From positions 7,378,001 through 7,442,000 of the forward strand of contig NZ_JAGPYQ010000001.1 of NCBI RefSeq assembly GCF_018070025.1: 64,000 nt of DNA. The letters are read 5' to 3'. Origin of the DNA: Streptomyces liliiviolaceus (GTDB lineage Bacteria > Actinomycetota > Actinomycetes > Streptomycetales > Streptomycetaceae). The position numbers and the translations under genes were made by a program. This document shows positions 1 to 64,000 of the stretch, in pieces; the stretch's first letter is position 1, and each line of letters begins with the position of its first letter. The notes under the pieces were generated by a model. That model was not told where the DNA came from. It searched no databases and worked only from the letters and a program-made list of their open reading frames with translations.

Positions 1-2499
1 GGCGCCCGCCGCCGTCTCGGCTCCATACGTCTCTCGCTGATCCTGCTGGCCCTGGTTCCCAGCGTCACCCTCGCCGCCATGTGGGGTGTGACGACGATCC
101 AGATGTTCTCCGAGGGCCTGCGGCTGCGGGACCAGACCGGGCTCAGCCGGTCGACCGGGGCCATGGGTACCGACGCGACGCTGGCGCTGCAGAAGGAACG
201 CAGCCTGTCGGCCGTGCTGCTGGCCTCGCCCGACAGCTCCCGCAGTGCCCTGGACGCGCAGCGGGAACGTACCGACAAGGCCATCGCGACGCTGGTCGGC
301 CAGTCCGACCGGATCCGGGAGGCACCCACCCGCATCCGCGACCGGATGTACTCGGTCATCGCGTCGGTGGGCAGCCTGGAGTACTACCGGGGGCAGGTGG
401 ACAACCCCACCGACATCACCCCCGAGCAGGCGCTGGACCAGTACACCTCGATCATCGACGACCAGATCCACGCCTTCCAGGAGATCTCGCAGGTCGACGA
501 CGGCGAACTCACCTCGCAGGCGGGCCCGCTCGTCGCCCTCGAACACTCCGCGGAGCTGGTCTCCCAGGAGGACGCCCAGCTCCATCTGGTGTGGCCGGCG
601 GGCAGGCTCGACGACGCGTCGTGGAGCCACTTCACCCAACTGGTCAACGCCCGGCGCTTCCTCGTCGAGGACCAGCTCATCCCGTCGCTGCGCGGCTCGG
701 TCAAGACACAGACCGAACGGATCCTCCAGGGCTCGGACTGGAAGTCCCTGGAGACCGTCGAGGAGCAGGTGCTCGCGGCGCGCGCGAAGGGCGGCGACGG
801 CGGGCGGATCGACCTCCCGAACGCGGAGAAGCGCTGGACGACGGCGTACGACAAGCTCCGGCTGCAGTACTCCACCCTGATCCAGCAGGAGACGGCGGCG
901 CTGCTGCAGCGCAGTGACGACCAGGCCGAGGCGCTGCTGATCAAGGCCGCCGCGCTGAGCGCCGCCGGACTCGTCGCCCTGCTGGTGTGCGTCTTCATGT
1001 CCTGGCGCATCACCCGCTCCCTGTCCCGGCGTCTGCGCGGGCTGCGGATCGCCACCCTGGGCCTCGCAGAGGAGCGGCTGCCCGACGTGGTGGCGCGGCT
1101 CGACCGCGGCGAGACCGTCGACGTGGAGTCCGCGACGCCCGAGCTGGACTACGGCCGCGACGAACTCGGCCAGGTGGCCCAGGCGTTCAACACCGCCCAG
1201 CGCACGGCGGTCAACACCGCCGTGGAACTCGCCGACACCCGGCGCGGTTTCCAGAAGGTCATCCTCGGCATCGCCCGGCAGAGCCAGAACCTGGTCAACC
1301 TCCAGCTCACCAAGCTCGACGCGCTGGAACGTCAGCACCAGGACCCGGAGATCCTCAAGGGCCTGTACGAACTCGACTCCACGGCGAGCCAGTTGCGCCG
1401 CTACGAGGAGAACCTGGTCATCATCAGCGGTGAGCGGCCCGGCCGCAGCTGGACCGAGCCGGTCGCCCTGATCGACATCCTGCGCAGCTCGGTCGGCGAG
1501 GTCGCCGAGTACCAGCGCGTGGAGGTGCAGACCGACGAGGAGGTGTTCCTCGCCCCGCCCGCGGTGGCCGACGTCATCCACCTGCTCGCCGAACTCATCG
1601 ACAACGCGACCACGTACTCCCCCGCGCCCAGCCCCGTCGGAGTACGGGCCGGACTGGTCGCCAAGGGCCTCGCGGTGGAGATCGAGGACCGCGGCCTGGG
1701 CATGTCCGAGGACGACTACGCGTCGTTCAACGCCCAGTTGGCGGTGCCCCCGCAGTTCGACGTGGTGGCCCTCGCCGACGACCTGCGGCTCGGCATGTTC
1801 GTGATCGCCCGGCTCGCCAACCGGCACGGCGTCACCGTCACGCTGCGGCCCTCGCCGTACGGGGGCACGACCGCGATCGTGCTGATCCCGTACGAGATCG
1901 TGGTGCGCGAGACCCCGGAGTCCGCCGCCGGGGGCGCGCGGGCGGCCGACGAGGCGCGCAGGCCCGCTGGGGAACCACCGGTCCGGGCCGCCGTCGCCGC
2001 GAAGAGCACGAGCGCGCGGGACACCGAGGACGCCGAGGCGGACGGGCCCGTGCACGAACGCCCGCGGGAGGCGCAGCCCGTCGCCCGCGCGCGGACCGCC
2101 GAGGTGCCCGCCGCACGGACCGGCACCGTCAGACCCCGTCCGGAGGAGGGCCGTTCCGACACGGGCCGTGCCGATACGAGCCGTGCCGGCGCCGACCATG
2201 CCGGCACGGGCCGTTCCCGGCCGGGCGGCCTCCCGGCGCGCGACGGCCTCAAGGCTCTGCCGCGCCGGGTGCCGCAGACCAGCCTGGCCGCCGAGTTGCG
2301 TGAGGACTCCGCGGCCGACGAGGCCGACAGCTCCCTGGACGACTTCACCGCGGAACGCGCGGCCTCCTCCCTCGCCGGATTCCAGCGCGGAACACTCCAG
2401 GCGCGTGACAACGACGCGGATCCGTCGTACGACCAAGGGGAAGAAGCCGCTCCCGAAGGCGCTTCCGTCACCTCGACTCCGCCCGCTGACCGCTCATGA
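1..2499 (+). CDS. cvnA: Conservon sensor CvnA: nitrate/nitrite-sensing-type histidine kinase-like protein (5' end missing)
   Basis: The frame is open from the first base, so the start lies before the window. What is visible is a first membrane segment at once, then a long helical extracytoplasmic region of the NIT sensing type (bases about 180-900), a second membrane segment (about 940-1010), a HAMP-like linker and a GHKL ATPase domain. The ATPase N box reads ELIDNATTYSP and the G1 box EDRGLGM. No clear phospho-acceptor histidine box is evident, as is known for CvnA proteins. A roughly 190-residue acidic/arginine-rich tail of low complexity follows. It heads a four-gene cvnABCD operon; the family assembles a membrane complex that acts like a eukaryotic G-protein-coupled system. 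Ligand unknown. Confidence 0.93.
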   Translation, partial: GARRRLGSIRLSLILLALVPSVTLAAMWGVTTIQMFSEGLRLRDQTGLSRSTGAMGTDATLALQKERSLSAVLLASPDSSRSALDAQRERTDKAIATLVGQSDRIREAPTRIRDRMYSVIASVGSLEYYRGQVDNPTDITPEQALDQYTSIIDDQIHAFQEISQVDDGELTSQAGPLVALEHSAELVSQEDAQLHLVWPAGRLDDASWSHFTQLVNARRFLVEDQLIPSLRGSVKTQTERILQGSDWKSLETVEEQVLAARAKGGDGGRIDLPNAEKRWTTAYDKLRLQYSTLIQQETAALLQRSDDQAEALLIKAAALSAAGLVALLVCVFMSWRITRSLSRRLRGLRIATLGLAEERLPDVVARLDRGETVDVESATPELDYGRDELGQVAQAFNTAQRTAVNTAVELADTRRGFQKVILGIARQSQNLVNLQLTKLDALERQHQDPEILKGLYELDSTASQLRRYEENLVIISGERPGRSWTEPVALIDILRSSVGEVAEYQRVEVQTDEEVFLAPPAVADVIHLLAELIDNATTYSPAPSPVGVRAGLVAKGLAVEIEDRGLGMSEDDYASFNAQLAVPPQFDVVALADDLRLGMFVIARLANRHGVTVTLRPSPYGGTTAIVLIPYEIVVRETPESAAGGARAADEARRPAGEPPVRAAVAAKSTSARDTEDAEADGPVHERPREAQPVARARTAEVPAARTGTVRPRPEEGRSDTGRADTSRAGADHAGTGRSRPGGLPARDGLKALPRRVPQTSLAAELREDSAADEADSSLDDFTAERAASSLAGFQRGTLQARDNDADPSYDQGEEAAPEGASVTSTPPADRS

Positions 2500-2510
2500 A
2501 GGACAGAGAA

Positions 2511-2936
2511 ATGACACGCCCCATCCCTGCCACGCACAGTCAGCTCGACCAGCTGCTCACCGGACTGGTGGACCGGGTCGCCGAGGTGAACCAAGCCGTC
2601 GTGCTCTCCGAGGACGGACTGGTCGTCAGCAGGTCCACGGGGTTCCTGCGGGACGACGCCGAGCGGCTGGCGGCGACCGCGTCCGGACTGATGAGCCTCA
2701 GCAAGGGCGTCAGCATGGACTTCCGCGGCGGGCCCGTACGGCAGGCGCTCATCGAGATGGCCAACAGCTATCTGATCCTCACCACGGCGGGGCCCGGTGC
2801 CCATCTGGCCGTGCTCACCAACCGGGGCGCGGACGTCGGAGTGGTCGCGTACCAGATGAACATGCTGGTCAAGAAGATCGGCGAGCATCTCAGCGCGGCA
2901 CCGCGGGCCGGCGTCGCCACCGACTCCGGCGAGTGA
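2511..2936 (+). CDS. cvnB: Conservon roadblock/LC7 protein CvnB
   Basis: A 141-residue roadblock/LC7 domain protein, the usual size for the family. These small alpha/beta proteins are thought to regulate the partner GTPase. The ATG at 2511 is preferred because AAGGA lies seven bases upstream and the protein then starts MTRP, typical of CvnB. An alternative ATG at 2496 overlaps the stop of cvnA (ATGA) and would add five residues. The central stretch (VVLSEDGLVVSRS, then ATASGLMSLSKG) is characteristic of the fold. It sits second in the cvn operon. Confidence 0.93.
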   Translation: MTRPIPATHSQLDQLLTGLVDRVAEVNQAVVLSEDGLVVSRSTGFLRDDAERLAATASGLMSLSKGVSMDFRGGPVRQALIEMANSYLILTTAGPGAHLAVLTNRGADVGVVAYQMNMLVKKIGEHLSAAPRAGVATDSGE

Positions 2937-2937
2937 A

Positions 2938-3294
2938 GTGAACGGAGGCGACTCGGCGGGCCGGCTCGTCCGGCCGTTCACGCTGACCGGCGGGCGCACC
3001 CGGCCCAGCCGCGCCGACTTCACCCTCATCACGTCGGTGACCACGGTGGATCCGCCGCCCGCCCGGGCCGCGCGACCGCAGCCCGAGCACGCCCGGATCC
3101 TGCGGCTGTGCGCGAAGCCGCTCGTGGTGGCGGAGCTGGCCGCCCAGCTGGATCTGCCGGTGAGCGTGGTCTGCATCATGCTCTGCGATCTGCTGGAGGC
3201 GGGCCGGATCACCGCCCGGGCACCGCGTGAGATCTCCCGCACCACGGACCTGGACCTGCTGCAGAAAGTGAGGGACGGCCTTGGCCGGCTCTAG
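2938..3294 (+). CDS. cvnC: Conservon DUF742 protein CvnC
   Basis: A 118-residue DUF742 protein, with the family hallmark near the N-terminus (RLVRPFTLTGGRT). The C-terminal half looks like a winged helix (LCAKPLVVAELAAQLDLPVSVV), but DNA binding has not been the accepted role; the family is known as a conservon component that associates with the sensor/GTPase complex. The GTG start lies one base after the cvnB stop, and the gene overlaps the start of cvnD by 14 bases, so translation is almost surely coupled. Confidence 0.92.
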   Translation: MNGGDSAGRLVRPFTLTGGRTRPSRADFTLITSVTTVDPPPARAARPQPEHARILRLCAKPLVVAELAAQLDLPVSVVCIMLCDLLEAGRITARAPREISRTTDLDLLQKVRDGLGRL

Positions 3295-3895
3295 CCCCGT
3301 CATCCAGGGGACCTCAGCACCCGACACGGTGAAGATCCTGATCGCCGGCGGGTTCGGCGTGGGCAAGACCACCATGGTCGGCTCGGTCAGCGAGATCGTG
3401 CCGCTGCGCACGGAGGAACCGCTCACCGCGGCCGGCCTGGGCGTCGACGACCTGGGCGGCATCCCGGAGAAGCACGCCACCACGGTGGCCCTGGACTTCG
3501 GGCGGATCACGCTCAGCCAGGAACTCGTGCTGTATCTCTTCGGCACGCCCGGGCAGCAGCGCTTCTGGTTCATGTGGAACGACCTGGCCATCGGCGCCCT
3601 GGGGGCCGTGGTGCTGATCGACGTCCGCCGCCCGGAGTCCAGCTTCGCCGCCATCGACTTCTTCGAGCGGCGGGGCATCCCGTTCGTCGTCGGCGTCAAC
3701 GGCTTCCACGGCGAGCATCCCTACGAGCCCGACGAGATCCGGGAGGCCCTGGCGCTGCCGGCGAACGCGCACGTGCTGCTGTGCGACGCCCGGGACCGGG
3801 ACTCGTGCCGGGACGTACTGATCGCGCTGATCGACCAGTTGATAGCGACCTCGTCCCAGAGCAACGGGAACGGGCGGCCCGGCGAGCCGGCCTGA
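3281..3895 (+). CDS. cvnD: Conservon small GTPase CvnD
   Basis: A 204-residue Ras-like GTPase of the MglA/CvnD type. The P-loop is GGFGVGKTT near residue 25. The switch II region reads GTPGQQRF, with Gly in place of the usual Asp of the DxxGQ motif, as is common in this family. The base-recognition motif appears as VGVNGFHG. The TTG start at 3281 is chosen because it lies just inside the end of cvnC, has a purine-rich stretch upstream (GAAAGTGAGGG), and is the only start that keeps the P-loop at the normal distance. It is the last gene of the operon. Confidence 0.9.
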   Translation: MAGSSPVIQGTSAPDTVKILIAGGFGVGKTTMVGSVSEIVPLRTEEPLTAAGLGVDDLGGIPEKHATTVALDFGRITLSQELVLYLFGTPGQQRFWFMWNDLAIGALGAVVLIDVRRPESSFAAIDFFERRGIPFVVGVNGFHGEHPYEPDEIREALALPANAHVLLCDARDRDSCRDVLIALIDQLIATSSQSNGNGRPGEPA

Positions 3896-4161
3896 GAGGC
3901 GATGGGCCGGGAGCGGGCGGGCCGGGCGGCGGGCGGGCCCGGTGGTGAGTGACCCCGGTAGCGGGTGGGCTTGAGACCTGGTGGGCGTGGGCACAACAAA
4001 GAAGCCGGAGCCGTGTGCGCGACGGCGGGCCGTCCACGCCCCGTCGGCTTGCGGACACCATGGCGTCACACCGGGTGGGCATGTTTCGGCCGTCCCCTCC
4101 TGCCTCGCCGTGACCGTCCGCCCGCCCCGCGCGGGTATGACGCGGAAGGACGACGTGCGCC

Positions 4162-5205
4162 GTGTCCTCGCTCCCGCTCGAATCCGTCCCCCGGGCGCTC
4201 CCCACGCCCGCCCCCGCTCCACCCCTCTCCCCCGTCCCCTCGCCCGATCCGGGTCCCTCCCGCCTCCCCGCGGTCGGGCGCCCCGTCCGCTGGGCCGTGA
4301 CCCTGCTCCCGCTGGCGCTGATCGCGGCCTGGGCGGCGGCCGACTGGCGGACCGTCCGCGACGGATCCGCCCGGCTGGCCGCCGCCGACCCCTGGTGGCT
4401 GCTCGCCGCGGTCCTGTGCACCTGCCTGGGCTGGGTGGCCGCCGCGTGCGTACGCCAGGGCGCCATCCCGGACCGGCTGCCGCCGGGACCGCTGCTCGCC
4501 TCGCAGTTCGCCGCCGGTGCCGCGAACCACGTACTCCCGGCGAGCATCGGCGCCCACGCCGTCACCCTGCGCTTCCTCCAGGGCCGGGGCATCCCCCTGG
4601 CGCGCGCCACCGCCTCGCTCGCGCTGTACTCCCTGGTCAGACCGATCGCCAAGACGATGGTGCTGCTGGTCTTCGTGGTGGCCTACCCGGATCTGCTGCA
4701 CCTCGGTGAACTGGTCCCGGACGAACGGACCATGGCCCTGGTCGCCGGGTCCGTCGCCGCCGGGTTCGGCGCGGCCGCGCTGCTCGTGACGACCGTACGT
4801 CCGCTGCGCCGCCCGGCCCTGGACTGCGTACGCACCGCCCTGACCGACGTACGGCTGCTGCACCGGCGGCCCGCCCGGATCGCCGCCCTCTGGGGCGGGG
4901 CGGTCGCGACCCCGCTGCTCCAGGGCAGCGTGATCGCCACGGTCGGCTTCTCGCTCGGGCTCCCGCTGTCCTGGGCCCAGGTGGTGCTCGCCCTGCTCCT
5001 GGCCAGTACGGCGGTCGGGGCCGTGCCCGCGCCCGGCGGGATCGGGCCCGTGGACGCGGCGCTGGTGTTCACCATGGTCGCGTTCGGCGCCCCCGTGGGC
5101 ATCGCGGCGGCGACCGTCGTCGGCTATCGCGTCCTGACGGTCTGGATACCGCTGCTGCCGGGCGCGCTGGTGCTGTCGGCCCTGGTGCACCGCAGGGTGC
5201 TGTGA
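4162..5205 (+). CDS. UPF0104 / lysylphosphatidylglycerol synthase-type transmembrane protein
   Basis: A 347-residue polytopic membrane protein of the family that includes the flippase half of MprF. After a proline-rich cytoplasmic N-terminus of about 45 residues there are about eight membrane segments. The motif PAPGGIGPVDAAL near residue 290 matches the conserved P-x-PGG-x-G of the family. The aminoacyl-transferase domain of true LPG synthases is absent, so this is only the membrane module; a role in lipid or polyprenyl transport is inference. The GTG at 4162 is the first start and is not strongly supported by a ribosome site. Bases 3896-4161 before it hold no feature I can recognise. Confidence 0.82.
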   Translation: MSSLPLESVPRALPTPAPAPPLSPVPSPDPGPSRLPAVGRPVRWAVTLLPLALIAAWAAADWRTVRDGSARLAAADPWWLLAAVLCTCLGWVAAACVRQGAIPDRLPPGPLLASQFAAGAANHVLPASIGAHAVTLRFLQGRGIPLARATASLALYSLVRPIAKTMVLLVFVVAYPDLLHLGELVPDERTMALVAGSVAAGFGAAALLVTTVRPLRRPALDCVRTALTDVRLLHRRPARIAALWGGAVATPLLQGSVIATVGFSLGLPLSWAQVVLALLLASTAVGAVPAPGGIGPVDAALVFTMVAFGAPVGIAAATVVGYRVLTVWIPLLPGALVLSALVHRRVL

Positions 5206-5232
5206 ACGGCGGGGGTCGCCCCGCCCCAACCA

Positions 5233-5260
5233 CCGGCTACCGGCTACCGGCTACCGGCTA
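5233..5260. repeat. Four tandem copies of CCGGCTA
   Basis: A short direct repeat of the heptamer CCGGCTA between the stop codons of two convergent genes. The last copy overlaps the TAG stop of the RpiB-like gene on the minus strand. It is probably a slippage product with no coding role. Confidence 0.8.
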
Positions 5261-5713
5261 TGAAGGCGGCCCGCCGCGATCGATCTCTGCCACATGGGAC
5301 ACGTTCTCGCGGTCGTCGGCGTCCGTACTGGGCTCGGCGTCGAACCACGCGTCGAGGATCTCCTTGAGCAGCGGTCCGGACGTCAGCCGCAGCCCGAGGG
5401 CCAGTACGTTGGCGTCGTTCCAGCGGCGGGCGCCGTCGGCCGTGTAGGCGTCCGTGCACAGCGCGGCCCGTACGCCCGTCACCTTGTTCGCGGCGAGCGA
5501 CGCGCCCGTGCCGGTCCAGCAGCACACGACCGCCTGGTCCGCCCGCCCGGCGGCGACATCACGCGCCGCCGCCTCCGAGCACACCGCCCACCGCGCGTCG
5601 CCCCCGGGCTCCAACGCCCCGTACGCCAGCACCTCGTGGCCGCGCTCGCGCAGTTCCGCGACCAGCGCGCGGGCCACGGGTTCGTCCATGTCGGAGGAGA
5701 CGGAGATCCGCAT
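5258..5713 (-). CDS. RpiB/LacA/LacB family sugar-phosphate isomerase
   Basis: A 151-residue protein of the ribose-5-phosphate isomerase B fold, which interconverts aldose and ketose phosphates in the cytoplasm. The active-site stretch is CCWTGTGASLAANK, equivalent to the CGTG-x-G-x-S-x-AANK block of RpiB, followed by GVRAALCTD and NDANVLALGLR. The start at 5713 (MRISVSSDM) is chosen because the family begins with this first beta strand; an in-frame start 16 residues upstream would add a stretch not seen in homologues. The exact sugar cannot be told from sequence. It is convergent with the UPF0104 gene. Confidence 0.88.
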   Translation of the reverse strand: MRISVSSDMDEPVARALVAELRERGHEVLAYGALEPGGDARWAVCSEAAARDVAAGRADQAVVCCWTGTGASLAANKVTGVRAALCTDAYTADGARRWNDANVLALGLRLTSGPLLKEILDAWFDAEPSTDADDRENVSHVAEIDRGGPPS

Positions 5714-5799
5714 GCGCCGGAGACTACCGGGAGGGACCGGCGGACATCCATCGGCCGCCACCCGTCACCCGTCATCCAGCGCCCGGCACCCGGCGCTCC

Positions 5800-6648
5800 T
5801 CATCCATAGGCGGCGACCGCGACCCGGACGAACGAGTCGCGTACGGGGTTCGCGGCGCCCTGGTTCCAGGCCAGCACCACGCGGCTCGGCGGCATGTCGA
5901 TCAGCGGTACCACCGTGAGCCCCCGCCCCGGCGCGTGGCCGAGGAGCGTCATACCGACCGTGCCGTTCCACAGAACGGCCTGCCGGCACTCCTGCACCGC
6001 CCGCACCACGAGCCCCTCGCGGGGTTCCCCACCGTTCCAGTACGACTGCCAGAGCGGATCGGTGCCCGCCGGGAACCGGAACCAGCGGCGGCCGGTCAGG
6101 TCGGCCAGCTTCAGGCTCTCGCGACGGGCCAGCGGATCGTCGGCGCGCAGCAGCGCCCCCACGGGGTCGGCCCGCAGTTCGCGCACGGCGAGCCCGGTCT
6201 CGTCGAACGGCCCGCGGGTCAGGGCGATGTCGACCGCTCCGGCGCGCAGCCCGCAGGTCGGGTCGGTGAGGTCGGTCTCGCGGACGCGGACCTCGACGTG
6301 CGGGTGCAGCCGGCGATGGGCGGCGGCCAGCCTGAGCGCGCCCGGGTCCGTGCTGTCCCCGAGAATGCCGACGGTCAGGGGCGCGGCACCGGCCGCCGCG
6401 GCCACGCGTTCGCGGATCCGGTCGGCCCGGCCGAGCAGGTCGCGCGCATCGTCGAGCAGCAGCGCCCCCGCCGCGGTGAGGGCGACCCCGGCGGAGGACC
6501 GGTCGAACAGCGCGGCGCCCAGCTCGCTCTCCAGGCGCCGGATCGCCCGGCTCAGCGGCGGCTGGCTCATGTGGAGCCGGGTGGCGGCCCGGCCGAAGTG
6601 GAGTTCCTCGGCGACCGCCACGAAGTAGCGCAGCGTGCGTAGCTCCAT
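5800..6648 (-). CDS. LysR-family transcriptional regulator
   Basis: A 282-residue LysR-type regulator. The N-terminal winged helix is complete (MELRTLRYFVAVAEELHFGRAA, then SQPPLSRAIRRLE), followed by the periplasmic-binding-protein-like effector domain. The ATG at 6648 gives the canonical N-terminus; longer in-frame starts run into the neighbouring gene. It is divergent from a DoxX gene with a palindromic T-N11-A box between them, so self-repression and control of the DoxX gene are the natural guess. Effector unknown. Confidence 0.92.
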   Translation of the reverse strand: MELRTLRYFVAVAEELHFGRAATRLHMSQPPLSRAIRRLESELGAALFDRSSAGVALTAAGALLLDDARDLLGRADRIRERVAAAAGAAPLTVGILGDSTDPGALRLAAAHRRLHPHVEVRVRETDLTDPTCGLRAGAVDIALTRGPFDETGLAVRELRADPVGALLRADDPLARRESLKLADLTGRRWFRFPAGTDPLWQSYWNGGEPREGLVVRAVQECRQAVLWNGTVGMTLLGHAPGRGLTVVPLIDMPPSRVVLAWNQGAANPVRDSFVRVAVAAYG

Positions 6649-6671
6649 GGGCGCCACGATAGCCAGCCCGC

Positions 6672-6704
6672 CACCTCGACCGATACCCGTACGGTATCGA
6701 GGTG
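6672..6704. promoter_or_regulatory. LysR-type operator in the divergent lysR/doxX promoter
   Basis: Inner arms CGATACC (6681-6687) and GGTATCG (6693-6699) flank CGTAC, giving a perfect ATACC-N5-GGTAT palindrome with the T-N11-A spacing (T 6684, A 6696) that is diagnostic of LysR-type regulators. Outer arms CACCTCG (6672-6678) and CGAGGTG (6698-6704) add a second, offset inverted repeat. It lies 24-57 bases before the lysR start and about 50 bases before the DoxX start. Confidence 0.75.
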
Positions 6705-6753
6705 CCGGAACAGGTCTTGGACAGCCGGGGCGCCCCCGCAGTGTGATCGAGGC

Positions 6754-7131
6754 ATGACGACTGACGCACTCGAACCCGCCTACTGGATCGTCGCCGGACT
6801 GCTCGCCCTCTTCTACCTCTACGGGGGCGGGGTCAAGGTGGTCAGGAGCCGTGAGGGGCTGCGCCCGATGATGGCCTGGGTGGACAGCACACCGATGCCG
6901 GCCGTCAGGGCGATCGGCGTGATCGAGGTGCTGGGCGCGATCGGGCTGATCCTGCCGCCGCTGACCGGCATCGCGCCCTGGCTGGCCCCGGTCGCGGCCA
7001 CCGGATTCGTGGTCCTGCAGATCGGCGCGACCGGGGTGCACCTGAGGCTCGGGGACCGGCGGATCGCCCTCAACATCGTGCTGCTCCTCACCGCCGCGGT
7101 GACCGTCTGTTGGGCGACGGCCTGGCTGTGA
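6754..7131 (+). CDS. DoxX-family small membrane protein
   Basis: A 125-residue protein with four predicted membrane helices (residues about 9-27, 45-65, 70-90, 97-120), the size and topology of DoxX/DoxX-like proteins. The helix-2 region IEVLGAIGLILPPLTG is typical. Members are linked to redox or thiol stress in other actinobacteria, but no catalytic residue can be named here. The gene is divergent from and probably controlled by the adjacent LysR regulator. It ends six bases before the convergent channel gene. Confidence 0.85.
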   Translation: MTTDALEPAYWIVAGLLALFYLYGGGVKVVRSREGLRPMMAWVDSTPMPAVRAIGVIEVLGAIGLILPPLTGIAPWLAPVAATGFVVLQIGATGVHLRLGDRRIALNIVLLLTAAVTVCWATAWL

Positions 7132-7137
7132 GCGCGT

Positions 7138-8184
7138 TCACCCCGGGTGCGGCCCGCGGGTGAGGGGGTTCGGGGCCGGGTCCGGACCGGGAGCTGGGGC
7201 GGGGGCGGGGGCCGTGGCCGGGGCCGGGGCAATCCTCTCCGCCTCGTGCGGTGCGGGCGCGAAGACCCGGTGAAGACCCGCTTCGAGATCGTCGAGGGCC
7301 CGCCGCGCGGTCACGATCCGCTCGCGCAGCTCGCGTTCGGCCTCGATCCCCGCGAGCTGCAACGGCGTCGGCACCGGCACCGGCACCGGCACCGCGGGGA
7401 GTACGCCGGCCGCCCCGCTCGCCTCCTCCTGCTCGCGCTCCAGTTCGCGGGCCTCGTCGAGGGAGCTGATGACGACCCCGATGAGCACATTGACGAGGAC
7501 GAAGGAGGCGAGCAGCACGTAGGAGGCGTAATAGACGATGCTCCAGCGGGAGATCTCCAGGCCCGCGCGGACCGAGTCGCCGAGGCCGTCCAGGGTCATC
7601 AGGAGGAAGAGGGTGAGCACGGCGCGGCCGAGGGAGCCGAAGTGCTCGGGGTCGCTCTCGGCGAAGGCGACCCAGCCGACCATCGCGTAGACGTAGAGCA
7701 GCAGGGCGCCGACGATCAGGAAACTCATGGTGCCGGGCAGGCTGCGGCCCACGGCGACGAGGAAGACGCGCAGCTGGGGCAGGAACCTGGCCGTGCGCAG
7801 GACGCGGGCCAGGCGCAGCAGCCGCAGGATGGTGCCGTTCTCGCGGACGACGGGCAGGAACGCGGAGAACACGACGGCCAGGTCGAACAGGTTCCACGGA
7901 TCGCGGAAGAACTCCCGCGGGCGGTCCGCGTGGGCGCCCGCGCGCAGCAGGATCTCCACCGTGAAGGCCGCCAGGAAGCAGTGCTCGACGAGTTTCAGCT
8001 GTCCGTGCCAGTGGTGGACGACGCCCGTGTAGGTCTCGATGCCGAGGACCAGCGCGTTGGCGATGATCAGCCCGAAGACCGCGGCGCCGAACCAGCGGGC
8101 CTCGGTGACGCCGCGACAGCGTGCGGCCAGGGCGGCCCGGGAACGGCGGGTGCCGGGTAAGTGTGTGGCCGCGTCGTCCGTCAT
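7138..8184 (-). CDS. Voltage-gated-type cation channel (bacterial NaChBac-like ion transporter)
   Basis: A 348-residue single six-helix channel subunit (PF00520 type), expected to form a tetramer in the membrane. S1 to S3 run over residues about 28-115. The S4 voltage-sensor candidate is RENGTILRLLRLARVLRTAR, with arginines at roughly three-residue spacing. The pore-loop filter reads TLDGLGD, where NaChBac-type sodium channels have a TLESW-like sequence, so the selectivity may differ. After S6 there is a charged helix (LDEARELEREQEEA) and then a Pro-Ala/Pro-Val dipeptide-rich tail. It is divergent from the TerB-like gene, and a 30-base palindrome lies between them. Confidence 0.87.
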   Translation of the reverse strand: MTDDAATHLPGTRRSRAALAARCRGVTEARWFGAAVFGLIIANALVLGIETYTGVVHHWHGQLKLVEHCFLAAFTVEILLRAGAHADRPREFFRDPWNLFDLAVVFSAFLPVVRENGTILRLLRLARVLRTARFLPQLRVFLVAVGRSLPGTMSFLIVGALLLYVYAMVGWVAFAESDPEHFGSLGRAVLTLFLLMTLDGLGDSVRAGLEISRWSIVYYASYVLLASFVLVNVLIGVVISSLDEARELEREQEEASGAAGVLPAVPVPVPVPTPLQLAGIEAERELRERIVTARRALDDLEAGLHRVFAPAPHEAERIAPAPATAPAPAPAPGPDPAPNPLTRGPHPG

Positions 8185-8225
8185 CGCGCGCTTCCAGCTC
8201 CCTCTTCGTGAAGTCGTGCACCCCC

Positions 8226-8255
8226 GCTTATTTCTACACTACTGTAGAAATAAGC
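8226..8255. promoter_or_regulatory. BlaI-type operator 1 (perfect 13-base arms)
   Basis: A perfect inverted repeat with 13-base arms GCTTATTTCTACA and TGTAGAAATAAGC around CTAC. The core TCTACA-N4-TGTAGA recurs at 10412-10429 and 12037-12052. The TACA/TGTA half-sites are those known for BlaI/MecI/CopY repressors, and a BlaI-family gene lies at 11424-11813. It sits 42 bases before the channel start (minus strand) and 56 bases before the TerB-like start (plus strand), so it could control both. Confidence 0.72.
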
Positions 8256-8311
8256 GATGCCCGGGCCGTTCCAGGCCGACCGGGCACACCTCTCATGCAT
8301 ACGGAGATCTC

Positions 8312-8767
8312 ATGGCCCTGTGGGACCGCATCAAGGATTCCGCGTCGACGATGCAGAACCAGCTGGTGGCGAAGAAGAACGACCTCAAGAGCGGTGCCTT
8401 CCGCGACGCCTCCATGGCGATGTGCGCGCTGGTCGCCGCCGCCGACGGCACGATCGACCCGTCCGAGCGCCGCCGGGTGGCCCAGCTCATCGCCACCAAC
8501 GAGGTGCTGCAGAACTTCCCCGCCGACGACCTCCAGCGCCGCTTCGACGCCAACCTCGACAAGCTGGTCGCGGACTTCGACTTCGGCAAGGTCAGTGTGT
8601 TGCAGGAGATCGCCAAGGCCAAGAAGAAGCCCGCCGAGGCGCGTGCCGTGGTCCAGATCGGCATCGTCATCGGCGGCGCCGACGGCGACTTCGACAAGAC
8701 CGAGCAGGCCGTCGTCCGCGAGGCGTGCTTCACCCTCGACCTGCCGCCGCACGAGTTCGACCTCTGA
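8312..8767 (+). CDS. TerB-family tellurite-resistance-like protein
   Basis: A 151-residue TerB domain protein, an all-helical fold. Two acidic metal-type loops are visible, AADGTIDPSER and GADGDFDKTEQ, in the two symmetrical halves, matching the family's calcium-binding-like sites. The ATG at 8312 follows ACGGAGA and gives the family N-terminus MALWDRIKDSA; a longer open frame upstream runs through the palindromic operator and is rejected. Ter proteins act in envelope or metal stress responses, often with TerD, and a TerD gene with the same operator occurs 3.8 kb downstream. Confidence 0.88.
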   Translation: MALWDRIKDSASTMQNQLVAKKNDLKSGAFRDASMAMCALVAAADGTIDPSERRRVAQLIATNEVLQNFPADDLQRRFDANLDKLVADFDFGKVSVLQEIAKAKKKPAEARAVVQIGIVIGGADGDFDKTEQAVVREACFTLDLPPHEFDL

Positions 8768-8841
8768 CAACCACCGCTGCCGGAACGGGCCGGGCGGACG
8801 GGACGGGCGGGGCGGACGGGGCGACGACCTCGTCCACCTCG

Positions 8842-8877
8842 CCCGTCCCGCATGTTCCGCCCGTCCCGCATGTTCCG
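8842..8877. repeat. Two tandem 18-base repeats between convergent genes
   Basis: Bases 8842-8859 and 8860-8877 are identical copies of CCCGTCCCGCATGTTCCG; a degenerate third copy follows to about 8904. Upstream GGACGGG runs (about 8798-8820) are complementary to the CCCGTCC part, so the RNA could fold as a two-way terminator between the TerB-like gene and the convergent LCP gene. Confidence 0.6.
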
Positions 8878-8909
8878 CTCGTTCCACATACTCCGCATGT
8901 TCCGGCAGG

Positions 8910-10376
8910 TCACAGAATCCCGTCGGGGTCGAGACCGGTTCCCACCGTCAGGGTCACCACGCCCGCGGCGGTGTCCGACCCCTGCGCGGCCCGGGTGTCG
9001 GGCAGCCGCGACGCGAGCACCTTCGCCTGCGCGCCCATCCCCTGCGGATAGGTGGCCGTGGTGGCGCGGGTCGTCTCCGGGGCGTTGCCCGTGCCGACGA
9101 CGGTGAACCCGGCCTGGCGCAGTTTCGCGGCGACGACGGCGGCCCGCCCCGAGACGCCGGTGCCGTTGAGGACCTGGACGCGGACACCGGACGCGTATAT
9201 CAAGTCGTCCTTGGCCTCGGCCTGCAGTGCCTTCTTGTCGACCTCCTTGTCCTTGGCCAGGGAGGTGAACAGGTCGTCGGCCTGCGGGTACTGCCACACG
9301 ACGTTGGCCTTGTCGGCGGCCACGTCCGCCTCCCGCGGGTAGTTGGGCACGGTGAGGAAGGTCAGCCTCTTGCTCGGGATGCCCTTCACCTCGGACGCGA
9401 GGGCGTACAGCGGCTTGATGCCGGCCAGGTCCTCGTCGGTGGTCAGGGACTTCGTGGCCGACTGGAGGAAGTCGTACAGCGAGGTCGGGCTGGTCAGCTT
9501 GGACTGCGCCTTCTCGGCCAGCGCCTCCATGAACTCCTGCTGGCGGCCGATGCGCCCGAGGTCGGACCCGTCGCCGACGCTGTACCGGGCGCGTACGTAG
9601 CCGAGCGCCTCCTCGTCCTTGACGGTCTGGCAGCCGGCTTCCAGGTCCAGGTGGGCCTTCTCGTCGTGGATGGCCTCCTCGGGGCAGACCTCGATGCCGT
9701 CCAGGGCGTTGACCATGCCCTTGAAGCCCTGGAAGTCGACGGACATGAAGTGGTCGATACGCAGTCCGGTGTTGGCCTCGACCGTCTTGATGGTGCAGGC
9801 GGCGGCTCCCGCGACCTCGCCGCCGAGACCGCCGATCGCGAACGCCTCGTTGATCTTGGCGTGGTGCGGGGCGGAGGTGGTGTCGTCGCCCTTCTCGCAC
9901 GCGGATATCTGCACCCAGGAGTCGCGCGGGAACGACACCACGGTCGCCCATTTCCGGTTGGCCGGGACGTGCATCACCATCAGGGTGTCCGACTGCATGG
10001 TGCTCAGGCCCTTGCCGTACTTCCCGTTGTCGCCGTCACGGCTGTCCGAGCCGACGACCAGGATGTTCTTCGAGCCCGGACTGAGGTTCTCGGGACGGTC
10101 CCCGCCGAGCTTGTTGTCGATGTCGGCGGCGCCGATGTTGCCGTTCAGGTCCTGGTATATCCACACGCCGACCCCGGCCGTGCCGAGGACGAGCACCGCG
10201 AACACCCCCGCCGTCCACGCGACGATCCGGCCCCGCCGTGTCAGCTTCGTCGGCCGCGCCGAACGCGCGCCCCGCCCCGACCTGCTTCCGGCCGGAGCGT
10301 GCCGCCGCTGTCCCCTACCGCCCACAGGCGCCCCTTTCCCCGCGCTCGGCCTCCATCCGGCCGGCCCCTGACTCAC
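8910..10376 (-). CDS. LytR-CpsA-Psr (LCP) family protein with LytR_C domain
   Basis: A 488-residue membrane-anchored LCP phosphotransferase, the family that attaches wall teichoic acids or other glycopolymers to peptidoglycan. A basic N-terminus of about 45 residues precedes one membrane helix (about 47-70). The LCP catalytic domain follows, with SDTLMVMHV and TVVSFPRDSWV containing the conserved Asp and Arg residues. The C-terminal LytR_C domain begins near VRVQVLNGTGVSGRA. The start at 10376 gives a normal N-in membrane topology. A BlaI-type operator lies 36 bases upstream, which is an unexpected regulatory link. Confidence 0.93.
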   Translation of the reverse strand: MSQGPAGWRPSAGKGAPVGGRGQRRHAPAGSRSGRGARSARPTKLTRRGRIVAWTAGVFAVLVLGTAGVGVWIYQDLNGNIGAADIDNKLGGDRPENLSPGSKNILVVGSDSRDGDNGKYGKGLSTMQSDTLMVMHVPANRKWATVVSFPRDSWVQISACEKGDDTTSAPHHAKINEAFAIGGLGGEVAGAAACTIKTVEANTGLRIDHFMSVDFQGFKGMVNALDGIEVCPEEAIHDEKAHLDLEAGCQTVKDEEALGYVRARYSVGDGSDLGRIGRQQEFMEALAEKAQSKLTSPTSLYDFLQSATKSLTTDEDLAGIKPLYALASEVKGIPSKRLTFLTVPNYPREADVAADKANVVWQYPQADDLFTSLAKDKEVDKKALQAEAKDDLIYASGVRVQVLNGTGVSGRAAVVAAKLRQAGFTVVGTGNAPETTRATTATYPQGMGAQAKVLASRLPDTRAAQGSDTAAGVVTLTVGTGLDPDGIL

Positions 10377-10411
10377 GAGCGCTCAGCGCCCCCGTACTCC
10401 GATCGGCGAAA

Positions 10412-10429
10412 CTCTACATTCATGTAGAG
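10412..10429. promoter_or_regulatory. BlaI-type operator 2, upstream of the LCP gene
   Basis: Perfect inverted repeat CTCTACA-TTCA-TGTAGAG. It has the same TCTACA-N4-TGTAGA core as the sites at 8226-8255 and 12037-12052. It lies in the gap between the end of the M56 peptidase gene and the start of the LCP gene, both on the minus strand, so it would give the LCP gene its own BlaI-controlled promoter. Confidence 0.7.
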
Positions 10430-10484
10430 ATACGGGCGGGGGGTGGGTACGACTCACCCCGCCGGCCGCCCGCCGGGCCCGTGC

Positions 10485-11417
10485 TCACAGCGGCGTCGCC
10501 GCGTGCAGGATGAGGACCATCGTCACCGCGGAGTTCGCGGAGGACAGCGCGGACACCGCGGTCCCGGCCGCCGCGCCCCACGCGGCGAGGCCCACCGTGG
10601 TGAACACCGACGGCCAGGTGCGCGGCACGGGCGCGGGGCCGAGCAGCGCGGCGACCCGGCGCGGCACCGGGCCCGGCGCGGCGAGGCCCGCGAGCGTGGG
10701 CACCGGGGTGCCGCGGGAGACCAGGGCGGCCTTGCCGATCGCGCAGGCCACGGCCCGGCGGCTGCCGACCACCTGCGCGGCCTCCTCGTCCGCCCACCGT
10801 TCCGTCGTGTAGGACACGGCCGTGCACAGCGGACGCAGGAACGGGTTGGCGCGCGCGGCCAGCTGGGCGGCGAGCAGGAACCGGTGGTGACGGGCGGCCA
10901 GATGGGCGCGCTCATGGGCGAACAGGGCGCGCCGCTCGGCCGGTTCGAGACAGGAGAGCAGCGCGGTGGTCACCACCACCCGGTCGCGGCGCCCGCCGGG
11001 GAGGGCGTAGGCGTACGGCACCTCGTCGGGCAGGACGGCCACCTCGGTGCCGGGCAGGTCGGCGAGCGCCAGGTGGGCGCTGCGGCGGACCCGCCGGTGC
11101 CGGTGCAGCGTGCGCCCGCAGACCAGCAGCACCGCGAGGAGCGCCGGGATCGCCAGCTTCCCGGCGATCTCGTCGTACGGCACGGCCTCGCGCACCTCGG
11201 GGTCCGACCAGCCGTCGGGCAGCGGGTTGCCGGGCAGCTGGGCCGTGCCGACCACCATCAGCAGTCCCAGGCAGACCGTGCTGCACACCGCCATGACCAC
11301 GGCGAGCCCGGTCAGCAGCCGGGTGGCGGTCCGCGGATACAGCCGCAGCTCGGCGAGCCGGGCGATCGGCCACGCCGTCAACGGCAGGACCAGCGGCAGA
11401 AAGACGAACAACCCCAT
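10485..11417 (-). CDS. M56 family membrane metallopeptidase (BlaR1/MecR1-like signal protease)
   Basis: A 310-residue polytopic membrane protein with the zinc protease motif HERAH at residues 168-172, in the context LFAHERAHLAARHH, followed by a membrane helix and ERWADEEA, which probably supplies the third zinc ligand. In BlaR1/MecR1 this domain cleaves the BlaI repressor after a signal. The extracellular penicillin-binding sensor domain of BlaR1 is absent, so the inducer must be different or sensed by the membrane part. The gene starts six bases after the blaI-like stop, as a classic repressor/antirepressor pair. Confidence 0.9.
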   Translation of the reverse strand: MGLFVFLPLVLPLTAWPIARLAELRLYPRTATRLLTGLAVVMAVCSTVCLGLLMVVGTAQLPGNPLPDGWSDPEVREAVPYDEIAGKLAIPALLAVLLVCGRTLHRHRRVRRSAHLALADLPGTEVAVLPDEVPYAYALPGGRRDRVVVTTALLSCLEPAERRALFAHERAHLAARHHRFLLAAQLAARANPFLRPLCTAVSYTTERWADEEAAQVVGSRRAVACAIGKAALVSRGTPVPTLAGLAAPGPVPRRVAALLGPAPVPRTWPSVFTTVGLAAWGAAAGTAVSALSSANSAVTMVLILHAATPL

Positions 11418-11423
11418 GAGGCT

Positions 11424-11813
11424 TCAGTCTTCCCTCTCCGCCTCGGGGTGGGCCAGCAGTTCACGCAGGAGTCGCTCGTCGTTCGGCTCCAGGGACGTCA
11501 CGAAGCTCGCGAGTACGGCTTCCCGGTCCCGTTCGCCGTCGAGGACCCGGCGCATCCGGCGGGCGGCCAGACCCGCCTCGTCCGACGCCGCGGTCCAGGC
11601 GAAGGACCGGCCGACGCGTTCCCGGGTCACGGCGCCCTTGGCCAGCAGCCGGGTCAGGATCGTGATGACGGTCGTGTAGGCGAGGTCGCCGCCCAGCCGC
11701 TCCTGCACCCAGCCCGCCGTCGCGGGTCCCTCCGCCGCGCGCAGGGCAGCCAGGATCTGGGCCTCCAGCTCACCCTGTCCCCGCCGCGGGGGACGCCGCC
11801 GCTGGTCCGTCAC
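11424..11813 (-). CDS. BlaI/MecI/CopY family transcriptional repressor
   Basis: A 129-residue winged-helix repressor of the BlaI family. The DNA-binding part shows GELEAQILAALRAAEGPATAGWVQERL, then TTVITILTRLLAKGAVTRERVGRSFAW; the C-terminal helices are for dimer formation. The GTG at 11813 is chosen because AGGGAG lies just upstream and the length then fits the family (about 125 residues); the longer open frame adds an arginine/proline-rich stretch not expected in BlaI. It forms an operon with the M56 protease. Three sites matching BlaI-type operators occur within 4 kb, in front of TerB/channel, LCP and TerD genes. Confidence 0.9.
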   Translation of the reverse strand: MTDQRRRPPRRGQGELEAQILAALRAAEGPATAGWVQERLGGDLAYTTVITILTRLLAKGAVTRERVGRSFAWTAASDEAGLAARRMRRVLDGERDREAVLASFVTSLEPNDERLLRELLAHPEAERED

Positions 11814-12132
11814 GCCCTGTCTCCCTTCCGCCGACTCCGAAACACGGGCGGTCCATCGTATCGACGCCGGACGGCCGGCCATGACGCCCGGGCCCGCCGC
11901 CACGCGCCGACCGGCACGGACCGGACGCCGGGGCCGGCGCTCCGGCAAGCGCGCACCGGCCCGCCCCTCCGGCCCCACCCTTCACCTCCGTACGGCACGA
12001 CGGAGCCACGACGAAGACGCCGCCTCTTCCCCTTTTTCTACAGTGTTGTAGATTTCATAACGGGGTCCCGGACGGGTACCCGCCCCTCACGCACCGAGCA
12101 AGCATCGAGCACACATCGAGAAGGAGTACGCA
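11814..12132. promoter_or_regulatory. Divergent blaI/terD intergenic region with BlaI-type operator 3 (12037-12052)
   Basis: This 319-base gap separates the divergent repressor and TerD genes. The only strong signal is the inverted repeat TCTACA-GTGT-TGTAGA at 12037-12052, in a local T-rich run, 81 bases before the TerD start and about 224 bases before the blaI start. It probably serves the TerD promoter; control of the blaI-M56 operon from the same site is possible but distant. Confidence 0.68.
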
Positions 12133-12708
12133 GTGGGAGTTTCCCTGGCCAAAGGCGGCAATGTCTCGCTCAGCAAGGAGGCGCCCGGCCTGACCGCCGT
12201 GCTCATCGGCCTCGGCTGGGACGTACGGACCACGACCGGCGCGGACTACGACCTCGACGCCTCGGCCCTGCTGCTCGACGCCTCCGGCAAGGTCCTGTCC
12301 GACCAGCACTTCGTGTTCTACAACAACCTCACGAGCCCGGACGGCTCGGTCGAGCACACCGGTGACAACCTCACCGGCGAGGGCGAGGGCGACGACGAGT
12401 CCGTCAAGGTGAACCTCGCGGGCGTACCGGCCGAGGTCGACCGGATCGTCTTCCCGGTCTCCATCCACGACGCCCACGCCCGCGGGCAGAGCTTCGGACA
12501 GGTCCGGGGCGCCTTCATCCGCGTCGTCAACCAGGCCGGCGGCGCCGAGATCGCGCGCTACGACCTGTCCGAGGACGCCGCCACCGAGACCGCGATGGTC
12601 TTCGGCGAGCTGTACCGCCACGGCACCGAGTGGAAGTTCCGCGCGGTCGGCCAGGGCTACGCCTCAGGGCTCGCGGGCATCGCCGCCGACTTCGGCGTCA
12701 ACGTCTGA
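12133..12708 (+). CDS. TerD-family stress protein
   Basis: A 191-residue TerD domain protein, the usual length. It starts [13 protein letters not shown] and has the calcium-site segments GLGWD and [12 protein letters not shown], with [19 protein letters not shown] and the ending [17 protein letters not shown], all hallmarks of the family. TerD proteins bind calcium and act in tellurite, phage or envelope stress, and affect development in Streptomyces. The GTG at 12133 follows AAGGAG. The upstream operator links it with the BlaI-type repressor. Confidence 0.95.
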
Positions 12709-12734
12709 CACAGCGCCGACCTCCGACACGGACC

Positions 12735-12767
12735 GCCCGCCCCCGGGCCTGATCCCCGGGGGCGGGC
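12735..12767 (+). terminator. Hairpin terminator after TerD gene
   Basis: Perfect 13-base arms (12735-12747 GCCCGCCCCCGGG and 12755-12767) around a seven-base loop, 27 bases after the TerD stop. There is no T tract, as is usual for high-GC actinomycete terminators. Confidence 0.7.
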
Positions 12768-12855
12768 CCGGCACGGCCCCGCCGGACGGGGCCCCGCCGC
12801 GCCACCCGGGCGTATTCTCCGAACAGCCACCGGCACAGGCGCGAGGGGGAGCGCT

Positions 12856-15750
12856 ATGCGGCACGTGCGGTACGTGGTCTGGGGCGGCGCGTTCGTGGCG
12901 ACATCGGCGGTGCTCGCCGTCGCCGTCATGAACGGGGAACTCGGCGACACCACGATTCTGACCACCGTCCTCGGCTTCGGGATCGCCGCGACGGGGCTCG
13001 CCCTGAATCTGGCGCGCACCTCCGCCGACGGGGAACGCCCTTCACCGGCCGAGGTCCTGGACGCACGCGCCGAGCAACTGGCGGCGGCGGTCGAACAGCA
13101 GTGGCAGTCCGAGTGGCGGCTGCGACGCCTCCAGGACCCGGAACCCATCGCGGTGCACTGGTCCTCCGCGGAACCCTGGCTGGCCGATCCGCGGGAGCCC
13201 GGCACGGACGGACGCGCACCGGACGACCGGCTGGAGAACATCGCGGCCGCGCTGGACCGCGTGGCGTCGCGGCGACTGGTCGTCCTGGGCGAGCCGGGCA
13301 GCGGCAAGACCGTACTCGCCGTCCGGTTCACGCTGGACGTCCTCGCGTCACGGGACCCGGGGGCGCCCGTGCCCGTGGTGGTGTCGATGTCGGACTGGCG
13401 CCCGCAGAGCGAGAGCCTCGACACCTGGCTGGCGCGGTACCTCGCCGGCCACTATCCCGGTGCGTCCTGGGCCCGTGAACTCCTGGACGCCGGCCGGGTG
13501 ATCCCCGTCCTCGACGGCCTCGACGAGATGGCCCCTCCGCTGCGCACCTCGGCCGTGCGCCGGCTGAACACGGACCTCGACGTCGGCCGCCCGCTGCTCA
13601 TGACCTGCCGCTCGGCCGTGTACGCCGACGTCGTGCGATCCAGCGACGTCCTCACATCGGCGGCGGTCGTGGAACTGCAGCCCCTCGACTTCGAGACGGC
13701 GGCCGCCTATCTGCTGCGTACCGCCCGCCCCACCCGCGGCCCCGGCGGCACCCGCACCACCGCCTGGCACCCGGTGATCGACCGCCTGCGGACCGATCCC
13801 GGCGCCCACCCCTGCACCGCGTTACGAGCCGTACTGCGCACACCGCTGATGGTGACCCTCGCGAGGACCGCCTACGACGACACGGACGCCGACCCGGCCG
13901 AACTCCTCGACGACGGCGGACGGGACGACCGGGCACAACGGCAAGCGCGGTTGGAGGCGCATCTGCTGGACGCCTTCGTACCGGCCGCCTACCGGGACGA
14001 CAACCGCCGGGTGGACACGGCACTGCACACCCTCGGCTTCCTGGCCCGCCACCTGGAGCGGCAGGGATCACGCGAACTCGCCTGGTGGGAACTGCGCCGC
14101 GAACTGCCTCTGCCGCTGCGGACGATGGGGCCCGTGCTGGTTGTCGGGGCCCTTGCCGCGGCGGTCATCGTGCTGACGACGGGATCGGAACGCGGCTGGG
14201 CGGTCCTCATCACAGCCGGCTTTCTGGTTCCCCTCTGCGTCGGGCAGGCCTTGTTCCTGCGGAGCGACAGCGGTCTCGCAGGCGGGCTCGGACCGGACGG
14301 ATCCACGAGGACCGGGCGCGCACGCGTACCCCGTGAACTCGTCTGGGTACTGATGGGAGCCGTACCGCTCGGACTCGTCGTAGGCATGGCAGGAAGCCTC
14401 AGCCTGAATTCCTACGCCACCCCGGTGCAAAGGTGGCCGTGGCTGGGAAACGGTGCTCTGGCCATGACCGGAGGCCTGGGCCTGGCAACCGCCATCGGGG
14501 TTCTCGGCCTGCTGGGGAGACCGGTCCCCAGCACCGTTCCGCTCACGACCGGACGGGGCGGGCACTCCTGGCGCCGACGCGCCCTGGCGAGCCTGGTCGT
14601 GCTGGCGGCTGCGGCGATCGGCGTCCTGGTACCGGCCGCGCTGATGCTTCCCTTTCGTATCAGCGTGCTCTGCGCCACGGCTCTGGGGATCGCGGTGACC
14701 GTCGCGCTCTGGCCGAACCCCGGCGCGGCGGGCCGAACCCTCTCCCCGCCCCGGGCAACCGCCGGTCGCCGGGCACGCCCGCGCGGCCAGGTACTTTCCG
14801 TCGTGGGGCGCGGCATGGTCAAAGGACTGGCGGCGGGATTGCTGCTCGGTCTGGCGTTCGGCGTCAGCAACGGCTCCGCAGTGGCCGTCCGGGCCGCCGT
14901 GGACCGGGACGACTACCCAGCGGGCGGTTCGTGGCACACGTCCGCCGATGGCGGCAGAGTGCTCGTGGCCCACGGTTGGAGCCACCGGAGACTCGCGGAC
15001 GGCACGCGCGTCGTGTCCACGCCCGGTCCTGTCCGCTGGGCCGTGGACCGACAGAGCGACGGTGCTGTCTACTCGATGACCATGACCAGTTTCGCCGCGG
15101 GCTGCACCGGTGTGTGCGAGACCTTCAACAGTCCGGTCGAACTGCACGAGCATCCCGATCGGGGAGACCTGCTGGCGAAACTGCCCGACGGCACCTTCGC
15201 AGAGGACTGGGACCTGCAGGACGAACTGCCGCCGGCCAGCAGAGGCTGGCTGCAGTTGAGCGCCCCCGAAGCGCTCTTCGGCCGGGCCACGGGCGAGGGA
15301 CTCGCCTTCGGACTCTCCCTCGGCCTGGTCAGCGGCCTGACGGTCGCGCTCCACCGCTGGCTGGTCAGCCCCACCGACATCGCCAGGGCCGGTACCCCTC
15401 TGGACGGTCTGCGCGCGGACGGGGCGACGGCCGTGAGCCGCGGCGTCCTCCTGTTCCTGATCGCCTCCGCCAACGCGGCCCTCGTGTTCCGGTCCTGGTT
15501 CGATACGACGTTCGCCGATGGGTCACTCGTGATCTGGCTGATCACCGCACCCCTCGCCATCGCCCTGAGCGCCTGGGGCTGGCTGCTCGTCACCCGGCTG
15601 TGGCTGTGCGGCACGGGCCGGCTGCCCTGGCGTCTGATGCGCTTCCTCGAAGACGCCCACCGCAGAGGAGTGCTCCGGCAGGCGGGCGCCCTGTACGAGT
15701 TCCGGCACGCCCGCCTTCAGGAACGGCTGGCCACGAGGCTCGACGTATGA
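12856..15750 (+). CDS. Membrane-anchored NACHT-domain NTPase
   Basis: A 964-residue protein. Two N-terminal membrane helices (about 5-25 and 33-52) and a short helical linker lead to a NACHT-type NTPase: Walker A GEPGSGKT at 145-152, Walker B VIPVLDGLDE at 215-224, and a sensor-like LLMTCRSAVY near 247-256. From about 425 onward there are several more membrane helices in two clusters, split by a likely extracellular segment (about 675-800) holding the cysteine pair GCTGVCETF. NACHT proteins are STAND signalling switches; some bacterial ones are antiphage defences, but no effector domain is recognisable here. A rare TTA leucine codon lies at 13822-13824 (codon 323). The gene is convergent with msrB, 16 bases apart. 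Confidence 0.85.
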   Translation: MRHVRYVVWGGAFVATSAVLAVAVMNGELGDTTILTTVLGFGIAATGLALNLARTSADGERPSPAEVLDARAEQLAAAVEQQWQSEWRLRRLQDPEPIAVHWSSAEPWLADPREPGTDGRAPDDRLENIAAALDRVASRRLVVLGEPGSGKTVLAVRFTLDVLASRDPGAPVPVVVSMSDWRPQSESLDTWLARYLAGHYPGASWARELLDAGRVIPVLDGLDEMAPPLRTSAVRRLNTDLDVGRPLLMTCRSAVYADVVRSSDVLTSAAVVELQPLDFETAAAYLLRTARPTRGPGGTRTTAWHPVIDRLRTDPGAHPCTALRAVLRTPLMVTLARTAYDDTDADPAELLDDGGRDDRAQRQARLEAHLLDAFVPAAYRDDNRRVDTALHTLGFLARHLERQGSRELAWWELRRELPLPLRTMGPVLVVGALAAAVIVLTTGSERGWAVLITAGFLVPLCVGQALFLRSDSGLAGGLGPDGSTRTGRARVPRELVWVLMGAVPLGLVVGMAGSLSLNSYATPVQRWPWLGNGALAMTGGLGLATAIGVLGLLGRPVPSTVPLTTGRGGHSWRRRALASLVVLAAAAIGVLVPAALMLPFRISVLCATALGIAVTVALWPNPGAAGRTLSPPRATAGRRARPRGQVLSVVGRGMVKGLAAGLLLGLAFGVSNGSAVAVRAAVDRDDYPAGGSWHTSADGGRVLVAHGWSHRRLADGTRVVSTPGPVRWAVDRQSDGAVYSMTMTSFAAGCTGVCETFNSPVELHEHPDRGDLLAKLPDGTFAEDWDLQDELPPASRGWLQLSAPEALFGRATGEGLAFGLSLGLVSGLTVALHRWLVSPTDIARAGTPLDGLRADGATAVSRGVLLFLIASANAALVFRSWFDTTFADGSLVIWLITAPLAIALSAWGWLLVTRLWLCGTGRLPWRLMRFLEDAHRRGVLRQAGALYEFRHARLQERLATRLDV

Positions 15751-15766
15751 GCCTCGTGCGCCCTCG

Positions 15767-16174
15767 TCAGCCCTCGGTCGGCGTCAGCTTCAGCGAGATG
15801 CTGTTGATGCAGTACCGCTGGTCGGTCGGCGTCGGGTAGCCCTCGCCCTCGAAGACGTGTCCGAGGTGCGATCCGCAGCGGGAGCAGCGGACCTCGGTCC
15901 GTGACATCCCGTGCGAGCGGTCCTCGATCAGCTCGACCGCGTCGGAGTCCTTCGGGTCGTAGAAGGACGGCCAGCCGCAGTGCGACTCGAACTTCTCCGT
16001 GGAGGTGAAGAGCTCCGCTCCGCACGCCCGACAGGAGTAGACGCCCTTCGTCTTGGTGTCGGTGTACTCACCGCGGAACGCCGGCTCCGTGCCGGCCTGG
16101 CGCAGGACGGTGTACTCGGCCGGGCTCAGCTCCGCACGCCACTGCTCGTCCGGCTTCTCGATGTCGTACGACAT
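15767..16174 (-). CDS. msrB: Peptide-methionine (R)-S-oxide reductase
   Basis: A 135-residue MsrB that reduces the R form of methionine sulfoxide in proteins. Zinc is held by two CxxC pairs (Cys48/51 in YSCRACG and Cys97/100 in RCSRCG). The catalytic cysteine is Cys122 in RYCINSISL, and Cys66 in SHCGWPSF could act as the resolving residue. The ATG at 16174 follows GAGGGG at normal distance; a TTG three codons upstream is possible. It lies 28 bases downstream of murC on the same strand and could be read through from it. Confidence 0.96.
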   Translation of the reverse strand: MSYDIEKPDEQWRAELSPAEYTVLRQAGTEPAFRGEYTDTKTKGVYSCRACGAELFTSTEKFESHCGWPSFYDPKDSDAVELIEDRSHGMSRTEVRCSRCGSHLGHVFEGEGYPTPTDQRYCINSISLKLTPTEG

Positions 16175-16202
16175 GAAGCTCAACCCCTCTACTCAGGTAC
16201 CG

Positions 16203-17603
16203 CTACTTCGACAGGCGGGTCAGGATCTCGGGTCCGAGGTCCGTCACGTCTCCCGCGCCCATGGTGAGAACGAGATCACCGGGCTTCGCCATTCCCGCCA
16301 CCACCGCGGGTACCTGTGACATGTCGTGCACCGGCGTCACGTCCGCGCCCGCCGCCCACGCCGCGTCGATGATCAGCTCGCTCGTCACGCCCGGGATCGG
16401 GTCCTCGCGGGCCGGGTAGATGTCCAGGACCAGCGAGGCGTCCGCCAGGGACAGGGCCTGGCCCATCTCCTTGCCCAGTTCCTGGGTACGCGAGAAGAGG
16501 TGGGGCTGGAAGACGACCAGGATGCGGGAATCGCCGGCCGCCGCCCGCATCGCCTCCAGGTCCGCCGTCATCTCCGTCGGGTGGTGCGCGTACGAGTCGA
16601 TGACCTGCACGCCCGCTTCCTCGCCCTTGAGCTGGAGGCGCCGCTTCACCCCCGTGTACGAGGCGAGGGCGGGGGCCAGCTCGGCCGCGGGGATGCCCAG
16701 GGCCACGCCCGCCGCCAGCGCCGCCACCGCGTTGTGCGCGTAGTGGCGGCCGGGCACGGAGACCGTGAAGGTGAGCGTGGAGCCGTGCAGCTCGACGGTC
16801 ACCTCGCTCTTCAGTCCCTGCGGGACCACGGACAGCACGCGTACCTCGGCGTCCTCGGACTCTCCGTACGTGACCACCTCGATGGTGTCCCTGACGGCGT
16901 CCGGCAGCCGCCGGGTCAGCTCGCGCGCGCCCTCCTGGTCGGCGGCGATCACCAGGGTCCCGCCCGGCACGATCTTGCCGGCGAACGTCTCGAAGGACTC
17001 GTAGATCTCGTCCATGGACGCGTAGTTGGCGTGGTGGTCCAGCTCCACGTTCAGCACGATCGCCACCTCGGGCGCGTACTTGTGGAAGCTGCGGTCCGAT
17101 TCATCCGCCTCGGCGACGAAGATCTCGCCGTCGCCGTGCAGGGCGTTGGAGCCGGGGACGTCGAGGTCGCCGCCGATCGCGTACGACGGGTCCAGGCCCA
17201 GGGTCGACAGGGAGACCGCCAGCATCGACGTCGTGGTGGTCTTGCCATGGGTGCCGGCCACGGCGATGGGCCGCAGACCGTCCATCAGGCGGGCGAGGGC
17301 GTCCGAGCGGTGGACGACCGGGATGCCCAGCTCGGCGGCGCGGGCCAGCTCCGGGTTGTCGGCGCGGATCGCCGAGGAGACGACCACGCAGGTGGCGTCC
17401 GCCGCGAGGTGGTCCGCGGCGTGCCCGATGTGGACGGTGGCGCCCTGCGCGCGCAGGGCCTCTGCGGTCGCGGAGTCCTTCGCGTCGCTGCCCGCCACCG
17501 CGGCCCCGCGCTGCGCGAGGATCTTCGCGATCCCGGACATCCCGGCCCCGCCGATGCCGATGAAGTGCGGTCGATCCATGGCGGTAGGAAGGCCGGGTGC
17601 CAT
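16203..17603 (-). CDS. murC: UDP-N-acetylmuramate--L-alanine ligase
   Basis: A 466-residue Mur ligase that adds L-alanine to UDP-MurNAc, the first step of the stem peptide. The N-terminal Rossmann motif is HFIGIGGAGMSGIAKIL, the ATP P-loop is GTHGKTTT, and EADESDRSF and DSYAHHPTE are the conserved central and C-terminal motifs of MurC. The ATG at 17603 gives the N-terminus MAPGLPTAMDRPHF. In Streptomyces this murC lies outside the main dcw division cluster. It is followed by msrB. Confidence 0.97.
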   Translation of the reverse strand: MAPGLPTAMDRPHFIGIGGAGMSGIAKILAQRGAAVAGSDAKDSATAEALRAQGATVHIGHAADHLAADATCVVVSSAIRADNPELARAAELGIPVVHRSDALARLMDGLRPIAVAGTHGKTTTTSMLAVSLSTLGLDPSYAIGGDLDVPGSNALHGDGEIFVAEADESDRSFHKYAPEVAIVLNVELDHHANYASMDEIYESFETFAGKIVPGGTLVIAADQEGARELTRRLPDAVRDTIEVVTYGESEDAEVRVLSVVPQGLKSEVTVELHGSTLTFTVSVPGRHYAHNAVAALAAGVALGIPAAELAPALASYTGVKRRLQLKGEEAGVQVIDSYAHHPTEMTADLEAMRAAAGDSRILVVFQPHLFSRTQELGKEMGQALSLADASLVLDIYPAREDPIPGVTSELIIDAAWAAGADVTPVHDMSQVPAVVAGMAKPGDLVLTMGAGDVTDLGPEILTRLSK

Positions 17604-17964
17604 ACGTGTTTCTCCCAGGATGCGGCTGTGACGATGAGCGCCCCCACCCTATTCGCTACGCGCGCCCGAGGCGGGGGCCGGTCGCGCCGTTCCCCGCGCC
17701 CGCCAGAGCCAAAAGACTGCGCAGTTCCCCGCGCCCCTGGGTGGGACGGGGCGAAGCCCCTCCCCGAGGGGCGCGGGGAACGGCGCGAGCAACCCCCACC
17801 GAACCCGCACGTCAAGGGGCGCGGGGAACTGCGCAATCGTTAGGGCCCATCCCCACCGTCCCGCGGACGAACACGGTTTCAGGGGCGCGGGGAACTGCGC
17901 GAACGGCCCCCACCGGACCCGCACCCGAAGCACCGGACCGGCGGCAGCCGGGCGGCAGCCGAAC
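17604..17964. repeat. Five copies of the dispersed GGGGCGCGGGGAACTGCGC repeat
   Basis: This 361-base gap has no gene. It is packed with the dispersed repeat: inverted copies at about 17684-17701 and 17719-17737, direct copies at 17768-17786, 17816-17834 and 17882-17900, with CCCACCG-type flanks after the direct copies. Opposed copies can pair into long hairpins. The gap separates two minus-strand genes, so a terminator for the gene at 17965-18438 would have to lie further left; these structures instead sit between its stop and the murC start. Confidence 0.8.
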
Positions 17965-18438
17965 TCACACCTTGCTGTGCGAGAACAGCTTCAAGACCGG
18001 CACCCCCACCTTGTGCCGCGCCCGCGACGCCCAGTCCCGGTGGAAGAACTCCTCCACGTAGTGCGGATCGGTCAGCACGATCACCTCGTCCGCCCCCACC
18101 TCGTCGACGAGCGCCTTCAACGCGTCCAGCGGATGCGCCTCGATCAGCCGCCCCCGCGCCTCACTCCCGGTGGCGCGCAGCGCGACCAGCGACACCTCCA
18201 GGGCCCGCTGCCCCTGCCCGACGGCCTCCGCGCCCTCGGGCGTCTCGTTCTCGCGGGCCGCCTCGTCCAGTTCGCCGAGCGCCACGTCGTCGATGGCCCG
18301 CAGGAGCCGGTCCGCCTGGTCGCCGCGGGGCTGGAGCAGTACGTGGAAGTCCACGCCCTCCTCGCCGTGCAAGGTGGTGACGAATTCCACGTCCGCGGAG
18401 GTGAGGGCCTTCTCGATCATCAATACGCTCGTGAACAC
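17965..18438 (-). CDS. Conserved actinobacterial protein, often labelled indole-3-glycerol phosphate synthase
   Basis: A 157-residue cytoplasmic protein. I recall streptomycete homologues carrying the label indole-3-glycerol phosphate synthase, but the TIM-barrel and its catalytic lysines are not present and that label looks wrong. Visible features are ALTSADVEFVTTLHGEE, an ADRLLRAIDDVALGELDEAARE helix and VGADEVIVLTDPHYVEEFF, which resembles a universal-stress or nucleotide-binding-like alpha/beta ending. The GTG at 18438 (VFTSVLMIEKAL) is preferred because AGAAGGG lies eight bases upstream; ATGs at 18456 and 18420 are alternatives. Function unknown. Confidence 0.75.
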   Translation of the reverse strand: MFTSVLMIEKALTSADVEFVTTLHGEEGVDFHVLLQPRGDQADRLLRAIDDVALGELDEAARENETPEGAEAVGQGQRALEVSLVALRATGSEARGRLIEAHPLDALKALVDEVGADEVIVLTDPHYVEEFFHRDWASRARHKVGVPVLKLFSHSKV

Positions 18439-18598
18439 GACAAACGCCCTTCTCATCCGTGGGCCGTTCGTAGACCCCTGCGGAAACCATCCTGCCCCGT
18501 GACCGCACGGGGCCTGCGATTTTCAGTGTGCCCGGCGAAAGCTAACCGGAACAGCCGATTCCACTACTTTGTCCGGGCCCGGTTCCTCGACCAGGTCC

Positions 18599-18634
18599 GA
18601 GATCAAGACCGAGATCAAGACCGAGATCAGGTCC
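18599..18634. repeat. Three tandem 12-base repeats at the reductase 3' end
   Basis: Units GAGATCAAGACC (18599-18610 and 18611-18622) and GAGATCAGGTCC (18623-18634). The last unit overlaps the final codon and stop of the RibD-like gene on the minus strand. Probably a replication-slippage product. Confidence 0.75.
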
Positions 18635-19490
18635 GACGGTAACGGCTGAAGAGGAACCCGGCCTCTTCCAGCAAGGACGTCAGTTCGAACCGGCTCGGCA
18701 CCGCGACGGACGGCCCGCCCGCGATCCGCTGCGCGTCCCCGGCGGTGAGCATCGGGGACACCGTCAGACACAGCTCGTCGAGGACACCGGCCGCGACCAG
18801 CTGGCCGAGCAGCCGGGGCCCGCCCTCCGTCAGCAGCCGGCGCAGGCCCAGGTCGGCGAGCGCGCGGACGGCCCGCGCGGGGTCCACCCCCGTGCCGTCG
18901 CCCGCGATCACGACCCGCGCCCCGGCCTTCTCGGCAGCGGCGATCCGGTCGGGCGCCGCCGCGGCTCCCGTGAGCACCAGCGTGGGAAGCAGCGGCGAGG
19001 TGAAGAGCGGAAGCGAGAAGTCCAGATCGAGGCTCGCGCTCACCACGGCGATCGCGGGCGCCGGGCCCTGTCCCGCCGCGGCCCGGCGCGCGGCGAAGTC
19101 CTCACGGGCCCGCGCGGGCCGGTACCCCTCCTGCCGTACCGTTTCCGCACCGACGAGCACGACGTCCGCCAGTGCGCGCAGCGTGCCGAAGATCCGCATG
19201 TCGGCGGCGCTGGAGATCGGCTGCGAACGCCCGTCGTGCTGGGCGGCCCCGTCGAGCGTGGAGACCATGTTGGCCCGCAGCCACGGCTCGGACCCCGCGG
19301 ACCCCGCGACACCGGCAGCGGATCCCGCGACACCCGCGCCGGGTCCCGCGGCGTCCACCGGATAGGCGTACGCCTCGGCCAGTTCATCGAGTCCCCATTC
19401 CCGGGCCGCGGTCGCCGCGCCCGGCGTACCGGGTACCCCGTCCGAGGCCGGGGCTGCTGTCTCGTCGGTCACAGGGAACAGGCGTCGCAT
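18627..19490 (-). CDS. RibD C-terminal-type (pyrimidine/dihydrofolate reductase-like) protein
   Basis: A 287-residue protein with the RibD C-terminal/DHFR-like reductase fold used in riboflavin synthesis. Motifs are RANMVSTLDGAAQHDGRSQPIS, the ADVVLVGAETVRQEGYRP loop, and LLTEGGPRLLGQLVAAGVLDELCLTVSP, all typical of the NADPH-dependent reductase half. The deaminase half of RibD is missing. An insertion of Gly/Ala/Val repeats (VAGSAAGVAGSAGS) lies before the domain. It is divergent from the ZapE-like gene with only 37 bases between starts. A true role in riboflavin synthesis is not shown. Confidence 0.85.
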   Translation of the reverse strand: MRRLFPVTDETAAPASDGVPGTPGAATAAREWGLDELAEAYAYPVDAAGPGAGVAGSAAGVAGSAGSEPWLRANMVSTLDGAAQHDGRSQPISSAADMRIFGTLRALADVVLVGAETVRQEGYRPARAREDFAARRAAAGQGPAPAIAVVSASLDLDFSLPLFTSPLLPTLVLTGAAAAPDRIAAAEKAGARVVIAGDGTGVDPARAVRALADLGLRRLLTEGGPRLLGQLVAAGVLDELCLTVSPMLTAGDAQRIAGGPSVAVPSRFELTSLLEEAGFLFSRYRRT

Positions 19491-19527
19491 GTCGTGCAGT
19501 CTGGCACGAGACGTAGAGTGGGGAACC

Positions 19528-20631
19528 GTGTCAACCTCCACCACCGCCTCCGGATTCGGCCCGATAGCCGACGCGACCCCGTCGTCCCTGTGCGCCCGCG
19601 AGCCGCGCGTCCCCGCGGACCGGCTGGTCGCCGAGATGGTGCCGCCGCCGCGCTTCGACTCGGTCCGCTTCGACACGTACATCCCGGATCCGAACCAGCC
19701 GAGCCAGACCGAGGCCGTGCGGGTCCTGGCCGGTTTCGCGGCGGGTCTCGGCGGGGCACCGGCCGACGCGGGCAAGCGCGGTTTCCTCGGGCTCGGCTTC
19801 GGCAGGAAGCCCGCGAAGGCCCCGGCGGGCCCCCGCGGTGTCTATCTGGACGGCGGTTACGGCGTCGGCAAGACACATCTGCTCGCCTCCCTGTGGCACG
19901 CGACCCCGGCGGAGCCCGCGCTCAAGGCCTTCGGCACGTTCGTGGAGCTGACGAACCTGGTCGGCGCCCTCGGTTTCCAGCAGACCGTCAAGACGCTGAG
20001 CGGCCACCGGCTGCTGTGCATCGACGAGTTCGAGCTGGACGACCCCGGTGACACCGTCCTGGTGTCCAGCCTGCTCGCCCGGCTGGTAGAGGCGGGGGTG
20101 GCGCTCGCCGCGACCTCCAACACCCTGCCGGGCAAGCTCGGCGAGGGCCGGTTCGCCTCGGTCGACTTCCTGCGGGAGATCCAGGGCCTGTCCGCCCACT
20201 TCAAGTCGCTGCGCATCGACGGCGACGACTACCGCCACCGCGGACTGCCCGAGGCCCCGGCCCCGTACTCGGACGAGCAGGTCACGAAGGCCGCGTACGC
20301 GACGCCGGGCGCCTCGCTCGACGACTTCCCGCATCTGCTCGACCATCTGGCCCGGGTGCACCCCAGCCGGTACGGCGCATTGACGGACGGGATCGAGGCG
20401 GTCTGTCTCACGGACGTCCAGCCGGTTCCGGACCAGTCCACCGCGCTGCGGCTCGTGGTCCTCGCCGACCGGCTGTACGACCGCGAGGTGCCGGTACTCG
20501 CCTCGGGGATGCCGTTCGACCGGCTGTTCAGCGAGGAGATGCTGAACGGCGGCTACCGCAAGAAGTACTTTCGCGCCATCTCCCGGCTCACGGCGCTGGC
20601 ACGGGACGCCAAGGGACTCGTACAGGACTGA
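19528..20631 (+). CDS. zapE: ZapE/AFG1-family ATPase
   Basis: A 367-residue AFG1-like AAA-type ATPase. The Walker A motif is GGYGVGKTHLLASL, Walker B is RLLCIDEFELDDPGD, and the sensor stretch GVALAATSNTLPGKLGEGRF is conserved across ZapE proteins. ZapE acts at the division ring in E. coli, while yeast Afg1 serves mitochondrial complexes; the role in Streptomyces is not established. The GTG at 19528 follows GTGGGG and keeps the family N-terminus; a longer frame begins inside the divergent neighbour and is rejected. The C-terminal part (SRLTALARDAKG) is intact. Confidence 0.92.
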   Translation: MSTSTTASGFGPIADATPSSLCAREPRVPADRLVAEMVPPPRFDSVRFDTYIPDPNQPSQTEAVRVLAGFAAGLGGAPADAGKRGFLGLGFGRKPAKAPAGPRGVYLDGGYGVGKTHLLASLWHATPAEPALKAFGTFVELTNLVGALGFQQTVKTLSGHRLLCIDEFELDDPGDTVLVSSLLARLVEAGVALAATSNTLPGKLGEGRFASVDFLREIQGLSAHFKSLRIDGDDYRHRGLPEAPAPYSDEQVTKAAYATPGASLDDFPHLLDHLARVHPSRYGALTDGIEAVCLTDVQPVPDQSTALRLVVLADRLYDREVPVLASGMPFDRLFSEEMLNGGYRKKYFRAISRLTALARDAKGLVQD

Positions 20632-20771
20632 CCGTCCGACCGCCCGCCCCCCCACCGGCCGGTCGCGCCGCCCGCGCCCGCTGTCCGGTCCGGCCGCGTA
20701 CGCCTGCCGCTCGGCGATTTCCGGCCTGCCACCGACGCTCTTCGGCCCTCTTCAGGCTCTCTTCAGGGTGA

Positions 20772-20813
20772 AACGTTAAGTTAACCCAGCAAACAACTTC
20801 CCGAGTTAACGTT
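20772..20813. promoter_or_regulatory. Inverted GTTAAC-rich repeat upstream of a secreted protein gene
   Basis: Arms AACGTTAA (20772-20779) and TTAACGTT (20806-20813) form an inverted repeat, and GTTAAC occurs inside both ends (20780-20785 and 20805-20810). Just before it, CTCTTCAGG occurs twice in tandem (about 20747-20767). The block is strikingly AT-rich for this genome and lies about 50 bases before the start of the small secreted protein, so it is a good operator or promoter candidate. I cannot name the regulator. Confidence 0.5.
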
Positions 20814-20861
20814 CGTGTCAGCAAGGGAATACCCGACCTGGAACCGGCCGAGAGGGGGCCC

Positions 20862-21284
20862 ATGCGACGAGGTACGACGGTCCGGACACTGTTCGCCGTT
20901 CTCGCCGCGGTCCTGCTGGCCCTGCAGCTCTCCGCCACCACCACAGCGTTCGCACCCGCGTTCGCATCCGCGCACACACCGCGGCTCGCCGGACCCGGGG
21001 AAGGCGTCCGGGAAGGCGTCTGGCAAGGCCCCGAAGCCAGGGCCGAGTTCGTCACCTGTGGCGACACCTCGCACACGCACGGTCCGACCGGCCCCCTGCG
21101 CACCCGCGACCGGATCCGGGTCGCGGACCACGTCGCCCCGGCCGCCGCGCGCCTCCTGCTCTGCAAGGACGTCACGGTCGTCCACGAGGACCCGTCGCAC
21201 ACCGCGGCCCCCGCGGCGCACCACCGTACGACGAGATCCTCGACGGCCCACTCCTCGGCGGCACTCCAGGTCTTCCGCTGCTGA
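20862..21284 (+). CDS. Small secreted protein of unknown function
   Basis: A 140-residue protein with a Sec signal peptide: a basic start (MRRGTTVRT), a hydrophobic core (LFAVLAAVLLALQL) and a likely signal peptidase site after AFASA near residue 37. The mature part has three cysteines (FVTCGD, LLLCKD and the final FRC) and many histidines and serines, suggesting a small disulfide-bonded or metal-binding exported protein. The ATG follows GAGAGGGGG. I recognise no family. The AT-rich inverted repeat upstream suggests tight regulation. Confidence 0.65.
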   Translation: MRRGTTVRTLFAVLAAVLLALQLSATTTAFAPAFASAHTPRLAGPGEGVREGVWQGPEARAEFVTCGDTSHTHGPTGPLRTRDRIRVADHVAPAAARLLLCKDVTVVHEDPSHTAAPAAHHRTTRSSTAHSSAALQVFRC

Positions 21285-21453
21285 GAGCACCGGCTCAGAC
21301 CTGAACACCGGGCACGAAGCGACTCCGACCTGACCCACCCCTCACCACGCCACGTCCGCCGAGCGCGTCGACGTGGGGTCATGTCGCCGTACCCGCATGC
21401 GCTCCGTTTTTGTACACCGACGCGCCCTCACGCGCGCCAGGAGGAACTGACAC

Positions 21454-22044
21454 ATGCAGCCCCTGATCGATCACGCACGCTCCTTCCGCAAGCAGTCCGC
21501 GGACCGCCCGGAGGAGTTCGCCCGACTCGCCGAAGGCCAGTCCCCGCAGGTCCTGTTCATCACCTGCTCCGACTCGCGGGTCGTCCCGGCCCTGATCACC
21601 GGAGCCCGGCCCGGTGAACTCTTCGAACTGCGCACGGCAGGCAACATCGTCCCCCCGCACACCTCTTCGCACCCCACCAGCGAGGCCGCCACCATCGAGT
21701 ACGCGGTGGAGGTGCTCGGGGTGACGGACGTCGTCGTCTGCGGCCACTCCCACTGCGGCGCCGTCGGCGCGCTGGTACGCGGCGACGACCTGACCGCCGT
21801 ACCCGCGGTGCGCGACTGGCTCGCGCACTCGACCCCGCGCCCCGACGGCGCCACGCAGGACCCGACCGTCACCGAGGCCGTGCAGAACCACGTCCTGACC
21901 CAACTCCTGCGGCTGCGCTCGTACCCGTGCGTGGAACGGCGACTGACGGACGGTCAACTGCGCCTGCACGGCTGGTTCTACGAGGTCCACACCGGGTCCG
22001 TCCTCGCGCACGACGTCCCCTCCGACTCCTTCGAGGCGCTGTGA
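21454..22044 (+). CDS. Beta-class carbonic anhydrase
   Basis: A 196-residue beta-carbonic anhydrase interconverting CO2 and bicarbonate. Zinc ligands are Cys38, His98 and Cys101 (TCSDSR and CGHSHCG), with Asp40 and Arg42 forming the conserved catalytic dyad. The ATG follows AGGAGG. It overlaps the following SulP transporter gene by four bases (GTGA), so the two are translated together, and the product can consume or supply bicarbonate for the transporter. Confidence 0.96.
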   Translation: MQPLIDHARSFRKQSADRPEEFARLAEGQSPQVLFITCSDSRVVPALITGARPGELFELRTAGNIVPPHTSSHPTSEAATIEYAVEVLGVTDVVVCGHSHCGAVGALVRGDDLTAVPAVRDWLAHSTPRPDGATQDPTVTEAVQNHVLTQLLRLRSYPCVERRLTDGQLRLHGWFYEVHTGSVLAHDVPSDSFEAL

Positions 22045-23576
22045 GCGCCGCGACGGGCACGCCCGCGACCGACGGCGGGACGGACCCGGGCCGGCACCCT
22101 CGATTCCCCTTCCTGCGGCAGGACTTCGCCGCCTCGCTCGTCGTCTTCCTGGTGGCCCTGCCGCTGTGCGTGGGCGTGGCCGTGGCGTCGGGCGTACCCG
22201 CCGAACTCGGCCTGATCACCGGCATCGTGGGCGGTCTGGTCACCGGGCTGCTGCCCGGCAGCAGCCTCCAGGTCTCGGGCCCGGCCGCGGGTCTGACCGT
22301 GCTGGTCTTCGAGGCGGTGCGCGCGTACGGACTGGCCGTGCTCGGTGTCATCGTCCTGGTCACCGGTCTCATCCAACTCGCCATGGGCGCGATGAAGTTG
22401 GGCCGCTACTTCCGCGCCATATCGGTGGCCGTCGTGGAGGGCATGCTGGCGGGCATCGGCCTGGTCCTGATCGCCGGCCAGCTCTACTCGCTGGCCGGCG
22501 CCGAGGCCCCCGCCTCGGGGCTGGGCAAGCTCGCCGGACTGCCGGGGCTCGTCGCCGACTCCGTCGGATCCACCGCCGCGCTGACGTCCTTCGGGCTCGG
22601 CGCCGCCACCGTCGCCGTACTCGTGCTGTGGAAGCACCTGCCGGCCAAGGTCCGTACGGTGCCTGGGGCGCTGGCCGCGGTGGCGCTCGCCACGCTCGCG
22701 ACGCTGGCGTTCGACCTGCCGGTGGCGACGGTGGAGGTACGGGGACTGCTCGACTCGATCCAGCTGCCGGGGCTCGAAGCCGTCGGCGGGCTGGCCAGCG
22801 TGGGCGTGCTCGGCACGGTCCTGGCGTTCGTGCTGATCGCGTCGGCGGAGTCGCTGTTCAGCGCCGCCGCCGTGGACCGGCTGCACGACGGGCCGCGCAC
22901 CGAGTACGACAAGGAACTGATGGCGCAGGGCGCGGGCAACACGGTCTGCGGGCTGCTCGGCGCGCTGCCGATGACCGCGGTGATCGTGCGCAGTTCGGCG
23001 AACGTGTCCGCGGGCGCCCGTACGAAGGCGTCCCGGGTGCTGCACGGGGTGTGGCTGCTGCTGTTCGCGGCGCTGCTGCCCGCCGCGCTCGCCTACATCC
23101 CGCTTCCCGCGCTCGCGGGCATCCTGGTGCACGCGGGCTGGAAGCTGATCCCGCTGCGCTCGATCGCGGCGCTGTGGCGCGGTCACCGGGGCGAGGCGCT
23201 GATCCTGGTGGTCACGGCCGTGTCGATCGTCGCGGTGAACATGTTCGAGGGCGTGCTGATCGGGCTCGCGCTCGCCGTCGCCAAGACCGCGTGGGAGGCC
23301 TCGCACATCAAGCTGGAGGTCATAGACAAGGGGGCCGGTCCCGTGCAGGCGTACCTGTCGGGCAACGCCACCTTCCTGCGGCTGCCGAAGATACTGGACG
23401 ACCTGGAAGCGCTGCCGAAGGACCGTCCGGTGACGGTGGACCTGTCCGGGCTGCACCACCTGGACCACGCGTGCCGGACGGCACTGGAGAACTGGTCCCA
23501 GCGGCACAGCGAGAAGGGGACCGAGCCGGTGAAGGTCACCACTCCGGCCCCGAAGGTCACCACTCCGGCTCCGTAG
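22041..23576 (+). CDS. SulP-family inorganic anion (probable bicarbonate) transporter
   Basis: A 511-residue SulP/SLC26 transporter with 10-14 membrane helices. The signature PRFPFLRQDFAASLVVFLVALPLCVGVAVASG opens the first helices, and GLLPGSSLQVSGPAAGLTVLVFE and SAESLFSAAAVDRLHDGPRTEYDKEL are family-typical. The C-terminal cytoplasmic part keeps a short STAS-like strand (PVTVDLSGLHHLDHAC). Substrates of SulP range from sulfate to bicarbonate; tight coupling with a carbonic anhydrase favours bicarbonate, which is inference. The GTG start is at the four-base overlap; the longer upstream frame lies inside the carbonic anhydrase gene. The C-terminus ends in a KVTTPAP duplication. Confidence 0.93.
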   Translation: MSAATGTPATDGGTDPGRHPRFPFLRQDFAASLVVFLVALPLCVGVAVASGVPAELGLITGIVGGLVTGLLPGSSLQVSGPAAGLTVLVFEAVRAYGLAVLGVIVLVTGLIQLAMGAMKLGRYFRAISVAVVEGMLAGIGLVLIAGQLYSLAGAEAPASGLGKLAGLPGLVADSVGSTAALTSFGLGAATVAVLVLWKHLPAKVRTVPGALAAVALATLATLAFDLPVATVEVRGLLDSIQLPGLEAVGGLASVGVLGTVLAFVLIASAESLFSAAAVDRLHDGPRTEYDKELMAQGAGNTVCGLLGALPMTAVIVRSSANVSAGARTKASRVLHGVWLLLFAALLPAALAYIPLPALAGILVHAGWKLIPLRSIAALWRGHRGEALILVVTAVSIVAVNMFEGVLIGLALAVAKTAWEASHIKLEVIDKGAGPVQAYLSGNATFLRLPKILDDLEALPKDRPVTVDLSGLHHLDHACRTALENWSQRHSEKGTEPVKVTTPAPKVTTPAP

Positions 23577-23599
23577 GCCCAGGCACCCGAACCGGCACA

Positions 23600-23634
23600 G
23601 GCACTGGTACTGGCACTGGCACTGGCACTGGCGC
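23600..23634. repeat. GGCACT hexamer repeat after the sulP stop
   Basis: About five near-perfect tandem copies of a six-base unit (GGCACT/GGTACT) 24 bases after the SulP stop codon. No coding frame there looks real. Confidence 0.7.
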
Positions 23635-23656
23635 CTGAACCGGAACCGTCGCCCCG

Positions 23657-23697
23657 GGGCCCGGTGCGGGACTCCTCACGAGTCCCGCACCGGGCCC
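23657..23697 (+). terminator. Strong hairpin terminator after the carbonic anhydrase-sulP operon
   Basis: Perfect 18-base arms (23657-23674 and 23680-23697) around the loop CTCAC, followed by TTCGGGCTGT. It is one of the strongest terminators in the window and cleanly separates the bicarbonate operon from the PhoX-like gene. Confidence 0.85.
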
Positions 23698-23754
23698 TTC
23701 GGGCTGTCCGGGCCGTCCGAGGGCCCGTGGGAACGCCACGCTACGCGCGTGGTT

Positions 23755-23774
23755 CACGTGATCGGGACCACGTG
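23755..23774. promoter_or_regulatory. Tandem CACGTGAT elements before the PhoX-like gene
   Basis: Two CACGTGAT elements start at 23755 and 23769 (14-base spacing), with a related TCACGTA at 23790-23796. They lie 30-70 bases before the start at 23826. The spacing does not fit the 11-base direct repeats of the Streptomyces PHO box, so PhoP control is not demonstrated. Confidence 0.4.
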
Positions 23775-23825
23775 ATACACACGACCGGGTCACGTACTCC
23801 TGTCCGCCAACAGGAAGGTTGCCCC

Positions 23826-25187
23826 ATGTCCGCAACACGACGCGAAGTGCTGGCCCGCTCCGGAGCCCTGGGAGTCGGCATCGCCTTCACCGGTGCCGTA
23901 TCGGAACTCTTCACGGGTACGGCCGCCGCACTGGGCCACTCCGGATACGGCCCCCTGCTCCCCGACCCGGACGGCCTGCTGGACCTGCCGAAAGGTTTCC
24001 GTTACCGGGTGCTGTCCCGCGAGGGCGACGAACTGCGCTCCGGCGAGGGCCAGGTGCCGAGCAACCACGACGGCATGTCCGCCTTCGCCGGCAGACACGG
24101 CCGGGTCCACCTGGTCCGCAACCACGAGAACCGCGTCACCGGCAAGATCGGCGTCCCCACGGTCGACGGCCTCACCTACGACCCGATGGGCAAGGGCGGC
24201 TGTACGGCCCTGACCCTCGACCAGCGCGGCGAGGTGATCGGCGAACGGGTCGCGATCGCCGGTACGGCCGTCAACTGCGCGGGCGGGCCCACTCCTTGGG
24301 GCACCTGGCTGACCTGCGAGGAGACCGAGGACAAGGCCGGCACGAACGGCTACACCAAGGATCACGGTTTCATCTTCGAGGTCGACCCGGTGGACCCCCA
24401 CCGCACCGGGGCCGTACCGCTGACCGCGATGGGCCGCTTCCAGCACGAGGCGATCGCCGTCGACCCCAAGCGCGGCATCGTCTACGAGACGGAGGACGCC
24501 TTCCTCAAGCCCTTCGGCCTCTTCTACCGCTTCCTGCCCAACAAGCCCGAGGGCGGCCTCGGTTCGCTCCGCGCGGGCGGCCGGCTCCAGGCGATGCGCG
24601 TACCGGGCGTCCCGGACCTCTCCTCGATCCAGGAGACGGGGGCGAGCTTCGACCGCATCGAGTGGGTCGACGTGCCGGACCCGCTGGCGAGCGAAACCCC
24701 CATCCGCGACCAGGACTTCGGCCCCAAGGGCATCACCCACGCGCAGAAGCTGGAGGGCTGCTACTGGGGCGGCTCGTCCGTCTACTTCGTGTCCTCCTTC
24801 GCGCACAGCAGCGAGGGCTCGGCGGCCGACCACTACGGCCAGATCTGGCGGTACGACCCCGGTGCGCGCCGGCTCACCCTGGTGATCGTCTTCGGTCCCG
24901 ACACCGACGTACAGCTGCCCGGCGAGTCCCCCGACAACATCTGCCTCGCTCCCAGCGGCGGCCTGATGGTCTGCGAGGACGGCGGGGGCGCGCAGCACGT
25001 GTACGGCGTGACCCGGCGCGGCGAGGTGTACCCGATGGCCCGCGGGCGGCAGAACATCGGCACGCCGGACGCCCCGGAATGGGGCGAGTTCGCGGGCGTC
25101 ACCTTCTCGCCCGACGGCCGGACGATGTACGTGAACTGCTACACGCCGGGGACGACGTTCGCGGTGACGGGGCCCTGGAGCAGGTAG
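23826..25187 (+). CDS. Tat-exported PhoX/DUF839 family protein
   Basis: A 453-residue protein with a twin-arginine signal (MSATRREVLARSGALGVGIAFTGAV; RR at residues 5-6). The mature domain is the six-bladed DUF839/PhoX propeller: NHDGMSAF, LVRNHEN, GGPTPWGTWLTCEETE, GRFQHEAIAVDP and the ending APEWGEFAGVTFSPDGRTMYVNCYTPG. PhoX enzymes are calcium/iron-dependent phosphatases secreted for phosphate scavenging; the NHEN and CEE motifs carry likely metal ligands. The ATG at 23826 gives the Tat peptide at the right place; a longer frame upstream is rejected. A polyphosphate kinase gene follows. Confidence 0.88.
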   Translation: MSATRREVLARSGALGVGIAFTGAVSELFTGTAAALGHSGYGPLLPDPDGLLDLPKGFRYRVLSREGDELRSGEGQVPSNHDGMSAFAGRHGRVHLVRNHENRVTGKIGVPTVDGLTYDPMGKGGCTALTLDQRGEVIGERVAIAGTAVNCAGGPTPWGTWLTCEETEDKAGTNGYTKDHGFIFEVDPVDPHRTGAVPLTAMGRFQHEAIAVDPKRGIVYETEDAFLKPFGLFYRFLPNKPEGGLGSLRAGGRLQAMRVPGVPDLSSIQETGASFDRIEWVDVPDPLASETPIRDQDFGPKGITHAQKLEGCYWGGSSVYFVSSFAHSSEGSAADHYGQIWRYDPGARRLTLVIVFGPDTDVQLPGESPDNICLAPSGGLMVCEDGGGAQHVYGVTRRGEVYPMARGRQNIGTPDAPEWGEFAGVTFSPDGRTMYVNCYTPGTTFAVTGPWSR

Positions 25188-25312
25188 TGGACCGCGCCCC
25201 GGAGGGCACCCGGCGGCCATGACGGCCGCCGGTCGGGGGGCGGGTGCGCCGCGGGTAGCGGCCCCCGCCCCCGCGGCGCAGGATCGAGGGAACCGCCCCG
25301 AAGGGATGCGCG

Positions 25313-26275
25313 ATGGCCAAGAAGGACAGCAAGGGCACGAAAGGCACGAAGGGCGGCGGGTCCGCGGGGGCCGGGCGGGGCGCGAAGGACGGGAGGTCCG
25401 GGAAGCGGCGGGCCGAGGAGAGCGCCGTCCCCATGGGCGACGCGCTGCGCCTCCCGGTCGGCGAACGGATCTCCCTGTCCTCGTACGACGCCTCGGCGAC
25501 CCCCGGCGGGGCGACGGCGCCGAGGTCCAAGACCGACGGTCTCGCCGCCATCACCCGGATGGCCGAACCCCTCGCCGGACTGCAGGAACGCCTCTGGGCG
25601 GCGAGCACCGCGGGTGACCACCGCCGGATCCTCCTGGTCCTCCAGGGCATGGACACCAGCGGCAAGGGCGGCACGGTCAAACACGTCATCGGGCTCTTCA
25701 ACCCCGTCGGCTGCCGTGTGCGCGGCTTCAAGGCGCCGACCCCGGAGGAGCTGGAGCACGACTTCCTCTGGCGGATCAGGAGGCAGCTCCCCCACCACGG
25801 CGAGCTGGGCATCTTCGACCGCTCCTACTACGAGGACGTCCTCGTCGGCCGCGTCCGGGAGCTGGCCCCGCGCACCGAGATCGAGTCCCGGTACGACCGG
25901 ATCAACGACTTCGAGCGGGCCCTCGCCGACGACGGCACGACCGTCGTGAAGTGCTTCCTGCACATCTCGTTCGAGGAGCAGCGCCTGCGGCTGCTGCGCC
26001 GGCTCGCCGACCCGGACAAGCACTGGAAGTTCAACCCGTCGGACATCGACGACCGGGCGCTGTGGCCCGCCTACCAGGAGGCGTACGAGATCGCCCTCGA
26101 ACGCTGCTCCTCGGACGCCGCCCCCTGGTATCTGATCCCCGCCGACCGCAAGTGGTACCGGAACTGGGCGATCAGCCGGCTGCTGCTGGAGCGGCTGACG
26201 GCGCTGGACCCGCAGTATCCGCAGCCGGACTTCGATGTGGAGGCATGCCGGAAGCGGCTGCAGGAGGAGGGGTGA
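25313..26275 (+). CDS. ppk2: Polyphosphate kinase 2 family protein
   Basis: A 320-residue PPK2, which transfers phosphate between polyphosphate and nucleoside phosphates. Walker A is VLQGMDTSGKGG, Walker B is ELGIFDRSYYEDVLV, and the lid region VKCFLHISFEEQRLRLLRRLADP is conserved. The first 40 residues are Lys/Gly-rich and look disordered. The class (I, II or III) cannot be fixed from reading alone. It lies 125 bases after the PhoX-like gene on the same strand, giving a phosphate-related pair. A GC-rich imperfect hairpin follows (26277-26325). Confidence 0.93.
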   Translation: MAKKDSKGTKGTKGGGSAGAGRGAKDGRSGKRRAEESAVPMGDALRLPVGERISLSSYDASATPGGATAPRSKTDGLAAITRMAEPLAGLQERLWAASTAGDHRRILLVLQGMDTSGKGGTVKHVIGLFNPVGCRVRGFKAPTPEELEHDFLWRIRRQLPHHGELGIFDRSYYEDVLVGRVRELAPRTEIESRYDRINDFERALADDGTTVVKCFLHISFEEQRLRLLRRLADPDKHWKFNPSDIDDRALWPAYQEAYEIALERCSSDAAPWYLIPADRKWYRNWAISRLLLERLTALDPQYPQPDFDVEACRKRLQEEG

Positions 26276-26378
26276 CCTGAGCCGGGCCGAGCAGGGCAGG
26301 GCTGGGCAGGGCTCGGCTGAGCGACACCGGGTGACGATATAACCTGTTTTTCCTATTCATCCGGTTAATGTCGCCCGC

Positions 26379-27242
26379 GTGAACACCTTCCTGTTCCTGA
26401 AGAAAGCCACCGCCGCCTGCGCACTGGCCACGGGCGCGGTCGCCCTCACGGCGTGCGGCGCTCCCGACGCCCCCCGCGCCGCCACGCTCCCCGCACCCTC
26501 GGCCAGTACGCCCTCCCGGCCGCCCACGCTCGCCCCGGGCCCGGGCGGACTGACCCCGGTCTTCCTGAAGGCGGCCAAGGCGCGCGACAGGCACGGCAAG
26601 CACGACAAGACGGTCGCCCTGACCTTCGACGCCGACATGACGGCCGACCAGGGGCCGCGGGCCGCGGCCGGGGAACGCTTCGACAACCCGCGGCTGATCG
26701 GGACACTGCGGCGGCTGAAGGTGTCGGCGACCGTGTTCATGACGGGGCGCTGGGCCGAGGAGTACCCCCGGCAGGCGCGGGCCATCGGGCGCGATCCGCT
26801 CTTCGAGGTCGCGAACCACTCCTACAGCCATCACGCCTTCACCGAGGACTGCTACGGGCTGCCGACCGTTCCCGCGTCGGGGATGCGGGCGGACGTGGAG
26901 CGGGCGTTCGCCGCGTTCCGCACGGCGGGGATCGAGCATGCGATGCCGTACTTCCGCTTCCCGGGCGGCTGTTACGACAAGGCGGCGCTCAAGGCGCTGA
27001 GCGGCACCGGTGTGACGGCCGTGCAGTGGGACGTGGTGAGCGGGGACGCGTTCGCGACGGACGCGGGGGCGGTGGCACGGCAGGTGCTGGACGGCGTACG
27101 GCCCGGTTCCGTGGTCGTCATGCACTGCACGCGCAGTGCGGCTCCGGCGACGGAGGAGGCCCTGCGCACGATCGTTCCCGAGCTGCGGGAGCGCGGCTAC
27201 CGGTTCGTGAAGGTGTCGGAGCTGATCCGGCCCGGCGCCTGA
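26379..27242 (+). CDS. Lipoprotein polysaccharide deacetylase (NodB domain, carbohydrate esterase 4)
   Basis: A 287-residue exported lipoprotein: the lipobox is ALTACG, with Cys about residue 25. The NodB motifs are TFDADMTADQ (motif 1, catalytic Asp), NHSYSHHAF (motif 2, zinc His residues), YFRFPGGCY (motif 3), QWDVVSGD (motif 4) and VVMHC (motif 5). Such enzymes remove acetyl groups from peptidoglycan or other glycans in the cell wall. The GTG at 26379 follows an unusually AT-rich leader (26336-26370), which is probably its promoter; no strong ribosome site is obvious. Confidence 0.93.
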   Translation: MNTFLFLKKATAACALATGAVALTACGAPDAPRAATLPAPSASTPSRPPTLAPGPGGLTPVFLKAAKARDRHGKHDKTVALTFDADMTADQGPRAAAGERFDNPRLIGTLRRLKVSATVFMTGRWAEEYPRQARAIGRDPLFEVANHSYSHHAFTEDCYGLPTVPASGMRADVERAFAAFRTAGIEHAMPYFRFPGGCYDKAALKALSGTGVTAVQWDVVSGDAFATDAGAVARQVLDGVRPGSVVVMHCTRSAAPATEEALRTIVPELRERGYRFVKVSELIRPGA

Positions 27243-27359
27243 GGCCGGAAGGCGATTCATCGCCCGCGCCTCTCAAAGCGATCGCATTCTCTTGTTGGAC
27301 GGCAAAAACCTCACGGTGGACGCTTGGACGTACCGAACGAATCCCCAGGAGGAGCCTCC

Positions 27360-28220
27360 ATGCAGACACGCACCATCGGTGACGTCCGGGTCGGAGCGAT
27401 CGGTCTGGGCGGGATGCCGATGTCCATCGAGGGGCGCCCGGACGAAGCGCGCTCGGTCGCGGCCGTGCACGCGGCGCTGGACGAGGGCGTGACGCTCTTC
27501 GACACCGCGGACGCGTACCACCGGGACGCCCACGAGGTCGGGCACAACGAGTCGCTGATCGCCCGCGCGGTGGCCTCGTACGGCGGCGACACCTCGGACG
27601 TGCTGATCGCGACGAAGGGCGGTCATCTGCGGCCGGGCGACGGCTCGTGGACGCTGAACGGCTCGCCGGAGTACCTGAAGAAAGCGTGCGACGCCTCGCT
27701 CGAACGGCTCGGTGTCGAGGCCATCGGGCTCTACCAGTTCCACCGGCCGGACCCGAAGGTCCCCTACGAGGAGTCGGTCGGCGCGATCCGCGATCTGCTG
27801 GACGCGGGGAAGATCCGGTTCGCGGGTGTCTCCAACGCGGACCCGGACCGGATCCGGCTGGCGAACGAGATCCTCGGCGGGCGGCTGGTGAGCGTGCAGA
27901 ACCAGTTCTCGCCGGCCTTCCGCTCCAGCGAGCCGGAGCTGGAGCTGTGCGCGGAACTCGGCATCGCGTTCCTGCCGTGGAGTCCGCTGGGCGGTATCTC
28001 GAAGGCGGGTGAACTGGGTTCGCGTTACGCCGTGTTCGCGGAGGTGGCGGGGGCGCACGGGGTGAGTCCGCAGCAGGTGTGTCTGGCGTGGATCCTCGCG
28101 AAGGCCCCGGTGACGATTCCGATCCCGGGGTCCTCGCGCCCGGAGACGATCCGCGACTCCGTCGCCGCGGCGGCCCTGTCCCTGTCCCCGGAGGAACTGT
28201 CCCGCCTGGACGCGGCGTAA
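27360..28220 (+). CDS. Aldo/keto reductase
   Basis: A 286-residue NADPH-dependent oxidoreductase with the TIM-barrel AKR fold. Catalytic residues are visible: Asp and Tyr in FDTADAYHRD, Lys in IATKGGH and His in YQFHRPD. The cofactor end is TIPIPGSSRPETI. The ATG at 27360 follows AGGAGGAG. The stop codon merges into a perfect 28-base-arm hairpin. Substrate unknown. Confidence 0.95.
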   Translation: MQTRTIGDVRVGAIGLGGMPMSIEGRPDEARSVAAVHAALDEGVTLFDTADAYHRDAHEVGHNESLIARAVASYGGDTSDVLIATKGGHLRPGDGSWTLNGSPEYLKKACDASLERLGVEAIGLYQFHRPDPKVPYEESVGAIRDLLDAGKIRFAGVSNADPDRIRLANEILGGRLVSVQNQFSPAFRSSEPELELCAELGIAFLPWSPLGGISKAGELGSRYAVFAEVAGAHGVSPQQVCLAWILAKAPVTIPIPGSSRPETIRDSVAAAALSLSPEELSRLDAA

Positions 28221-28278
28221 AAGACTGCGCCGTTCCCCGCGCCCCTTTTTAGGGGCGCGGGGAACGGCGCAGTCTTTT
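28219..28278 (+). terminator. Perfect 28-base-arm hairpin built from dispersed repeats
   Basis: Arms 28219-28246 and 28251-28278 are perfectly complementary around TTTT. The left arm begins inside the TAA stop of the aldo/keto reductase gene. The inner part of each arm is one copy of the dispersed repeat core in opposite orientation. A third copy follows at 28287-28305. It acts presumably as terminator; the T run next to the stem supports this. Confidence 0.85.
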
Positions 28279-28377
28279 GCCTTTAAGGGGCGCGGGGAAC
28301 TGCGCGACCAGCCACGACGTACCCGCACGTCACCACCCCCCGGCACCCCCCACCCCCCGGCTGGCAAACTGGTGCAC

Positions 28378-29100
28378 GTGAGCAGCGACGGAACACCGCA
28401 CAACCCCTTCCAGCACGAACGCACCGCCCGCGACGACGCACCGCAGTTCGTACTGCCGCTGGTCGCCCGTATCGAGCGCAACGAACCCCCCGCCCGCACG
28501 GACGCCCTGGAGACCGCCGCCCGCGCCGTCCTGGTGCTCCTCAGCGACGAGCGTTCGCTGGGCGAGGGCGAGTGGGCGCGGGCCGTCCACGACTGGCAGG
28601 ACGCCCGCATCCGCAAGGTCGTCCGCCGGGCCCGCGGCGCGGAGTGGCGCCGCGCGGAGGCCCTGCCCGGCATCACCGTCACCGGCAAGTCCGCCGAGGT
28701 CCGTGTCTTCCCACCGGTCCCGCTCGACGGCTGGCCCAAGGACCTGGCCCGTCTCCAGGTCTCCGGTACGGACCTCGACGACCCGGAACCGCCCGCGGAC
28801 ACCGACGCGGCCACGCCCGTGCTGTGGCTGAGCCCGGACCTGGACATGTCGGCGGGCAAGGCGATGGCGCAGGCGGGCCACGGCGCCCAGCTGGCCTGGT
28901 GGGAGCTGTCCGACGAGGACCGCACGGCCTGGCGCGAGGCCGGCTTCCCCCTCGCCGTCCGCACGGCCGACGCCGAACGATGGGAACACCTCGTCACCAG
29001 CGGCCTGCCCCTGGTCCGCGACGCCGGCTTCACGGAGATCGCCCCGGGTTCGTGCACGGTGGTCGCCGACCACCCGGCACTGCACCTCGACCGGCGGTAG
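28378..29100 (+). CDS. PTH2-domain protein (peptidyl-tRNA hydrolase 2-like)
   Basis: A 240-residue protein. The C-terminal half matches the PTH2 fold: LSPDLDMSAGKAMAQAGHGAQLAWWEL, then GLPLVRDAGFTEIAPGSCTVVADHP, the archaeal/eukaryotic type of peptidyl-tRNA hydrolase rather than the bacterial Pth. The N-terminal 125 residues are of unknown function. GTG codons at 28372 and 28378 are both possible; I take 28378 (MSSDGTPHNPF). No clear ribosome site is seen, so a leaderless mRNA is possible. A real catalytic role is uncertain. Confidence 0.78.
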   Translation: MSSDGTPHNPFQHERTARDDAPQFVLPLVARIERNEPPARTDALETAARAVLVLLSDERSLGEGEWARAVHDWQDARIRKVVRRARGAEWRRAEALPGITVTGKSAEVRVFPPVPLDGWPKDLARLQVSGTDLDDPEPPADTDAATPVLWLSPDLDMSAGKAMAQAGHGAQLAWWELSDEDRTAWREAGFPLAVRTADAERWEHLVTSGLPLVRDAGFTEIAPGSCTVVADHPALHLDRR

Positions 29101-29130
29101 GCGACTGCCGGGCGGTACGGCTGCGGCACA

Positions 29131-29174
29131 GGCGCAGGCGCGGCGCAGGCGCGGCGCGGCGCAGGCGCGGCGCG
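29131..29174. repeat. GGCGCAGGCGC-type tandem repeat
   Basis: A run of GGCGCA/GGCGCG hexamers shortly after the PTH2-domain gene. It has no recognisable coding or regulatory role and is probably slippage DNA. The 212-base gap up to 29312 otherwise holds the first DUF4142 promoter, with an inverted repeat CCAAC-GACCA-GTTGG at 29279-29293. Confidence 0.6.
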
Positions 29175-29312
29175 GGACTGTGGCTCAGCCGTGCGAGCTC
29201 TGTGACACAGCCGACACGAACCATTGAACATGCCCGCCGTCCCGTACGTATCTTCTGGCGCTGGCCAAGTACAGATTCCCAACGACCAGTTGGTAAAAAT
29301 CCGGAGGCACCT

Positions 29313-30104
29313 GTGCGGCGTATCAACGGTACGGCCCTCGTCATCGTGGCACTCGTCGGAACGCTCGGCGCCCTCGCGTTCCCCGTGTGGTCGTACGCCG
29401 ACCGCGCCGGGACGGGACCGGCGAACCTCGCCGCCGGGACCGTACAGACGAAGTGGGGGCCGCTGACCGCCACCGACCGTGACCTCATCGTCCGGGTGCG
29501 GCTGGCGGGTCTGTGGGAGCTGCCCGCCGGGCAGCAGGCCCTCGAACGCAGTCCCAGTCCCGCGATGAAGGAGGCCGCCGACCACCTGATCGTCGGCCAC
29601 ACCGACCTCGACAAGCGGGTACGGGGGGTCGCGCGGGACCTCGGCGTCGAGCTGCCGAACCAGCCGAACGAGCAGCAGCAGGGCTGGCTGCAGCAGATGA
29701 CCAACGCGAGCGACGCGGACTACCCCAAGGTGTGGGCGAACCTGCTGCGCTCCGCCCACGGCAAGATCTTCCCGGCGATCGGCGCGGTACGGAACCAGAC
29801 GCGCAACACGCTGGTGCGGCAGCTCGCCTCGGACGCCAACCAGACCGTGCTCGACCACATCACGATCCTGGAGAAGACCGGCAACGTCGACTTCGAGGCG
29901 ATCGCCAACGACTCGGTGGTCGGAGCCACGGCCAGCCCGTCCGGTCCGGCGGCACCGGTCCCCGGAGTGGTGCCCAGTTCGGCGCCGCCCGCCGAGGCGA
30001 CGGGTGACATCAACACCACGTCACGGCCCTCTCCTGGGGCCCCGGGCACGGTCAACACCAACCGCCCCGACCCCGAGGACCCGGACGCCACTCCCTCGTC
30101 GTAA
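29313..30104 (+). CDS. DUF4142 exported/membrane-anchored protein, copy 1
   Basis: A 263-residue protein with an N-terminal hydrophobic segment (ALVIVALVGTLGALAFPVW) that is a signal anchor, then a ferritin-like helical DUF4142 domain (DRDLIVRVRLAGLWELPAGQQAL, HLIVGHTDLDKRVRGVA, NLLRSAHGKIFPAIGAVRNQTRN) and a Pro/Ser/Thr-rich tail. Histidines in the helices could bind metal, as in related DUF4142 proteins, but this is inference. The GTG at 29313 follows CCGGAGG. A paralogue with the same order of motifs lies at 31985, and the DUF692 gene sits between them. Confidence 0.87.
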   Translation: MRRINGTALVIVALVGTLGALAFPVWSYADRAGTGPANLAAGTVQTKWGPLTATDRDLIVRVRLAGLWELPAGQQALERSPSPAMKEAADHLIVGHTDLDKRVRGVARDLGVELPNQPNEQQQGWLQQMTNASDADYPKVWANLLRSAHGKIFPAIGAVRNQTRNTLVRQLASDANQTVLDHITILEKTGNVDFEAIANDSVVGATASPSGPAAPVPGVVPSSAPPAEATGDINTTSRPSPGAPGTVNTNRPDPEDPDATPSS

Positions 30105-30165
30105 TGACGTCGTAGTGACGGCCGGAACCTCAAATGTTGCTCTGAACGTCCCCGCCGATGGGTTC

Positions 30166-30184
30166 GGCCCCGCCTGACGGGGCC
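30166..30184 (+). terminator. Small hairpin between DUF4142 copy 1 and the DUF692 gene
   Basis: Perfect seven-base arms GGCCCCG and CGGGGCC around CCTGA, 62 bases after the DUF4142 stop and 90 bases before the DUF692 start. It may end the first transcript or attenuate read-through. Confidence 0.5.
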
Positions 30185-30273
30185 ATCACCCCGTCACGCC
30201 GGAACACAGGTCCGTCGAAGGAGACGCGCAAGGTCCTGGTGAAGTCGTGGTGGAGGAGCGGAGGAGGGGGACG

Positions 30274-31599
30274 ATGAGGAACCTGGGTACGGGAATCGGG
30301 TGGCGGCCGGAGATCGCCGAGGCCGTGGAGCGCATGCCCGGCATCGACTGGGTCGAGGCCGTCGCCGAGAACATCTGCCCCGGGCATCTCCCCGAATCGC
30401 TGGTGCGGTTGCGGGAGCGCGGTGTGACCGTGGTCCCGCACGGGGTGTCGCTCGGGCTCGGCGGCGCCGACCGCCCCGCCGAGGGGAAACTCGCCGACCT
30501 GGCCGCCCGCGCCGAGGCGCTCGGCTCCCCGCTGGTCACCGAGCACATCGCGTTCGTCCGGGCCGGCGGGGCGCTGACCGCCTCGCCGCTGCTGGAGGCC
30601 GGACACCTGCTGCCCGTCCCCCGCACCCGGGACGCGCTCGACGTCCTGTGCGAGAACATCCGGATCGCCCAGGACGCGCTGCCCGTGCCGCTCGCGGTGG
30701 AGAACATCGCGGCGCTGATCTGCTGGCCTGGCGAGGAGATGACCGAGGGCCAGTTCCTGTACGACCTGGTCGACCGCACCGGTGTACGCCTGCTCATCGA
30801 CGTGGCCAACCTCCACACCAACCACGTCAACCGCGGCGAGGACCCGGCCAAGGCTCTGGACGAACTGCCCGTCGAGGCCATCGCGTACGTCCATGTCGCC
30901 GGCGGTTTCGAACGGGACGGCGTCTGGCACGACAGCCACGCGCACGCCGTGCCCCCGGCGGTCCTCGACGTGCTCGCCGACCTGGCCTCCCGCGTCCGCC
31001 CGCCGGGCGTGCTCCTCGAACGCGACGAGAACTTCCCCGAGCCCGCCGAGCTGGAAGGCGAACTGCTCGCGATCCGCGAGACGGTCGAGAAGTCCGCCGC
31101 GCCCCCGAAGGCGGCCGATGGCGACCCGACGGCCGTCGTGGCGCCCGAGGCCGCCGAGGCCGCCGAGGCCCAGGCGGTCACCGGCCCCGCCCGGCAGCGG
31201 CTCGCCCTCGCGCAGGCCGCCCTGCTGTCCGCGCTCGTTGCCGGGACGCCCGTGCCCGAGGGGTTCGACCGGACTCGGCTGGCCGTGCAGGCGCGCGCGC
31301 TGGCGGGCAAGCGGGCCGACGTCGTGGCCAAGGTCGCCCCTGAGCTGCCGGAGATCCTGGCCGGGACGTACCGCAAGGCGTTCCTGGCGTACGCGCACGG
31401 CCACCCGATGACCGACGGCTACCGGCGGGACGCGCTGGACTTCGCCGAGCACCTGCTCTTCGAGGGACGTCTGCCGGACACGGCCGTGCGGCGCGCGCTG
31501 AGCGACTGGTGGCTGGAGCGTTCGGGCCCGGCGCCGCTGTCGCAGCGCCCGGCGGCCCGGCTGGTACGCGCCACGCGCCGGGTGCTGCTGAGGCGTTGA
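30274..31599 (+). CDS. DUF692 (MNIO) family multinuclear iron protein with extra C-terminal domain
   Basis: A 441-residue protein. Residues 1-270 form the DUF692/MNIO TIM barrel, the family of MbnB and TglH that oxidatively modifies cysteine-containing peptides. Candidate iron ligands are His56 ([10 protein letters not shown]), Glu90/His91 (VTEHIAF), Glu143 (AVENIA), Asp176 and His181/184 ([10 protein letters not shown]), His207 (YVHVAGG), Asp220/His222 (HDSHAH) and Glu249 (LERDENF), a complete set. Residues about 300-441 form an all-helical domain ([29 protein letters not shown]) that resembles the small partner proteins of MNIO enzymes and may be a fused substrate-recognition module. The ATG at 30274 follows GAGGAGGGGG. 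Peptide substrate unknown. Confidence 0.88.
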
Positions 31600-31984
31600 G
31601 AACCGGTCGACGGGAGGCGTAGAGCGCCCTCGTCCCCCGTGACGTCGCTCACCCGGGCGACAGCCGTACCCTCCGTGTACAGGAACGCGCGCCCCGTGCC
31701 TGCTCAGCGCCGCCCCGCGACGACCGGGCCGCGCGGGCTCGCACCCAGCCGGCACACAGCGAATCCCGTACGGGCCCGGCGCGGGCCGAGCCCGGACGGC
31801 TGCCCGCAGCAGCCCGCCGCACCGCCCCCGCCTGCGAAAACACCAGCCCCACTGGTCCGATCGGCCCGTGCGGACCGCCTACTTCATTCGTCCAAACCCG
31901 AACCACAGTTGGCGTACACCACGAAGTAATATGCCAACCCCTATCAGAAGCGCACTAACGTGCGGTGCCGCAACAGGAGGCACC
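31600..31984. other. 385-base gap before DUF4142 copy 2
   Basis: No convincing gene; a 96-codon open frame (31639-31929) has no codon-bias support, no family resemblance and no ribosome site. The right end is AT-richer and contains TAATAT (31927-31932) inside an inverted repeat GTTGGC (31908-31913) and GCCAAC (31933-31938), a promoter/operator candidate for DUF4142 copy 2. No Cys-rich precursor peptide frame stood out. Confidence 0.5.
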
Positions 31985-32773
31985 ATGCGATCCATCAACG
32001 GCCGCGGACTGTTCACCGGCACCGGGCTCATCATCGCGGGTCTGACGACGACCCTCGTGGCACTGGCCTTCCCGATCTGGTCGTACGCGGACCGGTCGGG
32101 CACGGGCGTGGACACCCTGAACGCCGGGAGCGTGTCGACGAGTTTCGGCCCGCTGTCGGCGCAGGACCGGGAGTTCGTCACCAAGGTCCGGCTCGCGGGC
32201 CTGTGGGAGCTGCCCGCCGGACAGCAGGCCGAGGACCGCGGCACCACCAAGGCCGTACGGACGGCGGGCGAGCACCTCGTCGAGGGCCATACGTTCCTGG
32301 ACGCGCGCGTCCGCGGCGTGGCCGCGCGGCTCGGCCTCGAACTGCCCAACCAGCCCAGCGAACAGCAGCGCGCCTGGCTCGCCACGCTGAGCGCGGCGCG
32401 GGGCCGGGAGTACGACCGGCAGTTCGCGAACATCCTCCGCGCCGCGCACGGCAAGGTGTTCGGCCTGGTCGCCCAGATCCGCGCGAACACCCGTAACTCG
32501 CTCGTCCGGGACCTCGCCGACGACGCGAACACCACGGTCCTGGACCACATCACGGTCCTGGAGGCGACCGGGCTGGTCGACTTCGACGCGCTGGCCCGTG
32601 ACGCGGCCTCCGCGAGCGCGCCCCCGCTCACCCACTCCCCCGCGCCTCCCGGCCCGAAGGCCTCCCCGAGTGCCCCCGTCCCCGCCACCCCCGCCCCGAC
32701 CTACTCCCTGCCCCCGGCCGCGACCGCCCGGCCGTCGGACGACGGGGCCGACGGCGGCGACAACAAGTCCTAG
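31985..32773 (+). CDS. DUF4142 exported/membrane-anchored protein, copy 2
   Basis: A 262-residue paralogue of the protein at 29313. It shares the N-terminus (RSINGRGLF vs RRINGTALV), the WSYADRSGTG block, LAGLWELPAGQQA, LGLELPNQP, NILRAAHGKVF and VLDHITVLE. It also ends in a Pro/Ala/Ser-rich tail. The ATG follows AGGAGGCACC, nearly the same leader as copy 1, so the pair likely arose by duplication around the DUF692 gene. Role unknown. Confidence 0.87.
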   Translation: MRSINGRGLFTGTGLIIAGLTTTLVALAFPIWSYADRSGTGVDTLNAGSVSTSFGPLSAQDREFVTKVRLAGLWELPAGQQAEDRGTTKAVRTAGEHLVEGHTFLDARVRGVAARLGLELPNQPSEQQRAWLATLSAARGREYDRQFANILRAAHGKVFGLVAQIRANTRNSLVRDLADDANTTVLDHITVLEATGLVDFDALARDAASASAPPLTHSPAPPGPKASPSAPVPATPAPTYSLPPAATARPSDDGADGGDNKS

Positions 32774-32877
32774 CAACCGAAGTACCGCCGACGCGAAACG
32801 TCACACCATGGCGATGCTTCGTCCAAATTGTGAACAAGCCGTGGCGCCGCCGGTCCTCCGTCGCATAGAAATCCGGC

Positions 32878-33651
32878 ATGTTCTGGGTCCTCCTCCTTCT
32901 CCTCGCCTGGGCCGCCGCGGGCACGGCCTGTACGCGCCTGTGCCTGGCCTCGGTCCGCGCCGCCGCCGCGGACGACACGCACACGCACGCCGGACGCGGC
33001 CTGACGCTCTACGAGGCCGCGTTCCTGTCGGGCGGCCCCGCCCGGGTCGCCGATCTGACGCTCGTGTCGATGGCCCGCCAGCGCCGTCTGCTGCTCGCCC
33101 ACACCGGCTGGGCGACCGTCGTGGACCCGCGTGGCCGGGACGAGATGGAGCGCTCCGTCCTCGGCGCGATAGGCCCCGACGGACAGTCCCGGATCGCACC
33201 GGTCCGCACGAGCGCCGCCGCCGCGGAGGCCGTACGCGTGCTCGCCGACCGGCTGGTCGCGGCCGGCCTCGCCGTACCGGACGGAGCGCGCACCACCGTC
33301 GCGGGCACCGTGCAACAGGTGCGGTCGGCCGCGGCGGCCGTGCTGGTGCTGGCCGCCGTCGCGCTGCTGATGCCCGCTCAAGGGCAGCACGAGCGGGCGC
33401 TGGTGGCCGTCTGGTTCACGCTGCCCCTCATCCTCACCATGAGCTGTCTGGCCATCGCGCGGATCGAGGTGCACCCCTACACCCGCTGGGCGTCCCCGGC
33501 GGGACAGCACCTGCTCAGTTCGCTGACGCACCGGGCGGACCCCGACAGCGACGACCGTACGTACCTGACCACCGTGGCCGTGCGCGGCATCCGCGCGGTC
33601 GGCGAACCGAACCTGCGGGCGGCTTTCGGACACCGCGAGCCGCATCTCTAG
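32878..33651 (+). CDS. TIGR04222-like membrane protein
   Basis: A 257-residue protein with an N-terminal hydrophobic helix (MFWVLLLLLAWAAAG) carrying Cys18 and Cys22, a cytoplasmic segment with LTLYEAAFLSGGPARVADLTLVSMARQRRLLL that matches the start of the TIGR04222 domain, then two closely spaced membrane helices (about 146-190). Members of that family often end in glycine/cysteine-rich tails; this one does not (it ends FGHREPHL). From general knowledge TIGR04222 proteins often neighbour DUF692 genes in actinobacteria. No ribosome site is evident. Confidence 0.68.
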   Translation: MFWVLLLLLAWAAAGTACTRLCLASVRAAAADDTHTHAGRGLTLYEAAFLSGGPARVADLTLVSMARQRRLLLAHTGWATVVDPRGRDEMERSVLGAIGPDGQSRIAPVRTSAAAAEAVRVLADRLVAAGLAVPDGARTTVAGTVQQVRSAAAAVLVLAAVALLMPAQGQHERALVAVWFTLPLILTMSCLAIARIEVHPYTRWASPAGQHLLSSLTHRADPDSDDRTYLTTVAVRGIRAVGEPNLRAAFGHREPHL

Positions 33652-33806
33652 GGCAGGTCTCCCGGGGGGCGCCACCGGCGCACGCCGGGTGCGCATCGGG
33701 GTCATTGGGCCGACATCCGCGGGCCGGTTCTTTACTTCGCCGGGACCCGAACCAAATATCCCTTTTATTACTGTCGTGCACTGAGACGTGTATTGAAGGG
33801 AACCTG

Positions 33807-35396
33807 ATGCGCGCTGCCGTCCTCCTGGGAACGGCCGGATCCCTGCTGCTGACCGCCGTCGTCGCCACCGCGCCCGCGGGAAGCGCCCAGGCCTACTCGT
33901 CCGGCTGGGCCGAGCGGCGCGGCACGGCGGTCGCCGCCGAACGCGCCGCCGTCGACGGCATCCGCTTCGGGACGTGTGCCGAGGACGAGGACGGCCCGGC
34001 CACCCTGCGGTGCGGCACGGTGAAGGTCCCGCTCGACTACGCGCACCCCGACGGCGAGCAGATCGAGCTGACCGTCAGCCGGGTGCGGGCGACCGGCAAG
34101 GACCCCGAGAACGCCGAGCGGTCCGTCCCCCGGCAGGGCGCGCTCGTCTACAACCCGGGCGGCCCCGGCGCGTCCGGCATGTACTTCCCGCTGATCGGCA
34201 TGATCCCGGAGTGGAAGCGCATCGCGTCGGCGTACGACCTCGTCGGGTACGCCCCGCGCGGGGTGGCCCGCTCGGCCCCGATCTCCTGCCAGGACCCGAA
34301 GCTGCTCCTGAAGGGGCCCACGCAGTCGCCGACGAACCCCTCGGAGGCGTACAAGAAGGAGCGCGTCGCGCGGGCGAAGGCGTACGCGCGGGGCTGCGTC
34401 GAGCGGTCGGGCCGTGCGATCAGGCACTTCACCTCGGTCAACAACGCCCGCGACCTGGACGTCCTGCGCGCGGCCCTGGGCGAGCGGAAGCTGACCTTCA
34501 TGGGGGCGTCCTACGGCACGTACTTCGGGGCCCTGTACGCGGAGCTGTTCCCCTCGCACGTGCGCCGGATGGTCCTCGACTCGGCCGTGAACCCCGACCC
34601 GGCGAAGGTCTGGTACCGCAACAACCTCGACCAGTCGGCCGCCTTCGAACGCCGCTGGGCCGACTTCCGCGCCTGGACGGCCCGGCACGACAAGGTGTAC
34701 GGGCTCGGGCGCACGGCGGAGGAGGTGCGGCGCAGTTACGAGCGGGCACGGGCGCGGCTCGCGGCGGAGCCGGCGGGCGGTGTGGTCGGCCCCGGACAGT
34801 TGCAGGGGGCGTTCCTGCAGGCCGGGTACTACGACGACTACTGGCCGCATCGCGCGCAGGCTCTCTCCGCGTATCTGAAGGGCGACCCGAAGCCGTTGAT
34901 CCGGCAGGCGGGGCCGCATCCGGACTCGGTGAAGGAGCAGGAGAACGGCAAGGCCGTCTACACGGCGATCGAGTGCAACGACGCGCCCTGGCCGCGGTCC
35001 TTCCACACCTGGGACCGCGACAACACACGTCTCGCGCGCACGGCGCCCTTCGAGACGTGGTCCAACGCCTGGATGAACCTGCCGTGCGCGTACTGGCCGC
35101 TGCCGCGGCAACGGCCGCTCGACGTCCGCACGCTCCCCGGTGAACTGGCGCCCACGCTCGTCCTCGCGGCGGAACGGGACGCGGCGACGCCGTACGCCGG
35201 GGCGGTGGAGATGCACCGGAGGCTGTCGGGGTCCGCCCTGGTCACGGAGCTGGGGGCCGGCTCGCACGGGATCGCGGGCGGGTCCAACGCGTGCGTGAAC
35301 GCCCACGTGGACGCGTATCTCTTGGAGGGCCGGGTCCCGGGGCCGCGGGCGGCCTGCGGCCCGCACAAGGAGCCGGCCCTCAAGGCGCCCCGCTAG
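33807..35396 (+). CDS. Secreted alpha/beta hydrolase (tripeptidyl-aminopeptidase-like)
   Basis: A 529-residue exported hydrolase of the SlpD/SlpE/Tap type. A Sec signal peptide (MRAAVLLGTAGSLLLTAVVATAPAG) is followed by the alpha/beta fold: GALVYNPGGPGASG (oxyanion loop), the nucleophile elbow GASYGTYFG with Ser235, LAAERDAATPY (Asp) and GSHGIAGG (His). Tap-type enzymes trim tripeptides from secreted proteins. The usual DPRGxGxS motif reads APRGVARS here. The ATG at 33807 follows GAAGGG; a 932-codon open frame that runs through upstream genes is an artefact. Confidence 0.92.
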   Translation: MRAAVLLGTAGSLLLTAVVATAPAGSAQAYSSGWAERRGTAVAAERAAVDGIRFGTCAEDEDGPATLRCGTVKVPLDYAHPDGEQIELTVSRVRATGKDPENAERSVPRQGALVYNPGGPGASGMYFPLIGMIPEWKRIASAYDLVGYAPRGVARSAPISCQDPKLLLKGPTQSPTNPSEAYKKERVARAKAYARGCVERSGRAIRHFTSVNNARDLDVLRAALGERKLTFMGASYGTYFGALYAELFPSHVRRMVLDSAVNPDPAKVWYRNNLDQSAAFERRWADFRAWTARHDKVYGLGRTAEEVRRSYERARARLAAEPAGGVVGPGQLQGAFLQAGYYDDYWPHRAQALSAYLKGDPKPLIRQAGPHPDSVKEQENGKAVYTAIECNDAPWPRSFHTWDRDNTRLARTAPFETWSNAWMNLPCAYWPLPRQRPLDVRTLPGELAPTLVLAAERDAATPYAGAVEMHRRLSGSALVTELGAGSHGIAGGSNACVNAHVDAYLLEGRVPGPRAACGPHKEPALKAPR

Positions 35397-35591
35397 GGGC
35401 GGCCTTTGGGGGCGCGGGGAACTGCGCGGCCCGCCCCCACCGGGCCGCAGGCGACACACAACCCCCTGCGGGGGTCCGCCCCGAAGGGGGCGTCGGGCGA
35501 ATCCCCGCGTCTGCGGACCGGCCGTGGCTGATCGCGCAGTTCCCCGCGCCCCTAGGGGCGCCCCCTAGCGGGGGCTGCCCCTAGGGGGCTG
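35397..35591. repeat. Dispersed repeat pair between convergent genes
   Basis: A direct repeat core at 35409-35427 and an inverted copy at 35534-35552 frame this gap between the convergent hydrolase and hemQ genes, and are complementary, so both transcripts could end in the same long stem. Further short inverted runs of CCCCTAG occur at 35550-35590. Confidence 0.75.
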
Positions 35592-36323
35592 TCAGGCCAG
35601 GGCCGTGACCAGTTCTGTCACGGACTTTCGGCGGCCCGTGTAGAACGGGACCTCCTCGCGGACGTGCAGGCGCGCCTCCGACGCCCGAAGGTGCCGCATC
35701 AGGTCCACGATGCGATACAGCTCGTCCGCCTCGAAGGCGAGAATCCACTCGTAGTCGCCCAGCGAGAAGGAGGCGACCGTGTTGGCCCGCACGTCCGGGT
35801 AGCCGCGCGCCATCTTGCCGTGGTCGGCGAGCATCCGCCGCCGGTCCTCGTCGGGCAGCAGGTACCAGTCGTAGGAGCGCACGAACGGATACACGCTGAT
35901 GTAGTCGCGCGGCGTCTCGTCGGCGAGGAACGCGGGCACGTGCGAGCGGTTGAACTCCGCCGGCCGGTGCAGCGCCATGTTCGACCAGACCGGCTCCAGC
36001 GCGCGCCCCAGCTTCGTACGGCGGAAGAGGTTGTACGCCTCCTGCAGCTGGTCGGCGGTCTCGGCGTGCCACCAGACCATCAGGTCGGCGTCGGCGCGCA
36101 GCCCGGAGACGTCGTACGTGCCGCGGACCGTGACGTCCTTGGCGGCGAGCTGGTCGAACAGCTCCTGCACCTCGTCCGCGTAGCCGGTGCGGTCCTCGGG
36201 GAGCACGTCACGCAGTTTGAACACGGACCAGAGGGTGTAGCGGATGACCTCGTTGAGGTCCTTGGCCTTCTTGCCGGCGTTCGGGGTCCTGGCCGGGCCG
36301 GTGATGGGGGCGTCGTCACTCAT
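35592..36323 (-). CDS. hemQ: Coproheme decarboxylase HemQ/ChdC (chlorite dismutase family)
   Basis: A 243-residue HemQ that decarboxylates coproheme III to heme b with peroxide, the last step of the coproporphyrin-dependent pathway of Gram-positive bacteria. [19 protein letters not shown] and [22 protein letters not shown] are hallmark stretches; the Tyr in [14 protein letters not shown] region is the catalytic area and [30 protein letters not shown] follows. The start at 36323 lies four bases after the hemG stop, so the two form an operon. Confidence 0.95.
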
Positions 36324-36327
36324 GGGG

Positions 36328-37821
36328 CTATTCTCCCGCTCCGCCGTGCAGGCTCTGCACCGGGTGGGCGGTCAGGGCGTCCGTCAGCCGGTCGTCGCCC
36401 CGCAGCCGGTCCACGGCGGCGTTCGCGCTCGCGACGCAGGCCGGGATGCCCACGCCGTCGTACGCCGCTCCGCACACCGCGAGCCCCGGCACCTTCGCGA
36501 CGTGTTCGCGGATGCGGGCCACGCGCGCGTGGTGCCCGACCGGGTACTGGGGCAGTCCGTCGTCCCAGCGGGTCACCCGGGTCTCCAGGGGCTGCGCGGT
36601 GAGGCCGGTGGCCTCGCGCAGGTCGTGCCGGGACACGTCGACGAGGTCGGCGTCGTCGCGGCCGAGGATCTCCGTCTCGCCGTACCGGCCGACGGAGGTG
36701 CGCAGGACCACCGTGTCCGGGTTCTCCTCGGCGATCCAGCCCCATTTCTGGGACGCGAACGTCGACGCCTTGATGGTCCGCCCGTCGACGGGCGGCACCA
36801 GGAAGCCGCTGCCTTCGGGGAGGGCCGCCTCGTCGCGGCGGTAGGCGAGGGTGATCAGCGCCATGGACGCGTACTCGACGACCGCGAGCTCGGCAGCGGC
36901 GGCGGGGGCCTCGGTGCCGAGCAGTGCGGCGGCGGCGCCTGCGGGGACCGCCACGACGACGGCGTCGGCCACCAGGGTCCGGTCGCCCGTGACGACCCGC
37001 CAGCCCTCCTGCCGTTCGGCGCCGGCCGCGTCGCCGGTGACCCGGCGCAGCTCCGTGACCGGGGCGCCCGTGACGATCTCGCCGCCCCGGGTCCGTACCG
37101 ACTCGGCGACGGCGAGCGGGAGTTGGCCGATGCCGCCCTCGATGCCCATGAAGACCGGGCCCGCCGGCTGGTCCGGCCGCAGACCGCGCGCGGCCTTCGC
37201 CTGGATCTCGCGGACCCCCTCCGTGAGCGAGGCGTGCGTCCGGGCGGCCTCGAAGAGCTGCGGGACGGCCGAACGCATCGAGATGCGGTACGCGTCGCCC
37301 GCGTAGACCCCGCCGAGCAGCGGCTCGACGAGACGGTCGACGACCTCGCGGCCGAGGCGCTCGGCGACGAAGGCTCCTACCGCCACGTCGTCGCCGACCT
37401 CCGTGCGCGGCAGCTCGCGGTCGCGCTCGATGCGGCGCAGGCCTTCGTCGGAGAGCACCCCGGTGAGGGCCGCGGCGTCCGCGGGGACGCCCATGACGTG
37501 TCCCTTGGGCATGGGCCGCAGGGCGCCGCGCGTCCAGATCGAGGCGCCCACCGCGTTCGGCGGGCGGAGCCGGTCGGCGAGGCCGACCTCGTGGGCCAGC
37601 GCGACCGCCTCGGGCCGCCGCGCGAGCATCGACTCGGCGCCCAGGTCGACCCGGGCTCCCGCGATCGAACCCGGCAGCAGCTTGCCGCCGAGCCGGTCGG
37701 AGGCCTCCAGGACGGTCACGCGCGCACCGGCGTTCAGCAGCCGGTGCGCGGCGGCCAGACCGGCGATGCCACCCCCGATGACGACGACGTGACCCGGGCC
37801 CGTACGTGTGTCTGCGTGCAT
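36328..37821 (-). CDS. hemG: Coproporphyrinogen/protoporphyrinogen III oxidase HemG/HemY-type
   Basis: A 497-residue FAD-dependent oxidase. The N-terminal dinucleotide motif is [17 protein letters not shown] with [13 protein letters not shown], and the C-terminal FAD end is [21 protein letters not shown]. In the coproporphyrin-dependent route this enzyme (HemY/CgoX) oxidises coproporphyrinogen III, fitting its link with hemQ. The ATG at 37821 is chosen as it gives a short N-terminus before the FAD motif; the much longer open frame upstream lies antisense to the divergent DUF4349 gene. Symbol usage (hemG or hemY) varies. Confidence 0.95.
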
Positions 37822-38044
37822 GCGTCCACTGTCCCAGACCCGGTACGCCGTCCCCCGGACCCCCGGACCCCCAGACCCCCGGCGCCCCGGCGCACGACCG
37901 GGGTGGCCACGACCGGGGTGTCCGTGACGAGGCCGGACCGTGACCTCTTCGGGACCGGATCCGGCCAACGTCCCGCGGGGTTCGGGCGTCGAAGGAACGT
38001 CAGTCGTCACGACGCTCATCACGACACCTCGGGGGTACACCGAC

Positions 38045-39058
38045 ATGCGGACACACGGCAGTGGCACGAGCGGCGGCAAGGGCGGCGGCACGCCCCGGTA
38101 CCGCTCCGTACGCCCGGTACAGCTCCTCTCCGCGCTGTTGCTCTCCGGCGCCCTCGCCCTCACGGGGTGCACGGCTTCGGACGACGGCGGGTCCGACAGC
38201 TCGGCCATGAACAAGGCCGCCGACTCGGACGCCCGGGACGCGGGAGCGGCGGCCGAGGGCGGTGCGGCCGACAGCAGCGCGGGCGACAGCGGCGCGGGCG
38301 GCGCCAAGGGGAAGGAGGCCGCCGCGACCCCGGGGCCGACCACCCACATCATCCACACCGCCTCGCTGACCGTGCAGGTCAAGGACGTACCGAAGTCGCT
38401 CGCCGAGGCCCGCACGGTGGTCGAGAACGCGGGCGGCATGGTCGGCGACGAGACCACGGACCGGGACTCCGAGGGCCGCGAGCGTTCCCGGGTCGTCCTG
38501 CGTATCCCGGCGGAGAAGTACGAGGAGGTCCGCACCGAACTGGAGGGCTCGGGCAAGCTCCTCGATCTCAAGGCGAAGGCGGAGGACGTCACCGAGCAGG
38601 TCGTCGACGTGGAGAGCCGTATCACGTCGCAGCGGGCGAGCGTGGCGCGGATCCGCGAGCTGATGGACCGGGCCTCCAAGCTGAGCGATGTGGTCACCCT
38701 GGAGGGCGAGTTGAGCACGCGCCAGGCCGACCTGGAGGCGTTGCTGGCCCGGCAGGCCTCGCTGAAGGACCGTACGAGCCTGGCCACGATCACGTTGTCG
38801 CTGTCCGAGACACCGGTGAAGAAGGCCTCCGAGGACGACGAACCCGGCTTCGCCGACGCGCTCGGGGGCGGCTGGGACGCGTTCGTCACCATGTTCCGCT
38901 GGATCGCGCTGGCGCTGGGCGCGGTACTGCCGTTCCTGGTGGGCGCGGCGCTGCTGCTGTTCCTGTGGGCGCGTTTCCTGCGCGGCCGGACACCGCGTGG
39001 CGCGGCGGCGACCGCGGCGGCGACCGCGACGACGCACGGCGAGCCTGAGCGGGACTGA
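38045..39058 (+). CDS. DUF4349 lipoprotein
   Basis: A 337-residue envelope lipoprotein. A basic N-terminus and hydrophobic stretch end in the lipobox ALTGCT (Cys about 42). A disordered Ala/Gly/Ser/Asp-rich linker of about 60 residues follows, then the DUF4349 domain (HTASLTVQVKDVPKSLAEARTVVENAGG) with a coiled coil (ESRITSQRASVARIRELMDRASKLSDVVTLEGELSTRQADLEALLARQASL) and a C-terminal membrane helix (about 288-315). So it may link membrane leaflets or sense the envelope; function is unknown. The ATG at 38045 follows GGGGG. It is divergent from hemG. Confidence 0.88.
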   Translation: MRTHGSGTSGGKGGGTPRYRSVRPVQLLSALLLSGALALTGCTASDDGGSDSSAMNKAADSDARDAGAAAEGGAADSSAGDSGAGGAKGKEAAATPGPTTHIIHTASLTVQVKDVPKSLAEARTVVENAGGMVGDETTDRDSEGRERSRVVLRIPAEKYEEVRTELEGSGKLLDLKAKAEDVTEQVVDVESRITSQRASVARIRELMDRASKLSDVVTLEGELSTRQADLEALLARQASLKDRTSLATITLSLSETPVKKASEDDEPGFADALGGGWDAFVTMFRWIALALGAVLPFLVGAALLLFLWARFLRGRTPRGAAATAAATATTHGEPERD

Positions 39059-39085
39059 AATGCCGGACCGCCGTAGCGTGTTCGT

Positions 39086-40486
39086 ATGACTATGAGTCGC
39101 GAGAACCGTACGAAAGAGCGTCTGGTGGTCGTCGGAGGGGACGCGGCGGGCATGTCCGCCGCGTCCCAGGCACGCAGGCTGAAGGGCCCCGACGCATTGG
39201 AGATCATCGCTTTCGAGCGGGGACACTTCAGTTCCTACTCCGCGTGCGGCATCCCGTACTGGGTGGGCGGCGAGGTCGACGAACGGGACAAGCTGATCGC
39301 CCGCTCGCCCGAGGAGCACCGGGAGCGCGGGATCGACCTGCGGATGCGTACGGAGGTCACGGAACTCGACGTCGACGGCGGCCGGGTGCGCTCCCGCGAC
39401 CTGGACTCCGGGGCCGAGACGTGGACGTCGTACGACAAGCTCGTGATCGCGACGGGCGCCCGTCCGGTGCGCCCGCCGCTGCCCGGCATCGACGCCCCCG
39501 GGGTGCACGGGGTGCAGACCCTCGACGACGGACAGGCGCTCATCGACACGCTGAGCCGTACGGAGGGCCGCCGCGCGGTCGTGATCGGCGCGGGCTACAT
39601 CGGTGTGGAGATGGCCGAGGCGCTGATCAACCGCGGGTACGAGGTGACGGTCGTCAACCGCGGCAAGGAGCCGATGGCCACGCTCGACCCGGACATGGGC
39701 CGCCTGGTGCACGAGGCCATGGAGGGCATGGGCATCACCATGGTGAACGACGCCGAGGTCACCAAGATCCTCACCGGTGACGACGGGCGGGTGCGCGCGG
39801 TCGCGACGGAGGACGGCGAGTACGCGGCGGACGTGGTGGTCCTCGGTATCGGCGTCCGGCCGGAGACCACGCTCGCCGAGGCCGCGGGGCTGCCGCTGGG
39901 CGACCACAAGGGGCTGCTGACGGACCTGGCCATGCGGGTGCGCGGCCACGAGAGCATCTGGGCGGGCGGCGACTGCGTCGAGGTGCTCGACCTGGTCTCC
40001 GGCAGCGAGCGCCACATCGCGCTGGGCACCCACGCCAACAAGCACGGCCAGGTGATCGGCTCGAACGTGGGCGGCGGCTACGCCACGTTCCCCGGTGTCG
40101 TCGGCACGGCCGTGAGCAAGGTCTGCGACCTGGAGATCGCCCGTACGGGCCTGCGCGAGAAGGACGCGCACCGGGCGGGGCTGCGTTTCGAGGCGGTCAC
40201 GATCGAGTCGACGAACAGCGCGGGCTACTACCCGAAGGCCGACCTGATGACGGTGAAGATGCTCGCCGAGCTGCGCACCGGCCGCCTCCTGGGCGTCCAG
40301 ATCGTCGGCCGCGAGGGTGCCGCCAAGCGCGTGGACATCGCCGCCGTCGCTCTCACGGCGGGCATGACGGTGGAACAGATGACAGCCCTGGACCTCGGCT
40401 ACGCCCCACCGTTCTCCCCGGTCTGGGACCCCATCCTGGTAGCGGCCCGCAAGGCGGTGACAGCGGTACGCAGGACGACCCAGTAG
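39086..40486 (+). CDS. CoA-disulfide reductase-like FAD/NAD(P) oxidoreductase
   Basis: A 466-residue flavoprotein. The FAD motif is VVVGGDAAGMSAASQARRL, a single active-site cysteine lies in SSYSACGIPYWVGG (the CoADR/NADH oxidase type), the NAD motif is VVIGAGYIGVEMAEALINRG, and the second FAD block is SIWAGGDCVEVLDLVSG. The C-terminal dimer domain has TNSAGYYPKADLMTVKML. It could be a CoA-disulfide reductase or an NADH oxidase; the sequence alone cannot decide. ATGs at 39086 and 39092 are both near; it lies 27 bases after the DUF4349 stop. Confidence 0.92.
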   Translation: MTMSRENRTKERLVVVGGDAAGMSAASQARRLKGPDALEIIAFERGHFSSYSACGIPYWVGGEVDERDKLIARSPEEHRERGIDLRMRTEVTELDVDGGRVRSRDLDSGAETWTSYDKLVIATGARPVRPPLPGIDAPGVHGVQTLDDGQALIDTLSRTEGRRAVVIGAGYIGVEMAEALINRGYEVTVVNRGKEPMATLDPDMGRLVHEAMEGMGITMVNDAEVTKILTGDDGRVRAVATEDGEYAADVVVLGIGVRPETTLAEAAGLPLGDHKGLLTDLAMRVRGHESIWAGGDCVEVLDLVSGSERHIALGTHANKHGQVIGSNVGGGYATFPGVVGTAVSKVCDLEIARTGLREKDAHRAGLRFEAVTIESTNSAGYYPKADLMTVKMLAELRTGRLLGVQIVGREGAAKRVDIAAVALTAGMTVEQMTALDLGYAPPFSPVWDPILVAARKAVTAVRRTTQ

Positions 40487-40663
40487 GGCCGAAGACCCTG
40501 GAGGGGCGCGGGCCGTTTTCAGGGGCGCGGGGAACTGCGCGACCGGCCCCCACCGGCGGCAGGCCGACACACAACCGTTCCCCCCGCCCCCTCAGGGGCG
40601 CGGGGAACTGCGCGACAAGCCCCCACCGGCGGTCAGCCGACACGCAGCCGAACAGCGCCCCCC
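40487..40663. repeat. Two dispersed repeat copies between convergent genes
   Basis: Direct cores at 40522-40540 and 40595-40613, each followed by GACC/GACA and CCCACCGGCGG. Partial copies precede them (40503-40514). They lie between the convergent flavoprotein and the small hypothetical gene. Confidence 0.8.
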
Positions 40664-41035
40664 TCAGGCCCCCTGCGCATTCCCGTTTATCTTCTCGATG
40701 GCCTGCCGAGCCTGCTCCCCCGGCGTCCGCGGCAACGACGACACGGCGGACACCTGAGGCCCACCCACAGCGGCAGGCGCAGCCACACCCGCACCCGCCG
40801 GCATGGCCGACGCCGACGCGGACGCGGCGGGCCGCGCATGCGACCCCGCCTGCCGCCCCCGCAGCCGATGACTCGCCGCCTCGTCCAGCGTCACGGGCCG
40901 CTGCATGCTCGCGGCGAGCCGCCCCGCCTCCTGGCCGAGCGCGGCCACGTCCTCCCAGGACAGCCTGAGTACCACGGCGAGTTCCGCCTCGCCGTCCGGC
41001 GTGGCGATCAACGGCTGAGTGGCTCGGTCGTTCAT
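40664..41035 (-). CDS. Conserved hypothetical protein, Ala-rich
   Basis: A 123-residue cytoplasmic protein. The N-terminal 60 residues look folded (ATPDGEAELAVVLRLSWEDVAALGQEAGRLAASMQRPVTLDEAASHRL, helix-rich), while the rest is Ala/Ser/Pro-rich and ends in a helix (EQARQAIEKINGNAQGA). The ATG at 41035 follows GAGGAAC at proper spacing; the longer open frame is not supported. I recognise no family beyond streptomycete hypotheticals. It is divergent from the rhomboid protease gene. Confidence 0.7.
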   Translation of the reverse strand: MNDRATQPLIATPDGEAELAVVLRLSWEDVAALGQEAGRLAASMQRPVTLDEAASHRLRGRQAGSHARPAASASASAMPAGAGVAAPAAVGGPQVSAVSSLPRTPGEQARQAIEKINGNAQGA

Positions 41036-41138
41036 GACCTGTTCCTCACGTGGTACTTGGGGCTCGGGCGGTTGCCGAAACATACGCACGCGACGCCACC
41101 CCCGTTCAGACTCCCTGAACCGGGGGCAGGATCCATCC

Positions 41139-41966
41139 GTGGTCATACCCGTCCATGACGTGAACCCGGCCCGCCGCACGCCTTATGTGACGTACGCGCT
41201 GATCGCCGCCAACTTCGTGGTCTTCCTGGCCACTCCGGGCGTGGCGAGTTCGCTCACCGGCCACGGCGGTGCGTCCCACCTGTCGCAGCTGTGCCATCTG
41301 CACGCGTTCCTGGAGCAGTGGGCGGCGATACCGCGGGAGCTGATCCACGGACAGCTCCCGACGACGGTCCCCACCGGTGACGTGGGGGCGGGCGCCACCG
41401 GTCGCGGCTGTGCCGTCGGCCCGCCCGGCTACGACAAGTCACCCCAACTGTCGGTCCTCACCGCGATGTTCGTGCACGGCGGCTGGGTGCACCTGCTCGG
41501 CAACATGCTCTTCCTGCTGATCTTCGGCAACAACATCGAGGACCGCCTCGGCCACATGCGCTACGCGCTCTTCTACGTGGCCTGCGGCTATGCGGCGGCC
41601 TACGGCTTCGCGCTGGTCAACGCCGACTCGACCGACCCGCTGATCGGTGCGTCGGGCGCGATCGCCGGGGTGCTGGGCGCGTATCTGGTCCTCTACCCGC
41701 GGGCCAGGGTCTGGGTCCTGGTCCCGTTCCTGATCTTCCTGCCGCTGCGGCTGCCCGCCTGGATCGTGCTGGGCTTCTGGTTCGGTCTCCAGGCGGTGTA
41801 CTCGTCCGGCAGGGGCGTCTCCGAGGCCGGCACCGTCGCGTACGTGGCCCACGTGGTCGGCTTCCTGACGGGCATGCTCCTGGCCTGGCCCCTGCGCCGC
41901 GGCACCCCGCCCCCACCCCAGCCGCGAGGCCTCCTGTGGGGCAGAAGGGCCCACCACCGCTGGTGA
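41139..41966 (+). CDS. Rhomboid-family intramembrane serine protease
   Basis: A 275-residue rhomboid protease with six or seven membrane helices. The catalytic serine is Ser172 in IGASGAIAGVLGAY, the partner histidine lies in YVAHVVGFLTG, and the L1/helix-2 motif is GGWVHLLGNMLFLLIFGNNIED. A CxxC-free loop of about 60 residues between helices 1 and 2 (residues 35-95) holds Cys residues and may be extracellular. The GTG at 41139 follows GGGGCAGG and gives a short cytoplasmic start (VVIPVHDVNPARR). Substrate unknown. One dispersed repeat copy follows at 41991-42009. Confidence 0.93.
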   Translation: MVIPVHDVNPARRTPYVTYALIAANFVVFLATPGVASSLTGHGGASHLSQLCHLHAFLEQWAAIPRELIHGQLPTTVPTGDVGAGATGRGCAVGPPGYDKSPQLSVLTAMFVHGGWVHLLGNMLFLLIFGNNIEDRLGHMRYALFYVACGYAAAYGFALVNADSTDPLIGASGAIAGVLGAYLVLYPRARVWVLVPFLIFLPLRLPAWIVLGFWFGLQAVYSSGRGVSEAGTVAYVAHVVGFLTGMLLAWPLRRGTPPPPQPRGLLWGRRAHHRW

Positions 41967-41990
41967 GCGCCGTCCCCAGGGGCCCCGCTA

Positions 41991-42009
41991 GGGGCGCGGG
42001 GAACGGCGC
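41991..42009 (+). repeat. Single dispersed repeat copy between rhomboid and hemE genes
   Basis: One direct core (GGGGCGCGGGGAACGGCGC variant) followed by GACAAGCCCCCACCGG, in an 89-base gap between convergent stop codons. Confidence 0.8.
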
Positions 42010-42055
42010 GACAAGCCCCCACCGGCCCGCAGGTGAAGACGAACCCGGTCGAACC

Positions 42056-43123
42056 TCAGCGCTGCGAGCTCCGGTGCACGTACTCGACGAGCCCCGTCAA
42101 CGCATCGGGGCTCATGGACGGCAGCACCCCGTGCCCAAGGTTGAACACATGCCCTTCAAGCCCGGCGGCAGCGTCAAGCACCTCCTGGGCCTTCTCCTCC
42201 ACGACCGAGGTGGGGGCGAACAGGACAGCCGGATCCAGGTTCCCCTGGAGCGCCCGCCCGGGCCCGACCCGACGGGCGGCCTCGTCCAGCGGCACCCGCC
42301 AGTCGACGCCGACGACGTCCGCCCCGGCCTCACCCATGAGCCCCAGCAGTTCCCCCGTACCCACGCCGAAGTGGATGCGCGGAACGCCGTACGACTCGAT
42401 GGCCCGGAAGACCTTCGCGGAGGCGGGCATCACCAAGCGCCGGTAGTCGGCGGGGGCGAGGGCGCCGACCCAGGAGTCGAAGAGCTGGACGGCGGAGGCG
42501 CCCGCCTCGATCTGCACCTTCAGGAACGCGGCGGTGATGTCGGCGAGCCGGTCGAGCAGGTCGGCCCAGAGCTGCGGGTCGCCGTACATGAGCGACTTGG
42601 TGTGCTCGTGGTTGCGGGACGGGCCGCCCTCCACGAGATAGCTCGCAAGAGTGAACGGCGCGCCCGCGAAACCGATGAGCGGGGTCGGGCCCAGTTCCTG
42701 GGTGAGCAGCCCCATCGCCTCGGTGACGTACCAGACGTCGTCCGGCGTCAGGTCGCGCAGCTGGTCGAGGTCGGCGCGGGTGCGGATCGGCTTCTCGACG
42801 ACGGGGCCCACACCGGGCTTGATGTCCAGGTCGACACCGATGGCCTTCAGCGGTACGACGATGTCGCTGAAGTAGATCGCCGCGTCCACCTTGTGCCGGC
42901 GGACCGGCTGGAGGGTGATCTCGGCGACCAGCTCGGGCCGCATGCAGGACTCCAGCATGGGGATGCCCTCGCGCACCTTCAGGTACTCGGGCAGTGAGCG
43001 TCCGGCCTGCCGCATGAACCACACGGGCGTGTGCGGCACGGGTTCACGCCTGCACGCCTTGAGGAAGGCGGAGTCGTATGTCGCGGTCGGCTGCTGGCCC
43101 TTGGGGCGGTCAATGACGCTCAC
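42056..43123 (-). CDS. hemE: Uroporphyrinogen decarboxylase
   Basis: A 355-residue HemE that decarboxylates uroporphyrinogen III to coproporphyrinogen III. Hallmarks are [15 protein letters not shown] (substrate-binding Arg residues), [11 protein letters not shown] (catalytic Asp), and [16 protein letters not shown] near the end. The GTG at 43123 (VSVIDRPKG) gives the normal length; the longer open frame is antisense to the next gene. It is divergent from the DUF3000 gene and supplies the substrate for hemG/hemQ 5 kb away. Confidence 0.97.
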
Positions 43124-43318
43124 GACGAAAAGTCTCGCACGGCCCGGAGGCACCGGGAGCCGGGGTCCGACGCGAGGGCGCCTCGCATCGCACTCCGTCA
43201 CGTACCACCGCGAAACGGTGCGTTCGGGGGCACTTTCCGGCAACGCGATCCGGACAGTGGTCCCGCGCACGGGTGTCTCTCCCTGCGCAAAGGCTCCGTG
43301 CCCCTTAATCTTCCCCGC

Positions 43319-43984
43319 ATGGCTGCGGCTCAGGGACGACTGTCGGACGGCGCTGGAATGGACGACCCGAAGGAGGGGGAGCGGGATGCGATGGAGGCGG
43401 CTCCGCTGCCTTTTCGAGCCGCCGTCGATGCGTTGAGGGCCGCGCGGTTGCGGCCGCAGATCGAGATCGATCCGACGAAGGCACCGCGACGGCTCGCGCC
43501 GTTCGCGTACGCGCTGGAAGCAGCCGTCGTCGACGGTGACGAGGATCTGGCGGACGGCCGGCTGATCCTGCTGCACGATCCGGCCGGGCACGACGCCTGG
43601 CAGGGCTCGTTCCGCATGGTGACGCTGGTCCGTGCGGAGCTGGAGCCTGAGATGGCCTCCGATCCGCTGCTCCCCGATGTCTGCTGGTCGTGGCTGACGG
43701 GTGCGCTCAAGGCCCGCGGGCTGTCGTACGGCGAGCCCAGCGGGACCGTCACGCGGGCCAGCTCGCACTACTTCGGCGGTCTGTCGGAGCGGCCCTCGGC
43801 CTCCCAGATCGAGATCCGGGCGTCCTGGACTCCGCGGGAGGGTCTGGGCGGGGTTCCGGACACGGCGTCGCATCTGGCCTCCTGGTGCGACCTGCTCGCG
43901 CAGATCGCCGGGCTGCCGCCGGCCGCGCCGGGCGATGCGTCCGTGGTGACGCTGCCGCAGCGGCGGGGGCCGCAGAGCCGCTAG
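43319..43984 (+). CDS. DUF3000 domain protein
   Basis: A 221-residue actinobacterial DUF3000 protein. The conserved core is [22 protein letters not shown], then [37 protein letters not shown] and [10 protein letters not shown]. It is cytoplasmic and of unknown function. The ATG at 43319 gives the N-terminus [16 protein letters not shown]; a strong AAGGAGGGGG before the ATG at 43391 makes a shorter form ([11 protein letters not shown]) a real alternative. It sits between hemE and whiI, an order I recall from S. coelicolor. Confidence 0.88.
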
Positions 43985-44523
43985 GCGCTTTGCCTTAGCC
44001 CCCCCCGCTTGTCCCAGCCCTCGCCGGACGGCCCGGATGCCGTCCGCGGGTGCGTCGTGGCTGGTCGCGCAGTTCCCCGCGCCCCTTGACGGGGCGCCTT
44101 TCCGAAGCCGTGTCTCCTCAGGGGGCGCGGCTTCCGTCTTGTGTCGGGAGGGTTGGCGTCAACCGTCCGTCGCCTCTCCCCCTCCCGGGGCCCCGAAAGA
44201 GGGTGGCGTGCCGCGCGAGTGTCCCGATCGCGCCCCCGCGGCCACCTCACGCACCCCCGAACCACCTGCGGCCTGCACGAAAACACGTTTGCCCTTTTAT
44301 CGATACGACCACTTTCGGCCTCGTATCGAAGCGGAGCGGACTCGTTTCGATCTTCGGATGATCGATCGTGCGTCCGAATTGCACGCATTATTACTCACCA
44401 AATCGTGATCATTCTCTAAAGGCGGACGGGTTTGATGCCGAAGACCTCTGTGACCTTGAAAGCACGGTTCGTCCCGGCTTCATCCCCACAGCCGGTCCCC
44501 CTTCCCGCACCCCAGGAGGCCTG
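43985..44523. promoter_or_regulatory. whiI upstream region: repeat, inverted repeat and WhiG-type promoter
   Basis: This 539-base gap holds a dispersed repeat copy (44068-44086, inverted), then an unusually AT-rich stretch (44280-44440). In it are a 9-base inverted repeat TCGATACGA (44300-44308) and TCGTATCGA (44321-44329); TCAC (44395-44398) facing GTGA (44405-44408), BldD-like half-sites in the reverse arrangement; and a sigma-WhiG-type promoter, TAAA at 44417-44420, 16-base spacer, GCCGAAGA at 44437-44444 (consensus TAAA-N15/16-GCCGATAA). WhiG dependence of whiI is known in S. coelicolor. Confidence 0.72.
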
Positions 44524-45186
44524 GTGTCCGTTCTCCTTGAGCAGCCCGCAAGCCTGGTCGCCTACCGCCCGAACAAGCCGACCGCGATGGTGGTCGTGGC
44601 CGACCCCCGTGTGCGGTCCACCGTCACCCGCCATCTGTGGGCGCTCGGTGTTCGCGACGTGATCGAGGCTTCGTCCGTCGCGGAGGCTCGTCCCCGCATC
44701 GGCAACCCCCGCGACATCTGTGTCGCGGACGTCCATCTCCCCGACGGCTCCGGCCTCACCCTCCTGTCCGAAACCCGTGCCGCGGGCTGGCCGAACGGCC
44801 TGGCCCTGTCCGCCGCCGACGACATCGGCGCCGTACGCAACGCCCTCGCGGGCGGCGTCAAGGGCTATGTCGTCACCGGCACCCGTACGAACGTCGGGCT
44901 TCCCACCCGGCCGGGCGTCGCCCCCATCGGCTCGGCCGCCGCCCGTATGCACCGCCGCCCCCCGGGTTCCCCGAGCCACCCGGGCGGCTACCGCGAGCTG
45001 TCCGGCCGTGAGGTCGAGGTGCTCCGACTGGTGGCGGAGGGCCAGTCGAACAAGGCCATCGGCGTCTCGATGGGCCTGTCCGCGCTGACCGTCAAGAGCC
45101 ACCTCGCCCGCATCGCCCGCAAGCTCGGCACGGGTGACCGCGCCGGCATGGTAGCGGTGGCCCTGCGCACGGGAATCATCCACTGA
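44524..45186 (+). CDS. whiI: Atypical response regulator WhiI (sporulation)
   Basis: A 220-residue NarL/LuxR-type response regulator. The receiver domain is degenerate: at the end of strand 1 VVVADPR has Asp27 but lacks the preceding acidic residue, while Asp69 in CVADVHLPDGSG and the Lys in GGVKGYVV remain. The C-terminal LuxR HTH is complete (LSGREVEVLRLVAEGQSNKAIGVSMGLSALTVKSHLARI). Known WhiI is an orphan regulator needed for septation and spore maturation in S. coelicolor and acts with BldM. Identification rests on sequence, the hemE-DUF3000-whiI-rnd order and the upstream WhiG-type promoter. The GTG at 44524 follows AGGAGG. Confidence 0.9.
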   Translation: MSVLLEQPASLVAYRPNKPTAMVVVADPRVRSTVTRHLWALGVRDVIEASSVAEARPRIGNPRDICVADVHLPDGSGLTLLSETRAAGWPNGLALSAADDIGAVRNALAGGVKGYVVTGTRTNVGLPTRPGVAPIGSAAARMHRRPPGSPSHPGGYRELSGREVEVLRLVAEGQSNKAIGVSMGLSALTVKSHLARIARKLGTGDRAGMVAVALRTGIIH

Positions 45187-45293
45187 CCCCCGCCTGAACC
45201 GTCCCCTCCGCCTGAACCGGATCATCCCCTTCGCACGGACCAGGAAGCTCGACCGATGCAGGATTCACCGACCTGACTGGTTTACGACCCTCT

Positions 45294-45329
45294 GACGCCC
45301 GTCGACGGAACGTTCCGTCGACGGGCGTC
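45294..45329. terminator. 36-base perfect palindrome between whiI and rnd
   Basis: Two 18-base arms (45294-45311 and 45312-45329) with no spacer, centred on AACGTT. It lies 108 bases after the whiI stop and 25 bases before the rnd start. It most likely ends whiI transcription, but a spacer-free palindrome so close to the rnd start could also be an operator. Confidence 0.7.
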
Positions 45330-45354
45330 TGTCATACACAGATACCCTTGACAG

Positions 45355-46641
45355 GTGACCGACGCCCAAGAGACCGCAGCAGACAGTTCACTGCGAACCA
45401 CCGGAGGCGCTCCTCCGGACGACGTCGAACCGGCGCCGATCCCTTTGCTGGAGCCCCGCGACGGAATTCCGCCGGTGATCACCGACGAGGACGCCCTCGC
45501 CGAGACGATCGCCGCGTTCGCGGCCGGCACCGGCCCCGTCGCCGTCGACGCCGAGCGCGCGTCCGGCTACCGCTACGGCCAGCGCGCGTATCTGGTGCAG
45601 CTGCGCCGCGAGGGGGCCGGTACCGCGCTCATCGACCCCGTCGCCTGCCCCGACCTGTCCGGCCTGGGCGAGGCGCTCTCCGGGGTCGAGTGGGTGCTGC
45701 ACGCGGCCACCCAGGATCTGCCGTGTCTGCGGGAGATAGGTATGGTCCCCAGCCGCCTGTTCGACACCGAGCTGGCCGGCCGGCTCGCCGGGTTCCCGCG
45801 GGTCGGGCTCGGCGCGATGGTCGAGGGCGTCCTGGGCTTCGTACTGGAGAAGGGGCACTCGGCCGTCGACTGGTCGACCCGCCCGCTGCCCGAGCCGTGG
45901 CTGCGCTATGCCGCGCTCGACGTGGAGCTGCTCGTCGACCTGCGGGACGCGCTGGAGAAGGAGCTCGACCGGCAGGGCAAGCTGGAGTGGGCCCGCGAGG
46001 AGTTCGACGCGATCGCCTCGGCGCCCCCGCCGGAGCCCCGCAAGGACCCGTGGCGCCGTACGTCGGGCATGCACAAGGTGCGCCGCCGCCGGCAGATGGC
46101 CGTCGTACGGGAGCTGTGGGAGACCCGGGACCGGGCGGCGCGCCGCCGGGACATCTCGCCGGGCAAGATCCTCGGCGACGGGGCGATCGTCGAGGCCGCG
46201 CTGGCCGTACCGGCCAACGTGCACGCGCTCGCCGCGCTGAACGGCTTCGGGCACCGTATGGGCCGGCGTCAGCTGGATCAGTGGCAGGCGGCCGTGGACC
46301 GGGCGAAGGAGCTCCCCGACGCCGAGCTGCCGCAGCCGGGGCAGCCGCTGGCCGGGCCGCCTCCGCCGCGCGCCTGGGCCGAGAAGGATCCGGCCGCCGC
46401 GGCGCGGCTGTCGGCGGCGCGGGCCGCGGTGTCCGCGCTGGCGGAGACGCTCAGCATGCCGCAGGAGAACCTGATCACTCCGGACACGGTTCGGCGGGTC
46501 TGCTGGGAGCCGCCGGCCGCTCCGGACGCGGCGTCCGTCGCGGCTGCGCTTGCGGGGTACGGGGCTCGCGCTTGGCAGGTTGCGCAGGTGACGCCTGTGC
46601 TTGTTGCTGCGCTGGCGGTGAAGGCCAAGACCAAGGAGTAG
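45355..46641 (+). CDS. rnd: Ribonuclease D-like 3'-5' exonuclease with HRDC domain
   Basis: A 428-residue protein. The DEDD exonuclease motifs are VAVDAERASGYRY (ExoI, DxE), HAATQDLPCLREIG (ExoII) and YAALDVELLVDL (ExoIII, YxxxD). An HRDC domain (RRRQMAVVRELWETRDRAARRRDISPGKILGDGAIVEAA) and a C-terminal Ala-rich region follow. RNase D trims tRNA and other stable RNA 3' ends. The GTG at 45355 lies only 25 bases after the palindrome, with no clear ribosome site, so a very short leader or leaderless mRNA is likely. Confidence 0.93.
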   Translation: MTDAQETAADSSLRTTGGAPPDDVEPAPIPLLEPRDGIPPVITDEDALAETIAAFAAGTGPVAVDAERASGYRYGQRAYLVQLRREGAGTALIDPVACPDLSGLGEALSGVEWVLHAATQDLPCLREIGMVPSRLFDTELAGRLAGFPRVGLGAMVEGVLGFVLEKGHSAVDWSTRPLPEPWLRYAALDVELLVDLRDALEKELDRQGKLEWAREEFDAIASAPPPEPRKDPWRRTSGMHKVRRRRQMAVVRELWETRDRAARRRDISPGKILGDGAIVEAALAVPANVHALAALNGFGHRMGRRQLDQWQAAVDRAKELPDAELPQPGQPLAGPPPPRAWAEKDPAAAARLSAARAAVSALAETLSMPQENLITPDTVRRVCWEPPAAPDAASVAAALAGYGARAWQVAQVTPVLVAALAVKAKTKE

Positions 46642-46717
46642 GTCCGGCCTTCTCTGGAGCGCCTCTCGCCGGGGGTGGTGCGGAGGGTTTGCGACCGACC
46701 GTGCGTCGTGGCCGGTC

Positions 46718-46736
46718 GCGCAGTTCCCCGCGCCCC
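46718..46736 (-). repeat. Dispersed repeat copy between rnd and the ABC permease gene
   Basis: One inverted core followed by CTTGCGGGGC; the last bases can pair with the core as a short stem. It is the only structure in the 104-base gap between two convergent genes. Confidence 0.78.
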
Positions 46737-46745
46737 TTGCGGGGC

Positions 46746-47594
46746 TTACTTCGTCGCGCCCCTCGTGAAGCCGTTGTAGATGTAGCGCTGGAGGAACAGG
46801 AACACCAGCAGCGTGGGGAGGATGACCAGGACCGCTCCTGCCGAGATGTTCTCCCAATGTGCTCCGAACGGGCCCTTGAAGCGGAACAGGGACGTTGAGA
46901 TCACGCCAAGATCCTCGGACGGCATGTAGAGGAACGGGATGTAGAAGTCGTTGTAGACGGTGATCCCCTTCACGATGACCACCGTCGCGATCGCGGGCTT
47001 CAGCAGCGGCAGGATGATCTTCCGGTAGATCGTGAAGGCGTTCGCGCCGTCGAGCCGGGCGGACTCGTCGAGCGAGACGGGGATCGACCGGACGAACTGC
47101 AGGAAGATGTAGATCGAGACGATGTCCGTGCCCATGTAGAGCACGATCGGCGCCCAGCGGCTGTCGAACATGCCGAAGCTGTCGACGATCTGGAAGGTCG
47201 CCACCTGGGTGGTGACCCCGGGTACGAGCGTGGCGACCAGGAACAGTGCGACGACCAGCTTCCTGAAGCGGAAGGTGTAGCGGTCGATCGCGTAGGCCGC
47301 CATCGATCCGATGATCACCGTGCCGGTGACGGAGAAGAGCAGGATGAACGCGGTGTTCCCGAACGCGGAGAGCATCCGGCCGTCCTGGAAGGCCGTCACG
47401 TAGTTGTCGAAGTTCAGCGGGTCGTCGGGGAGTTGCAGCGCCCCGCTGTCGTCCGCCATCTCCTTTTCCGACTTGAGGGAGGTCAGCAGAACGACGAGGA
47501 GCGGCAGCAGAACGACCACGCTCGCGGCGATCAGCGACAGATAGGTGAGGGTCCGGGCGACCCCACCGCGCGAGACGCGGGGCATACGGCTCAT
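46746..47594 (-). CDS. Carbohydrate ABC transporter permease (MalG-type)
   Basis: A 282-residue permease with six membrane helices and the EAA loop ESARLDGANAFTIYRKIILPLLKPA that contacts the ATPase. The signature of the MalG subclass is clear (YNDFYIPFLYM, QRYIYNGFTRGATK at the end). The ATG at 47594 overlaps the stop of the upstream permease gene by four bases (ATGA). It is the third gene of the importer operon, which has no ATPase gene; in Streptomyces the shared ATPase MsiK usually energises such importers. Confidence 0.94.
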   Translation of the reverse strand: MSRMPRVSRGGVARTLTYLSLIAASVVVLLPLLVVLLTSLKSEKEMADDSGALQLPDDPLNFDNYVTAFQDGRMLSAFGNTAFILLFSVTGTVIIGSMAAYAIDRYTFRFRKLVVALFLVATLVPGVTTQVATFQIVDSFGMFDSRWAPIVLYMGTDIVSIYIFLQFVRSIPVSLDESARLDGANAFTIYRKIILPLLKPAIATVVIVKGITVYNDFYIPFLYMPSEDLGVISTSLFRFKGPFGAHWENISAGAVLVILPTLLVFLFLQRYIYNGFTRGATK

Positions 47595-48541
47595 ACGAGA
47601 TCCACCTTGTCGTCCGGGACGAGGCGCCGCTGGACCCAGGTCACCGCCAGGATGATCAGGAGCAGGACGACCGCGGCCGCCGAGGCCAGCCCCGTCTTGT
47701 TGAACTGGAAGGCCAGCTTCACCGTCTGGATCACGAAGGTCTCCGTGCCGGTCGCGCCGCCGGTCATGATGAACGGCACCTCGAAGGCGGACAGCGAGCC
47801 GGAGATGGAGAGGATGACGGTCAGGCTGAGTACGGGCCTGATCCCGGGCGCGATGATGTACCGGAACTGGTGCCAGCGGTTCGCCCCGTCCAGCTCGGCG
47901 GCCTCGTACAGCTCTCCCGGGACGGCCTGGATCGCGCCGAGGAACAGGACGAAGTTCAGGCCCAGGTAGCGCCAGACGGAGACCCCGGCCAGGGAGACGT
48001 TCGCGGAGACCGGGGTGCCCAGCCAGGCACGGTCGGAGTGGACACCGAGCAGGCCCAGGACCGAGTCGAGGGTGCCGCCGTCCTGGAAGAAGTAGAGGAA
48101 GACGAAGCCGATCGCCACCCCGTTGATCAGGTACGGGAAGAAGAGCACGCCCTTGAAGAAGTTCCGGAAGCGCACGTTGAAGCTCAGCACGGTCGCGAAG
48201 TAGAGCGCGACGACGATCTGCACGGCGGACGCGGCCAGGTAGTAGCCGCTGACGAAGAAGACCTCGAACAGCTCGGGGCGGGTGAAGAGTTCGACGTAGT
48301 TCCCGGCGCCCGTCCAGCTCAGCTCGGGGCTGACGCCGTCCCAGTCGGTGAAGCTGTACGCGACCATGTTGGCGACCGGCGCGTACGTGAACGTGATCAG
48401 CAGGACCAGCGGGGCGGCGAGGAACAGCCACGGGGTGAGGCCCCGCCGCAGACGCAGCCGGCGCGGGGCACGGGAGCGCGCCGGGCGGCCGGCGACAGCG
48501 GCCTCCTTCGGCCGCGCCGCCTTCTCGGTCGTGTCCGTCAT
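47591..48541 (-). CDS. Carbohydrate ABC transporter permease (MalF-type)
   Basis: A 316-residue permease with six membrane helices after a charged N-terminus. The EAA loop is YEAAELDGANRWHQFRYIIAPGIRPV. The start at 48541 shares one base with the binding-protein stop (TGATG) and its own stop overlaps the next start, so all three importer genes are translationally coupled. Likely substrate is a mannose- or mannoside-type sugar because of the adjacent beta-mannosidase; that is inference. Confidence 0.94.
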   Translation of the reverse strand: MTDTTEKAARPKEAAVAGRPARSRAPRRLRLRRGLTPWLFLAAPLVLLITFTYAPVANMVAYSFTDWDGVSPELSWTGAGNYVELFTRPELFEVFFVSGYYLAASAVQIVVALYFATVLSFNVRFRNFFKGVLFFPYLINGVAIGFVFLYFFQDGGTLDSVLGLLGVHSDRAWLGTPVSANVSLAGVSVWRYLGLNFVLFLGAIQAVPGELYEAAELDGANRWHQFRYIIAPGIRPVLSLTVILSISGSLSAFEVPFIMTGGATGTETFVIQTVKLAFQFNKTGLASAAAVVLLLIILAVTWVQRRLVPDDKVDLV

Positions 48542-49857
48542 CAGGACCCCGTGGACTTCCGTGCCTCTTCCCAGCGCTCGCCGAGGTCGCCGAGGAAGTC
48601 GTCGAGGCTGCCCTTCCTGGCGCCGCGGGCGAGGTCGACGAGGTCCTGGCGGTAGTCCGGCTTGTAGAGGCCCACCTCCGACCGGTTGTCGATCTCCTTG
48701 ACCTCCGCGCCCTTCGCGTCGTCCAGCTCGATGAGCTTCACGCCCTTGTCCGTGTACGGCTGGAGCACCTCGGGCAGCGGGGCGCCCTTGACCGGGGAGA
48801 GGGTCAGGTTGTCGGCCGCGTAACCGGACTTGTCGGTGAACCAGTCGATCCAGGCGCGGGCCGCCGCCTTGTGGTCGGAGTTGATGTTGACGGCCTGGTT
48901 GTAGTCGGGCGACATGGTCGCGCAGAACGTCCCGTCCCGCTGGGCCGGGAAGGGCATGAAGCCGATGTCGTCCGGGTTCGCGCCGGCCTGCTGCGCCGCC
49001 GCCCGGAACTGGGTGATCGCCCAGGAACCGAGCCACATCGTGGCGATGTCACCCTTGGCCAGCTTGGGCTTCGAGCCTTCCCAGTTGGTGGTCGTCGGGT
49101 CCTTCTCGATCAGCCCGCCGCGCACGATGTCGTACAGCAGGGTGTCGGCGACGCGCAGGTCCTCGCCCTTCGCCCACGGGTCGCCCTCGGCGAGGCGGGA
49201 CGTCGCCTGCGGATCGCAGCTGACCGCGCCGTCCATGTACGTCCACTGCGTCAGCGGCCACATGTCCTTGAAGTTCGTGTAGTACGGGATCGCGTCGGTC
49301 TTCGCCTTGACGGCCTTGAGACCGGCGACGAACTCGGCCGGTGTGGTGGGCCAGTCGGTGATCCCGGCCTCCTCCCAGACCCGCTTGTTGTAGAGGAAGC
49401 CGGGCAGGGCCCCCATCGGGCTCTGCCCGTAGACCTTGCCGTCGACCGTGGTGAAGTCGGTGAACAGGTACTTCTTCGCGCGGTCGGTCTTCGCGCCGAG
49501 GGACGCGAAGAACCTGGGGTAGTCGTTCTTCTTGATCACGGCGGGGATCATCAGCACATCGCCGTAGTTCTCGGTGTTCATCCGGATCTTGACCTCGCCC
49601 TCGTAGTCCGTGAGGGCGTCGAACTCGACCTTGACCTTCGGATAGGTCTTGTTGAATTCGGCCGCGTATTTCTTCATCGTGCCGTCCTGCACGAGGTCGG
49701 TCCGGTGCGTGAGGACCTTGATCGTGCCGGACACCTTGGCCGGGTCGTCGGGGGCCTCGGCGTCCGCGCCCTTCGACGTGCCTCCGCTCCCGGTACAGCC
49801 CGCGGCCAGCAGTGCGGCGGCGAGGAGGGATCCGGCGATCTTCGTGCGGTGGTTCAT
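48541..49857 (-). CDS. Sugar ABC transporter substrate-binding lipoprotein
   Basis: A 438-residue cluster 1 (MalE-like) binding protein. The signal peptide ends in the lipobox LLAAGC (Cys about 21), anchoring it outside the membrane. The domain shows VLTHRTDLVQDGTMKKYAAEFNKTYPKVKVEFD and GDIATMWLGSWAITQFRAAAQQAG. The ATG at 49857 is preferred because GGAG then has nine-base spacing; a GTG two codons upstream is possible. It is the first gene of the importer operon, divergent from the beta-mannosidase gene. Confidence 0.94.
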   Translation of the reverse strand: MNHRTKIAGSLLAAALLAAGCTGSGGTSKGADAEAPDDPAKVSGTIKVLTHRTDLVQDGTMKKYAAEFNKTYPKVKVEFDALTDYEGEVKIRMNTENYGDVLMIPAVIKKNDYPRFFASLGAKTDRAKKYLFTDFTTVDGKVYGQSPMGALPGFLYNKRVWEEAGITDWPTTPAEFVAGLKAVKAKTDAIPYYTNFKDMWPLTQWTYMDGAVSCDPQATSRLAEGDPWAKGEDLRVADTLLYDIVRGGLIEKDPTTTNWEGSKPKLAKGDIATMWLGSWAITQFRAAAQQAGANPDDIGFMPFPAQRDGTFCATMSPDYNQAVNINSDHKAAARAWIDWFTDKSGYAADNLTLSPVKGAPLPEVLQPYTDKGVKLIELDDAKGAEVKEIDNRSEVGLYKPDYRQDLVDLARGARKGSLDDFLGDLGERWEEARKSTGS

Positions 49858-49927
49858 CTTCACCAGCTCCGTTCAGGGACGGATGAGCACGAGGGGGATG
49901 GCTGGTTCCGCACTCTGACAGCCGGTA

Positions 49928-50020
49928 CTAAACCGGTAAAGTCCTTATTTCGCCAAGGATCGAGAGGCATTATCACCGCCATTACCGCCGTCCGGACAGC
50001 ATTGGCCTATACCGGTTTAG
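49928..50020. promoter_or_regulatory. Twin LacI-type operators in the divergent mannoside promoter
   Basis: CTAAACCGGTA at 49928-49938 is repeated exactly inverted as TACCGGTTTAG at 50010-50020. Each is itself a pseudo-palindrome centred on CCGG with AAA/TTT flanks, the LacI/GalR operator type (centre CG). One lies 71 bases before the binding-protein start, the other overlaps the beta-mannosidase ribosome site. The LacI gene at 52449 is the obvious ligand. Confidence 0.78.
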
Positions 50021-50028
50021 GAGTGCGC

Positions 50029-52452
50029 ATGCTGGATGTCACGCCGATCCACGAGGGATGGGTCCTGCGGCACGACGGGGCCGGACTCCCGGCCACGGTG
50101 CCGGGCTGCGTCCATACGGATCTGCTGGCGGCGGGGGTCGTCCCGGACCCGTTCCTCGGGCGCGGCGAGACCGAGGTGGCGTGGGTGGGGCGGCGCGACT
50201 GGCTGTACGAGACGACGCTCGCTCCGGCGCCGGGCGGGCACGAGCGGACCGACCTCGTCTTCGACGGCCTGGACACGGTCGCCGAGGTCCGGCTCGACGG
50301 CCGACTCCTGGGCACGGTACGGAACATGCACCGCTCGTACCGCTTCGACGTCACGGGGCTCGGCGGGCGGCTCTCGGTCCACTTCCGGTCCGCGTACGGC
50401 GAGGCGGAGGCGGTGCGCGGACGGCTCGGCGAGCGGCCGAACGCCTACCCCGAGCCCTTCCAGTACCTCCGCAAGATGGCCTGCTCCTTCGGCTGGGACT
50501 GGGGCCCGACCCTGGTGACGGCCGGCATCTGGAAACCGGTCCGCCTTGAGCACTGGACGACGGCCCGGATGGCACGGGTGCGCCCCCTGGTGACGGTCGA
50601 ACAGGGCCTGGGGGTCGTCGAGTTGCATGTGGAGGTCGATCGGTCACGGGCGGAGGCCGGACTGACGCTGAGCGCCCGCGTCGGCGGGGTCGGGGCGGCC
50701 GTGGACGTCGTCGGCACGAGCGCGGTCGTACGCGTCGAGGTGCCGGACGCCGACCTGTGGTGGCCGCGCGGCTACGGCGAACAGCCCTTGTACGAGGTCG
50801 AGTTGATCCTCTCCGACTCGGGCGGGCCGTTGGACTCCTGGAATCGTCGCGTCGGCTTCAGGACCGTCGAGCTGGACCGGCGCGAGGACGAGCACGGCTC
50901 CGGGTTCACCTTCGTCGTCAACGGCGAGCGGCTCTTCGCACGGGGCGTCAACTGGATCCCGGACGACGCCTTCCCCTCCCGGATCACCCGCGAGCGCTAC
51001 CGCACCCGGCTGACCCAGGCGGCCGACGCCGGCGTGGACCTCGTACGCGTATGGGGCGGCGGCCTCTACGAGAGCGAGGACTTCTACGACGCCTGCGACG
51101 AACTGGGCCTGCTGGTCTGGCAGGACTTCCCCTTCGCCTGCGCCGCCTACCCGGAGGAGCAGCCCCTGCGCGGCGAGGTGGAGGCCGAGGCGCGCGAGAA
51201 CGTCGTACGGCTGATGCCGCATCCCTCGCTCGTGCTGTGGAACGGCAACAACGAGAACCTGTGGGGCTTCCGGGACTGGGACTGGGAGCGGCGGCTGGCC
51301 GGGGAGTCGTGGGGCGAGGGCTACTACCTCGGGCTACTGCCGCGCTTGGTCGCCGAGTTGGACCCGACCCGGCCGTACACGGCGGGCAGCCCCTGGTCGG
51401 GCTCCTGGGACCACCACCCCAACGACCCCGCCCACGGCACCCATCACTCGTGGGAGGTGTGGAACCGGCGGGACTACGCGGACTACCGTCTCGAAGTCCC
51501 GCGCTTCGCGGCCGAGTTCGGCTGGCAGGCACCGCCCGCGTACGCCACGCTGCGGCGCGCCCTGCCCGGCGAGGTGCTCGCGCCCGACTCCCCCGGCATG
51601 CTGCACCACCAGAAGGCCGACGACGGCAACGGAAAGCTGGCGCGCGGGCTCGCCCGGCACTTCGCCGTGCCCGAACAGGGCTTCGGCGAGGCCGACTTCG
51701 ACCGGTGGCACCACCTCACCCAGGTGAACCAGGCACGGGCCGTCGCCACCGGCATCGAGCACTGGCGCTCGCACTGGCCGGTGTGCGCGGGCACGATCCT
51801 CTGGCAGCTCAACGACTGCTGGCCGGTGACCAGTTGGGCGGCGATCGACGGGGACGGCCGCGAGAAGCCGCTCTACCACGAGCTGAAACGGCTGTACGCG
51901 GACCGCCTGTTGACGCTCCAGCCGCGTCCGGACGGACTCGTACTGGCGGCGGTCAACCAGTCGGCCGAGGCGTGGGAGTGCCGGGTGGTGCTGCGGCGGA
52001 TGTCGGTGGAGGGCGCTGTGGTGGCGGAGGCCCCGGTGGAGGTGGCGGCGGGGGCACGGGCGGTCGGTGACCTGCGGGTGCCGGAGGATCTTGTGCCGGT
52101 GGGGCCCAAGGAGTTCCTGGTGGCGGACGGGGACGGAGCTGTGGGCGGGGGCCCGGGTGGGCTGCGGGCGTTGTACTTCGCTGCCGCCGACCATGAGATC
52201 CCGTACCCCCGGCCGCGGTTCGACGTCTCGGTCGCCGCAGCGGGAGAGGTCACGGTCACCGCCCGTACGCTCGTACGGGATCTGCTGCTGCAGGCCGACC
52301 GGCTGTCACCCGGCGCCTCGGCCGACCGGGGGCTCGTCACACTGCTCCCCGGGGAACGGGTGACGATCGGCGTGCGGGGCTGGGAGACTCCGGGGGATCC
52401 GGACGCGGAGACCGTACGCTCCGCCCTGTACTGCGTGGAGCCCGCACGATGA
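50029..52452 (+). CDS. Glycoside hydrolase family 2 beta-mannosidase
   Basis: An 807-residue cytoplasmic GH2 enzyme. The sugar-binding domain opens with GWVLRHDGAGLPATVPGCVHTDLLAAG; the beta-mannosidase-type segment is FGWDWGPTLVTAGIWKPV. In the TIM barrel, the acid/base is Glu409 (LWNGNNENLWG) and the nucleophile is Glu496 (FAAEFGWQ). It has no signal peptide, so it cleaves sugars brought in by the divergent ABC importer. The ATG at 50029 follows AGGAG at five bases, and its operator overlaps the leader. The LacI gene overlaps its end by four bases. Confidence 0.94.
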   Translation: MLDVTPIHEGWVLRHDGAGLPATVPGCVHTDLLAAGVVPDPFLGRGETEVAWVGRRDWLYETTLAPAPGGHERTDLVFDGLDTVAEVRLDGRLLGTVRNMHRSYRFDVTGLGGRLSVHFRSAYGEAEAVRGRLGERPNAYPEPFQYLRKMACSFGWDWGPTLVTAGIWKPVRLEHWTTARMARVRPLVTVEQGLGVVELHVEVDRSRAEAGLTLSARVGGVGAAVDVVGTSAVVRVEVPDADLWWPRGYGEQPLYEVELILSDSGGPLDSWNRRVGFRTVELDRREDEHGSGFTFVVNGERLFARGVNWIPDDAFPSRITRERYRTRLTQAADAGVDLVRVWGGGLYESEDFYDACDELGLLVWQDFPFACAAYPEEQPLRGEVEAEARENVVRLMPHPSLVLWNGNNENLWGFRDWDWERRLAGESWGEGYYLGLLPRLVAELDPTRPYTAGSPWSGSWDHHPNDPAHGTHHSWEVWNRRDYADYRLEVPRFAAEFGWQAPPAYATLRRALPGEVLAPDSPGMLHHQKADDGNGKLARGLARHFAVPEQGFGEADFDRWHHLTQVNQARAVATGIEHWRSHWPVCAGTILWQLNDCWPVTSWAAIDGDGREKPLYHELKRLYADRLLTLQPRPDGLVLAAVNQSAEAWECRVVLRRMSVEGAVVAEAPVEVAAGARAVGDLRVPEDLVPVGPKEFLVADGDGAVGGGPGGLRALYFAAADHEIPYPRPRFDVSVAAAGEVTVTARTLVRDLLLQADRLSPGASADRGLVTLLPGERVTIGVRGWETPGDPDAETVRSALYCVEPAR

Positions 52453-53480
52453 CGACACCGTCCCGCGTCACGATCAAGGACGTCGCGGCCCGCGCCGGGG
52501 TGTCCAAGGGAGCCGTGTCGCTCGCCTTCAACCACAAACCGGGGCTGTCCGAGGCGACCCGGGACCGGATCTTCGAGGCCGCCCGCCAGCTGGGCTGGGC
52601 GCCGAACCTCGCCGCGCGGTCGCTGGCCGGGCGGCGGGTGGACGTGGTGGGACTCGCGATCTGCCGGCCGGCGAGGCTGCTCGGGCTCGAACCGTTCTAC
52701 ATGGAGTTCGTCTCGGGCGTGGAGAGCGTGCTGACCGAGCACTCGTGCTCGCTGCTGCTGCGGCTCCTGCGGACGGTGGAGGAGGAGGTCGGGCTCCAGG
52801 ACTCCTGGTGGCGGGGCAAGCACGTGAGCGGGTCGATCCTGGTGGACTTCCGGGCGGACGATCCGCGGGTGGCCGCCGTCGAACGGCTCGGGATGCCCGT
52901 CGTGGCCGTCGGGCACCCCTCGCTGACCGGCGGACTCACCTCCGTGTGGACCGACGACGCGAGTGCCGTCACGGAGGCCGTGCGGTATCTCGCGGCGCTC
53001 GGGCACCGGAGGGTCGCGCGGGTGGGCGGGGCGGCGGCGCTCGGGCACACGGCGATCCGTACGGCCGCGTTCGACGCGGCGGCGCGGGGGCTGGAGCTGG
53101 ACGGGGCGTGGCAGGTGGCGACCGACTTCTCCGGGGAGGCGGGGGCGCGGGCCACGCGGTCGCTGCTTACCGCGTCCGCCTCGGACCGGCCGACGGCGAT
53201 CGTGTACGACAACGACATCATGGCGGTGGCGGGGCTGTCCGTGGCGTCCGAGATGGGGCTGTCGGTGCCGGCTGATGTGTCGCTGCTGGCGTGGGACGAC
53301 TCGCAGCTGTGCCGGTTGACGCATCCGACGTTGTCGGCGATGAGTCATGACGTGCACGGGTTCGGGGCGGAGGTTGCTCGAACGTTGTTCGGCGTCATCA
53401 CGGGTGGGGAGGGTGGGGGTTCTCACCCGGTACCCACACCGGTGCTGACCCCCCGGGGGTCCACGGCGCCGCCGGGGTGA
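52449..53480 (+). CDS. LacI-family transcriptional regulator of the mannoside locus
   Basis: A 343-residue LacI-type repressor. The HTH and hinge are VTIKDVAARAGVSKGAVSLAFNHKPGLSEATRDRI and GWAPNLAARSLAGRRV; the effector domain ends normally (SLLAWDDSQLCRLTHPTLSAMSHDVHGFG). The ATG overlaps the beta-mannosidase stop (ATGA). The twin operators at 49928-50020 suggest it represses both the importer and the hydrolase/lacI operon until a mannoside appears. The last 20 residues are Gly/Pro-rich. Confidence 0.94.
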   Translation: MTTPSRVTIKDVAARAGVSKGAVSLAFNHKPGLSEATRDRIFEAARQLGWAPNLAARSLAGRRVDVVGLAICRPARLLGLEPFYMEFVSGVESVLTEHSCSLLLRLLRTVEEEVGLQDSWWRGKHVSGSILVDFRADDPRVAAVERLGMPVVAVGHPSLTGGLTSVWTDDASAVTEAVRYLAALGHRRVARVGGAAALGHTAIRTAAFDAAARGLELDGAWQVATDFSGEAGARATRSLLTASASDRPTAIVYDNDIMAVAGLSVASEMGLSVPADVSLLAWDDSQLCRLTHPTLSAMSHDVHGFGAEVARTLFGVITGGEGGGSHPVPTPVLTPRGSTAPPG

Positions 53481-53833
53481 GGGTCCGCGGTTGAGGGTGC
53501 GGGTCCGGTGGGGGCTGGTCGCGCAGTTCCCCGCGCCCCTGAAAAACGGGGCTGCGCCCCGGTTTTTCGGCCCCTCGGGGGCCCCGGGAACTCCGCGCCC
53601 AGCCACGACGCACCCGTCTTCAGGGGCGCGAGGAACTGCGCGGCCAGCCACGGCGGGCCCGCAGATGTCACGGGCCAGGCGCCCTGGGCCGCGGGTGCGG
53701 CCACACTGGAAGTGTGACCTTCGCCGCTCCGGGCCCCGGGACTGGGCAGCTACGTTACCCGTAAGTAGCATGGGTCCTGAGCGCGCGCTCAGCGCATCGC
53801 AGTAGTGCAATCCGCATCTGGAGGAGAGCCATC
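53481..53833. promoter_or_regulatory. lacI-fadA gap: dispersed repeats, then fadAB promoter palindromes
   Basis: The left part holds an inverted repeat core at 53521-53539 and a slightly diverged direct copy at 53623-53641, which can pair as a terminator for lacI. The right part holds three palindromes: CACACT-GGA-AGTGTG (53702-53716); TTACCCGTAA (53755-53764) within CTACG-TTACCCGTAA-GTAG, like many TetR-type operators; and the perfect 16-base CTGAGCGCGCGCTCAG (53777-53792). The last two lie 41-80 bases before the fadA start. Confidence 0.65.
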
Positions 53834-55060
53834 GTGCCTCGTACCGTCAGGGACGTCGTCTTCGTCGACGGCGTCCGCACCCCGTTCGGCAAGGCGGGCC
53901 CGAAGGGCATCTACCACGAGACCCGCGCCGACGACCTCGTCGTGAAGGCGATCCGGGAGCTGCTGCGCCGCAACCCCGGACTCGACCCGAAGAAGATCGA
54001 CGAGGTCGCCATCGCCGCGACCACGCAGATCGGCGACCAGGGCCTGACGCTGGGCCGCACGGCCGGCATCCTCGCCGGGCTGCCCCAGTCCGTGCCCGGC
54101 TACTCGATCGACCGCATGTGCGCCGGCGCGCTGACCGCCGTGACGACCGCGGCCGGCTCCGTCGCCTTCGGCGCGTACGACGCCGTCATCGCGGGCGGTG
54201 TCGAGCACATGGGCCGCCACCCCATGGGCGAGGGCGTGGACCCCAACCCGCGCTTCGTCAGCGACAAGCTCGTCGACGAGTCGGCCCTCTTCATGGGCAT
54301 GACCGCGGAGAACCTGCACGACCGCTACCCCACGATCACCAAGCAGCGCGCCGACGAGTACGCCGTGCGCTCGCAGGAGAAGGCCGCCAAGGCGTACGCC
54401 AACGGCAAGATCCAGCAGGACCTGGTGCCGATCTCGGTGCGCAACACCAACGCGGAGGTCGGTGAGACGGGCTGGGGCCTGGTCACCGCCGACGAGCCGA
54501 TGCGCCCGGGCACCACCCTGGAGAACCTGGCCGGCCTCAAGACCCCGTTCCGTGTGCACGGCCGGGTCACCGCCGGCAACGCGGCCGGTCTGAACGACGG
54601 CGCCACCGCCTCGATCATCGCGTCCGAGGAGTTCGCCCGCGAGCACGACCTGCCCGTGCGGATGCGGCTCGTCTCGTACGCCTTCGCGGGCGTCGAGCCG
54701 GAGGTCATGGGCTACGGCCCGATCCCGGCCACCGAGAAGGCCCTCGCGAAGGCCGGTCTGTCCATCGAGGACATCAACCTCTTCGAGATCAACGAGGCCT
54801 TCGCCGTCCAGGTCCTCGCGTTCCTGGAGCACTACGGCATCGCCGACGACGACGCGCGCGTCAACCAGTACGGCGGCGCCATCGCGTACGGCCACCCGCT
54901 GGCCTCCTCCGGCGTCCGGCTGATGACGCAGCTGGCCCGCCAGTTCGAGGAGCAGCCGGAGGTCCGTTACGGCCTCACCACCATGTGCGTCGGCTTCGGC
55001 ATGGGCGCCACGGTGATCTGGGAGAACCCGCACCACAAGGACGCCGGAGGCGACAAGTGA
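53834..55060 (+). CDS. fadA: Acetyl-CoA acyltransferase (thiolase), beta-oxidation
   Basis: A 408-residue thiolase that splits 3-ketoacyl-CoA. The nucleophile is Cys96 in DRMCAGALTA; the second site is INEAFAVQ, the histidine is in YGGAIAYGHPLASSG, and the general-base cysteine is in TMCVGFGMGA. The GTG at 53834 follows GGAGGAG. The stop overlaps the fadB start by four bases (GTGA). Together they form the two-subunit trifunctional beta-oxidation complex. Confidence 0.95.
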   Translation: MPRTVRDVVFVDGVRTPFGKAGPKGIYHETRADDLVVKAIRELLRRNPGLDPKKIDEVAIAATTQIGDQGLTLGRTAGILAGLPQSVPGYSIDRMCAGALTAVTTAAGSVAFGAYDAVIAGGVEHMGRHPMGEGVDPNPRFVSDKLVDESALFMGMTAENLHDRYPTITKQRADEYAVRSQEKAAKAYANGKIQQDLVPISVRNTNAEVGETGWGLVTADEPMRPGTTLENLAGLKTPFRVHGRVTAGNAAGLNDGATASIIASEEFAREHDLPVRMRLVSYAFAGVEPEVMGYGPIPATEKALAKAGLSIEDINLFEINEAFAVQVLAFLEHYGIADDDARVNQYGGAIAYGHPLASSGVRLMTQLARQFEEQPEVRYGLTTMCVGFGMGATVIWENPHHKDAGGDK

Positions 55061-57183
55061 GCACCACTGAACTCCTGAAGGGCGCAGCGGAGCTGTTCCC
55101 CGACGAGGTCGTGACGTCGGCGCACGTACGCCACCTCGACCTGCCGTTCAACGCGGGGCGCTTCGCGCTCATCACGCTGGACAACGGCTTCGACCACACC
55201 AAGCCGACCACCTTCGGCCCGGCCTCGCTGGCGAACCTCGACGCCGCGATCGACCAGGTCGAGAAGGAGGCCTCGGCGGGCGAGATCATCGGCGTCGGTG
55301 TCACCGGCAAGCCGTTCATCTTCGCCGTCGGCGCGGACCTCAAGGGCGTCGAGCTGCTCAAGGAGCACAAGGACGCGCTCGCCATCGGCAAGGGCGGCCA
55401 CGAGGTCTTCAAGCGGCTGTCCGCGCTCGCGGTGCCGACCTTCGCGTACTACAACGGCGCGGCCATGGGCGGCGGTGTCGAGGTCGGTCTGCACTGCAGC
55501 TACCGCACGGTCTCCGCGTCCCTGCCCGCCTTCTCGCTCCCCGAGGTCTTCCTCGGTCTGGTGCCCGGCTGGGGCGGCTGCGCCCTCCTGCCGAACCTGA
55601 TCGGCGCCGACAAGGCCGTCTCGGTGATCATCGAGAACTCGCTCAACCAGAACAAGCAGCTCAAGGGCGTGCAGGTCTACGAGCTGGGCATCGCCGACGC
55701 GCTCTTCGAGGGCGCCGACTTCCTTGAGCAGTCGCTGATCTGGACGGCGTCCGTCCTCAAGGGCGAGATCGTCGTCGACCGCCCGGTCATCGACCGCGGC
55801 GAGGCCTGGGACCAGGCCGTCGCCAAGGGCCGCTTCATCGCGGACAGCAAGGTGCACGGGGCGGCCCCGGCCGCGTACCGCGCGCTCGACATCATCGCCG
55901 CCGCGAAGAACGGCGACCTGCAGCAGGGCTTCGACGCCGAGGACAAGGCGCTCGCCGACCTGATCATGGGCGGTGAACTGCGCGCCGGCATCTACGCGTT
56001 CAACCTGGTGCAGAAGCGCGGCAAGCGCCCCGCCGGTGCCCCGGACAAGTCCCTGGCGCGTCCGGTCACCAAGGTCGGTGTCGTCGGCGCCGGTCTGATG
56101 GCCTCGCAGCTCGCCCTGCTCTTCCTGCGCCGCCTTGAGGTGCCGGTCGTGCTGACCGACATCGACCAGGAGCGCGTCGACAAGGGTGTGGGCTACGTCC
56201 ACGCCGAGATCGACAAGCTGCTCGGCAAGGGCCGTGTCAACCAGGACAAGGCCAACCGCCTCAAGGCCCTGGTCACCGGTGTCCTGGACAAGGCCGAGGG
56301 CTTCTCCGACGCCGACTTCATCATCGAGGCCGTCTTCGAGGAGATCGGCGTCAAGCAGCAGGTGTTCGCGGAGGTCGAGGCGGTCGCCCCGGCGCACGCG
56401 ATCCTCGCCACCAACACCTCCTCGCTGTCGGTGACCGAGATGGCGTCGAAGCTCAAGAACCCCGAGCGGGTCGTGGGCTTCCACTTCTTCAACCCGGTCG
56501 CGATCCTCCCCCTCCTGGAGATCGTGCGGGGCGAGGCGACGGACGACGCCTCGCTCGCGACCGCCTTCGGTGTCGCCAAGAAACTCAAGAAGACCGCGGT
56601 CCTGGTGAAGGACGCCCCGGCGTTCGTCGTGAACCGCATCCTCACCCGCTTCATGGGCGAGATCCAGAACGTCATCGACGAGGGCACGCCGGTCGCGGTC
56701 GCCGAGAAGGCGGTCGAGCCGCTGGGGCTGCCGATGTCTCCGCTGGTCCTCCTTGAGCTGGTCGGTCCGGCGATCGGTCTGCACGTCTCCGAGACGCTCA
56801 ACCGGGCCTTCCCCGACCGTTTCACGGTCTCGCCGAACCTCGCGGCGGTCGTGAAGGCGGGCAAGCGCGGCTTCTACGTGTACGACTCCGGGAAGCCGGA
56901 GCTCGACCCCGAGGTCGCCGCGCTGCTGAAGCAGGGCGACTCCGTCCTGGACGAGGAGCAGGTCCGGGTCCGTGTCCTCGACGCCGTCGCTCAGGAGATC
57001 GGGCTCATGCTCGACGAGGGTGTCGTGGCCGAGGCGCAGGATGTCGACCTGTGCCTGATCACGGGTGCGGGGTGGCCCTTCCACCTCGGTGGCCTCACGC
57101 CGTACCTGGACCGTGAGGGTGTCTCCCAGCGCGTGAACGGCAAGCGGTTCCTGTCCCCGGGAGTGGCGTCGGTCCCGGCGTAG
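55057..57183 (+). CDS. fadB: 3-hydroxyacyl-CoA dehydrogenase / enoyl-CoA hydratase FadB
   Basis: A 708-residue multifunctional protein. The N-terminal crotonase domain (about 1-310) has FAVGADLKGVELL and YYNGAAMGGGVEVGLHCSYR with the oxyanion Gly residues, and FSLPEVFLGLVPGWGG with the catalytic Glu. The dehydrogenase domain starts with the NAD motif KVGVVGAGLMASQLALLF (about 335), with ATNTSSLSVTEMA and GFHFFNPVAILPLLEIV. Ending GGLTPYLDREGV is typical. The GTG start lies in the fadA stop. It acts in the cytoplasm on imported or turned-over fatty acids. Confidence 0.95.
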   Translation: MSTTELLKGAAELFPDEVVTSAHVRHLDLPFNAGRFALITLDNGFDHTKPTTFGPASLANLDAAIDQVEKEASAGEIIGVGVTGKPFIFAVGADLKGVELLKEHKDALAIGKGGHEVFKRLSALAVPTFAYYNGAAMGGGVEVGLHCSYRTVSASLPAFSLPEVFLGLVPGWGGCALLPNLIGADKAVSVIIENSLNQNKQLKGVQVYELGIADALFEGADFLEQSLIWTASVLKGEIVVDRPVIDRGEAWDQAVAKGRFIADSKVHGAAPAAYRALDIIAAAKNGDLQQGFDAEDKALADLIMGGELRAGIYAFNLVQKRGKRPAGAPDKSLARPVTKVGVVGAGLMASQLALLFLRRLEVPVVLTDIDQERVDKGVGYVHAEIDKLLGKGRVNQDKANRLKALVTGVLDKAEGFSDADFIIEAVFEEIGVKQQVFAEVEAVAPAHAILATNTSSLSVTEMASKLKNPERVVGFHFFNPVAILPLLEIVRGEATDDASLATAFGVAKKLKKTAVLVKDAPAFVVNRILTRFMGEIQNVIDEGTPVAVAEKAVEPLGLPMSPLVLLELVGPAIGLHVSETLNRAFPDRFTVSPNLAAVVKAGKRGFYVYDSGKPELDPEVAALLKQGDSVLDEEQVRVRVLDAVAQEIGLMLDEGVVAEAQDVDLCLITGAGWPFHLGGLTPYLDREGVSQRVNGKRFLSPGVASVPA

Positions 57184-57252
57184 CTTTTCTCGCCCCCGCC
57201 GCCCCTACCCGACCCGTCACTGACTCGGGGGCCAGCCCCCGAACCCCCGCTT

Positions 57253-57298
57253 CTCAAACGCCGGAGAGGCTACCCACTCAGCCCGTCCGGCGTTTGAG
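57253..57298 (+). terminator. Hairpin after fadB containing a second Streptomyces intergenic repeat
   Basis: Perfect 13-base arms CTCAAACGCCGGA (57253-57265) and TCCGGCGTTTGAG (57286-57298) around a 20-base loop. The right arm with its flank (CCGTCCGGCGTTTGAGGACG) is, from memory, a repeat very common between genes in Streptomyces genomes. A GGGGCGAGGGGCGCAGCCCC stretch follows (57321-57340). The gap separates convergent genes. Confidence 0.78.
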
Positions 57299-57378
57299 GA
57301 CGAGCGCGAAGCGCGATAGGGGGGCGAGGGGCGCAGCCCCATGCGTGGACGGGAACGGGTAGGGGCGGCGGGGGCGGA

Positions 57379-58410
57379 TCACATGGTCTGCCAGGGCTCC
57401 AGGGCCAGACCTGGTTCCGGTTTGCGGTGGGTGTGGAGCAGCGTGCCCGTGGACGGCGCGAGGGTCGCCGCGACCACCCGCCCCTCCTCGTCCTCGGCGA
57501 GCGCCACCACCGCGTCGGCGGGCAGCTGAGGACCCGAGTCGGTCCACCACGCCCCCGCCGACTCCTGCTCCGTGGGATACGCCGCGAACGCGACCCGCCC
57601 ACTCGCGGACCGCTGCGCGAGCAGCGTGCAGTCGACGCCGTCGAGCGTGCAGCGGATCGCGGACACCGCCCCGGGCCCCGCGCAGCCGAGGAGTTCCACC
57701 GGCTCCGCGCCGGCCCGCCACGCGCACACCGTGTCGTTCTCGTCCGTGTAGAACAGCGTCACGTGCTCGTCGGAGGTGGTCAGCGCCCGCAGGGTGCCCG
57801 GCCGGACCGCCACCTTCAGGGGCTCCTCGTCGAGCGCGGGGATGTGGCCGGGCCCCGCCTGCGTCCAGCGCAGGATGCCGGCCGGCGTGGCCGCGTACAG
57901 CTCGACGAGTCCGGACGCGCGGGTGACGGCGGCGAGTTCGCCGGTGACCTCGCGGCCCTTGAGGTCGCGCCAGGGGCCCCAGCCCCCGCGCTCCTTCTGG
58001 CCGCGCATGCTGACCCCGCCGCCCTTGTTGCGTACGAAGACGTGCGCGCGGCCCTCGGCGTCCACGGTGACGGCCGGTGGGCCGGTCTGGCCGCCCTTGG
58101 AGTTGGGGTGCCCGAGCGGGTTCCAGTCGAGGGCGGCGAGGTGCGGCCTGAAGTGGGTCGAGTGGACGAGTCCCGCCTCCCCGGCGACGGTGGGCCGCCA
58201 GGAGACCAGGTGGGCGTAGGAGTCGGTTCCCTGGCCCACGGCGAGCACCGGGTTGACGCGCTGGTCGCCGCCGACCGCGCGCGGTGCCGTCCAGGGGCCG
58301 CCGGGACGCTGCTCGGCCCAGCACCACACCGCTTCCTGCAGTGGAGCGTAGGCGCTGAGTCTGCCGTCCCGGCCGCGTATGAGCCAGGTGCCGTTGAGTG
58401 TGCGGGCCAT
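57379..58410 (-). CDS. Beta-propeller-like hypothetical protein
   Basis: A 343-residue protein without signal peptide. It shows repeated blade-like segments with W and G spacing (GPWTAPRAVGG, AHVFVRNKGGG, RGGWGPWRDLKG, VELYAATPAGILRWTQAG, VTLFYTDENDTVCAWRAG, GRVAFAAYPTEQ), like PLL/sialidase-type propellers. No catalytic residue is evident. The ATG at 58410 is preferred because GGGGGAG lies just upstream; a GTG two codons earlier overlaps that site. It is divergent from the NYN/PIN-like gene. Function unknown; lectin-like binding is possible. Confidence 0.75.
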   Translation of the reverse strand: MARTLNGTWLIRGRDGRLSAYAPLQEAVWCWAEQRPGGPWTAPRAVGGDQRVNPVLAVGQGTDSYAHLVSWRPTVAGEAGLVHSTHFRPHLAALDWNPLGHPNSKGGQTGPPAVTVDAEGRAHVFVRNKGGGVSMRGQKERGGWGPWRDLKGREVTGELAAVTRASGLVELYAATPAGILRWTQAGPGHIPALDEEPLKVAVRPGTLRALTTSDEHVTLFYTDENDTVCAWRAGAEPVELLGCAGPGAVSAIRCTLDGVDCTLLAQRSASGRVAFAAYPTEQESAGAWWTDSGPQLPADAVVALAEDEEGRVVAATLAPSTGTLLHTHRKPEPGLALEPWQTM

Positions 58411-58467
58411 TGACACTCCCCCACTCTAATCGGGTCGTGTGATCGCCCTCCGTGCGACCCTGGCCCT

Positions 58468-58842
58468 ATGGACGCAGCCCCGCTCGTGATCGTCGACGCC
58501 GCCAATGTGGTGGGGTCCGTCCCCGACGGCTGGTGGCGCGACCGCCGGGGCGCCGCGGAGCGGGTACGGGACCTGCTCGTGCCGTACGCCGACGAAGGGC
58601 TGCCGGGGCGGCCGGGGCCCCTGGAGCTGGTCCTCGTGGTCGAGGGCGGCGCCCGGGGCGTGACGTCCGTGCCCGGGGTACGGGTCGAGGCGGCGCCCGG
58701 CAGCGGGGACGACCGGATCGTGGAGCTGGTCGCCGAACACCCGGACCGCGCGCGCCTGGTGGTCACGGCGGACCGGGAACTGCGGCGCAGGGTCGGGGAG
58801 TTGGGCGCCGAGGTCACGGGCCCGAGGACCGTACGCCCGTGA
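58468..58842 (+). CDS. Small NYN/PIN-like domain protein (putative ribonuclease)
   Basis: A 124-residue protein. Acidic residues fall where PIN/NYN nucleases bind metal: LVIVDAANVVGSVPDGWWRDR (first Asp with Asn), then GSGDDRIVELV and VVTADRELRRRV. The same order is seen in YacP/NYN-type RNases. I recall homologues labelled NTP pyrophosphohydrolase, for which I see no MazG or Nudix motif. The ATG at 58468 gives the first strand directly. It is convergent with the amino acid permease gene, 13 bases apart. Confidence 0.7.
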   Translation: MDAAPLVIVDAANVVGSVPDGWWRDRRGAAERVRDLLVPYADEGLPGRPGPLELVLVVEGGARGVTSVPGVRVEAAPGSGDDRIVELVAEHPDRARLVVTADRELRRRVGELGAEVTGPRTVRP

Positions 58843-58855
58843 CCCCGACCACCGG

Positions 58856-60349
58856 CTAGGGGGCTTCGACCGCCTTCTCGTCGCGGCCGAGGCGGCTGTG
58901 CGAGCGGCCGTACAGGAAGTACACGAGGAAGCCGAGGGCCATCCAGATGCCGAACCGCAGCCAGGTCTCGGCGGGCAGGTTCAGCATCAGCCACAGGGAG
59001 GCGAGGACCGAGACGATCGGCAGGATCGGGACCAGCGGGGTGCGGAAGGCGCGGGGCAGGTCCGGGCGGGTGCGGCGCAGGATGATCACGCCGACCGCGA
59101 CCACGACGAACGCGAACAGCGTCCCGATGTTCACCAGTTCGGCCAGCTCGCTCAGGCTGGTGAAGCCGGCGACGATCGCGATGATCACGCCGAGCAGGAT
59201 GGTCGGCCGGTGCGGGGTCCTGAAGCGCGGGTGGACGTGCGAGAAGAAGCGCGGCAGCAGTCCGTCGCGGCTCATCGCGAAGAAGACCCGGGTCTGGCCG
59301 AGCAGCAGGATCATGCAGACGGTCGTGAGTCCGACGGCGGCGCCGAAGCTGATGAAGCCCGCGTACCAGGGATGTCCGGTGGCCTTGAAGGCGTCGGCGA
59401 GCGGGGCGTCCACGGACAGGTCGGTGTAGTGCTGCATACCGGTCACGACGATCGACACCGCCACGTACAGCGTCGTACAGATGAGGAGTGAGCCGAGGAT
59501 GCCGCGGGGCATGTCCCGCTGGGGGTTCCTGGTCTCCTCGGCGGCCGTGGCGACGACGTCGAAGCCGATGAAGGCGAAGAAGACGACGGAGGCGGCGGTG
59601 AAGATGCCCATCACGCCGAAGTTCGAGGGTGCCCAGCCGAACATCAGCTGGACGAGCGGCGAGTCGAGGCCGCTGCCCGCCTCCACGGGCTTCGCCTTCG
59701 GGACGAACGGGTCGTAGTTGTCGCCCTTGACGAAGAAGGCACCGGCGATGATCACGACGAGGACGACGGTCACCTTGACGGCGACCACGACGGCGGTGAC
59801 CCGCGCGGAGAGCTTCGTACCGACCACGAGGATGCCGGTGAGCACCAGGACGAGGGCGGCGGCGAGGATGTCGAAGCCGAAGCCGTCGGCCCCCTCCCGG
59901 CCGCTGAGCGCCGCGGGCAGGTGCCAGCCCGCGTTGTCGAGCAGCGAGGCGATGTAGCCGGACCAGCCGACCGCGACCACCGCGGTGCCGAGCGCGAACT
60001 CCAGCACGAGGTCCCAGCCGATGATCCAGGCGGGCAGTTCACCGAGGGAGGCGTACGAGAAGGTGTACGCGGAGCCGGCCACCGGGACGGTGGACGCGAA
60101 CTCGGCGTAGCAGAGCGCGGCGAGCGCGCAGACCACCCCGGCCACGACGAAGGCCAGGGCGACGGCGGGACCGGCGTTGTTCTTGGCGACCGTGCCGGTG
60201 AGGACGAAGATGCCGGTGCCGATGATGACACCGACCCCGAAGACGGTCAGATCCAGGGCGGACAGGGATTTCTTGAGCGCGTGCTCCGGTTCCTCGGTGT
60301 CCTGGATGGACTGCTCGATCTTCTTCGTCCTGAAGAGGGTGTTGCTCAC
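58856..60349 (-). CDS. APC-family amino acid permease
   Basis: A 497-residue transporter of the cationic amino acid (CAT-like) branch with about 12 membrane helices plus a short C-terminal tail. The N-terminal signature is LTVFGVGVIIGTGIFVLTG (helix 1), and FFAFIGFDVVATAAEETRNPQRDMPRGI is the conserved helix 6/loop stretch. The GTG at 60349 (VSNTLFRTKKIEQS) follows GGGGAG at normal spacing; longer open frames upstream lie antisense to dxs. Substrate cannot be fixed. The 179-base gap to dxs shows a GGGTGT/GATCGGG repeat-rich stretch (60470-60530) only. Confidence 0.93.
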   Translation of the reverse strand: MSNTLFRTKKIEQSIQDTEEPEHALKKSLSALDLTVFGVGVIIGTGIFVLTGTVAKNNAGPAVALAFVVAGVVCALAALCYAEFASTVPVAGSAYTFSYASLGELPAWIIGWDLVLEFALGTAVVAVGWSGYIASLLDNAGWHLPAALSGREGADGFGFDILAAALVLVLTGILVVGTKLSARVTAVVVAVKVTVVLVVIIAGAFFVKGDNYDPFVPKAKPVEAGSGLDSPLVQLMFGWAPSNFGVMGIFTAASVVFFAFIGFDVVATAAEETRNPQRDMPRGILGSLLICTTLYVAVSIVVTGMQHYTDLSVDAPLADAFKATGHPWYAGFISFGAAVGLTTVCMILLLGQTRVFFAMSRDGLLPRFFSHVHPRFRTPHRPTILLGVIIAIVAGFTSLSELAELVNIGTLFAFVVVAVGVIILRRTRPDLPRAFRTPLVPILPIVSVLASLWLMLNLPAETWLRFGIWMALGFLVYFLYGRSHSRLGRDEKAVEAP

Positions 60350-60528
60350 GGGCGTACTCCCCACGCGTTGTCGTCCTCGACATGATCGAGAGGGTGCGTG
60401 GTCCGTGTGCCCCGGCACGTGGGGATTCACGCGGATGGGCCGGTTCAGCCACCGTAAAGGGTGCGGAACCGGCCCATGCGGGTGTGTCCGGGTGTGCCGA
60501 TCGGGTGGATGTGCCGATCGGGCGGGTG

Positions 60529-62463
60529 TCAGTCTCGGGCGGGCTCCGGCGTGGCGTGGGCCTGGGCCTGGGCCTGGTCGTACCGTCCGTCGAGCTTGGA
60601 GACCAGTCCGGTGACCTGCCGGGCGATGTCCGGTGCGGTCAGTCCGATCTCGGCCATGACCTCCTTGCGGGAGGCGTGGTCGAGGAAGCGCGGCGGGATG
60701 CCGAAGTCGCGCAGGGGTACGTCCACGCCGGCGTCGCGCAGGGCCTGGGCGACCGAGGAGCCGACACCGCCGACGCGGGAGTTGTCCTCGACGGTGACGA
60801 CCACGCGGTGCCGCTCGGCGAGCGGGGCCATGGCCTCGTCGACGGGTTTGACCCAGCGGGGGTCGACGACGGTGGTGGTGATGCCCTGCTGGTCCAGGAG
60901 AGCGGCGATCTCCAGGCACATGGGGGCGAGGGCGCCGACCGAGACGAGGAGCACGTCCGGGGTGTCGGTGCCGGGCTCGCGCAGGACGTCCATGCCGCCG
61001 ACGCGGCCCACGGCGGGTACGGCCGGGCCGACCGCGCCCTTGGAGAAGCGGACCACGGTCGGCGCGTCCGTGACCTGGACGGCCTCGCGCAGCTGGGCGC
61101 GGACCTGGTCGGCGTCGCGGGGCGCGGCGAGCCTGAGGCCCGGCACGACCTGGAGGATCGACATGTCCCACATGCCGTTGTGGGAGGCGCCGTCGGTGCC
61201 GGTGACGCCGGCCCGGTCGAGCACGAAGGTGACACCGCACTTGTGCAGGGCCACGTCCATCAGGACCTGGTCGAAGGCGCGGTTGAGGAAGGTCGCGTAG
61301 ACCGCGAAGACGGGGTGCAGTCCGCCGGTGGCGAGGCCCGCGGCGGAGACGGCGCCGTGCTGCTCGGCGATGCCGACGTCGTAGATGCGGTTCGGGAAGG
61401 CGTCCGCGAACTTCTTCAGGCCGACCGGCTGGAGCATGGCCGCCGTGATCGCGACGACGTCCTCGCGCTCCTTGCCGAGCGCGACCATCTCGTCGCCGAA
61501 GACGGAGGTCCAGTCGGCGCCCGAGGCCTTGACGGGCAGGCCCGTGTCGGGGTGGATGGGGCCGATGCCGTGGAAGCGGTCCGCCTCGTCGCTCAGGGCG
61601 GGCTGGTAGCCGCGGCCCTTCTCGGTGAGGCAGTGCACGATGACCGGGCCGCCGAAGCGCTTGGCGCGGGCGAGCGCGGACTCCAGGGCCTCCATGTCGT
61701 GCCCGTCGATGGGCCCGACGTACTTGAGGCCGAGGTCCTCGAACATGCCCTGCGGGGCGATGAAGTCCTTGAGGCCCTTCTTGGCGCCGTGCAGGGTCTC
61801 GTAGAGGGGCCTGCCGACGACGGGAGTGCGCTCCAGGAGGTCCTTGCCGCGGGCCAGGAAGCGCTCGTAGCCGTCGGTGGTGCGCAGGGTCGCCAGATGG
61901 TTCGCGAGGCCGCCGATGGTCGGTGCGTACGACCGCTCGTTGTCGTTGACGACGATGACGAGCGGGCGGTCCTTGGCGTCGGCGATGTTGTTCAGCGCCT
62001 CCCAGGCCATGCCGCCGGTGAGCGCCCCGTCACCGATGACGGCCACGACGTGGTGGTCGTCCTTGCGGAGCACCTCGTTGGCCTTGGCGAGGCCGTCGGC
62101 CCAGCCGAGGACCGTGGAGGCGTGGCTGTTCTCGATGACGTCGTGCTCGGACTCGGCCTGCGAGGGGTAGCCGGACAGGCCGCCCTTCATCTTGAGCTTC
62201 GAGAAGTCCTGGCGGCCCGTGAGCAGCTTGTGGACGTAGGACTGGTGTCCGGTGTCCCACAGGATCCGGTCCTTGGGGGACTCGAAGACGCGGTGCAGGG
62301 CGATGGTCAGCTCGACGACGCCGAGGTTGGGGCCGAGGTGGCCGCCGGTCTTGGACACCGCGTCGACCAGGAAGGTCCTGATCTCGTCCGCGAGCTGGTC
62401 CAGCTGCTCCAGGCTGAGCCGGTCCAGATCGCGCGGTCCCTTGATGCGGGTCAGCAGCGGCAC
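60529..62463 (-). CDS. dxs: 1-deoxy-D-xylulose-5-phosphate synthase
   Basis: A 644-residue DXS, the first enzyme of the MEP isoprenoid pathway, condensing pyruvate and glyceraldehyde-3-phosphate with thiamine diphosphate. [21 protein letters not shown] holds the conserved His, the thiamine motif is [17 protein letters not shown], and [14 protein letters not shown] and [15 protein letters not shown] lie in the later domains. The GTG at 62463 ([16 protein letters not shown]) follows AAGGAGG; the longer frame lacks support. The upstream T/C-rich leader (62510-62600) is probably its promoter. Confidence 0.97.
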
Positions 62464-62613
62464 CCGTGCCTCCTTGCGTGCGGTAGAGCGATAGAGCTTC
62501 CCGGGCCTGTCGAGTCTAATGTTCCGTCTTTCGCGCCGACGCCCGGGCTGTGCGTCATACATCACGCGATCGGCCGTAAATCCTCTTCCCTACCAAACCC
62601 CCCAACGAACACA

Positions 62614-62649
62614 AAAGTGCCCGACGCCACCATCGGCGCCGAGCACTTT
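62614..62649 (-). terminator. Rho-independent-type terminator of the sugar permease gene
   Basis: Arms 62614-62628 and 62635-62649 pair over 15 bases with two mismatches around ACCATC. Read on the minus strand, the stem is followed by TTTTGTGTTCG, a rare T-tract terminator for this genome. It ends the transcript of the permease gene that stops at 62762. Confidence 0.75.
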
Positions 62650-62671
62650 CTCAGAGGGGCTACGCCCCTCA

Positions 62672-62690
62672 GGGGCGCGGGGAACTGCGC
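62672..62690 (+). repeat. Dispersed repeat copy before the permease terminator
   Basis: One direct core followed by GACCAGCC and GGACCCGCAG; the preceding AGGGGCTACGCCCCT (62655-62669) forms a small hairpin. Both lie in the 298-base gap between dxs and the permease gene. Confidence 0.8.
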
Positions 62691-62761
62691 GACCAGCCAA
62701 AACGGACCCGCAGCCCCCCACGAACAGCAAGCCCCCCGACCTGAGGGGCAACCACGAATCC

Positions 62762-64000
62762 CTACGCGCGGCCAGCGGTTTTCTGCGTCTTGCGCGTGAT
62801 CGAGTCGATGACGACCGTGGCCAGAAGCACACCACCAGTGATCATGTACTGGACCGGTGTGGCGATGCCCTCCAGGGCGAGGCCGTACTGGATCGAGGTG
62901 ATCACCATGACACCGAGCAGCGCGTTCCACGTGCGGCCGCGGCCGCCGAAGAGGCTGGTGCCACCGATGACGGCCGCCGCGATGACGTTCATCAGAAGGT
63001 CACCCGCGCCCGCGCTCTGGTTGGCCGCGGCGATCTTCGAGGCCCAGAACAGACCGCCGACGGCGGCGAAGAAGCCCGCCAGGGCGAAGACCGAGACACG
63101 GACCGCCGTGACGTTGATACCGGCACGACGGGACGCCTCGACGCTGCCGCCGAGCGCGAAGATCTTGCGGCCGTAGCCGGTGCGGCGCAGGACGAAGTCG
63201 CTCAGGACCAGGACCAGGATGAAGAGCAGCAGTGCGAGCGGCAGGCCCTTGTACTGGTTGAACATGATCGCGGCGGCGAACGCCACGACCGCGAGCAGGG
63301 CGGTGCGCAGGATCAGGTCGCCCAGCGGCCGGGACGGGATGCCCGCGGCCTCGCGGCGGCGGCTGTCCAGGAAGCTGGTGACGAAGAAGAGCACCACGGC
63401 GACGATCGCGAGGCCGTAGGCGGCCGCGACGTCCGAGAAGTAGTACGTGGTCAGCTTGCCGACCACGCCGTCACCGTCGATGTTGATGGTGCCGTTCTCG
63501 CCCAGGATCTGGAGCATGAAGCCGAGCCAGAACAGCAGGCCGGCCAGGGTGACCGCGAACGCGGGGGCGCCGATGCGGGCGAAGAAGAAGCCGTGGAGCG
63601 CGCCGATGGCCGCACCGCTCGCGAGGGCGATGAGGACGGCCAGCCACTCGTTCACCCCGTGCGTGACGCTCAGTACGGCGGTGATGGCACCCGCCACACC
63701 GCTGACCGAGCCGACCGACAGGTCGATCTCGCCGAGCAGCAGCACGAAGATGATGCCGACCGACATCATGCCGGTGGCGACCATCGCGACGGCGATGTTG
63801 TTGAGGTTCTCGGCGGAGAGGAAGGCCGAGTTCAGGCTCTGGAAGATGATGCAGATGACGATCAGGCCGATGACGACCGGGACGGAGCCCAGGTCACCGC
63901 CCTTCATCTTGCGCTTGAACTCGCCGACGTAGCCGGCCAGGCCCTGCTCGCGCACGAGCAGCCGGGGGTCGACCACGGTCACCGCGTCGGCGGCGGCCTC
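62762..64000 (-). CDS. Sugar ABC transporter permease (XylH/RbsC type), 5' end probably beyond the window
   Basis: At least 412 residues of a ribose/xylose-class permease with eight to ten membrane helices. The signatures are GIIFVLLLGEIDLSVGSVSGVAGA, FAVTLAGLLFWLGFML and NVIAAAVIGGTSLFGGRGRTWNALLGVMVI. A GTG at 63982 is possible, but the frame stays open to the right edge with no stop, so the true start may lie outside. The size and long central insertion (about residues 165-235) fit the xylose XylH subgroup; the ATPase and binding-protein genes would be expected just beyond the edge. Confidence 0.9.
   Translation of the reverse strand, partial: EAAADAVTVVDPRLLVREQGLAGYVGEFKRKMKGGDLGSVPVVIGLIVICIIFQSLNSAFLSAENLNNIAVAMVATGMMSVGIIFVLLLGEIDLSVGSVSGVAGAITAVLSVTHGVNEWLAVLIALASGAAIGALHGFFFARIGAPAFAVTLAGLLFWLGFMLQILGENGTINIDGDGVVGKLTTYYFSDVAAAYGLAIVAVVLFFVTSFLDSRRREAAGIPSRPLGDLILRTALLAVVAFAAAIMFNQYKGLPLALLLFILVLVLSDFVLRRTGYGRKIFALGGSVEASRRAGINVTAVRVSVFALAGFFAAVGGLFWASKIAAANQSAGAGDLLMNVIAAAVIGGTSLFGGRGRTWNALLGVMVITSIQYGLALEGIATPVQYMITGGVLLATVVIDSITRKTQKTAGRA

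What the first reader, a model, noticed from the sequence alone, without database searches (positions are those of the whole stretch)
8226..12052. Three matching BlaI-type operators link TerB, ion channel, LCP and TerD genes to a local BlaI-M56 pair
TCTACA-N4-TGTAGA occurs at 8226-8255 (13-base perfect arms), 10412-10429 and 12037-12052, each in a promoter gap, and I saw no copy elsewhere in the window. A BlaI-family repressor with an M56 protease lies among them. BlaI/BlaR systems are known mainly for beta-lactamase control; here the apparent targets are stress (TerB, TerD), wall glycopolymer ligation (LCP) and an ion channel. The protease lacks a penicillin-sensing domain. This would be an envelope-stress circuit with a new output.
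Basis: partly seen in the sequence, partly recalled or inferred. Interest (0 to 1): 0.78.

Follow-up and report, generated by a model that had tools for sequence, protein, structure and literature searches.

The report
BlaI operators controlling a Streptomyces Ter regulon
Three identical DNA switches beside a gene pair related to penicillin-resistance regulators mark a set of Streptomyces cell-envelope stress genes that are probably turned on together, and the same switch sits before the same kinds of genes in many other Streptomyces.

Summary
TCTACA-N4-TGTAGA occurs exactly three times in the window, with no other copy of up to one mismatch. The 11.1-Mb genome has five exact copies against about 0.03 expected. 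It marks a conserved regulon: in 120 Streptomyces loci picked only by BlaI, 148 of 149 exact sites lie upstream of BlaI, TerD, TerB, Spo0M, LCP, TatA-like, ion-channel, CNNM or small HhH-like genes (17 of BlaI alone), none inside matched genes. Over 296 genomes the BlaI ortholog and the T/A-flanked site co-occur (144 both, 43 BlaI only, 7 site only, 102 neither). TerB/TerD homologs in genomes without this BlaI lack the site (0 of 20). A -10 hexamer sits at a fixed place in or against the operator, as for a repressor. The N4 spacer differs from the N2 in print. The protease has no penicillin sensor; a loop placed like BlaR1's signalling loop is highly conserved. Best reading: BlaI represses an envelope-stress regulon and the protease relieves it. 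Binding, cleavage and inducer are untested; autoregulation in this window is doubtful.

The parts
7138..8184 (-). Ion_trans family channel, predicted target of site 1 (divergent from TerB)
   Evidence: Pfam Ion_trans E 7e-42; exact site before an IonCh homolog in L292 and within 350 bp upstream of 3 IonCh genes in the 80 named loci
8226..8255 (.). Operator site 1, GCTTATTTCTACA-CTAC-TGTAGAAATAAGC, core 8233-8248
   Evidence: exact match
8312..8767 (+). TerB, predicted target of site 1
   Evidence: Pfam TerB E 8.4e-27; 45 of 50 TerB genes in BlaI-picked loci have the site (<=1 mismatch) within 250 bp upstream
8910..10376 (-). LCP family glycopolymer transferase with LytR_C domain, predicted target of site 2
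   Evidence: Pfam LytR_cpsA_psr E 1e-46; 8 of 13 LCP genes in BlaI-picked loci have the site
10411..10416 (-). TAGAGT, candidate -10 of the LCP promoter inside the operator half-site
   Evidence: sequence; TANNNT at this offset in 82% of 11 LCP sites
10412..10429 (.). Operator site 2, core 10413-10428 (C/G flank)
   Evidence: exact match
10485..11417 (-). BlaR1-like membrane zinc protease without penicillin-binding sensor: three N-terminal hydrophobic stretches, HExxH at residue 168, E206xxxD210; conserved loop at residues 58-86
   Evidence: Pfam M48 E 3e-16, M56 E 0.03; hydropathy; conservation; found directly downstream of BlaI in 73 of 80 loci
11424..11813 (-). BlaI-family repressor
   Evidence: Pfam Penicillinase_R E 3e-24; profile matches PDB 2g9w and MecI/BlaI entries
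11855..11860 (-). TACGAT, candidate -10 of the BlaI-protease operon promoter, about 175 bp from site 3
   Evidence: sequence; an element of the TACGAT/TATACGAT type within 130 bp upstream of BlaI in 66 of 80 loci (no control run)
12037..12052 (.). Operator site 3
   Evidence: exact match
12049..12054 (+). TAGATT, candidate -10 of the TerD promoter inside the operator
   Evidence: sequence; TANNNT at this offset in 93% of 69 TerD sites
12133..12708 (+). TerD, predicted target of site 3
   Evidence: Pfam TerD E 4e-86; 55 of 68 TerD genes in BlaI-picked loci have the site

Best explanation
The three dyads are operators of the local BlaI-family repressor. A BlaI dimer binds TCTACA-N4-TGTAGA over the -10 region and keeps a dispersed envelope/membrane-stress regulon off: TerD, TerB, LCP ligase, ion channel, Spo0M with a small HhH-like partner, a TatA-like protein and, less consistently, CNNM transporters. 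The adjacent membrane zinc protease, which has no penicillin-binding domain, senses an envelope or membrane signal, probably through its conserved loop between helices 2 and 3, and relieves repression by cleaving BlaI. Shown computationally: the motif, its rarity, its conserved targets, its co-occurrence with this BlaI, its overlap with -10-like hexamers, and the protease signature motifs. Inferred: that BlaI binds, that the effect is repression, that the protease cleaves BlaI, and what the signal is.
For: Genome-wide rarity: 5 exact sites in 11.13 Mb, control 0, about 0.03 expected. A second locus in the same genome repeats the BlaI-site-TerD layout with a 92%-identical BlaI and a 93%-identical TerD. 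Spacing: in 80 loci chosen by BlaI alone, 100 copies with N4 and none at any other spacer from 0 to 12; reversed control 0. Targets: 149 exact sites in 120 BlaI-picked loci, 148 within 350 bp upstream of a family gene, 0 inside matched genes; neighbours in the same loci have none (Na/H antiporter 0 of 11, TrkA-C 0 of 11, protease 0 of 110, the last a weak control since BlaI coding sequence lies before it). Co-occurrence over 296 genomes: 144/43/7/102, Fisher p 3e-35; of the 7 site-only genomes, G194 has a 61%-identical BlaI that missed the cut-off, and G151, G172, G304 and G355 have another BlaI-protease pair at or near the site. TerB/TerD homologs where this BlaI is missing: 0 of 20 with a site of <=1 mismatch. 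-10-like hexamers at fixed offsets: TerD 93% of 69, TatA-like 79% of 28, LCP 82% of 11, Spo0M 81% of 37, TerB 64% of 56, but BlaI at most 22% of 95. TACA/TGTA is the half-site in print for BlaI/MecI/CopY (PMC7253601, PMC4549145, passages). The protease keeps HExxH and ExxxD, the BlaR1 gluzincin signature.
Against: No binding, expression or proteolysis data. 43 of 187 genomes with this BlaI lack the exact T/A-flanked site. Of these, G001, G015, G049 and G059 have an exact core site with another flank; G003, G013, G014, G031 and G038 have a one-mismatch site before TerB, and G001 and G039 one before TerD; most of the 43 were not examined. One-mismatch sites are less telling: in the 14 genomes there are 66, against 16 for the reversed control. 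The T/A flank used in that count leaves out LCP-type sites, the window's site 2 included. 17 of 149 sites have only BlaI as a neighbouring family gene, which autoregulation would explain. G309 has sites before TatA-like, Spo0M and channel genes but no BlaI at E <= 1e-36. The spacer is 2 bp longer than in TACANNTGTA, so binding geometry must differ. Co-occurrence was not corrected for phylogeny. The genome holds five PF03965 genes, so a paralog could also bind. CNNM1 and TatA-like genes carry the site in only 11 of 37 and 23 of 57 cases. For TerD, TatA-like and LCP only one base of the hexamer is free of the operator, and a second TANNNT at offset 2 is also common (84% of TerD sites).
Confidence: 0.7

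Rival explanations
1. BlaI binds and represses these promoters, but the neighbouring protease does not control it; release comes from a ligand, from redox or from another protease.
For: The second copy of BlaI in this genome has no protease gene next to it (L012), and none was found directly downstream in 7 of 80 named loci (contig ends not excluded). In Mycobacterium tuberculosis, whose BlaR also lacks the sensor, the signal is unresolved and WhiB4 redox control has been proposed (PMC5473688, passages).
Against: The protease is directly downstream in 73 of 80 loci and keeps the gluzincin motifs. S. aureus BlaR1 cleaves BlaI directly (PMC9834060, abstract passage).
Confidence: 0.18
2. The dyads are bound mainly by a different regulator, or by another of the BlaI paralogs, and the local BlaI is incidental.
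For: Five PF03965 genes in the genome; a second BlaI-protease subfamily has very similar GTCTACA-N4-TGTAGAC dyads. An alternative sigma factor with a predicted regulon that includes a tellurium-resistance gene and pspA has been proposed in Streptomyces avermitilis (PMC8780764, passage).
Against: T/A-flanked sites track this BlaI ortholog across 296 genomes, sites are missing from TerB/TerD where it is missing, and the half-site is that of the BlaI family. Paralog sites carry G at the flanking base in 9 of 14 half-sites, against 0 of 122 for TerD, 1 of 52 for TerB, 0 of 36 for Spo0M and 0 of 16 for LCP sites, the last mostly C.
Confidence: 0.08
3. The dyads are autoregulatory sites of the BlaI operon and the Ter, LCP and channel genes are only neighbours.
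For: 59 of 80 BlaI genes have a site within 350 bp upstream; 17 of 149 sites neighbour BlaI alone; autoregulation is reported for BlaI proteins of Clostridium thermocellum (PMC8457756, passages).
Against: The site goes with the divergent target rather than with BlaI: TerD divergent, 39 with and 1 without the site; no TerD, 20 with and 20 without. Sites recur away from BlaI before Spo0M, TerB and TatA-like genes. No fixed -10 relation to BlaI. In the window the BlaI -10 candidate is about 175 bp from site 3.
Confidence: 0.03
4. The dyads are chance palindromes, terminators or RNA hairpins.
For: Perfect inverted repeats can form hairpins.
Against: Spacer fixed at 4 (100 of 100), variable spacer letters, position before genes, 0.03 expected per genome, reversed control 0.
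Confidence: 0.01

Closest known systems
BlaI-BlaR1 / MecI-MecR1 of Staphylococcus aureus and Bacillus licheniformis
   Same: Repressor of the Penicillinase_R family next to a membrane gluzincin protease with HExxH and ExxxD; TACA/TGTA half-sites
   Different: No penicillin-binding sensor domain; N4 instead of the N2 spacer of TACANNTGTA; predicted targets are Ter, Spo0M, LCP, channel and TatA-like genes instead of beta-lactamase or PBP2a; several dispersed promoters
BlaI (Rv1846c) - BlaR (Rv1845c) of Mycobacterium tuberculosis
   Same: Closest solved structure by sequence is 2g9w (that 2g9w is Rv1846c is recalled); sensor-less BlaR; regulon beyond beta-lactamase (PMC5473688, passages)
   Different: Reported targets in the passages seen are blaC, ATP synthase and cytochrome bd genes, no Ter genes; the operator of that BlaI was not found in the passages read
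BlaI_0696 and BlaI_1845 of Clostridium thermocellum
   Same: BlaI proteins with BlaR1 partners and non-lactamase targets, defined by DAP-seq (PMC8457756, passages)
   Different: GTCTAT or GACTAT repeats (5 nt apart for BlaI_0696), dyads in pairs, regulons of three and one operons, autoregulated; here single dyads at several promoters
sigma-W regulon of Bacillus subtilis
   Same: Contains spo0M as a top target and the yceCDEFGH operon (PMC3498285, passages; that yceC-E are TerD-family is recalled)
   Different: Controlled by an ECF sigma factor and anti-sigma, not by a repressor and protease

Membership tests
BlaI/MecI (Penicillinase_R) repressors | Penicillinase_R domain over the whole protein | tested here: met
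   PF03965 E 2.6e-24, residues 14-121 of 129; profile hits MecI 1sd6/1okr and BlaI 1sd4
BlaI/MecI (Penicillinase_R) repressors | Binds dyads with TACA/TGTA half-sites | tested here: inconclusive
   Conserved TACA/TGTA dyads track the gene; binding itself not testable
BlaI/MecI (Penicillinase_R) repressors | Published half-site spacing TACA-N2-TGTA | tested here: not met
   N4 in 100 of 100 TCTACA-Nk-TGTAGA sites (k 0-12) in the 80 BlaI-picked named loci; spacing in the family is not uniform
BlaI/MecI (Penicillinase_R) repressors | Inactivated by proteolysis | not testable with these tools
   no assay
BlaR1/MecR1 sensor proteases | Membrane gluzincin domain with HExxH and ExxxD | tested here: met
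   H168-E-x-x-H172 and E206-x-x-x-D210 invariant in 32 sequences
BlaR1/MecR1 sensor proteases | Four transmembrane helices around the protease | tested here: inconclusive
   Hydropathy calls three N-terminal stretches; a C-terminal helix was not called at the cut-off used; structure prediction unavailable
BlaR1/MecR1 sensor proteases | Pfam Peptidase_M56 above cut-off | tested here: not met
   M56 13.9 bits, cut-off 31; M48 60.2 bits
BlaR1/MecR1 sensor proteases | C-terminal extracellular penicillin-binding sensor domain | tested here: not met
   310 aa with no Pfam domain other than the protease
CopY/TcrY copper repressors | NCBIfam CopY_TcrY equivalog score and a C-terminal Cys-x-Cys motif | tested here: not met
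   23.1 bits against cut-off 122; no cysteine in the window protein
Ter stress proteins | TerB and TerD domains | tested here: met
   PF05099 E 8.4e-27; PF02342 E 3.7e-86

The most novel reading that the evidence does not exclude
Streptomyces has rewired a BlaI-BlaR1-type repressor/protease pair into its counterpart of the Bacillus sigma-W membrane-stress response: a sensor-less protease reads the state of the membrane or wall through its conserved extracellular loop and releases a Ter/Spo0M/LCP/TatA/ion-channel regulon, with an operator geometry (N4) particular to Streptomyces, and with paralogous BlaI circuits perhaps kept apart by a G at the base flanking the half-site.
Probability: 0.4. 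Interest if true: 0.75.

Novelty: new variant of a known kind. Interest (0 to 1): 0.62.

Why it matters
BlaI/BlaR pairs are read mainly as beta-lactam resistance switches, and what sensor-less versions sense is open (PMC5473688, passages). Here such a pair has a predicted regulon of several promoters, so its signal can be sought with one reporter. Ter proteins are widespread, and to my knowledge (recalled) their function is unsettled; tying TerB and TerD to Spo0M, an LCP ligase, a TatA-like protein and cation channels or transporters under one regulator gives a concrete physiological setting to test.

Tried and rejected
Wrong-frame error: TerB was first queried as window:8313-8767, one base out of frame, (and its hit positions were reused). 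The first Pfam scans therefore found no TerB and one search's count (39 of 61) is void. Redone in frame: Pfam, genus count (50 of 61), locus counts. The TerB positions cited (G003, G013, G014, G031, G038) agree with the in-frame hits.

Simple autoregulation was considered and set aside. Tellurite resistance as the real function was not adopted: TerD is in 61 of 61 genomes, in two or more copies each, while only 38 of those 61 have an exact operator. The NACHT gene downstream of TerD was set aside: 0 of 80 relatives carry it in the loci read and no PADLOC hit. Sites C1:4249262 (inside an open frame) and C2:2502242 of the own genome were taken as probable chance. A flank rule (T/A for this BlaI) was weakened on recheck: LCP sites, the window's site 2 among them, mostly have C (11 of 16 half-sites), so only G at the flank sets the paralog sites apart. 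Paper searches listed no paper that I recognised from title or abstract start as linking BlaI with Ter genes in Streptomyces; only open-licence papers are held, and nine were opened for passages.

Full report
Observation. Composition predicts 0.00018 exact copies per window and 0.031 per genome. The own genome, 11,133,145 bases in 4 contigs, has 5 exact and 6 one-mismatch copies, and 0 for the reversed control. The two further exact copies are C1:1566503, between a TerD and a BlaI that are 93% and 92% identical to the window's, and C2:1451314, before a small gene and Spo0M. Of the one-mismatch copies, C1:1568079 lies between Spo0M and a CNNM pair; C2:1400899 lies just before a further BlaI-protease pair and C2:1415732 before the protease gene of another; C2:1420404 lies in a long open frame with imelysin and cupredoxin domains and is unclear; C1:4249262 and C2:2502242 look like chance.

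Genes. Pfam: Ion_trans, LCP with LytR_C, BlaI, TerD and TerB (after the frame was corrected). The protease is a clan relative of M48/M56. BlaI and protease genes are 6 bp apart; the protease was found directly downstream in 73 of 80 named relatives.

Conservation. In a draw of 61 Streptomyces genomes, 38 have an exact site, 107 sites in all, against 2 for the reversed control (sums from its table). Loci were then collected in two ways. Chosen by BlaI only: 40 loci from the genus draw and 80 named records (these 80 are the best of more candidates, so weighted to close relatives, and one is the same locus as one of the 40). Chosen by the site. Conclusions on enrichment use only the first kind. 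In the 80 named loci (758,833 bp) TCTACA-Nk-TGTAGA occurs 100 times at k=4 and 0 times at every other k from 0 to 12; reversed 0. In the 120 loci, 149 exact sites; 148 lie within 350 bp upstream of a family gene (17 of them of BlaI alone) and 1 is unassigned; none inside matched genes. Share of genes with a site of <=1 mismatch within 250 bp upstream: TerB 45 of 50, TerD 55 of 68, Spo0M 31 of 40, LCP 8 of 13, HhH-like 6 of 7, ion channel 2 of 3, BlaI 79 of 119, TatA-like 23 of 57, CNNM1 11 of 37; negative neighbours: Na/H antiporter 0 of 11, TrkA-C 0 of 11, flotillin 0 of 3, and protease 0 of 110, a weak control because BlaI lies before it.

Link to BlaI. In 296 Streptomyces genomes, BlaI ortholog (E <= 1e-36) and WTCTACA-N4-TGTAGAW: 144 both, 43 BlaI only, 7 site only, 102 neither; odds ratio 49, Fisher p 3e-35. 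Phylogeny is not corrected for, and the flank requirement leaves out sites such as the window's site 2. The 7 exceptions were looked at: G194 has a 61%-identical BlaI at the site that missed the cut-off; G151, G172, G304 and G355 have another BlaI-protease pair at or near the site; G171 has one site 336 bp before a TatA-like gene and another pair of sites at a paralogous BlaI; G309 has sites before TatA-like, Spo0M and channel genes and remains unexplained. Of the 43 BlaI-only genomes, 4 in the 61-genome draw (G001, G015, G049, G059) have an exact core site with other flanks. Seven (G001, G003, G014, G031, G038, G131, G147) were rescanned with one mismatch: sites stand before TerB in G003, G014, G031 and G038 and before TerD in G001, and within about 220 bp of BlaI in G131 and G147 (positions). 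G013 and G039 also have one-mismatch sites, before TerB and TerD. At one mismatch chance plays a part: 66 matches in the 14 genomes against 16 for the reversed control. As a negative test I took the best TerB homologs of all 7 BlaI-lacking genomes of the 61-genome draw that have one of at least 75% identity, and the best TerD homologs of 13 of the 21 BlaI-lacking genomes: 0 of 20 have a site of <=1 mismatch, 2 have a two-mismatch match (possible remnants), 18 have at least 4 mismatches. Some of the TerD homologs may be other paralogs.

Range. In 246 genomes of the class, the flanked pattern is found in 14 of 24 Streptomyces genomes and 5 of 222 others, one copy each (the split was counted from its table). 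The genus is Streptomyces: handle G047 has a contig of 10,677,137 bases, the length of NZ_CP034539.1, Streptomyces cyaneochromogenes. One search found PF03965 genes in 39 of 79 genomes of the class and gave loci for 30 of them. Within 300 bp upstream of the 25 from other genera, CTAC...GTAG dyads occur with 8 bases between in 11 and 5 bases in 6, none with 6; of the 5 Streptomyces ones, 3 have 6. A control pattern (CATC...GATG) gives at most 4 of 25 at any spacing.

Promoter position. Streptomyces avermitilis -10 elements follow TANNNT (PMC8780764, abstract passage). One search used sites of <=1 mismatch from all collected loci, site-picked ones included. In target orientation a TANNNT starts at operator base 13 in 93% of 69 TerD, 79% of 28 TatA-like and 82% of 11 LCP sites (TAGATT type); here only the last T is free of the operator. 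It starts 5 bases before the operator in 64% of 56 TerB sites (two free bases) and 6 bases before it in 81% of 37 Spo0M sites (all three defined bases free). For TerD a TANNNT inside the 5' half (offset 2) is also frequent, 84%. For BlaI no offset exceeds 22% of 95. No clear -35 was found. An operator covering the -10 or start region fits repression. In the window, TAGATT (12049-12054) and TAGAGT (10411-10416, minus strand) fit; for site 1 a TANNNT lies inside the operator in both directions (TACACT, TACAGT; read).

Autoregulation. In the 80 named loci the site near BlaI goes with a divergent TerD (39 of 40) and is present in 20 of 40 loci without TerD; 11 sites in those 80 loci lie between BlaI and a TatA-like gene. 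BlaI has a -10-like element of the TACGAT type in 66 of 80 (no control). In the window this element is about 175 bp from site 3, so direct autoregulation there is unlikely; in many other species the operator is close enough to touch the BlaI promoter.

Protease. Hydropathy gives three N-terminal hydrophobic stretches and HExxH at 168; a C-terminal helix was not called at the cut-off. H168, E169, H172, E206 and D210 are invariant in 32 orthologs, matching the HExxH and ExxxD signature reported for BlaR1 (PMC9834060, passages). That paper places the signalling loop EL1 (residues 56-96) between helices 2 and 3. Here residues 58-86, in the same place, have 24 of 29 columns at >=90% (whole protein 189 of 310), and the best 29-residue window starts at 54-55; the first helix is about as conserved, 20 of 23. 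That this loop is outside the cell is inferred from BlaR1. There is no room for a sensor domain, as in mycobacterial BlaR (PMC5473688, passages).

Comparison. The operator cited for CopY, BlaI and MecI is TACANNTGTA (PMC7253601, passages). Here the same half-sites are two bases further apart. C. thermocellum BlaI proteins use other half-sites and spacing and paired dyads (PMC8457756, passages), so spacing varies in the family. In B. subtilis, spo0M is among the strongest sigma-W targets and yceCDEFGH also depends on sigma-W (PMC3498285, passages); that yceC-E are TerD-like is recalled. The Streptomyces BlaI regulon thus resembles a membrane-stress regulon in content while using a different switch.

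Verdict. The motif and its regulon are real with high confidence. BlaI as the binding protein is very likely; repression is likely; control by the protease and the nature of the signal are inferred. It is a new variant of a known kind of system.

Noticed in passing
L014:6900-7331, L015:5714-5748, L122, L138, L143, L144: A second BlaI-protease subfamily in Streptomyces genomes has dyads of the GTCTACA-N4-TGTAGAC type near its genes, in several loci two copies 19 bp apart.
   Followed up: partly
L133, L140, L141, L294, L296, L298, L300: Dyads, mostly with G/C flanks, recur within 0.8 kb of PAP2-family genes; the one scanned (L140) resembles undecaprenyl-diphosphate phosphatases (SepP-like), suggesting that other BlaI pairs control the wall lipid carrier. 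L014 has a BacA/UppP gene, but 2.6 kb from its dyad.
   Followed up: partly
L115, L123, L124, L126, L164, L290: A TatA/E-like small membrane protein recurs behind the operator; in 11 sites of the 80 named loci it takes the place divergent from BlaI.
   Followed up: partly
L091:3984-4205, L016:8931-9242, L095, L120, L121: A roughly 73-residue protein, weakly like DUF4332 (E 0.055), stands behind the operator, before Spo0M in L016, L091 and L095.
   Followed up: partly
window 12856-15750: A 964-residue NACHT-domain protein lies downstream of TerD; it was not found in the 80 named BlaI loci and has no PADLOC match.
   Followed up: partly
L228-L246, L250-L251, L253-L256: BlaI genes of other actinobacterial genera have CTAC-N8-GTAG (11 of 25) or CTAC-N5-GTAG (6 of 25) dyads upstream, so operator spacing seems to differ by clade.
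   Followed up: partly
G000:C1:1566503-1568094 (L012:8886-13773): The genome has a second BlaI/TerD locus, with Spo0M and CNNM genes but without a protease gene next to BlaI.
   Followed up: yes
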